Source of the DNA: a virus
DNA: 30,623 nucleotides
Reading direction: 5' to 3' (one strand)
Virus record (IMG/VR): IMGVR_UViG_3300033571_006274
Coordinates: 1 to 30,623 of that record
Under the pieces are notes generated by a model. It made no database searches and was not told the origin of the DNA. It saw nothing but the letters and a program-made list of their open reading frames with translations. Shown in pieces: positions 1 through 30,623 of this stretch. The position numbers and the translations under genes were made by a program. Position 1 is the first letter of the stretch. Every line of letters starts with the position of its first letter.

Positions 1-87
1 AGGTGGAGTTGCTGGTGGCGGCCTAGAAGCTTCAGGTGGAGTTGCTGGTGGCGGCCTAGAAGCTTCAGGTGGAGTTGCTGGTGGCGG
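1..87 (-). repeat. 33-bp in-frame tandem repeat, Pro-rich
   Basis: Two identical 33-bp units (1-33 and 34-66) are followed by a third copy that matches for its first 21 bases (67-87) and then diverges. Each unit encodes 11 residues (EASRPPPATPP) in the truncated minus-strand gene. The array touches the window edge, so its true copy number is unknown. There are no spacers, so this is a coding minisatellite. Identical units at DNA level suggest recent duplication. Confidence 0.9.
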
Positions 88-960
88 TCTTGTACCGGTT
101 TCAGGTACTGATGAAGGTCTTGCACCACCTGCTCCTGTAGCAGATACTGCACCACCTGCTGCGGCAGCGCCTGCAACGGCCGCGGCGGCTCTACCTAAAG
201 ATGATGATGCTCCAACTCTACTAGAAGGATTTGGTCGATTTCTCGGTCCAGAAGGTCTCTGATTAGGCGCAGGAGTTGACCTATTCCTCATAAGAGCAGT
301 ACCAGCTAAGAATGTGGCTAATCCTAAAACTATAGCAGTTATAAGTTCAGCATTTTCTGCTATCGCATTTGCTATATTTTTTACCTTATCCACAAATTCA
401 TCAATTGATTTACCTAATTGCTGAATTTGTTCAGGTGTCATAGTCAATGCGGCTGTGATAGCCGCGGCAGCTGTACCTATTCCTAAAAATGTTAATAATC
501 CTAAACCATCAGATACACCTGATTTAATAGTTCTTATTAAATCTCCTTTTTGGCGTGGTTTATTTTGCTTATTTTCTTGTTCTAATCGTAATTCGCGCGA
601 TTGTCTTTCATAATCACGCAATGATTCAGTATCTTCTTGTTGTGCCATAACTGATCGTTGAATTTCGATCAGTCCCTCTCTAGCAAATGAAGCAACTTGG
701 GATATGTAACCATATATGTCACGTCTGAATGAATCAAATATATCCATAGATACAAACTGAGAGGCTGTACCATCACCTTCTGATCTAGAAGTCGTATTAC
801 CTGCAATGATAATACCTTCTCTGGTCATTGTACCAAATTTTTCGCCTCTTGGTAATTGAGCCATTCTATAATTTTTTGTCAGATCATGATATCTGTCAGT
901 TCTTTCATCATAGACAAATTTCGTGCCTATCTTTTCTGCAAGCTCTGAAAGATTAGGCAT
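1..960 (-). CDS. Truncated tail hub / tape-measure-like protein with Pro-rich repeats
   Basis: Partial gene: it starts with ATG at 960 and runs open through the left edge (320 codons visible). The start overlaps the end of the upstream 538-residue gene by 8 bases, so the two are translationally coupled. Layout: N-terminal soluble part (1-90), charged Q/E/R-rich helical stretch (about 95-140), a hydrophobic segment rich in Gly/Ala/Leu (about 152-174), a second hydrophobic segment (about 206-224), then a low-complexity Pro/Ala/Gly/Ser tail ending in 11-residue repeats (EASRPPPATPP). The order charged helix, amphipathic or hydrophobic stretch, Pro-rich linker resembles that of its upstream neighbour, so the two may be distant paralogues. 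In T4, genes 27, 28 and 29 (tape measure) follow 51 at this place. A tape-measure or hub role is therefore plausible but unproven, and no catalytic domain is visible in this part. Confidence 0.6.
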   Translation of the reverse strand, partial: MPNLSELAEKIGTKFVYDERTDRYHDLTKNYRMAQLPRGEKFGTMTREGIIIAGNTTSRSEGDGTASQFVSMDIFDSFRRDIYGYISQVASFAREGLIEIQRSVMAQQEDTESLRDYERQSRELRLEQENKQNKPRQKGDLIRTIKSGVSDGLGLLTFLGIGTAAAAITAALTMTPEQIQQLGKSIDEFVDKVKNIANAIAENAELITAIVLGLATFLAGTALMRNRSTPAPNQRPSGPRNRPNPSSRVGASSSLGRAAAAVAGAAAAGGAVSATGAGGARPSSVPETGTRPPPATPPEASRPPPATPPEASRPPPATPP

Positions 961-2569
961 TTTCAGATTCCTTTTCTATGAGTAAAGGTAAAATTGCCAG
1001 GTCTTGCTCAGGATTATTTTGGCCTGCGGAAGATAATGTGATAGTTTCTGGCTTAGGTGCAGACTCAGCTATTGATGGTGCACCAGGTTGAGAAATTGGT
1101 TGAACAGTAGGTGCACCAGACGGAGATTGGGTTGTTATTGGTGCTGAAGTTCTCTGACCAGTTTGTGATGGTTGATTACCAGCCATTTCTTGTCCAGATG
1201 GTGCTTGTCGTTCAGTTTGCAACATTCGCAGCGCATCTTGACGTTCTTGACGAAATCTGTTAGCTACTGAAGCTTGGACTTGTGCAGTAGAGCTACCAAA
1301 TCTAGTACCTCTTTCATTATAAACTTCTCTTATAATATCTTCATCTTTAGCATTAGCTCCACCAGCTCGTTGTATTGCTAGTGTAATGACATTAGTACCA
1401 GGTCCATGCTGAACTGCAGTAGAATGTGTAACCTCTTGTAAAGCTCTAGACCTTTTATTTACATCAATACCAGTTTCTCTAAGAATTTTTTGAGCCAATG
1501 GTTTATAATGAGTATCTGATATAAATTGTCTTTGGGCTTGATAAAAACTACGATCTTTTCTTGATAATTCTTGCCAAGCTTGTTTGAATTGATCTGTACC
1601 AGCAGCAGCACCCTGCACACCACCTGCAGTATTAAGAGTATTTGCCATATCAGGATTTTTCTCTTGCAAATACTGTAAAAATCTAGTCATGGTGCCAGTT
1701 TTAGTTGCGATCTGATATGCACCATATGACCATCCACCGGTACTATCAAAACCTATAGCCCCAGCATCACCTCTAGATTCATATCGAGCAGATAGTGAAC
1801 CCAATCCTTGAGATGATTCACCCATACCTTCCATCATTCTCTCTGGACCACCTGGAGCAGCACCACTCATTGGTCTAGCAGCAGGTGCCAAGGAACCTCT
1901 AGGTCTTCTTGGTGTTGATCCAGGTTCGATTGTAGATTCTTCTGATTGCTCCTGTTCGGGTGTCTCTTCCATTATTCTTTCAGCTAATTCTTCTACTGTC
2001 ATAGCTGCGGCTCCGGCACCTAATAAAAGTCGTGCGCGGCGATTTGATCTTAATGCTGATAATGCTCTACGCATTCTATTAAGTAAAGAAATACCACCCA
2101 ACGCACCTAATGCAGATATAAGTGGGGTGCTTATGCGCGAAAGAACGCCAGCTAATGTAGTACCAATCGAAACAATTCTTGATATAATATCTTTAAATTT
2201 ATTAAACATATCTTTGAGAAAGGACGGTTTGTCATCTTCCTCTTTTTGTTCTTCGACTATTCTTTCAACTTGACCTTCTTCATCAGGATTTCTTAATCTT
2301 TCTTTTGTGCTTTCAATTTCTTCTAGACGAATACGATCAAGTATTAAACGTTGACGTTCTTTATTATCATTCAATTGTTTAAGAGAATTTATCATCTGGG
2401 TCAAGGTTTGTCTAACCTGAGATGTCACAGATTTAGATTCACCACCTACCCTACTCATATCTCCAGGTTTTGCAGATATTAATGCATTAAGAGATGAGGA
2501 CATGGCATTCCCTGCATTGCTATTACCAGAACCCATATATGTCTGCAAAGCATCTGTCAGGGTTGCCAC
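953..2569 (-). CDS. Baseplate hub / tape-measure-like protein with VgrG3-like lysozyme domain
   Basis: A 538-residue protein that starts at GTG (2569), about 11 nt after a GAGGG ribosome-binding site inside the end of the preceding small gene. Layout: helical N-terminus with a charged region (55-115), hydrophobic or amphipathic stretch (117-190), acidic and Pro-rich linker (200-255), a compact domain (about 255-440), and a Gln/Pro/Ser-rich tail. The compact domain opens with ARYESRGDAG and SYGAYQIATKTGTM. That pattern is characteristic of the VgrG3-like C-terminal peptidoglycan hydrolase family, with E264 the likely catalytic acid. The role inferred is local cell-wall digestion during DNA injection. 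T4 carries lysozyme in gp5; the gp5-like protein here lacks it, which fits a relocated enzyme. The hydrophobic stretch could instead mean a tape-measure role. The domain call is fairly secure; the structural role is not. Confidence 0.75.
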   Translation of the reverse strand: MATLTDALQTYMGSGNSNAGNAMSSSLNALISAKPGDMSRVGGESKSVTSQVRQTLTQMINSLKQLNDNKERQRLILDRIRLEEIESTKERLRNPDEEGQVERIVEEQKEEDDKPSFLKDMFNKFKDIISRIVSIGTTLAGVLSRISTPLISALGALGGISLLNRMRRALSALRSNRRARLLLGAGAAAMTVEELAERIMEETPEQEQSEESTIEPGSTPRRPRGSLAPAARPMSGAAPGGPERMMEGMGESSQGLGSLSARYESRGDAGAIGFDSTGGWSYGAYQIATKTGTMTRFLQYLQEKNPDMANTLNTAGGVQGAAAGTDQFKQAWQELSRKDRSFYQAQRQFISDTHYKPLAQKILRETGIDVNKRSRALQEVTHSTAVQHGPGTNVITLAIQRAGGANAKDEDIIREVYNERGTRFGSSTAQVQASVANRFRQERQDALRMLQTERQAPSGQEMAGNQPSQTGQRTSAPITTQSPSGAPTVQPISQPGAPSIAESAPKPETITLSSAGQNNPEQDLAILPLLIEKESENA

Positions 2570-2572
2570 TTA

Positions 2573-2746
2573 TTAATTTTCCCTCTTTTGTTTCTCGGTT
2601 TCGATAAAATCTATTAATAATTTTATATAAATTTCCCTCTCCCAGGGCATCATATGTTCAATTTCAGTCAAGCTATATTTGTGATGTTGCATGAGTGAAA
2701 AATTTATCGTATAATAATTTGATAGTGAGTTATGAGAGAGGGCCAT
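2573..2746 (-). CDS. Small gp51-position protein, probable frameshift partner of gp26
   Basis: A 57-codon gene whose ATG (2746) shares one base with the TGA stop of gp26 (TGATG). It ends just before the GTG of the hub-lysozyme gene. The protein contains HKYSLTEIEHMMPWEREIYI followed by a charged helix. A short helix with a P-W-E-R-E core is typical of the second product of tail-assembly chaperone pairs, and T4 has gene 51 directly after gene 26. It is much shorter than T4 gp51 (249 residues as I recall it), so homology to gp51 is not claimed. The frame is exactly the -1 frame relative to gp26, reached by slipping on eight T's. It could therefore be made mainly as a C-terminal extension of gp26 (predicted fusion about 295 residues) rather than from its own start, which has no well-placed ribosome-binding site. 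Confidence 0.75.
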   Translation of the reverse strand: MALSHNSLSNYYTINFSLMQHHKYSLTEIEHMMPWEREIYIKLLIDFIETEKQKREN

Positions 2747-3459
2747 CAAAAAAAATCAGACAATCCCTTGAGTGTAATAGTATCTTCTTGACCACAACCT
2801 TCGCATTTGTATGATAGTGTATGCTGCAAACGTGGCATGGTTTCAAAAAATTTCATTATTTCCATAAATTGCTGATTGCTCAGACTACTGACAAATTGAC
2901 GAGCTTCATCCAAACTATCAGGTTCATACAATTCTTCGTCATCATATACACATTCGATACATTTTGTTATCAAATCGATTTCATCTATACCTGATGAAAC
3001 ACTAGATTTAATATCAGCTAAAGTTGGATATCTCATTTTCATTGTCAAATTATCTGTTAGTTTGATATTAGGTGAATGGTCATCCCTAAATTCGACTTCA
3101 ACATCATCTAGATTAATTTCAATTTTTGTGACCGCATCACATTGCTCACCATTATAATTTACACCATCAACGTGTCTATAACTAAGATTTACTTTTTCAC
3201 CGACCGATTTTGCACGAATCTTTAGAAAAAGATATTCAATATCAAATGATGGAAGTTTTTCTATATCAATACCTTCAGTCATTATACATCCAGTAATTAC
3301 ATCAATCATAGCTCTATTCATATGATCGATGTCTTTAGATTCCATCGCGATCAGTAATGTTTTTTCTTCTTTGACTAGAAACGGTCTAAAAACTATTTCC
3401 TTTTTATTAGATGGTAAAATCAAAGAAAATGTCGGAACCGCAATTTTAGGTAATGCCAT
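2746..3459 (-). CDS. 26: Baseplate hub assembly protein gp26-like
   Basis: A 237-residue protein resembling the T4 baseplate protein family that includes gp26 (208 residues in T4). The N-terminus has the family pattern of a short beta-rich lead (LPSNKKEIVFRPFLVKEEK), then a helical section (AMIDVITGCIMTEGIDIEKL) and FLKIRAKSVGEKVNLSY. A CEGCG motif near the C-terminus could bind metal or form a turn. In T4, gp26 acts in baseplate hub assembly. A good ribosome-binding site (GGGAGG) sits about 8 nt before the ATG, in the gap after gp54. Its position before a small gene joined by a slippery run suggests it is the short product of a chaperone pair, as in lambda G/GT or P2 E/E'. The family assignment is likely; the chaperone role is inference. 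Confidence 0.75.
   Translation of the reverse strand: MALPKIAVPTFSLILPSNKKEIVFRPFLVKEEKTLLIAMESKDIDHMNRAMIDVITGCIMTEGIDIEKLPSFDIEYLFLKIRAKSVGEKVNLSYRHVDGVNYNGEQCDAVTKIEINLDDVEVEFRDDHSPNIKLTDNLTMKMRYPTLADIKSSVSSGIDEIDLITKCIECVYDDEELYEPDSLDEARQFVSSLSNQQFMEIMKFFETMPRLQHTLSYKCEGCGQEDTITLKGLSDFF
2747..2769 (-). promoter_or_regulatory. Candidate programmed -1 frameshift signal (gp26 to gp51-like)
   Basis: On the minus strand gp26 ends GAT TTT TTT TGA, giving a T-TTT-TTT slippery heptamer at 2755-2749. An AAGGGA Shine-Dalgarno-like sequence (2769-2764) lies 8 nt upstream of it, a layout like the stimulator of E. coli dnaX. After a -1 slip the next codons are TTG ATG, entering the 57-codon frame without a stop. 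No convincing downstream hairpin was seen by eye. Confidence 0.65.
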
Positions 3460-3474
3460 GATAACCTCCCACTT

Positions 3475-4398
3475 TTAAATACCAAACAATGATGTTCTTG
3501 ATCCTATTAGAGAATTTCTAAATTGTGTACCTGTTTGATTAACAATACCACGTACACCGCCAGCAAGTCCATTTTGTGAAAATAATGATATAAGAGGTGA
3601 GAATCTGTCTAGTGTATTGACAGTACCTCTTAACAACATTTCAAGACCATATAGATTTTCAAACGGTAATGCATCAGGATGTCTTTCTTCTGCTGTAAAA
3701 TATTGCATTTGGACAGTTAATTTTGCAGCCCCATCAGCACCCCAATCCATCTCCACATCATTTATGGTTATAGGATATGCTTCTGTTAACTTTATTTGAT
3801 ATAGAGGAAATACTGTTCTGTCTCCTGGTGCATTGTATATGTTTTGATTTAATGGATTAAATGCATCTATAACATCACCAACAAGAGATTGAAGATCGGT
3901 GCCTCCTCGTATGACTGAAGATGCGATACCGACAGCAGACGGAGTTTGATATTTCGGTGATTCTGCAAATTGCAATACGTCAACTTGACCTGTCATTTCA
4001 TCATAATAAGTTGCATCAAAACCACCAACCTTTTGTGGTCTACCCTGTGATCTACGATAGCTAGCACGACCGCCTGCTGATATTGCCATATCTTGCCAGG
4101 CCATGAATATCTCTCGCTCTATCATATTTTCACTAAGCAATACACGAAGAGTCATAGGTTCAGTTTGAAATGAATACGGAATTTTTCTGGTAGGTCCATG
4201 ATATCTTTGTTCTATAGTCATTAATGACCTAGCAGGTATAGATGCACTTTCTATACGCAATGGCATATGTGATGTCTCAAAAAATCCTCGTATTGCGCTA
4301 GGTAAAGTTAGCATTACCGAAAAGTAATTTGGTTTTGCTACACCTCTTTTACCTATTTCAGCCGAAAATTCTGAGATATTAAATCTGCGATTTGCCAT
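3475..4398 (-). CDS. 54: Baseplate tail tube initiator gp54-like
   Basis: A 307-residue protein, close to the 320 of T4 gp54. The N-terminus (RRFNISEFSAEIGKRGVAKP, then NYFSVMLTLP) and the later PLRIESASIPARSL have the look of the tail-tube-like fold that starts tube polymerisation on the baseplate. The C-terminal half contains LTEAYPITINDVEMDWGAD and LTVQMQYFTAEER, the beta-strand signature shared with tail tube proteins. The start codon overlaps the stop of the gp2-like gene (TAATG). In T4 genes 48 and 54 are neighbours. Here gp48 is on the other strand about 1.1 kb away, so the pair is split between divergent operons. A tail tube protein (gp19-like) is the alternative, but the length and neighbours favour gp54. 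Confidence 0.7.
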   Translation of the reverse strand: MANRRFNISEFSAEIGKRGVAKPNYFSVMLTLPSAIRGFFETSHMPLRIESASIPARSLMTIEQRYHGPTRKIPYSFQTEPMTLRVLLSENMIEREIFMAWQDMAISAGGRASYRRSQGRPQKVGGFDATYYDEMTGQVDVLQFAESPKYQTPSAVGIASSVIRGGTDLQSLVGDVIDAFNPLNQNIYNAPGDRTVFPLYQIKLTEAYPITINDVEMDWGADGAAKLTVQMQYFTAEERHPDALPFENLYGLEMLLRGTVNTLDRFSPLISLFSQNGLAGGVRGIVNQTGTQFRNSLIGSRTSLFGI

Positions 4399-5021
4399 TA
4401 TTGCACCTTTGAATAGCTGTCTCTGTGGACTGCGCTTGTGCTAGCACCTGAGAATCTTTCAAGCGGCATGAACAGTGCAATGTCCCATGATTTGGGGTCT
4501 ATTCTGAAAAACTTGGTTCTTACGTTAGAGAATAGATATTGTTTTATGCAGGGTTTATAAAATCTATATCTTGTAACAGAACTGAGCAGATCATATGAAA
4601 TTTGAAGATGTGTGCGTTCATCATAATTTTCATCACTTATCACTGTGTATAACGCATCCATTAATCTGGCTCTAAGTCTTAGCGGTAGATAATGCATATT
4701 TAAACCCATAAAACCCTGAGAGGATGAAGAACCTGATGCTCTTCCTCCTAATCTTTTAGAATCAAATGGTATTACCAGAGGGTATCTGTCATAATAAGGT
4801 AGCTTATCTTTCGTTTTTGGATCATATGCAAATAGATACATCTGACCTATCATAGGAACAGTCACCATTGCACTTCTATCTTGTGCCATAAGAGCATTTG
4901 GATTCATAGCAACTTTACTTGCTTGAGCGCGAAACCAGTTTCTAGCTTGTAAAGTTTTATGAGGCAAGATACCTTGCTTTTCACCTGTGGACAATATTCT
5001 ATCAAAAACATAAGCTACCAT
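4398..5021 (-). CDS. gp2-like DNA end protector / head completion protein (tentative)
   Basis: A 207-residue protein with a conserved core: MIGQMYLFAYDPKTKDKLPY, YDRYPLVIPF, and GFMGLNMHYLPLRLRARLMD. I recognise this core from T4-like marine phages, where I recall similar proteins annotated as DNA end protector. It starts in a TAATG overlap with the stop of gp4, and in T4 gene 2 is next to gene 4, which supports the guess. T4 gp2 binds the ends of packaged DNA and helps finish the head. The protein is basic and has no membrane segment. The direct resemblance to T4 gp2 is too weak to see by eye, so the function remains tentative. Confidence 0.5.
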   Translation of the reverse strand: MVAYVFDRILSTGEKQGILPHKTLQARNWFRAQASKVAMNPNALMAQDRSAMVTVPMIGQMYLFAYDPKTKDKLPYYDRYPLVIPFDSKRLGGRASGSSSSQGFMGLNMHYLPLRLRARLMDALYTVISDENYDERTHLQISYDLLSSVTRYRFYKPCIKQYLFSNVRTKFFRIDPKSWDIALFMPLERFSGASTSAVHRDSYSKVQ

Positions 5022-5467
5022 TATTTTAGCCCTAATTCCTTCTCTGTGATTATCACAAAATCCCAGCTTCGATCAGCGCAGTATTCTCTGGCAGCTTTCC
5101 ACTTTGCGCTATTTATCCCATATCTGGCTACTTCAATAAGATACTTTTTTGAGGGTCTCTTTGAATTATCATGAGGTTTTGGTTGTTGTGTTTGACCTAG
5201 AGGTTTAACCTCAATCATTTTTATTTTTATAGAGCCGTTTTTATCGCGCATCTTTATGACAAAATCAGGGAAATATCTATGCCATTTTCCATCAAGAGGA
5301 GATTTGTATGGTACTATAACTTCTTCAGAACCCCACTCAATCACATTTGGATTCATATCAAATTCGGACATAAGTTTTCTTTCCCATAACGAACGAAAAA
5401 TAATATTCGTCGGGTCTCCTTTATATTTTTTAGGATTGATAGGTCTATATTTTCCTTTATATGCCAT
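5021..5467 (-). CDS. 4: Head completion nuclease gp4
   Basis: A 148-residue protein, nearly the length of T4 gp4 (150). The N-terminus YKGKYRPINPKKYKGDPTNI followed by FRSLWERKLM, WGSEE and HRYFPDF is strongly typical of the family. A PD-(D/E)xK-like nuclease core is visible: E48/E49, P67-D68 and E86-V-K88. The product is known to act after DNA packaging, finishing the portal end of the head so tails can attach. It is the first gene of the minus-strand operon. No clear ribosome-binding site precedes the ATG. A degenerate late-promoter box lies only 6 nt upstream, raising the possibility of a leaderless transcript. Confidence 0.88.
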   Translation of the reverse strand: MAYKGKYRPINPKKYKGDPTNIIFRSLWERKLMSEFDMNPNVIEWGSEEVIVPYKSPLDGKWHRYFPDFVIKMRDKNGSIKIKMIEVKPLGQTQQPKPHDNSKRPSKKYLIEVARYGINSAKWKAAREYCADRSWDFVIITEKELGLK

Positions 5468-5472
5468 GTGCT

Positions 5473-5480
5473 TATCTATG
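5473..5480 (-). promoter_or_regulatory. Possible minus-strand late promoter box (weak)
   Basis: Reads CATAGATA on the minus strand, two mismatches from the T4 late consensus TATAAATA. It lies back to back, one base apart, with the plus-strand box. With normal T4 late spacing, transcription would begin at about the A of the gp4 ATG. Weak evidence. Confidence 0.3.
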
Positions 5481-5481
5481 G

Positions 5482-5489
5482 CATAAATA
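5482..5489 (+). promoter_or_regulatory. T4-type late promoter box, plus-strand baseplate operon
   Basis: CATAAATA matches the T4 late consensus TATAAATA at 7 of 8 positions. It lies in the only divergent intergenic gap between the minus and plus tail operons, 28 nt before the gp48 ATG. No -35 element is expected for this promoter class. Confidence 0.6.
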
Positions 5490-5517
5490 CCTCAGATTAG
5501 CTATAAGAAAGACTGTC

Positions 5518-6639
5518 ATGTCAGGCAATTTTCTAGATCCCACAGGTTCACTACAAAGAAACATGAACGCGCTAATGGAGCGCGGCCGGCAAGTTTCGCC
5601 TGCATTGTTTGGTAATAATCCAACACCCAGTCTTTATTTTCCAGAAAATTATTCAAGACTAGATCATTTTGTAACATTTAGAGCATTAAAATTTCAAAGC
5701 GTCACTAGAACATCTAGCATACAATCAGATATACCTCTTGTTGGTAATAGAGAAGGTGTTGCTGGTAGAACTTTACAAATTATATCATTACCTATGCCAG
5801 CTCAATTACAAACAGGCTATAATGCTCGTTATGACGATAAAGATATATCCGCGGTAGAAGAAGTCATAGCTACGGCAGCATCAAATGTAAGAGGTGATGC
5901 AGAAGAACGCGGTAGAGCCATAGGTCAAGGTATAAGCAATGCTACAGGTTCGGCAAGAAATCAGTCGATAGGTGAAAATGTTTCATCTATATTACAAGGT
6001 ATTCAAAATCAAATACAGCAGCTTAGACAAAATCCAGATGCTCAGGTTGGAGGCGCAAGTCTTGCCGCGGCTGGAGCTGCTGATCTTGGTTCGGGATTAT
6101 TAAATAATGCTATAGCCGCTAATCTTGCCGGTGTTGCAAGAAATTCTCATAAGGTATTGCTATTCCAAGGTGTTGCTCGGAGAGATCATACATTTCAATT
6201 TAGTCTTTCTCCTAAAAATCGCAGAGAAGCGGAAGCAATACAGAAGATAATTGAAGCATTCAAATATCATATGTCTCCAAGTTATGGATTAGGTGGAGTT
6301 CCTGCAGCATTTAGAGGTTTGTCTGAGGGAGTTGGTCTTGGTGGCGAGACTACAAATTTCATATCAGGTTTAGCATCAAATGCTGGATCAACATCACGCG
6401 CTTTCTTTGAATATCCAGATGTGTTTCTAATTGAATTTAACAATCGCAGACAACTTTTTACTATAGGCGAATCTGTACTTTCTAGATTTGACGTCAATTA
6501 TCATCCTATGAATTATCCAGCATATGTTAGATCATTAGATACACCTAATGTAGCATCTCCTGCTGAGATTGCCATTAGTCTGACATTTACCGAAACTGAT
6601 ATTGTCACAAAAGAACAGATAAAGCAGAATCGTAGGTAA
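5518..6639 (+). CDS. 48: Baseplate tail tube cap gp48-like
   Basis: A 373-residue protein (T4 gp48 is 364). The ATG at 5518 (MSGNFLDPTG) is chosen over the in-frame ATG at 5461 because the latter would overlap gp4 and the promoter. Recognisable parts are SLYFPENYSRLDHFVTFRAL near the N-terminus, a Gly/Ala/Gln-rich middle (about 125-215), and a C-terminal tail-tube-like section (HKVLLFQGVARRDHTFQFSL, EFNNRRQLFTIGESVLSRFD, NYHPMNYPAYVR). gp48 sits on the hub below gp54 and helps start the tail tube. It is the first gene of the plus-strand baseplate operon and is followed by gp53 after 2 nt. Confidence 0.8.
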   Translation: MSGNFLDPTGSLQRNMNALMERGRQVSPALFGNNPTPSLYFPENYSRLDHFVTFRALKFQSVTRTSSIQSDIPLVGNREGVAGRTLQIISLPMPAQLQTGYNARYDDKDISAVEEVIATAASNVRGDAEERGRAIGQGISNATGSARNQSIGENVSSILQGIQNQIQQLRQNPDAQVGGASLAAAGAADLGSGLLNNAIAANLAGVARNSHKVLLFQGVARRDHTFQFSLSPKNRREAEAIQKIIEAFKYHMSPSYGLGGVPAAFRGLSEGVGLGGETTNFISGLASNAGSTSRAFFEYPDVFLIEFNNRRQLFTIGESVLSRFDVNYHPMNYPAYVRSLDTPNVASPAEIAISLTFTETDIVTKEQIKQNRR

Positions 6640-6641
6640 TC

Positions 6642-7220
6642 ATGGCACAATATTTCGCGCCCTTTCCTAGAATAACATATAATGTAAAAGCTTTAAATAA
6701 AACTCTTCGTGTGACTGATATCACAAAAAGATTTATTATAAGCGATTTTTATCGTAAAAATTTTATTTCATATTACACATATGATGTTAAAGAAGGTGAA
6801 CGACCAGATAATGTTGCTTATAGTTTTTATGGTGATTCTAATCTCGATTGGGTAATATTATTACCAAATTTAATAATCGATCCATATTATGAATGGCCTA
6901 GAAGTCAATCTGAAATGGAATCTTATATAAGAAGCAAATATGGTAGTACAGAAATGGCTATGAAACAGATACATCATTATGAACAGATTACTCAAAAAAG
7001 AAAAGAAGTTAGAAATGAAGATGGTGAATTAATAATTCTACCAGAAAAAACATTAATAATTGATTATGAAACTTATATTTCTTTAGGATCTAGTGATAAG
7101 AAACAGGTAAATGCTTATGATTATGAAATTCGCACTAATGATAAAAAACGTAATATATCAATAATTGATCCAAGTTATGTCCCATCTTTAGTAGAAACCC
7201 ATAGAAATCTCTATATCTAA
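6642..7220 (+). CDS. 53: Baseplate wedge protein gp53
   Basis: A 192-residue protein (T4 gp53 is 196). The hallmark is visible at about residues 59-87: VAYSFYGDSNLDWVILLPNL then IIDPYYEWPRS, matching the T4 pattern of a small LysM-like wedge protein (LYWVLLMCNDNYDPYYGW). gp53 joins neighbouring wedges during baseplate assembly. The gene is two bases after gp48 and shares a TAATG overlap with the next gene. The C-terminal part has an acidic or basic insertion and a YDYEIR segment, as often seen in marine relatives. Confidence is high. Confidence 0.88.
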   Translation: MAQYFAPFPRITYNVKALNKTLRVTDITKRFIISDFYRKNFISYYTYDVKEGERPDNVAYSFYGDSNLDWVILLPNLIIDPYYEWPRSQSEMESYIRSKYGSTEMAMKQIHHYEQITQKRKEVRNEDGELIILPEKTLIIDYETYISLGSSDKKQVNAYDYEIRTNDKKRNISIIDPSYVPSLVETHRNLYI

Positions 7221-8521
7221 TGCGCCCAGAATCTAAATCAGGTACCGGCTTAATCCATAGACTGTCGATTACATCGACGGCAACATCTATCAATATGGAT
7301 ATTAAAGCTCTTGCTGGTGAGATTAGCTATTATGAAAGTATAGATTCACCTTGTATATCAATGACCATAAGTGTTATTGATGGTGCAGGGTTAAGAACAT
7401 CTTTGCCTATTGTTGGTGGAGAATCACTTACATATAGCATATCAGATTCATTTGCATCATCTAATCCTATAACCAATAAAATGATTTTATATAAACTATC
7501 TAACAAAGTTAGGGTAAAACCTAATGTTGATGCTTATGATATGTTTATGACAACAGAAGATTTTTTAAAAGATCAATATACTTTGGTGTCAAACTCATTT
7601 GATACAAGAAATATTGATGAAATGGTTAGAAAGATATTTGATGAACATATCGCGCCGATATCAGGTAAAAAATTAGTTACTATAGAACCTACTGATGGAC
7701 TTTATACCAGTACATTTCCTAGGGTTAGTCCATTTACAGCATTAAAATATCTATCTGATGAAGCTAAAGCCGCGGATAGAAAAAGTGCATCAAATTATTT
7801 CTTTTTTGAAAATGCTAAAGGATATCATTTTGTATCATTTCAGTATTTGATAAAACAACCGCCTAAAAAGAGATTCTATTTGCTTGAAGATTATCTAGAA
7901 AATGATAGACAGTTTGAAAGACAAAGAGTTATCGCTATTGAAGAACCAGTAAGCTTTGATATGATGTCTGGAATATCTACTGGTCAATTTGGTACACAAG
8001 TTCTCGCGATAGATCCTGTCGCTAAAAGATTTAGATCATCACAATATCTTTATGATAGAGATTATTCTTCCGTTGATCATTCTGCATCAAATCGTAGATT
8101 GTCACCTAATACATCTAAGTCATATGGTACCTCAATATCAAGAGAAAAATTCATAGTATCTAATTCATATAGAGGTTCATTATCTTTTGTATCAGAAAGA
8201 GAAAGTGATACTGAAAATGATTATCGCCGCCGCCAAGAATTTTTAGGATTTGAGACTGCATCAAAGGCAGATTTATTGTCAAATGTAACTAAAGTTATGG
8301 TTCATGGTGATTCAGGTATAGCCGCAGGTGATACGATTGAACTTGTCATTCCTCAATCTGGAGAATCCAGAATGTCTCGTAGACAGTTTGATGGTCTAGC
8401 GGGCGGTAAATATCTGGTTACCGCGGTTGCACATAGACTAGGTGGTATGGGCTTTACATATGGTACTGTTATGGAATGTGTCAAAGATTCTTATTCTCAG
8501 CCAATTGATGGGAGACAATAA
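7220..8521 (+). CDS. 27: Baseplate hub protein gp27-like
   Basis: A 433-residue protein (T4 gp27 is 391). The N-terminal part (LIHRLSITSTATSINMDIKA, YYESIDSPCISMTISVIDGA, SLPIVGGESLTYSI) has the beta-barrel hub-domain pattern found in gp27 and in the N-terminal half of VgrG. A central region (YFFFENAKGYHFVSFQYLI) is the usual hub signature around residue 200. The last part, with GDTIELVIPQSG and GKYLVTAVAHRLGGMGFTYG, forms the C-terminal hub barrel. It lies directly upstream of the gp5-like spike, its structural partner in the central trimer. The start ATG overlaps the gp53 stop. In T4 gene 27 lies after 51, so its position here is rearranged. Confidence 0.72.
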   Translation: MRPESKSGTGLIHRLSITSTATSINMDIKALAGEISYYESIDSPCISMTISVIDGAGLRTSLPIVGGESLTYSISDSFASSNPITNKMILYKLSNKVRVKPNVDAYDMFMTTEDFLKDQYTLVSNSFDTRNIDEMVRKIFDEHIAPISGKKLVTIEPTDGLYTSTFPRVSPFTALKYLSDEAKAADRKSASNYFFFENAKGYHFVSFQYLIKQPPKKRFYLLEDYLENDRQFERQRVIAIEEPVSFDMMSGISTGQFGTQVLAIDPVAKRFRSSQYLYDRDYSSVDHSASNRRLSPNTSKSYGTSISREKFIVSNSYRGSLSFVSERESDTENDYRRRQEFLGFETASKADLLSNVTKVMVHGDSGIAAGDTIELVIPQSGESRMSRRQFDGLAGGKYLVTAVAHRLGGMGFTYGTVMECVKDSYSQPIDGRQ

Positions 8522-8523
8522 TT

Positions 8524-9765
8524 ATGCCAGTCCGTGATGGTGAGTGGTTAGGTACAGGCGGATTTACTTGGTTTATGGGTATTATTGAAGATAGAAATGA
8601 TCCAATTCGTATTGGACGTGTTAGAGTTAGATGCTTTGGTTGGCACACATCTGATAAAGAAACACTACCTACAGATAATCTACCTTGGGCACAGGTTATG
8701 ATACCTGTAACATCAGCATCGACAAGTGGTGTTGGAAGTTCACCGACTGGTTTAGTCGAAGGTAGTTGGGTTGTTGGGTTTTTCATGGATGGTAATAGAG
8801 CACAGCAACCAATGGTCATGGGAACCTTTCATGGTGTTGCTGGTGATGCCTCAACTTCAAGCGAAGGATTTAATGATCCAAATGCAACATATCCTGTGGT
8901 ACAGAATACTCCTGATACAACAGGTCTTGCTATAGGCGGAACCGCATATATTAATCACTCAACAACATTAGATAGGTCAAATAATCGTGAGAGTGTAAGA
9001 GATGTTCCTACCGCTAAAGTGATGCCGCTATCATCAGTTACATTTGATGAAGGCGCTGAAACTTATGAATTAAAGACTTGGGATTTTCCTGCATTACATA
9101 GTGACACTAATCCACCGTTATATCCATTTAATCATGTTCGTACGACAGAATCAGGTCATGTCATTGAATTTGATGATACTGCGGGCGCCCGTAGAATCCA
9201 TGAATATCATGCATCTGGTACTAATCGCGAAATCCGTGATGATGGTACGAGAACCACTTACATAGTTGGTGATGATTTTGAAGTGGTAATTAAGAATAAA
9301 AATGTTTTGATAAATGGTTCATGTAATGTCACAATCAAAGGTGATGCTAGATTGCTAGTCAATGGAAATATGATACAAGAGGTTACTGGCGATTATCATG
9401 TATCCGTTAGAGGTGATATGCATACAAAAGTTGACGGTAATCAATATTTTGAGATACTTGGTTCTGTAAATTCTCAGATAAACACTAATGAAAGCAAAAG
9501 AATTACTGGTGATAGTGTATTAACTGTTGGTGGTGAATTGACAGAAAATTATAACGGTGAACATAAGACTACAAATTTGTCTGATGTCACAAATATAGTG
9601 CAAGGTGATGTATTACAAATAATATCAGGAAAATCTACTAAAGTTTCTACTGGAGATATGGTATTGGGATCGGGATCTGAAATGAATGTAGCAGGTAGTT
9701 CATCTGCAACATTTGGTTCTCCTGGTCCAACCAAAGTCAAAGGTTCTAGGGTGGATCTAAACTAA
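8524..9765 (+). CDS. 5: Central spike protein gp5-like, without lysozyme domain
   Basis: A 413-residue protein (T4 gp5 is 575). The N-terminal OB-fold (about 1-110) shows FMGIIEDRNDPIRIGRVRVR, LPWAQVMIPVTSAS and GSWVVGFFMDGNRAQQPMVM. A linker (110-195) follows, and then HVRTTESGHVIEFDDTAGAR and GTRTTYIVGD start the repeating beta-helix, which continues to the end with short VxxxG-type strands (DFEVVIKNKNVLINGSCNVT and so on). This is the membrane-piercing needle trimer. T4 gp5 has a lysozyme domain between OB and helix. Here the linker is too short and has no such motif. It sits between gp27-like and PAAR genes, so the whole needle is encoded in order. Confidence 0.85.
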   Translation: MPVRDGEWLGTGGFTWFMGIIEDRNDPIRIGRVRVRCFGWHTSDKETLPTDNLPWAQVMIPVTSASTSGVGSSPTGLVEGSWVVGFFMDGNRAQQPMVMGTFHGVAGDASTSSEGFNDPNATYPVVQNTPDTTGLAIGGTAYINHSTTLDRSNNRESVRDVPTAKVMPLSSVTFDEGAETYELKTWDFPALHSDTNPPLYPFNHVRTTESGHVIEFDDTAGARRIHEYHASGTNREIRDDGTRTTYIVGDDFEVVIKNKNVLINGSCNVTIKGDARLLVNGNMIQEVTGDYHVSVRGDMHTKVDGNQYFEILGSVNSQINTNESKRITGDSVLTVGGELTENYNGEHKTTNLSDVTNIVQGDVLQIISGKSTKVSTGDMVLGSGSEMNVAGSSSATFGSPGPTKVKGSRVDLN

Positions 9766-10067
9766 TGACTAATGCTATACACAGACACGGTGATTCTAGA
9801 ATATGTGGTGCAACCACTACAGTGATTGGTCAAACAACAGTCTATGCAAATAATAAATTGGTTGCTGTTAATGGTGATACCAATACCCATGGTGCAGGGG
9901 GCTTAATAGCAGCTACAAAAAATGTTTATATTAATGGTAAGATGGTAGCTAATATTGGTGATCAAGCTAATCAAGATAATCTTTGTGGTGTACCATTTCA
10001 ATCACCTCTGCATTGCAATCCTTATGCAACCACAGGTTCCTCTGACGTATTTGTAGGTGATCCATGA
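9765..10067 (+). CDS. PAAR-domain spike tip protein
   Basis: A 100-residue protein with the PAAR-like pattern: HGDSRICGATTTVIGQTTVY, then VAVNGDTNTHGAGGLI, VYINGKMVANIGDQ and a Cys/His-rich end (CGVPFQSPLHCNP). PAAR proteins form the sharp cone on the tip of the spike trimer and usually bind a metal through His/Cys; H7, H38, H74 and the C-terminal cysteines are candidates. In T4 this role is played by gp5.4. The start ATG overlaps the gp5 stop (TAATG), and its own stop overlaps the next start (ATGA), so spike and tip are tightly co-translated. Confidence 0.85.
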   Translation: MTNAIHRHGDSRICGATTTVIGQTTVYANNKLVAVNGDTNTHGAGGLIAATKNVYINGKMVANIGDQANQDNLCGVPFQSPLHCNPYATTGSSDVFVGDP

Positions 10068-10882
10068 GCGGACAGATAACTGAACGGTTGGTTACAGCCG
10101 CACAAAGAATAAATGCAAATTCTGCTCCTTGCGGTATTGGCGCAGGATTACAATCATTAAATCAAGCAATTAGTAGAGCAACCACTCAAGTTGAGCAGGT
10201 ATTACAAAATGCAGCAGACATTGTATCTGCAATACAAACTTTACCTCAAACTATAGCAAGAGAAATTCAAACTGTAGCTACTGAGATGGTTGATGGATTA
10301 GTTGGTGAAATCACAACAGAACTTGACAAAATAACTCTCCCTGATGAAATCAGAACATTGATGTCTGCGGTCAATGATCCAGTTAGATTTGTACAGCAAT
10401 ATATTAGAATTGAAAATCTATTTCCTGATATCAATCTAAATGAGTTATTAGGACAAATATCATTACCTGGATTTAATTTATGTTCAATGGTACCAAATAT
10501 AGAAATAATAGGTGGTCAAACTACAGAACAAGCTAATCAGGTACCACCGTCTTCTGGTAATGCTGAGGCTCAACCACCGCCAGCTCCAATACCTACACCA
10601 GAAACACCAGTAGAACAACCCAATACATCGATTGCTGCACAGAGGGTAATTGTCGAGGAGCTACCTCCAATTGGTGAAAATCGCGGTCTTACAGAGCAAC
10701 AAAGACAATCGCGAACATCACAGTATTATAATGAATTGCTTGCCAATACTAATCAACGCGCTGCTATTCTAACACAGTTAGAAAATGCAGTACCAGGTTC
10801 TGATGAATATAATCGATTGCTTGATGAGAGGGATCGACTTAATGAAGAATCGACTAGAATTAGGGCAAATAGACCTAATTAA
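10064..10882 (+). CDS. Unknown coiled-coil protein between PAAR and gp25
   Basis: A 272-residue protein without a recognised function. The N-terminal half is helical (QSLNQAISRATTQVEQVLQN, QTIAREIQTVATEMVDGLVG). A small motif then reads FNLCSMVPNIEIIGG, which I associate with structural hypotheticals of marine T4-like phages. Next comes a Pro-rich linker (PPPAPIPTPETPVEQP) and a charged, helical C-terminus rich in Arg/Glu/Asn. It overlaps the PAAR stop by four bases and ends 57 bases before gp25. A spike or hub accessory role is plausible from location alone. No signal peptide or membrane segment is seen. Confidence 0.7.
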   Translation: MSGQITERLVTAAQRINANSAPCGIGAGLQSLNQAISRATTQVEQVLQNAADIVSAIQTLPQTIAREIQTVATEMVDGLVGEITTELDKITLPDEIRTLMSAVNDPVRFVQQYIRIENLFPDINLNELLGQISLPGFNLCSMVPNIEIIGGQTTEQANQVPPSSGNAEAQPPPAPIPTPETPVEQPNTSIAAQRVIVEELPPIGENRGLTEQQRQSRTSQYYNELLANTNQRAAILTQLENAVPGSDEYNRLLDERDRLNEESTRIRANRPN

Positions 10883-10910
10883 AATAATACCCTAAAGGCT
10901 TTTTGTCTCT

Positions 10911-10918
10911 GCTAAATA
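10911..10918 (+). promoter_or_regulatory. Putative late promoter box before gp25
   Basis: GCTAAATA, a CTAAATA variant of the T4 late -10 box, lies in the 57-base gap before gp25. Expected start about 10924, then GGAG at 10930-10933 and ATG at 10940. A short C-rich/G-rich hairpin (CCTAAAGG then five T's) lies just upstream and is too weak to call a terminator. Confidence 0.45.
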
Positions 10919-10939
10919 TGCCAAGAAACGGAGATAAAA

Positions 10940-11338
10940 ATGTCTGGTGCCATAAAATCGCTTGTGTTCAAAGATTTTGATCTGAACATGAAATCGCATC
11001 CAGTAACAGGTAAACTTATTACTCGTAAGAATAATGATTCTTTGAAGCAAGCTTTAAAGTGTCTTATATTGACTGACAAAGGTGAACGACCGTTTAGACC
11101 ATTGTTTGGTTCTGATATTCGTCAAAGACTATTTGATTTAATGGATCCTGCTATAGCATCCACTATAGAATTTGATGTTATGACTGCAATCAAGAATTAT
11201 GAAGAACGAGTTGAACTAATAGCTGTGGGTGTTGACGGTGATCCTGATAGCAATAATCTTGTAGTAAATATAACATTCAGACCCATTAATACTCAAGTAC
11301 CAAGCACGTTGGTGGTTTCGCTGGAGACGATACGATAA
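10940..11338 (+). CDS. 25: Baseplate wedge protein gp25
   Basis: A 132-residue protein, identical in length to T4 gp25. The family core is visible: NDSLKQALKCLILTDKGERP then FRPLFGSDIRQRLFDLMDP. VEFDVMTAIKNYEERVEL-type helix and a beta-rich C-terminus (NLVVNITFRPINTQVPSTLV) follow. gp25 has a fold shared with T6SS TssE and anchors the sheath to the wedge. GGAG lies about 6 nt before the ATG. Its stop overlaps the gp6 ATG (TAATG), the usual gp25-gp6 coupling. Confidence 0.92.
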   Translation: MSGAIKSLVFKDFDLNMKSHPVTGKLITRKNNDSLKQALKCLILTDKGERPFRPLFGSDIRQRLFDLMDPAIASTIEFDVMTAIKNYEERVELIAVGVDGDPDSNNLVVNITFRPINTQVPSTLVVSLETIR

Positions 11339-13182
11339 TGGCAGCTAATAGCGCATTGACCATCACAGGTCTAGATTTCGATTCAATTCGTCTCAATCTG
11401 CGTAATTTTCTTGCAGGTAGACCTGAATTTGTCGATTTTGATTTTGAAGATTCTGCAATAGGTACTCTACTTGATCTTCTATCATATAATACCTATTATA
11501 TGTCATTTTATGCAAATATGGCTGCTAATGAATCATTTCTTGATACTGCTCAAATATATGAGAATGTTGCATCTAGAGCAAAGATGTTGGGTTATATTCC
11601 CTTATCAGCTAGAGGTGCTAGTGCAAATGTCAAGATTACATTTAATACGGCGATAGCTAATGCTACATTTCGCACTATAACAATTCCAAAAAATACTCAA
11701 TTTAAATCGACAATAAATTCTGTTTCATATACTTTTGTGACACCAAAATCTTATTCTATTGCAGCCAATTCATCAAATCGTTTCTTTGGTTATATTGATG
11801 TAGTTGAAGGTACACCATTAACTCATAGATTTTTATTTACTGCGGCCAATACGTCATTTGTTTTACCAAATGCTAATACTGATACATCTTCACTATCGGT
11901 TACAGTAACTACTTCAGGTAATACGCAAACATATACAGAAATATCTGATTTAAAATCAGTAAATTCATCATCTCAAGTATTTTTCATTGAACCTGATAGG
12001 AATAAACTTTACAAGGTAGGTTTTGGTGACAATATTTTAGGTAAAAAACCCGCATATAATAGCACAGTAACAGTAAGTTATAGAGTTAGTAATGGTGTTA
12101 GAGCAAATGGTGCTAATAATTTTACTGCTATGGGACCAGTTGGCGGGCAAACAAGTTTTACTTTGACAACTATTGAACGTGCGACTGGTGGGGCGGAAAT
12201 TGAGAGCATTGAATCTATTCGATATAATGCACCTAGAACATATGAAACCCAAAATAGAGCTGTTACGGCAGAAGATTATCGTCGCATAGTATTGCGCGAC
12301 AATCCTGATATTTCTGGTGCTTCTGTATGGGGTGGTGAAGAAAATGACCCACCAATTTACGGTAAAGTTTTTATGGCGCTTACAGCACGTCAAGGTGCTT
12401 TAATATCCACACGTCGCAAAAATCAAATTAGGTCAGAATTGAGAAAATATATTGTTCAGGCTATTGATACCGAAATTGTCGATCCAACATATCTATATGT
12501 AGTACCTACTGTTACTGTTAGATATGACCCAATTGATACAACTCTATCTGCTAGTGAGATAGGTGCTCTTGTAGCAAATAAAATAATTGAATATGAAGCC
12601 ACAAATCTTAATAGATTTGATGGTAAATTTAGATATTCCAGATTTCTTGATGTTATAGATTCCGCTAGCACCTCTATTAAATCAACCACAGCTGATATTA
12701 GCGTTCAAAAAAGATTTATACCATCACTTACCTCTAAAAATACATACAAGCTAACATTCAATAGAGGTATATTTCATCCTAATGATGGTTATGTCTCGGC
12801 TGTTTCATCAAATGCATTTACATATGAAGGATATACGTCGTATTTTGATGATGACGGGTATGGAAATGTAAGAATTTATTATTTGTCAAATGCACAACGT
12901 AATTATATACAGACTATTGGAACTATTGATTATGATATAGGATTAATTACATTAAATGCATTTAAGCCAGATGCTATAAACGGTGAAATAAGCATTACGG
13001 TTAAACTTGCGGATTATAATGTGTATCCAATAAGAAATCAAATTTTACTATTAACCGAATCGCGAGTTAAAGTATTAAATGATATTTCTAGTCGTGAAGA
13101 ATTTCTAACAAGCTCCATCTCTACGGTGGGAACAACAACAACATTTAATTCTTCGGCATTATCGCCGATAACGGTATATTGA
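11338..13182 (+). CDS. 6: Baseplate wedge protein gp6
   Basis: A 614-residue protein (T4 gp6 is 660). The N-terminus LDFDSIRLNLRNFLAGRPEF followed by DSAIGTLLDLLSYNTYYMSF and YANMAANESFLDTAQ is a strong match for the gp6/P2 gpJ/TssF family. Later landmarks include RAVTAEDYRRIVLRDNPDIS (about residue 310) and QAIDTEIVDPTYLYVVPTVT. gp6 dimers form the ring that holds the baseplate wedges together. It starts within the gp25 stop and ends one base before gp7-like. Confidence is very high. Confidence 0.93.
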   Translation: MAANSALTITGLDFDSIRLNLRNFLAGRPEFVDFDFEDSAIGTLLDLLSYNTYYMSFYANMAANESFLDTAQIYENVASRAKMLGYIPLSARGASANVKITFNTAIANATFRTITIPKNTQFKSTINSVSYTFVTPKSYSIAANSSNRFFGYIDVVEGTPLTHRFLFTAANTSFVLPNANTDTSSLSVTVTTSGNTQTYTEISDLKSVNSSSQVFFIEPDRNKLYKVGFGDNILGKKPAYNSTVTVSYRVSNGVRANGANNFTAMGPVGGQTSFTLTTIERATGGAEIESIESIRYNAPRTYETQNRAVTAEDYRRIVLRDNPDISGASVWGGEENDPPIYGKVFMALTARQGALISTRRKNQIRSELRKYIVQAIDTEIVDPTYLYVVPTVTVRYDPIDTTLSASEIGALVANKIIEYEATNLNRFDGKFRYSRFLDVIDSASTSIKSTTADISVQKRFIPSLTSKNTYKLTFNRGIFHPNDGYVSAVSSNAFTYEGYTSYFDDDGYGNVRIYYLSNAQRNYIQTIGTIDYDIGLITLNAFKPDAINGEISITVKLADYNVYPIRNQILLLTESRVKVLNDISSREEFLTSSISTVGTTTTFNSSALSPITVY

Positions 13183-13183
13183 T

Positions 13184-15883
13184 ATGAGCATTTCTGGTGC
13201 TGATGAAACCTTTAAACGTATATCGCCTCTTATTGAGAGACAATTTCCTGCGTTCATAAGGGAAGAAGGTCCTAGATTTGTTGCATTTCTTAAAGCATAT
13301 TATGAATACCTAGAACAACAAGGTAATGCTGTACAAGCAAGTAGAAGCTTATTAGAATATCAAGATATAGATCGAACCATAGATTCTTTTGTGGAATATT
13401 TTCGCAAAGAATTTATGATTAGTATACCAAAAAATACTTTGGCTGATCAAAGATTATTGGTTAAACATATACGAGATTTCTATAGAACTAAAGGTTCTGA
13501 ATTTTCTTATAAATTTTTATTTCGCGCACTTTTTAATCAAGAAATTGAAATATATTATCCTGGCGATTATGTTCTACGTGCTTCTGATGGTAGGTGGATT
13601 AGAGAAACCTTATTAAGAGTTGGTCGTCCATTTTCTACGACACCTTCTATATTTGAAGGCCGAACGATTACTGGGTTGTCTTCAGGTGCTACAGCTAAGG
13701 TTCAAGGAATTTCACAAGTTAATGTTCTTGGACTTGAATTATATGAACTTATAGTTGAAAATGTTATTGGTACTTTTCAAAATGGTGAAACTGTAAATGA
13801 TTCATTAGGAAATACTGCAACTATTGAATCGCAATTTGGTTCGATAGTATCCGTTAGGATTATTGACGGTGGAGCATATCATACTATTGGAGATACACTT
13901 ACTATATCATCAGGTGCAGCTAGCGCCATAGGAACAGTATCATCAACATCACCAGTTGGTGCAGCAACTATGAGAATATCTGTAGCCGGTACTGGTTATA
14001 GAACTGATGGTAATACCATACTTACAGTTATCGGTGGTAGTGGTAATGGTTTGGTAGGAAGAGTAGTCTCATTATCTAATACTTCATCATTTCCCCTGAA
14101 TAGTGATTTGATAGGTTCAGTAGCAAATGTAGTTTTGTCAACTGGGTCCACTTTTGTTTCTTTAGGCACAAATAGTGCGTCGGTATCTGCTAATTTGGCA
14201 TCAGCCAATATATCATCAACATTGGCAACATCTTTACTTTTTTCCAATGTTACTATAGGTTCAATAAATGCAATAAGCATTTCATCTGTAGGTAGAGGAT
14301 ATGAAACATCATTACCTACAATAACTGTTAGAGATGAAATCATTTATGAACGTGAGATTGATGGTCAATATGGAAGATTCCGTGGTGGTGATGCAGTTAT
14401 TGTAGCTGAAAATGCACCAGGTACTATAACAGGTATATCAATTAAATCATCAGATGCTTCTTTTGATAGACTTTCAACATCAACAGTTGTTAATACTAGA
14501 GGTGCCGAAACAACACCTGTTGCATATACTGATGTTTCGGATATAACCAGATATACACTTAGGGCTAATACCTACAATGGTGTCGTGATACCTGATGTAT
14601 CTGGTGTTATAAACCTTAAAGGTAGATATACTGATACTAAAGGGTTTTTAAGTTCAACAAACAAATTACAAGATAATAGATTCTATCAAGAATATTCTTA
14701 TGTAATTAGAGTATCTCAAATATTAAAAAAATATAGGGATATAATTAAAAACTTAGTTCATCCAGCCGGTGTTGCATTATTTGGTGAATATAAATCATTA
14801 GCGACTCTTCCGCATCCAGGTCATGATCTTGTAAGAGGTTCTGAAGATACTGTAACAAGGATGCAAATATTTGCTAACAATGTTGGTAGACTAGTAGCAA
14901 ATTCTTTCATTAGTGTATCAGTAAATGATCTCAATAGCAGTGGTGTAGAATTTAGCACATCTGGTCGTAAAATGTATGTTGTTGGAATTAATAATGATCA
15001 GGTATGGCAATATAATTTATCAACAGCATTTGATTTAAATACTGCTAACTATTCTGGTAAAAATTTCTTAGTAGCAAATACTGCTAACAAAACATCATCT
15101 CATGGTGATAATACTCCTGTTGATATAAGATTTAAACCTGATGGTAGCAGAATGTATATCATAGGTAATACAAGACAAATTATAGAACAATATGATTTAT
15201 CTACAGCTTGGGATTTAAGTACCGCTTATATCTCACTGGATAAATTCTTAATACAGAATAATGATATATTAGTTGCAGAAGATGGCTCACCATTAGGCGA
15301 TTATGATTATACAACATCTGCATTCCAAGCTAGTGTAATTGATTTTAGTGTTACTGGTTTAGCATTTAAACCTGATGGTACAAGAATGTTTGTTGTTGGT
15401 AGCACATTTGATAATGTTGTTGAATGTAGATTAAGCACACCTTGGGATATAAAAACAGCAGAGGCATATTATAATAATATTCTGCTTGAAAATTCTGATG
15501 TATTGGTTATGGAAAATGGCTTTAATCTTATGGATGAAAATAGTCGCTTTTTTGCATTTGGTACTGAAGATGCTACGGTTAATTCTGTTACATTCTCAAA
15601 TGATGGGACAAGAATGTTTATCACTGGAACAACCAATGATAAAGTGTTCTCATATAAGATGAATACAGCTTGGGATATTACAACATTATCTTATACAAGC
15701 CAATTTGATACAACTCCTGGTTCATCACCTACAGGTATTGCACTTAGCACCGATGAGACCCGATTGTTCATAATAGACTCGTTCCTTGATAGAGTTACAA
15801 TGCATCAATTACAAGCTCGATTACTTAATGAAGATCGCACATCTATGCTATCTGAAAATAGCGAATACATTATTCAGCAATAA
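13184..15883 (+). CDS. 7: Baseplate wedge gp7-like protein with C-terminal beta-propeller repeats
   Basis: An 899-residue protein (T4 gp7 is 1032). The N-terminal 150 residues (FKRISPLIERQFPAFIREEG, RFVAFLKAYYEYLEQQGN, and DFYRTKGSEFSYKFLFRALF) are typical of the gp7-like / P2 gpI-like wedge module of marine T4-like phages. The middle (150-400) is beta-rich with Gly/Ser repeats (ITGLSSGATAKV). Residues about 470-560 contain YQEYSYVIRVSQILKKYRDI and HPAGVALFG, a conserved landmark of this group. The last 300 residues have five related repeats: SGRKMYVVG, DGSRMYIIG, DGTRMFVVG, DGTRMFITG and DETRLFIID, each except the last followed by a T(A/P)(F/W)D motif. They probably form propeller blades. 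Located between gp6 and gp8-like genes as in T4. The propeller may bind a glycan or structural partner; this is inference. Confidence 0.78.
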   Translation: MSISGADETFKRISPLIERQFPAFIREEGPRFVAFLKAYYEYLEQQGNAVQASRSLLEYQDIDRTIDSFVEYFRKEFMISIPKNTLADQRLLVKHIRDFYRTKGSEFSYKFLFRALFNQEIEIYYPGDYVLRASDGRWIRETLLRVGRPFSTTPSIFEGRTITGLSSGATAKVQGISQVNVLGLELYELIVENVIGTFQNGETVNDSLGNTATIESQFGSIVSVRIIDGGAYHTIGDTLTISSGAASAIGTVSSTSPVGAATMRISVAGTGYRTDGNTILTVIGGSGNGLVGRVVSLSNTSSFPLNSDLIGSVANVVLSTGSTFVSLGTNSASVSANLASANISSTLATSLLFSNVTIGSINAISISSVGRGYETSLPTITVRDEIIYEREIDGQYGRFRGGDAVIVAENAPGTITGISIKSSDASFDRLSTSTVVNTRGAETTPVAYTDVSDITRYTLRANTYNGVVIPDVSGVINLKGRYTDTKGFLSSTNKLQDNRFYQEYSYVIRVSQILKKYRDIIKNLVHPAGVALFGEYKSLATLPHPGHDLVRGSEDTVTRMQIFANNVGRLVANSFISVSVNDLNSSGVEFSTSGRKMYVVGINNDQVWQYNLSTAFDLNTANYSGKNFLVANTANKTSSHGDNTPVDIRFKPDGSRMYIIGNTRQIIEQYDLSTAWDLSTAYISLDKFLIQNNDILVAEDGSPLGDYDYTTSAFQASVIDFSVTGLAFKPDGTRMFVVGSTFDNVVECRLSTPWDIKTAEAYYNNILLENSDVLVMENGFNLMDENSRFFAFGTEDATVNSVTFSNDGTRMFITGTTNDKVFSYKMNTAWDITTLSYTSQFDTTPGSSPTGIALSTDETRLFIIDSFLDRVTMHQLQARLLNEDRTSMLSENSEYIIQQ

Positions 15884-15886
15884 ATA
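15879..15886 (+). promoter_or_regulatory. Putative late promoter box before gp8-like gene
   Basis: AATAAATA, 7 of 8 to the T4 late consensus, overlaps the gp7-like stop codon. With standard spacing, transcription starts near 15892, giving a short leader containing GAGGGG about 7-9 nt before the ATG at 15910. Confidence 0.5.
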
Positions 15887-15909
15887 GTGCATTATTGAGG
15901 GGTTAATAG

Positions 15910-17478
15910 ATGTCTGGTACGACAACATATAATTTTAGCATCAATACAGCTGAGCAATTTCATGAGTCGTTCAATGAGACCGACCCAACACGTATGTTTA
16001 TGTTTATTGGTAGAGTAACCCCTTTTGCCAATGATTCTGCGCCTCAAGCAGTCGCAAATAATATAAACACTGTGTCTTATGATGTATTCAAAGACATGGT
16101 AACATTAAAACGAGTAAATTATACTGATGTTTCTCATGTTATCAATAGGTATGATTGGACTAATAATACAGTATATACACCCTATACACATTTAAATGCA
16201 AATTTATATTCATCACAATTTTATGTGTTTACATCTGATTATAATGTCTATAAATGCATTGACAATAATAGAGGTGCAGTTTCTACTGTTGAACCATCAG
16301 GTATTAGTACCTCAATTTTTAGCACATCTGATGGATATCGTTGGAAATTTTTATACAATGTAACATCATCAGAAGCATTAAAATTTTTGAATAATTCTTA
16401 TATACCAGTAAAAGAATTGACCGCTAATAATGGTTCTGCTCAATGGTCAGTTCAACAAGCAGCAGCAAATGGTTCAATAGAACATATTGTAATTACGGCC
16501 AATGGTAGTGGTTATTTGTCCATATCAAATAATTTTGCATTAATATCAAATTCTACAACATTAAGACTTGGTGGTGAAGCTAGTGCGGTCGATGGTGTTT
16601 ATACAGGTTCTACCTTGTATATCTCATCAGGACTTGGTGCTGGTCAGCTAAAACGTATAATAAGATATGTTGGAATCACAAAAACAGCGACAGTTAATGG
16701 CGCTTTTACAATTACACCAAATACACAATCTACCTATTATATTGCACCAAATGTAATTATTCGTGGTGATAGTGGATCAGTTTTATCTCAAAGAGCTACT
16801 GCTTATGTTTCAAATTGCATAGGTGGACAGATAAGAAAAATTACTATGATAACTCCAGGTAGACACTATTCTACTGCAAATGTTATTATATCAGCTAATA
16901 CACAGCATGGTTCCGGAGCATCTGCTTATGCAGTATTATCACCACCAGGTGGTCATGGTACAAGTGCTCGAAATGAATTAAACGGTAAAAACATTATGAT
17001 ATCTGTATCACTTGGAGCAGGTGATGCTAATACTTATCCTGCAAACAATGATCTTCGCACAATCGGTTTGATTAAAAACCCTAAACTTAGATCAGGTGCT
17101 TTAGCTAATGTTTCAATAATAGATCAGTGTTCTCGTATAACTGTTAGTGGTGTATTGGGTGATTATAAAGAGGATGAAATAATAACTGGTCAGACAAGTG
17201 GTGCTAAAGCCAGAGTTGTTTTATTTGCCAATACTAATTCAGCTAGAACCGCTGGTTTATTAAAAGTGGTACGAGTGACAACTGGAGGTACTGGATTATC
17301 CTTTACTCCAGGTGAATCTATAGTTTCAACCACAAGCGTAATTACAGCAACTGTTGATGCTTTTAATAAGCCTGCAGTTCGCGAAGGCACCGGTCAGGTG
17401 ATATACATAGAGAACAAAACACCTATTACTAGATCATCTGATCAGGTCGAAGATTTTCGTTTTGTCGTGACTTTTTAA
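15910..17478 (+). CDS. 8: Baseplate wedge protein gp8-like
   Basis: A 522-residue protein, longer than T4 gp8 (334). The N-terminal section (FHESFNETDPTRMFMFIGRV, FKDMVTLKRVNYTDVSHVIN, RYDWTNNTVY, SSQFYVFTSDYNVYKCIDNN, DGYRWKFLYNV) is a strong match to the gp8 family. An insertion of Gly/Ser-rich beta domains (about 190-430) includes an ITGQTSGAKARV motif that recurs in its neighbours. The C-terminus returns to the family with GTGQVIYIENKTPITRSSDQ then VEDFRFVVTF. gp8 is a dimer in each wedge that contacts gp7 and gp10. It has a strong ribosome-binding site (GAGGGG) and is 15 bases upstream of the DUF4815 gene. Confidence 0.88.
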   Translation: MSGTTTYNFSINTAEQFHESFNETDPTRMFMFIGRVTPFANDSAPQAVANNINTVSYDVFKDMVTLKRVNYTDVSHVINRYDWTNNTVYTPYTHLNANLYSSQFYVFTSDYNVYKCIDNNRGAVSTVEPSGISTSIFSTSDGYRWKFLYNVTSSEALKFLNNSYIPVKELTANNGSAQWSVQQAAANGSIEHIVITANGSGYLSISNNFALISNSTTLRLGGEASAVDGVYTGSTLYISSGLGAGQLKRIIRYVGITKTATVNGAFTITPNTQSTYYIAPNVIIRGDSGSVLSQRATAYVSNCIGGQIRKITMITPGRHYSTANVIISANTQHGSGASAYAVLSPPGGHGTSARNELNGKNIMISVSLGAGDANTYPANNDLRTIGLIKNPKLRSGALANVSIIDQCSRITVSGVLGDYKEDEIITGQTSGAKARVVLFANTNSARTAGLLKVVRVTTGGTGLSFTPGESIVSTTSVITATVDAFNKPAVREGTGQVIYIENKTPITRSSDQVEDFRFVVTF

Positions 17479-17493
17479 AGCCAAGGAAAAAAG

Positions 17494-20400
17494 ATGACGG
17501 GGATAGCTAATACAGTCACGATCACCACAAATTTAAATGTGGATCCGTATTACGACGATTTTGACGAAACAAAAAATTATCATCGTATTCTTTTTAGACC
17601 GGGTCTAGCTGTTCAAGCGCGTGAACTCACACAGATTCAGACCATATTACAAAACCAAATTGATAGATTTGCTGAGCATGTATTCAAAGAAGGTAGTATA
17701 GTTACAGGTTGTCAATTAATTTTTGATAACCAAGTAACATTTATTAAATTGCGTGATAGGTCTTCTGTCGGAACGGTTGTCAATTCGGCCGCATTTTTAA
17801 ATAAAATAATAACAGGCCAGACATCTGGTGTAGAAGCAAGTGTTATTTTAACTAATAGTGGTTCTGAGGCTAATACACCCAATTACAAAACTTTGTTTGT
17901 AAAATATACTGGTGCTAATGGTTCTCAAAGAACTTTTTCAAATGGTGAAATTATTACATCTACTGGTGGTTTATCAGCAAATTTAATAACATCTTCAGCT
18001 ATTGGTACAACATCTTTAGTAAAAATTGGGCCAGGTATAGTTTTTGCTAAGGATCATTTTATTCGAGTAAATGAACAAAGTATAATACTTGACAAGTATC
18101 AAGCAAATTCATCATATAGAATTGGACTTGAAGTTTTTGAATCAATAGTAAACGAAAATATTGATTCTTCTTTGTTAGATCCTGCATCAGGTTCATATAA
18201 CTATGCTGCACCTGGTGCAGCAAGATTGCAACTTACACCTAGATTAGTGAAAAGATATGTATCAGAAAATTCGACAAATAATTTTGTTGAATTGTTTTAT
18301 ATCAAAAATGGTGTAATCCAAGCAAAATCAGATAAACCTGAATATAACAAAATCAAAGATTATATTGCTGAACGTACATATGATGAATCTGGTAACTATG
18401 TTGTTAATGGATTACAGCCTAGAGTTCGAGAACATTTGTTAAGTGGAGAAAACCAAGGAGTTTATACTTCTGCTGATGGTGGAAGTGCATCTAGACTTGT
18501 AATAGAAATATCTCCTGGTAAAGCATATGTTATGGGCTACGATCATCAATATTTGATTAGTAATAAAGTCACAATTAGTAAAGCTACAGATTTTAATTCT
18601 GTTGAGCAAGTTGCAACAAATGCTGATTATGGAAATTATATAACTGTTCTGAATATGTCAGGACAGTGGGATGTAAACGGTCAAAGTCAAGTAACTTTGC
18701 GCGATGCTAAGATGAACTCTATTACAAATGGAGTGTATTCTACTACATCACTTGCCGGAAATATCATAGGTTATGCTCGTGTTCGAGCAATAGAATATTC
18801 ATCAGGAACACCAGGACTTTCAACATGTCAGTATAAGATGTATCTAACTGATATTAAGATGAATGATAATAAATCATTTACTGGGGTAAAATCTATAGGT
18901 TATGATGCTTCTGCTGCCGATGGTAAAGCTGACATACTTAATGCAGATGGCACAAATGCATCTACTACAGATCCATCATTTGACATAGGTGTATTTGGTC
19001 TACCAGTAACTGCTGTTAAAAAATTAAGAGCTACCGACGGTACGATTGATACAAATTTTAGTTTTAAAAAATCTTTTGATGTTGCATTTAATACTGGAGC
19101 AGGCAGCTCTGCTACTCTATCTACTGGCAGTGCATCAGAAACTTTTTCTGGTTCTGGTGCATTATCTGATGATGCCACACGCTCTAGGTTCTATCTTGTA
19201 TCAAGAGGAACATCAAATACAACAAATTTAACTGGAACTATTACAGTAACATCTGGTAGCACCTCAGTTACAGGGTCTGGTACTTCTTTTGCCACTCAAT
19301 TAAGCCCAGGTGATATTATTGCGTGTTCTCCTACTCAAAAATTTATAGTTTCTAGTATCACAGATGCTACAAATTTAACTCTAACTGCAAATGCAGCATC
19401 TAGCACTGGTGGCGCATTTCATAAGAGATTCCTTGAAGGTCAAGTTATTGATTTTGGTAATAAGGGTGGTGGTGGCGATCGTTCTATTTCAATTAATTCT
19501 ACTACTCAAGCCACTTTAAATTTAAATGAAAATCTTAATACAGCATTAAATGCTACTGTTATTACAGAGCTTAATCGTGTAGATGGACAAGAAGCATCTA
19601 AAGTTATAGCTCGTAATAGATTGGTTCAGTTAAGTCTAACATCTGATTTATCTGGGCCTTGGGTTTTAGGTCTTTCTGATGGGTTTAGATTAGTATCAGT
19701 CAGAAAGAAAAGTGGTTCAGGATTTTCATCCACCACAGAGGGTACTGATGTAACTAATCAGTTTACCCTAGATTCTGGTATGAGAGATACAATCTATGAA
19801 CATGCGCGTCTAGTTAAAAAACCTAATAGCACTCTTTCTCTAGCTTCAGGTGATAGACTTCTAGTAAAATTTGATCATTTTACACACAGTTATTCATCTG
19901 GTGTAGGGTATTTCTCGGTAGATTCATATCCAGTCGATGATGACAATGCTGGTACTGATACTACAAAAATTTACACATATGAAATACCAATATATTCTTC
20001 ACCAAGAACTGGTAGACAATACGATCTTCGCGATTGTATTGATGTTCGTCCAAGAATGACGGATACGGCAACCAGCACCACAACTTTGTCCGGTATAACA
20101 ACTAATCCAACTATATCAATATCACTAGATCAGCCTACAGGCGGATTGCGTCATGTTGCCCCTGGTGATAATTTTACAGTAGATTTGGATTACTATCTGC
20201 GGCGTAATGATAGAATAGTTGTTGATAAGAATGGTAATTTCCGTGCGATTAGAGGAACACCATCTTTAAAGCCAATTACACCAGATGAACCTGGTGGAAC
20301 TATGTCTATTGCAACTATTAATCTTACCCCATACCCATCTCTACCGGATGAGCAAGCTCGTCGAGTATCTCGACCTGATTTATCTAATTCAATATTCCCA

Positions 20401-23400
20401 ATTAAAAATCCAAGATTTACTATGAGGGATATTGGAGTTATACGTGATCGTGTTGAAAATCTTGAATATTATACTACGTTAAATTTTCTAGAGCAAAGCA
20501 CAAAATCATTGTCAGTTAAAGATTCATCAGGTAATGATAGATTTAAAAATGGTATTATAGTTGATCAATTTGCTGGTCATAATATTGGTGATGTGACAAA
20601 TCCTGATTATAAGATTTCAATAGATGCCGCGCGCGGAGAAGCTCGCCCTCCATTTAAAATGGATAATTTTGAGCTATTCTATACAGCTGCAAATTCAGTA
20701 AATGTTGTTAGAACTAATGTTACATCACAAGGGGTTTCTCGTGATCAGACATTATTCATATCAAATTCATCAATTGCATTTGCAAATGGAGAATTAATTA
20801 CTTCAGGTGATATAACAGCTCGTTTAAGATTTAAAGTCGATAATAAATTATATATTGAAGATGCTTCTGGTAATTTTACTATTGGTTCAGGTGTCAGAGG
20901 CAATTTTAGCTCGGTAACTGCCACAATAACTGGAGTTACGCAACAAACTCCTGGTGACTTGATCACTCTATATTATTCTCATAGACCTTTTATTACGCAA
21001 CCTTATGCTTCTACTACAAGAAATCCGACCGGTCTATTTTGGAAATGGAATGGGAGCGTATTACTAGATCCTGATAATGACTATTGGACTGATACTGTTC
21101 AGCTTCCTGATGTTCAAGCTAATGTAAATCTGTTTAGCGATAATTGGCTAAACATGCAATCGGGATGGAGCACTTCTTGGAATTCGTGGCAAACTTCTTG
21201 GCAGGGGTCTTCATCGGATACTTCATCTAGGAGAGGTGGTAGTGGCACAACATCTACAACTGTTACAACTACAACATCTGAGGAATTTAGAACTGGTACG
21301 GCTTATGATGTAGTACCAAGAGAAACTCAGTATTCTACTGGTGCTAGAGTAGTTTCCAATAATATTATACCTTTTATGCGTTCCCGTGAAATTAGATTTA
21401 CAGGTAAAGGATTAAAACCTGGGGGTAGAGTATACGCATTTTTTGATGGAACCGCAGTTTCATCTTATGTAACTCCAACAAATTCATTATTTGTTGCATC
21501 TGGTTCTGAGGGATCAAATTTAATTGCATCTTCTAATGGAGATGTATATGGGATCTTTAGATTACCAAATAATAATTCATTAAGATTTCGTGTTGGATCA
21601 AAAATATTCAGACTAACTGATAATCCAACAAATTCTTCGACAGTTGGTACTGTAACTACCTCTGCTGAAGGTACATATACTGCTCAAGGTTTATCGCAAC
21701 AAACTGAAACTACAATAGTTTCAACACGATATCCTGAAATTGTCTCGCGCAGTGTATCTGAAACAAGAGTAGTTACATCTAGTACATCCCATTCAACATT
21801 TATACCTGATCCTGAACCACCACCACCACCAGTTTACATTGAGGTCCCTGGTCCAGCACCGGATCCTATAGTTATAACGCAAATTGTTGAAGTTGAAGTA
21901 CCGATTATTATACAGGTGCCTGAACCACAACCGCCACCGCCACCACCACAACCTCCTTATGAACAACCACCGCCACAGCCACCGCCACCACCCCCAGAAC
22001 CCCCACCTCCGCCACCAGAACCACCGGAACCAGAACCTCCGTGGAATGCTGGTGGTGTTGAAGGTGGTGGTGGCGACGGGGGTGGCGGCGACCCTATAGC
22101 GCAATCATTTTTCATCAATACTAAGACTCTAGGTTCTCTTAGTAACGGAATTTATGTTACTAAGGTTGATTTGTTTTTCAACACTAAACATGAAACTTTA
22201 GGTGTTGAAATCCATATTCGTGAAATTGATCCTATAGCTGGTAATATAACTGGTCGCATAGTTCCGTTTAGTAGAACTGTAATAATGCCTGGTGAAGTTA
22301 ATATAAGCGATGATGCTTCTAAACCTACTCCTGTATATTTTCCATCACCTGTTTTCCTTCAAGATGGTAAAGAATATGCAATAGTAATAAAGCCTATTGG
22401 AGATAACCCTGGTTATTCATCTTTTATTGGTAGACTTGGTGACACCGATATTCTTACAGGTGATAGAATAGTTTCCCAGCCTGCTGCTGGTATGCTATTT
22501 GCTTCATCTAATGATCGTCAATATTCACCAATACAAGAAGAAGATTTGAAATTTACATTATATCTCGCTACCTTCTTGAGGTCTGCAACAGGACGAGCAA
22601 CCTTTAAAAATGAATTGCGTGATTATTTTACCATAACAAATGCTAATGGTGCATTTGATACGATAGGCGAATCAGTCCATGGGGAAACTATTCTAGTAGG
22701 TACATTTGCTACTACAAATACACAACCTGTGAATACTGGTGTGACCTTTGTTCAAGGTATTACATCAGGTGCAACTGGTACAATATCTAGATTTAGTCCT
22801 ACACAATTAAGAGTACGCAATGTCTCTACCGATGTCAAATTCTTAGGTGGTGAAGTAATTCGAATCCGAAATATTGGTGCAAATTCACAAAGTCCAATAT
22901 CAGGTCGAATCATTGGTGTTTCAAATGGCGCAATAACATCTGCTACCACACCTGTAGGTAAGACAGTATATTATAATGCAGTTGGTTACAGCAATACATT
23001 CTTGCATCTGGCTAATGTATCTTATGTGAATAGTGGTCCAGCCTCAACATCTGGTCGTACTTTCTTTGCGAATAATTATATTCGTGGTCAGAGAACTGGA
23101 TATAATGCATATGTGTCTCAAATCAATCGACTGCGTGCTGATGTTATCAATTTTAGCACAGATTATATACAACCACCAAATACAGGTTTAGCGTTCTACG
23201 GTAAATTTGCTAAGAGCAATTCAACCCGCGATACAACCAATCTTCGCATATATCCAAATGATAACTATGAATTTGATGCTCCTAGATTTGTTCTTAGCCG
23301 TAGTGCAGAGTCAAACACTGTATCTACAAGCTCTACAATGGCTACGGATAGATCGGCAGAAATTTCAGTATCCATGGCCACACAATCTGCTTTCACTTCT

Positions 23401-23949
23401 CCAGCTATCGATGTGAAAAGAATATCGGTTATTACCGTTGAAAATATGATCAATGCTAATACCACTAATGAAGCCGGCTATTCTAGCGGTGGTGGAGCTA
23501 TGGCTCGTTATATAACTCGAAAGATTACTTTGGCTGATGGACAAGATGCTGAAGATATTCGAGTTTATGTGACAGCATATCGTCCACCAGGTTCTGATGT
23601 ATTAGCTTATTATAAGGTATTACATCGCGAAGATAGTGATACATTTAATGAAGCAACATGGATTCCGATGTCCATAGCTTCAGAAGAAGGTGTGACAGCA
23701 TCAACTGTTTACTCTAGCTCAGAAAATCAAGATGATTTCAAAGAATATGTGTATGGTATTCCAACTTATGGAAATACTTATAAATCAGGTGCCAATACTA
23801 CAAATTCAAGTATCCTTGAATATCGCAATTCAGAAGGTGCTAGATTTGTTGGATTTAAATATCTTTCAATCAAAGTGGTGCTAACTAATACCACAACTAC
23901 TCGTCCACCAAGAATGGATGATATTAGAGTGATAGCATTGCAGAGATGA
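17494..23949 (+). CDS. Giant DUF4815-type baseplate / tail-fibre connector protein
   Basis: A 2151-residue protein, the largest here. The N-terminus (DPYYDDFDETKNYHRILFRP, GLAVQARELTQIQTILQNQI, DRFAEHVFKEGSIV) is typical of the DUF4815 family in T4-like marine phages, as is MRDIGVIRDRVENLEYYTTL near residue 985. An Ig-like/beta-rich middle contains SGSTSVTGSGTSFAT (around residue 590). YAFFDGTAVSSYVTPTNS (around 1315) starts a further conserved module. A poly-proline then poly-glycine hinge (1438-1532) separates it from PIAQSFF, GIYVTKVDLFFNTK and PSPVFLQDGKEYAIVI. The C-terminal 600 residues are beta-rich. It is probably an external baseplate or fibre-connecting component in the gp9/gp10 position, an inference from context. 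AAGGAAAAAAG precedes the ATG. Confidence 0.78.
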   Translation: MTGIANTVTITTNLNVDPYYDDFDETKNYHRILFRPGLAVQARELTQIQTILQNQIDRFAEHVFKEGSIVTGCQLIFDNQVTFIKLRDRSSVGTVVNSAAFLNKIITGQTSGVEASVILTNSGSEANTPNYKTLFVKYTGANGSQRTFSNGEIITSTGGLSANLITSSAIGTTSLVKIGPGIVFAKDHFIRVNEQSIILDKYQANSSYRIGLEVFESIVNENIDSSLLDPASGSYNYAAPGAARLQLTPRLVKRYVSENSTNNFVELFYIKNGVIQAKSDKPEYNKIKDYIAERTYDESGNYVVNGLQPRVREHLLSGENQGVYTSADGGSASRLVIEISPGKAYVMGYDHQYLISNKVTISKATDFNSVEQVATNADYGNYITVLNMSGQWDVNGQSQVTLRDAKMNSITNGVYSTTSLAGNIIGYARVRAIEYSSGTPGLSTCQYKMYLTDIKMNDNKSFTGVKSIGYDASAADGKADILNADGTNASTTDPSFDIGVFGLPVTAVKKLRATDGTIDTNFSFKKSFDVAFNTGAGSSATLSTGSASETFSGSGALSDDATRSRFYLVSRGTSNTTNLTGTITVTSGSTSVTGSGTSFATQLSPGDIIACSPTQKFIVSSITDATNLTLTANAASSTGGAFHKRFLEGQVIDFGNKGGGGDRSISINSTTQATLNLNENLNTALNATVITELNRVDGQEASKVIARNRLVQLSLTSDLSGPWVLGLSDGFRLVSVRKKSGSGFSSTTEGTDVTNQFTLDSGMRDTIYEHARLVKKPNSTLSLASGDRLLVKFDHFTHSYSSGVGYFSVDSYPVDDDNAGTDTTKIYTYEIPIYSSPRTGRQYDLRDCIDVRPRMTDTATSTTTLSGITTNPTISISLDQPTGGLRHVAPGDNFTVDLDYYLRRNDRIVVDKNGNFRAIRGTPSLKPITPDEPGGTMSIATINLTPYPSLPDEQARRVSRPDLSNSIFPIKNPRFTMRDIGVIRDRVENLEYYTTLNFLEQSTKSLSVKDSSGNDRFKNGIIVDQFAGHNIGDVTNPDYKISIDAARGEARPPFKMDNFELFYTAANSVNVVRTNVTSQGVSRDQTLFISNSSIAFANGELITSGDITARLRFKVDNKLYIEDASGNFTIGSGVRGNFSSVTATITGVTQQTPGDLITLYYSHRPFITQPYASTTRNPTGLFWKWNGSVLLDPDNDYWTDTVQLPDVQANVNLFSDNWLNMQSGWSTSWNSWQTSWQGSSSDTSSRRGGSGTTSTTVTTTTSEEFRTGTAYDVVPRETQYSTGARVVSNNIIPFMRSREIRFTGKGLKPGGRVYAFFDGTAVSSYVTPTNSLFVASGSEGSNLIASSNGDVYGIFRLPNNNSLRFRVGSKIFRLTDNPTNSSTVGTVTTSAEGTYTAQGLSQQTETTIVSTRYPEIVSRSVSETRVVTSSTSHSTFIPDPEPPPPPVYIEVPGPAPDPIVITQIVEVEVPIIIQVPEPQPPPPPPQPPYEQPPPQPPPPPPEPPPPPPEPPEPEPPWNAGGVEGGGGDGGGGDPIAQSFFINTKTLGSLSNGIYVTKVDLFFNTKHETLGVEIHIREIDPIAGNITGRIVPFSRTVIMPGEVNISDDASKPTPVYFPSPVFLQDGKEYAIVIKPIGDNPGYSSFIGRLGDTDILTGDRIVSQPAAGMLFASSNDRQYSPIQEEDLKFTLYLATFLRSATGRATFKNELRDYFTITNANGAFDTIGESVHGETILVGTFATTNTQPVNTGVTFVQGITSGATGTISRFSPTQLRVRNVSTDVKFLGGEVIRIRNIGANSQSPISGRIIGVSNGAITSATTPVGKTVYYNAVGYSNTFLHLANVSYVNSGPASTSGRTFFANNYIRGQRTGYNAYVSQINRLRADVINFSTDYIQPPNTGLAFYGKFAKSNSTRDTTNLRIYPNDNYEFDAPRFVLSRSAESNTVSTSSTMATDRSAEISVSMATQSAFTSPAIDVKRISVITVENMINANTTNEAGYSSGGGAMARYITRKITLADGQDAEDIRVYVTAYRPPGSDVLAYYKVLHREDSDTFNEATWIPMSIASEEGVTASTVYSSSENQDDFKEYVYGIPTYGNTYKSGANTTNSSILEYRNSEGARFVGFKYLSIKVVLTNTTTTRPPRMDDIRVIALQR
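21805..22092 (+). repeat. Poly-proline / poly-glycine hinge-coding low-complexity tract
   Basis: CCA/CCG/CCT-rich stretch coding residues about 1438-1516 of the DUF4815-type protein. It has several runs of four to six prolines separated by Glu, Gln or hydrophobic residues, including two more structured spacers (YIEVPGPAPDP and IVEVEVPIIIQVPEP). A Gly/Asp run follows immediately. Such a tract likely forms a stiff rod plus flexible joint. The complementary strand gives a Trp/Arg-rich open frame that is only a shadow. Confidence 0.9.
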
Positions 23950-24167
23950 AATTGCTTAAGGTAGAAAATGAGCCAGGAATGGCAAGAGATCCGTCTAATC
24001 AAGCTATATTATCGACGGATCTCTCAGCTTTGCAAGCATATAAAATAAAGCGTCAAAAGACTGCTCAAATAGATGCTGCATTGGATGATATAAATAAATT
24101 AAAGGAAGACATGGCTGAGATCAAGTCTCTCATAACCAAATTGATCAGCACAAACCCAGGTAGATAG
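23946..24167 (+). CDS. Small conserved coiled-coil virion-associated protein
   Basis: A 73-residue protein with MKLLKVENEPGMARDPSNQA and an Ile-Leu-Ser/Tyr segment, followed by a heptad-like helix (IDAALDDINKLKEDMAEIKS). Similar short proteins beginning with MKLLKVENEPGxxRD are common beside fibre or baseplate genes in marine T4-like phages, where they have no assigned function. The ATG overlaps the stop of the giant gene (ATGA), showing translational coupling. It may be an assembly or scaffolding helper; no experimental role is known to me. Confidence 0.75.
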   Translation: MKLLKVENEPGMARDPSNQAILSTDLSALQAYKIKRQKTAQIDAALDDINKLKEDMAEIKSLITKLISTNPGR

Positions 24168-24172
24168 GTATA

Positions 24173-25003
24173 ATGGCTAAGATAGCAAATGTAGCACTTA
24201 CTAATACCTTTGACACCTGGAGGATTCGAACCAACCAGGCGTTCACTCGTTTAAACCAGTTTGCGATTAACGAATCGTTATTGTATGCAAATACAATCAC
24301 GGCCAATGTTAGATTTGTATCTCTTGGCGCTAATAAATTAGGTAGTACCGCTGCTCATCTAACCATAATAAATGGTCGATTGAATGCCAACGGTAGTGCT
24401 AATGTATCAGCGAATTTTAGAGTTTTTGGTAATACTACACTAGGCGCAGTTGGTGCTGGTGAAAATAATGCAAATTCACATACTACTTTAATAAATGGTT
24501 TTTTGAGCGCAAATGGCAGAGCAGTCATAGCGACAAATATAACAGTATCTGGTAATACTACACTAGGCGCACCTGCAAAAACAATATCAGCGACTGGTTT
24601 GGTCTCAGTCACAGGTCGTCAAACTATTAGCACCAATCTATCAGTCTCAGGTAATACTACATTAGGTGGTGCTGGTAAAACACAAACAACCACTGGCGCC
24701 TGGACACATACCGGTACACAAAATATTAGTACCAATTTAACAGTTTCTGGTAATACTACATTAGGGGCTTCTGCTAAAACCATCGCAGCTACAGGTCTGG
24801 TAACAATTACAGGCCGTCAAACTATTAGTACCAATCTATCAATCTCAGGTAATACTTCAACAAATAAATTGGTAGCAACAAGTAACGTAGATGCGACTGG
24901 TGTTATACAATCAACAACCGGTGGATTTAGATATCCTGATGGTGCTACAGTAGTAGCTCCAATCTATATCTACGATTCATCAGGTTCTCAGTTATATCCA
25001 TAA
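24173..25003 (+). CDS. Tail fibre-like protein with 33-residue repeats
   Basis: A 276-residue protein. The N-terminus (ALTNTFDTWRIRTNQAFTRL) is a short attachment-type helix seen in fibre subunits of marine T4-like phages. From residue about 60 it consists of beta-repeats with the core (I/A)(S/A)TN(L/I)(T/S)(V/I)SGNTTLG spaced exactly 33 residues in the last four copies. The C-terminus reads VIQSTTGGFRYPDGATVVAP then IYIYDSSG, a common fibre end. Such repeats are likely a trimeric beta-fibre. The gene starts 5 bases after the coiled-coil gene. Host specificity, if any, cannot be read from the sequence. Confidence 0.78.
   Translation: MAKIANVALTNTFDTWRIRTNQAFTRLNQFAINESLLYANTITANVRFVSLGANKLGSTAAHLTIINGRLNANGSANVSANFRVFGNTTLGAVGAGENNANSHTTLINGFLSANGRAVIATNITVSGNTTLGAPAKTISATGLVSVTGRQTISTNLSVSGNTTLGGAGKTQTTTGAWTHTGTQNISTNLTVSGNTTLGASAKTIAATGLVTITGRQTISTNLSISGNTSTNKLVATSNVDATGVIQSTTGGFRYPDGATVVAPIYIYDSSGSQLYP
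24527..24850 (+). repeat. 99-bp in-frame repeats in tail fibre gene
   Basis: Repeat starts at 24527, 24626, 24725 and 24824, each exactly 99 bp apart. All encode the STN(L/I)(T/S)(V/I)SGNT core, with the adjacent A(K/G)TIxATGLVxxTGRQ segment alternating. An earlier related unit starting at 24404 is spaced 123 bp away, so one unit is 8 residues longer. Confidence 0.85.
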
Positions 25004-25015
25004 AGGTGGATTAAT

Positions 25016-26050
25016 ATGGCAGAGCCATTAAAAATTAAAAAAAGCGGAGCGACCTTTCAAGGTCTACAAACTATGACTACGGCTGAGCAGGATTATGCTG
25101 CTCATATTATTTTAAAAAATTTCGCATCTTCAGCTACTGGTTTAGGTACAGTTAATATTGATGGTGTATCTGGCACGTCTATTGGTACATTTTCTGATAC
25201 TACCAGACCTTATACCGTAGGTCAACATCCAGTTGGTACTGATCTTACAACAGTCACATATACATTTAAACAAGTAGTATCACCTGCCGAATCTGAAACA
25301 TCATTAACTAGACCTGTAGAATATTCAACGAGTGGAGTCAGACAGCAAAATGATACGCAGCTTAATGCTGCGGTTATTTCACGCGCATTGTCAAATATGG
25401 TTGCTGGTGGTGTTGGTGTATACAAATTACAACCTTCTGCCCCTGTAGGAACTTGGGTTTCTCGTGGCACTATAACTAATACAACAAGTGCAGGTACAAA
25501 TACTAGCACATTGTGGCAAAGAACTGATGATACTGCGCCTACTACAGTTCGGCCGATAAAATATTCAAGCAGTGCTCTTCGGGAAATGACGGATGCTGAT
25601 ATACAAACCTTAACTGCAAGATTTAGAAATAGAATTGTAAATACTGGTATAGGTACATATAAAGTTCAGACATCAGCACCAACACCAGGAACTTGGGTCA
25701 CAAGCGGTTCAGCTTTTGATGATACAAGAAATCAGTTAGCTAATCAGACTTATACCGGATCTTACTCAGGATCATATTCTGGAAGTTATACTGGGACATA
25801 TACAAGAGCTTTTAGTGGTACATATTCTAGAGCATTTTCAGGAACATATATTTTATTTTATGCTGGTAGAAATGCGGGCTCTTTTACTGGATCATATACT
25901 GGGTTTTTTACAGGATCTTATACAGGTTCATTTTCCGGTTCTTACACTGGTAACTATACCGGCAATTACTCTGGTAATTATACAGGCGCTACTATTCAGG
26001 CAACCTTAGAGACTGTATCAACTGTTAGTTTGTGGTTGAGAACTGCTTAA
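25016..26050 (+). CDS. Adhesin-like tail protein with aromatic-glycine tetrapeptide array
   Basis: A 344-residue protein. An N-terminal module (LKIKKSGATFQGLQTMTTAE then QDYAAHIILKNFA) matches a common start of structural proteins in marine T4-like phages. Two related domains follow: residues 99-151 (RPVEYSTSGVRQ ... GVGVYKLQPSAPVGTWVSRG) and 179-231 (RPIKYSSSALRE ... GIGTYKVQTSAPTPGTWV), an internal duplication. Residues 245-324 are twenty successive tetrapeptides of the form S/T/N-Y/F-S/T-G. No transmembrane segment is seen. It lies right after the repeat fibre and could be the distal receptor-binding part or an attached adhesin, an inference from composition and position. A ribosome-binding site (AAAGGTGG) precedes the ATG. 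Confidence 0.72.
   Translation: MAEPLKIKKSGATFQGLQTMTTAEQDYAAHIILKNFASSATGLGTVNIDGVSGTSIGTFSDTTRPYTVGQHPVGTDLTTVTYTFKQVVSPAESETSLTRPVEYSTSGVRQQNDTQLNAAVISRALSNMVAGGVGVYKLQPSAPVGTWVSRGTITNTTSAGTNTSTLWQRTDDTAPTTVRPIKYSSSALREMTDADIQTLTARFRNRIVNTGIGTYKVQTSAPTPGTWVTSGSAFDDTRNQLANQTYTGSYSGSYSGSYTGTYTRAFSGTYSRAFSGTYILFYAGRNAGSFTGSYTGFFTGSYTGSFSGSYTGNYTGNYSGNYTGATIQATLETVSTVSLWLRTA
25748..25987 (+). repeat. Twenty tetrapeptide repeats (SYTG-type)
   Basis: 240 bases encode exactly 20 four-residue units, in one register. Most are SYTG, SYSG, NYTG, TYTG or SFTG. Five depart from the pattern (TYTR, TYSR, TYIL, RNAG, FYAG) without losing phase. Codons vary between units, so the array is old and held by selection on the protein rather than recent DNA slippage. 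Confidence 0.9.
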
Positions 26051-26066
26051 TATATAAACATATATT
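26049..26066 (+). promoter_or_regulatory. AT-rich inverted repeat with TATAAACA box
   Basis: AATATAT-AAAC-ATATATT is a perfect 7-bp inverted repeat with a 4-base loop, beginning in the stop codon of the adhesin gene. It contains TATAAACA (26053-26060), 7 of 8 to the late promoter consensus, 23 bases before the next ATG with GAGAGG between. It could be a promoter; the hairpin is A/T only and too weak to be a confident terminator. Confidence 0.35.
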
Positions 26067-26083
26067 GTTAATGAGAGGTTGTT

Positions 26084-26539
26084 ATGCTAATAGAACAAAC
26101 TGAACGCGAGATACTTGACCCATATTGGGGTAATAATTTAAAAACGCAAATTATTTGTAAATTTAAATTTGCTAATGGTGGTATAGCAACTGCCGCAGTT
26201 TCTAAAACTGAAGAAGGTAATCCTGATTGGGATGCCATTTTTGAAAAATTTACTATAGAACAGATAGATGAAAATACTACAGATAAAATTAAATCACGCG
26301 ATGAAATTGTATTAAAAAATCAAATCGATGATCAAAAACGTATTGAAAATATGCGTAGAGAATCGCTATTCTTAGCTAAAACGGATGCATTTGAACTTGA
26401 TCTAGTTCGTACATCAAAAAATACTGCACTTAAATCAAAACTAAGAAAAGCTGCTACTCCTTTAGAAGTGATGATATTTGCAACTATGATTGCGATTGAG
26501 AACTATCAGCAAATCACGGCCCAGCAGAATGAGCAATGA
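26084..26539 (+). CDS. Conserved hypothetical after the fibre genes
   Basis: A 151-residue protein. The N-terminal half (REILDPYWGNNLKTQIICKF, KFANGGIATAAVSKTEEGNP then DWDAIFEKFTIEQIDENT) is a beta-rich small domain resembling short hypotheticals found next to fibre genes in marine T4-like phages. The C-terminal half is a charged helix (RDEIVLKNQIDDQKRIENMR). No catalytic motif is seen. The position directly after the adhesin-like gene is reminiscent of a fibre chaperone, but nothing in the sequence proves that. It overlaps the next gene by 11 bases and has GAGAGG upstream. Confidence 0.6.
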   Translation: MLIEQTEREILDPYWGNNLKTQIICKFKFANGGIATAAVSKTEEGNPDWDAIFEKFTIEQIDENTTDKIKSRDEIVLKNQIDDQKRIENMRRESLFLAKTDAFELDLVRTSKNTALKSKLRKAATPLEVMIFATMIAIENYQQITAQQNEQ

Positions 26540-27269
26540 TATATCTAAAGGATTTTTATTAGTCGCATCATTATCGGCTGGATATTATCAAGCGGCAATA
26601 AAATGCGCGATATCATTAAAAGATTATTATCCTGATGCAAGAATAACTCTTTTTACACATGAAGCTTTCTTTCAAGAAAAACATAGATATTTATTTGAAA
26701 ATATCAAATTAGGTATACCTGTTCATTCCAGAGCAAAATTATGGTGTTTGGATAAAACACCATATGATATTACTGTATATCTTGATTGTGATACTGAAAT
26801 ATGGCATGAAGATATAACAAAAATTTTTGATCAGATAGACGATAATGACATACTAATAACTAAGATTAGAGAATATGCCGGTAAAGGTACATTCATTAAT
26901 CAAGATGAAAAAATGATATACCATTGCGGTGTATTCATGTATAGAAAATCAGAAAAGATTATTAATTTTATGAATGACTGGTGGAAGAATTATCTTTACC
27001 AGATATCAACTTATCCTTGGCCGTGGAAAGAATATGATGAAAAAATGCGGCCTTGGGATCAATTTGCTTTTTGGAAATTATTAAAAGAAGATACATCTGG
27101 AATCAAAATTGGAATTTTCCCGGATGATGCTAGATGGAATTTTGTAGAAACATATAATGAAAATGAAACTAAAAACCCTATAGTTGTTTACCATTATATG
27201 ATACCGTCAGAGGTTATACATGCAAACGCTATCCAAAATCCATCCGGATCTGCAACAGATATTAGATAA
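26529..27269 (+). CDS. GT-A-like glycosyltransferase 1
   Basis: A 246-residue protein starting at ATG 26529 (MSNDISKGFLLVASLSAGYY); a longer in-frame start at 26490 would lie inside the preceding gene. It shows a nucleotide-sugar transferase pattern: AAIKCAISLKDYYPDARITL (first Rossmann-like unit), then YLDCDTEIW with the metal-binding D86-x-D88. Downstream IYHCGVFMYRKSEKIINFMN and a late acidic or aromatic region (PWDQFAFWKLLKED) match the usual NxGxxxxR-type and D-Q active-site positions of GT-A enzymes. It presumably moves a sugar from a nucleotide donor to an unknown acceptor. It overlaps the previous gene by 11 bases and the next by 50, so it belongs to the same operon. Confidence 0.72.
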   Translation: MSNDISKGFLLVASLSAGYYQAAIKCAISLKDYYPDARITLFTHEAFFQEKHRYLFENIKLGIPVHSRAKLWCLDKTPYDITVYLDCDTEIWHEDITKIFDQIDDNDILITKIREYAGKGTFINQDEKMIYHCGVFMYRKSEKIINFMNDWWKNYLYQISTYPWPWKEYDEKMRPWDQFAFWKLLKEDTSGIKIGIFPDDARWNFVETYNENETKNPIVVYHYMIPSEVIHANAIQNPSGSATDIR

Positions 27270-27852
27270 TTTTAGCGATTGGTTTTTTAAGCAAGATCAT
27301 TCATTGCTTAATGTCCAACGTAGAGATGATTTTAAAAAAGAATTATCTTATATCGAATGTACTAATGAAGAATATATCAAAAATGCACTTCCTGAACCAG
27401 AAAGATTTGGTTATCCTAGAGATTGCTATGGTGTCGATCTAAATCATGAATCAAAATTACCTGCTGGATATACAGATGTATTAACACGACTTGATACTAA
27501 TCTGATAGAATTTCTTGGTGCAAGAAATAATGCATTAAAAATGTATTATCCACCAAAAGGGTTTATTGGATGGCATAATAATGGTAATGCTTGGGGTTAT
27601 AATATTATAATGACATATAATAAGACTGGAGATGGATGCTTTTATTCTTATGACCTAGATAATAAAATTATAATTGAGCATCCAGATTCTAAAGGTTGGA
27701 CAGTCAAGGTAGGTTATTTCGGTCCATTTTCAGAACCAAATAAAGTTTATTGGCATTCTGCTAGAACTGAATCTGATAGATTTACACTAAGCTATGTCAT
27801 TTTTGATAAAAATATTTGGGAAAATATGATCGAAGAAATAGAGCTATCTTAG
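27220..27852 (+). CDS. Probable 2-oxoglutarate/Fe(II) oxygenase-like protein
   Basis: A 210-residue protein starting at ATG 27220 (AGAGG 7 nt upstream), within the end of the glycosyltransferase. A jelly-roll-like core begins at about residue 110: YYPPKGFIGWHNNGNAWGY with H119-x-N121, then VYWHSARTESDRFTLSYVIF with H179 and R187. The 60-residue spacing between the histidines and the trailing Arg fit 2OG oxygenases, which hydroxylate proteins or small molecules. The usual HxD has Asn in place of Asp here, so activity is uncertain. The N-terminal 100 residues are helical and unrecognised. It could be an inactive relative. Its 3' end overlaps a convergent gene by 9 bases. Confidence 0.52.
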   Translation: MQTLSKIHPDLQQILDNFSDWFFKQDHSLLNVQRRDDFKKELSYIECTNEEYIKNALPEPERFGYPRDCYGVDLNHESKLPAGYTDVLTRLDTNLIEFLGARNNALKMYYPPKGFIGWHNNGNAWGYNIIMTYNKTGDGCFYSYDLDNKIIIEHPDSKGWTVKVGYFGPFSEPNKVYWHSARTESDRFTLSYVIFDKNIWENMIEEIELS

Positions 27853-28449
27853 CCAAAATATAGCTTTATCATTTTTAGTATATGACGTTGAAATATATTT
27901 GTGATCAATCAAATCATATTTGTCATATTCAAATGTAACAAATTCATCATTTCCTGCATACGATAACATATAGGTTTCAGCATCACTATTAAATTTGTTC
28001 CACAAAAATTCATGGTCACCGCCTAGCCATGTCATCAAAGATGAATTGGCTATTGTAAGATGTTTTCCTTTTTGATGCCGTACTGCGGCATTAATATATT
28101 GTGAATCGATTTTATCTGTATTGGTTGCAAGATATAACATCTCATCATGTTTTATTATTGAATTTAATGGTGCAATTATTTTAGAATCTAGATCAAAAAA
28201 TATACATTTGGTATCTTTTTTGCATATACCATTTTTAAATAGAACCATCTTATACCACCAACGATCTAGATCATATTCACTAACATCTATCAATTTACAA
28301 AAATCTAAACCTTGAAATTGTGATACATCATCAGTTAAGCAGATATGCTCAAAGCTATCGCATAAATATTTTTGACACATAGTATTGATGGCATAAACAT
28401 CTTTGACTGTATATTTTGGCTTAACCAATATGCTATAAACCATGTACAT
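27844..28449 (-). CDS. GT-A-like glycosyltransferase 2 on the opposite strand
   Basis: A 201-residue protein; the ATG at 28449 (MYMVYSILVKPKYTVKDVYA) is chosen because AAGG lies 8 nt upstream. The in-frame ATG at 28509 would overlap the divergent gene. It has CLTDDVSQF, WWYKMVLFKNGI and CIFFDLDSKIIAPL (D86-x-D88), then TIANSSLMTW, the GT-A layout of small phage or capsule glycosyltransferases. It resembles the next plus-strand gene, suggesting a paralogous pair. It is the only minus-strand gene in the 25-kb plus-strand block and converges with the oxygenase-like gene. A TATAAATC box (28491-28484) on the minus strand could drive it. Substrate unknown. Confidence 0.68.
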   Translation of the reverse strand: MYMVYSILVKPKYTVKDVYAINTMCQKYLCDSFEHICLTDDVSQFQGLDFCKLIDVSEYDLDRWWYKMVLFKNGICKKDTKCIFFDLDSKIIAPLNSIIKHDEMLYLATNTDKIDSQYINAAVRHQKGKHLTIANSSLMTWLGGDHEFLWNKFNSDAETYMLSYAGNDEFVTFEYDKYDLIDHKYISTSYTKNDKAIFWLR

Positions 28450-28464
28450 GAAAGCGACCTTATC

Positions 28465-29211
28465 ATGAGCGAACAACCTACTAGATTTATATGTTATAAA
28501 TGGGGTCACAAATACCCAGCATTATATGTAAATCGTCTGTATAGCATGATTAAGAATAATTACAAACGTCCGTTTGTGATGCATTGTATAACTGATGATG
28601 GAATTGGTATTGATAGTAATGTAGTAATTGAAGACCTAGATAAGCTTAGTAGTTTTAGAGGTTCTTCTACTACAATGTTTACTATAGAAAAGGTAAGCGC
28701 ATTTAGATATGGTTTTTTAAATTGTGCGGGTCCATATGTGTTGCTTGATTTAGATATCTTAATCCAAAATGATCTCACCGATTATTTAAATGAATCATAT
28801 AATTTTTCAGAATTTAGAATGATTAATAATTATTGGGCACCACATGATGCAGTAATAAAAGCATATGGACATAGCTATTGCTCAATCAATTCTTCCTTTG
28901 TAACATGGAAAGAAGATCAAGCTCACCATCTTTATAATTATTATAAAAAGAACATAGACAAGATATCTCGTGTTTATTGGAGTTTAGATCATGCATTATA
29001 TTACTTAAATGAAAACCAATATGGATTTCATCCAAGTGGTATAGTTTATAGCTATAATGCTGGAGCCGAATGGCCAGATGATGTAGAAGTCGGTTTATAC
29101 CGAAAAGATTATAAGATTTGCATCTTCAATAATTCTCATGGTCATGGTTTTGATTTACCTGATACTAAAGGTTGGGCAAAAGATATGTGGGTGCAATATG
29201 ATAATACTTGA
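28465..29211 (+). CDS. GT-A-like glycosyltransferase 3
   Basis: A 248-residue protein starting at ATG 28465 (MSEQPTRFICYKWGHKYPAL); the longer in-frame ATG at 28372 would run across the divergent gene. Visible parts are YVNRLYSMIK, MHCITDDGIGID, FTIEKVSAFRYGF and YVLLDLDILIQNDL with D95-x-D97, followed by INSSFVTW. It is clearly related to the divergent minus-strand gene through the TDD...DLD...NSS(F/L)(V/M)TW order, but longer at the C-terminus with a D-H pair in SLDHALYYL and a final Trp-rich end. It ends in an overlap with the methyltransferase-like gene. Its role is likely sugar transfer in virion or surface-glycan modification; the acceptor is unknown. Confidence 0.72.
   Translation: MSEQPTRFICYKWGHKYPALYVNRLYSMIKNNYKRPFVMHCITDDGIGIDSNVVIEDLDKLSSFRGSSTTMFTIEKVSAFRYGFLNCAGPYVLLDLDILIQNDLTDYLNESYNFSEFRMINNYWAPHDAVIKAYGHSYCSINSSFVTWKEDQAHHLYNYYKKNIDKISRVYWSLDHALYYLNENQYGFHPSGIVYSYNAGAEWPDDVEVGLYRKDYKICIFNNSHGHGFDLPDTKGWAKDMWVQYDNT
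28484..28491 (-). promoter_or_regulatory. Possible late promoter for minus-strand glycosyltransferase
   Basis: TATAAATC on the minus strand, 7 of 8 to TATAAATA, lies inside the start of the divergent glycosyltransferase gene. It is followed by AAGG 8 nt before ATG 28449. The predicted leader is about 29 nt. It lies inside coding sequence, so chance is possible. Confidence 0.4.
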
Positions 29212-29947
29212 TAATTATGATAATACCATACGTAGAGTAAAAAGCAAATATCGCGATATGATATTTGAATCTAATGATCTATATGAAGAATTAATCAAAG
29301 AAAGATTATTTGATAAACTTCCTTCAGGTGAAATTTATGGTACAAAATATGAATCCATTATAGAAAAAAATGAGGTTATTAGTAATACCATATGGTATAG
29401 CTTGAATCCCAGATTCACAAAACCTCATTATGAATTGATGAAAGGTTTGCTACCATATTTTAATAATAACAAAATAAATGTAGCAATATTAGGATCTTGG
29501 TATGGTATATTTTTATTGGAGATGTTATCTCTACGTGCACCTCAGATAAACAAGGTAACTTTGATAGATCATGATCCTACAGTGATTAAAGTATCCGAGC
29601 GTATTAAACCTCTTCTCACATTAAAAGATGTAAGATATGTAAAAAGAAATGTTATATTTGATGACAATTCTGATATCTTAGATGAATGTACTGTGTTTAT
29701 AGTACCATCAATAAACATGCTATTACCGTTTGAGGATCTTGTACCAAATCCAAAACCAGGTAGCTTAATTGGTATTTGTGGTGATAGTAATACAATGCAA
29801 AAGAGATATGGTAATGCAATTTTTAATGTTGATGATCTGAAATCTCAAACAAATTTTTCTAAAGAATTGCACACATATCAAGAAACAATAACTATGACAG
29901 AATCTTGGCCACCAATTAAAACATCAGTTTTGGTAGCTCAAGTCTAA
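29198..29947 (+). CDS. SAM-dependent methyltransferase-like protein
   Basis: A 249-residue protein; the ATG at 29198 (MIILDNYDNTIRRVKSKYRD) is preferred to an upstream in-frame ATG at 29138 that would sit deep in the preceding gene. It has a Rossmann-like core: INVAILGSWYGIFLLEMLSL (motif I, with a modified GxxxG), KVTLIDHDPTVIKVSERIKP (acidic D124/D126 after the second strand) and CTVFIVPSINMLLPFEDLVP in place of the catalytic NPPY-type strand. This is compatible with class I methyltransferases. The PSIN motif suggests an amine or N-methylation relation, but that is a guess. It starts 14 bases within the preceding gene. It may act in the same pathway as the three glycosyltransferases. Confidence 0.55.
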   Translation: MIILDNYDNTIRRVKSKYRDMIFESNDLYEELIKERLFDKLPSGEIYGTKYESIIEKNEVISNTIWYSLNPRFTKPHYELMKGLLPYFNNNKINVAILGSWYGIFLLEMLSLRAPQINKVTLIDHDPTVIKVSERIKPLLTLKDVRYVKRNVIFDDNSDILDECTVFIVPSINMLLPFEDLVPNPKPGSLIGICGDSNTMQKRYGNAIFNVDDLKSQTNFSKELHTYQETITMTESWPPIKTSVLVAQV

Positions 29948-29950
29948 ATA
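29943..29950 (+). promoter_or_regulatory. Putative late promoter box before lysis genes
   Basis: TCTAAATA, a CTAAATA variant like the one before gp25, overlaps the stop of the methyltransferase-like gene. It lies 61 bases before the next ATG, in the longest intergenic gap of the right half (64 bases). Confidence 0.35.
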
Positions 29951-30011
29951 GATTTTGTGCGATTCTAAGCTATACCATGAATGACAACAGTATAGCTGGA
30001 GGATGCCTAAT

Positions 30012-30281
30012 ATGGCTGAAAATAAAGAAGAAACCGCAGCGCAGGTACCTGCTCTTACACAAGAACAGACTACGCTGTCAATGGCACATTCATTTTTTGT
30101 TACAAAAATATCGATTATATCTCTTGCATCAATCATGGTATCTGTGGTTGGTGTTTTGTTAATTAGCATTTTTCATCCAGATGTTGATAATAACAAAATT
30201 TTTGAAATTCTCGGACCTGCATTTCAAACCGTAGTCGGTTGTTTTGTTGGAATGGTATCTGCGAATTTCATAAGGAAATAA
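30012..30281 (+). CDS. Small two-segment membrane protein, possible holin
   Basis: An 89-residue protein from ATG 30012 (MAENKEETAAQVPALTQEQT); a GGAGGA ribosome-binding site about 8 nt upstream favours this start over the ATG at 30003. Charged N-terminus, then two hydrophobic segments: FFVTKISIISLASIMVSVVG plus VLLISIF (about residues 28-54), and a second stretch from ILGPAFQTVVGCFVGMVSAN (about 65-84). It ends with IRK, a basic tail. Size, topology and neighbourhood fit a holin or lysis-associated membrane protein. No homologue is recognised, and another small membrane role cannot be excluded. Confidence 0.5.
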   Translation: MAENKEETAAQVPALTQEQTTLSMAHSFFVTKISIISLASIMVSVVGVLLISIFHPDVDNNKIFEILGPAFQTVVGCFVGMVSANFIRK

Positions 30282-30285
30282 TATT

Positions 30286-30623
30286 ATGGACCAGCTCCTT
30301 AATATAGTCAAGACGGTTGCACCAACTATCGCAACTGCGATGGGTGGACCTCTTGCAGGTATGGCAGTTCGCACCTTATCCGAGACATTGCTTGGTAAGC
30401 CTGACGGTACGCAAGAGGAGCTGGCCGCGGCGGCAGCGGCTGCAACACCAGATCAATTACTTGCGCTAAAAAATGCTGAAAATAATTTTAAGCTTGAAAT
30501 GAAAAAGCTTGATGTCGATTTAGAGCGTATTAGCGCAGGTGATCGTGATAGTGCTCGTCAGATGGCAATGCAAAATCCAAGAGATTGGACACCAAGGGCT
30601 TTGGCAGGTGTTATTACAGTTGG
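30286..30623 (+). CDS. Partial GTA-type 3TM holin-like protein
   Basis: Truncated at the right edge (112 codons visible). The ATG at 30286 has AAGGA about 9 nt upstream and is 4 bases after the previous stop. The visible part includes a hydrophobic Gly/Ala-rich start (IVKTVAPTIATAMGGPLAGM), a poly-Ala helix and a charged helix ending in ERISAGDRDSARQMAMQNPR then DWTPRALAGVITVG. The motif DRDSARQ followed by DWTPR is typical of the GTA_holin_3TM family, whose membrane segments lie in the missing C-terminal part. Its base composition is noticeably more GC-rich than its neighbours at the start. It fits a lysis cassette with the preceding small membrane protein. Confidence 0.65.
   Translation, partial: MDQLLNIVKTVAPTIATAMGGPLAGMAVRTLSETLLGKPDGTQEELAAAAAAATPDQLLALKNAENNFKLEMKKLDVDLERISAGDRDSARQMAMQNPRDWTPRALAGVITV

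Follow-up and report, generated by a model that had tools for sequence, protein, structure and literature searches.

A poly-T junction at the end of gene 26 as a very probable −1 frameshift site for the long tail-assembly chaperone of a T4-like phage

In a T4-like phage with marine and freshwater relatives, gene 26 ends in a run of T residues, within which a second reading frame opens that leads into a small gene. This raises the question whether ribosomes translating gene 26 can slip by one base into this second frame, and what the two resulting products would be. The locus lies on the minus strand of a stretch of 30,623 nucleotides that was analysed as a whole and is called the window here (IMG/VR record IMGVR_UViG_3300033571_006274). 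Gene 26 (3459-2746, minus strand) encodes a protein of 237 aa that matches PF12322 (E 4.4e-62, 210 bits, with a cut-off of 24.5) and phrog_150 (5e-67), and its zero-frame product is the candidate for a short tail-assembly chaperone. The 3′ end of the gene reads GAT TTT TTT TGA (...L S D F F stop) and contains the slippery heptamer T TTT TTT (2755-2749, minus strand) inside a run of eight T's (2755-2748). The zero-frame stop TGA of gp26 (2748-2746, minus strand) overlaps an ATG at 2746-2744 to give TGATG. Past the slip, the −1 frame continues with TTG ATG GCC CTC TCT (L-M-A-L-S) and forms an extension of 58 codons and a stop (2749-2573, open from 2749 to 2576, minus strand), which belongs to phrog_634 (1.7e-26). 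A fusion of gp26 with this extension would comprise 237+58 = 295 residues, while the open reading frame that starts with the ATG has 57 codons. In the sequence, a −1-frame TGA (2758-2756, minus strand) abuts the T run on its 5′ side, so that any −1 shift is confined to the run itself. Exactly 8 nt upstream of the run is AAGGGA (2769-2764, minus strand), a Shine-Dalgarno-like candidate stimulator that ends 17 nt 5′ of the ATG, and no Shine-Dalgarno sequence is found at normal spacing from this ATG.

An initial annotation of the DNA had already proposed a −1 shift at this position, based on the heptamer one codon before the stop, the AAGGGA, the L-M-A-L-S continuation, the 57-codon frame with an ATG devoid of a good ribosome-binding site, and a fusion of 295 residues; its reading of the gene end is exact, and each of the other features was confirmed as well. 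The term “overlooked” that it used for the small gene holds in part: the gene is annotated in many cyanophages, but often with an internal start, and elsewhere it is omitted. The extension is present in 549 phage records, and its family carries the label “baseplate hub assembly catalyst gp51” in many cyanophages. In three of the loci (L013, L014, L015) the public annotation begins at internal codons (P-HM1, P-RSM6) or omits the extension (ACG-2014j). The annotated starts in P-HM1 and P-RSM6 sit within a conserved stretch, so that the actual N-terminal portion of the domain is found upstream of them. With 549 records carrying the extension, several hundred genomes would need re-annotation.

Conservation of the slip site and its surroundings

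Loci for comparison were gathered through the extension domain and not through the T run, so that the sampling is independent of the heptamer, and isolates were added. The sample of 186 loci was clustered at 85% DNA identity, yielding 117 non-redundant heptamer-carrying loci. The extension lies in the −1 frame in 185 of the 186 loci as determined by script, and the locus of pf16 (L098) is also in −1 by reading. The heptamer T TTT TT(C/T/A) is present in the correct phase in 183 loci (182 by script and pf16 by reading), the three exceptions being L058, Vibrio K397 and Kuttervirus sal1. The site is found in phages as distant as Caulobacter Cr30, Pseudomonas pf16, Delftia PhiW-14 and Aeromonas Aeh1, and likewise in phages of the Vibrio KVP40-type and in Pelagibacter HTVC008M; Aeh1 and Stenotrophomonas phage Moby, which also have the slip site, were added after the 186-locus count. 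Thus, when relatives were aligned, as the initial annotation had suggested as a check, both the run and the −1 phase turned out to be kept, even in very distant phages.

Among the marine loci, the heptamer is broken only in L058, where it reads T GTT TTC; this is a single-base difference from close relatives (for example L037) and represents a sequencing error or a recent loss. In Vibrio K397 (L100) the −1 phase is kept and the heptamer is absent.

The conservation extends to positions that are free to vary at the protein level. All 117 non-redundant loci have a T immediately 5′ of the two Phe codons and use TTT for the first of them, and this invariance has a log10 P of about −34.5 when compared with the codon usage of the same genes, a value that is uncorrected for relatedness and therefore indicative. 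Among locus pairs with the same amino acid, the synonymous codon identity is 1.0 at the first slip Phe and 0.21-0.71 in the other 29 zero-frame codon columns (−30 to −2). Delftia phage PhiW-14, with a GC3 of 0.74 and TTT at three of its ten other Phe codons, retains TTT at the slip. The end of the heptamer varies, with T TTT TTC in 65/117 and T TTT TTA in 7/117 loci, both having only six T's, and the zero-frame stop is placed 0-8 codons beyond the slip across the loci.

Upstream of the heptamer, pairing with the anti-Shine-Dalgarno sequence peaks about 16 nt before it (start of the 9-mer) at −6.07 kcal/mol over the 117 loci, whereas within-gene synonymous shuffles give a weaker pairing of −4.44 kcal/mol (sd 0.10) at the same offset. 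The AAGGGA of the window occupies the position of this peak. In dnaX a Shine-Dalgarno sequence is located about 10 nt upstream of a −1 heptamer that allows both tRNAs to re-pair, and the window likewise has a Shine-Dalgarno-like element upstream of a heptamer suited for double re-pairing. With 17 nt to the ATG, the AAGGGA would be ill-suited to initiation and by analogy resembles the upstream stimulator of dnaX. The two systems differ in the heptamer, which is A AAA AAG in dnaX and T TTT TTY here, and in the downstream hairpin, which is strong in dnaX and not clearly present in the window. RNA structure downstream of the slip is somewhat stronger than in shuffled sequences among the relatives (mean z −1.9 over 90 nt), while the 60 nt downstream in the window hardly fold at all (−0.1 kcal/mol), and for this reason a downstream stimulatory structure is not claimed.

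Frameshifting and its alternatives

We consider it highly likely that ribosomes undergo programmed −1 frameshifting on the T run and that the long tail-assembly chaperone would be made in this way. Most ribosomes would end at the TGA and release gp26, the putative short chaperone. Some would be delayed by pairing with the Shine-Dalgarno-like AAGGGA behind them, such that the P- and A-site tRNAs could re-pair on T TTT TTT one base back, and the shifted ribosomes would go on to synthesize the 295-residue long form with its gp51-type C-terminal domain. The predicted junction peptide of this fusion is ...GLSDFFLMALSHN.... The production of gp26 together with a 295-residue fusion, as proposed in the initial annotation, gains support from the conserved run, the conserved phase and the missing start codons described below. 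We infer that frameshifting occurs, with an efficiency that would leave most ribosomes at the TGA, and that its products act as tail chaperones.

The TGATG overlap in the window is real and suggests another route, namely coupled reinitiation, by which ribosomes that stop at the TGA restart at the overlapping ATG and produce a free protein of 57 residues and no fusion; an ATG near the junction is likewise found in 27/117 loci. However, there is no ATG, GTG or TTG near the junction in 81/117 loci, and in 61/117 loci no start codon is located between the preceding −1-frame stop and codon +8, yet conservation of the −1-frame residues begins at the slip, before any start: codon 2 is hydrophobic, codon 4 is Leu in 99/117 and codon 6 is His in 102/117 loci. 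This rules out separate initiation as a general mechanism. Indeed, relatives that are 75% identical to the window (L005-L010) read ATA where the window has ATG, and the ATG reads as simply the conserved hydrophobic position at codon 2. For termination-reinitiation a start at or near the upstream stop should be kept in relatives; it is present as TGATG in the window and is not kept in the relatives. Moreover, the invariance of the run at the synonymous level would serve no purpose in reinitiation, which does not depend on slippage, and T4 carries the extension domain fused to a gp26-like protein. With most relatives lacking a start near the junction, reinitiation at TGATG was rejected as the general mechanism, and we regard it as very unlikely to explain the locus; in the window itself, some reinitiation at TGATG may occur.

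The run could also act during transcription, if RNA polymerase added or dropped a U on it and the edited mRNA encoded the fusion. The window has T8, and eight T's are long enough for some polymerase slippage. By contrast, the variants T TTT TTC and T TTT TTA offer six T's, which is usually too short, and since most loci have no more than this, transcriptional slippage was rejected. The feature that is invariant is the pattern for tRNA re-pairing and not the length of the run, and a Shine-Dalgarno-like element that exceeds the level of synonymous shuffles is sensible only for ribosomes, so that slippage of the polymerase is highly improbable as the source of the long form. Finally, an A+T-rich homopolymer could lie beside an unrelated small open reading frame by chance, or result from an assembly error. 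The genome is A+T rich, and dinucleotide shuffles lead one to expect about five runs of T8 in the window (4.8). However, the run at 2755-2748 is the only one, and the site and its phase are retained across very distant phages. The junction sequence is identical in three other, independent contigs, and thus the run is not an artefact of a single assembly. The probability of chance or artefact is accordingly negligible, and programmed ribosomal frameshifting is the reading followed below.

Relation to gp26 and gp51 of T4

Both T4 gp26 and T4 gp51 belong to PF12322 according to Pfam, and they are listed as hub assembly chaperones, of which gp51 is needed for assembly and not found in the particle (PMC3004832). 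When the fused proteins of 114 loci were combined into a profile, it matched gp51 (E 1e-14) and gp26 (3e-23) when compared with the open frames of T4. In hhalign, the match to T4 gp51 spans 229 columns (97.9%, E 4e-13), crosses the junction and covers almost the whole extension, and the match to T4 gp26 ends at the slip. A profile of the extension only matches residues 207-245 of T4 gp51 (E 6.6e-8) and leaves T4 gp26 unmatched. Judged by these profiles, the extension is the C-terminal domain of the predicted long form and shares homology with the C-terminal part of T4 gp51. Thus, gp26 of the window resembles T4 gp26 up to the slip, and the whole fusion resembles T4 gp51. In T4, however, genes 26 and 51 are two separate genes on opposite strands. 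Gene 25 comes after T4 gene 26, whose end, GAG TTC TTT GAG, lacks the T run. T4 gene 51 is divergent, and T4 seems to make both products from two diverged genes, 26 and 51.

The gp51 of cyanophages has been described as about 20% of full length, and gp51 has been reported missing only in Aeh1 (PMC3037559). In Aeh1 (L204; record positions 119001-119777 and just beyond) gp26 ends with GAT TTT TTC GAC TGA, and a gp51-type domain is found in the −1 frame after gp26. A long form composed of gp26 and a −1-frame extension would therefore explain why the cyanophage “gp51” has about one fifth of the size of T4 gp51 and why Aeh1 seemingly has no gp51.

The slip site is present in Aeh1, Ceceduovirus Asswx_1 and the Vibrio phages of the KVP40-type, all of which belong to the Straboviridae, as does T4. 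Since other Straboviridae still carry the site, it is most simply assumed that the T4 lineage abandoned it in favour of two genes. A wider scenario, to which we would give an even chance, is that the −1 shift is ancestral across the T4-like assemblage, that gene 26 was duplicated in the T4 lineage and fused in frame to yield gp51, and that the Ackermannviridae, which would have lost the heptamer and kept the −1 phase, use another shift. In the gene tree, T4-type gp26 and gp51 form one clade (support 0.845), and the midpoint root falls on this long branch, so that the tree alone is silent on the ancestral state; the argument rests on family membership and not on the tree. Four phages of the Ackermannviridae type (L103, L200, L201, L202) have the extension in the −1 frame and no ATG, and their gp26 ends with GA(A/G) ATT TTC AT(T/C) TAA and not with T TTT TTY. 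Three of them are classified as Ackermannviridae, and the fourth, TTM-TASP117, is unclassified.

A putative tail-assembly chaperone pair and its neighbourhood

The classic tail-assembly chaperones made by −1 frameshifting are G and GT of phage lambda, for which the slippery sequence is G GGA AAG. As in lambda, a short protein and a long form, the latter arising from a −1 slip close to the 3′ end of the short gene, are predicted for the window, with a tail tube gene upstream and a T-like C-terminal extension. The window differs from lambda in its T TTT TTY site, in the larger size of the short form (237 aa), its membership in PF12322 and the Shine-Dalgarno-like element upstream. Lambda gpG and gpGT coat the tape-measure protein and recruit the tube protein (PMC5009743). 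By analogy, many short and few long copies would coat the tape-measure protein of the present phage, and the C-terminal domain of the long form would recruit its tail-tube protein.

Structural comparison is consistent with such a role. A sequence search of the PDB with gp26 gave no significant relative. In the AlphaFold model of gp26 from the window (pLDDT 89.8), residues 1-95 have as best VIA match 3fgx, an uncharacterised protein of Bacillus stearothermophilus (Z 8.0, 3.8 Å over 86), followed by 2ob9, the tail-assembly chaperone of HK97 (Z 7.8, 3.9 Å over 84); the Z values then drop to 5.6 and, for the next unrelated entry, to 2.5, and the tool itself advises that a Z of about 8 be taken as modest. 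Foldseek assigned a probability of 0.90 to the match with 2ob9, with an E-value that is not significant. One of the two best matches of the modelled N-terminal fold is thus a known tail-assembly chaperone, from the very family predicted here, at a modest level. For a model of the T4-type gp51, no chaperone was among the PDB matches listed, the best being an unrelated protein with Z 4.9, a result that counts neither for nor against the role.

The gene just upstream of gene 26 (4398-3475, minus strand) is of the tail-tube type (phrog_45, 1.3e-24), and a long gene just downstream of the extension (2569-953, minus strand) is in the position of the tape measure. The gene at this place matches tape-measure families in HTVC008M and is annotated as tape measure in Cr30. 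The protein encoded at 2569-953 has a hydrophobic and coiled N-terminal half and a VgrG3-like, muramidase-like C-terminus (PF21277, 1.2e-37), and it may be a tape measure with a lytic domain. The initial annotation had recast gp26/gp51 as a tail-assembly chaperone (TAC) pair, and this proposal is supported by the alignment of T4 gp51 with the fusion, the fold predicted for gp26 and the tail tube gene upstream; gp26 and the 295-residue fusion are very probably the short and long members of such a pair.

In a review from 2016, T4 was regarded as an exception to the rule that the tail chaperones of long-tailed phages are made by frameshifting (PMC5009743). Nearly all of the sampled T4 relatives would obey this rule, and T4 gp51 would be the fusion encoded as a gene of its own. 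In another phage family, the Pakpunavirus/Vandenendeviridae, the TAC-N/TAC-NC proteins provide a similar case, since a conserved poly-T −1 site (GTTTTT) ends the short chaperone gene and the long extension is routinely misannotated (PMC12846349). The same paper, from 2025, cites Vladimirov et al. where it mentions slippery poly-T sequences of T4-like phages (PMC12846349). Frameshifting of tail chaperones is thus classic, and the reading of T4-like gp26/gp51 as TAC proteins is, going by the title of Vladimirov et al. (2022), not new. That title reportedly names the TAC genes of T4-like phages, and it is said to favour a mechanism other than frameshifting. In the literature searched, in which Vladimirov et al. 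(2022) figures by title and citation, no description of a T TTT TTY site was found for this group of phages.

Several other features of the window were observed. A protein predicted for the tail-fibre region (25016-26050) contains a run of S/T-G-x-Y repeats (SYSGSYTGTYTRAFSGTY...), a protein of 2151 aa (17494-23949) has a long proline-rich stretch in its middle (PPPPPEPPPPPPEPP), and several glycosyltransferase-like genes (26490-29211) adjoin the tail-fibre genes.
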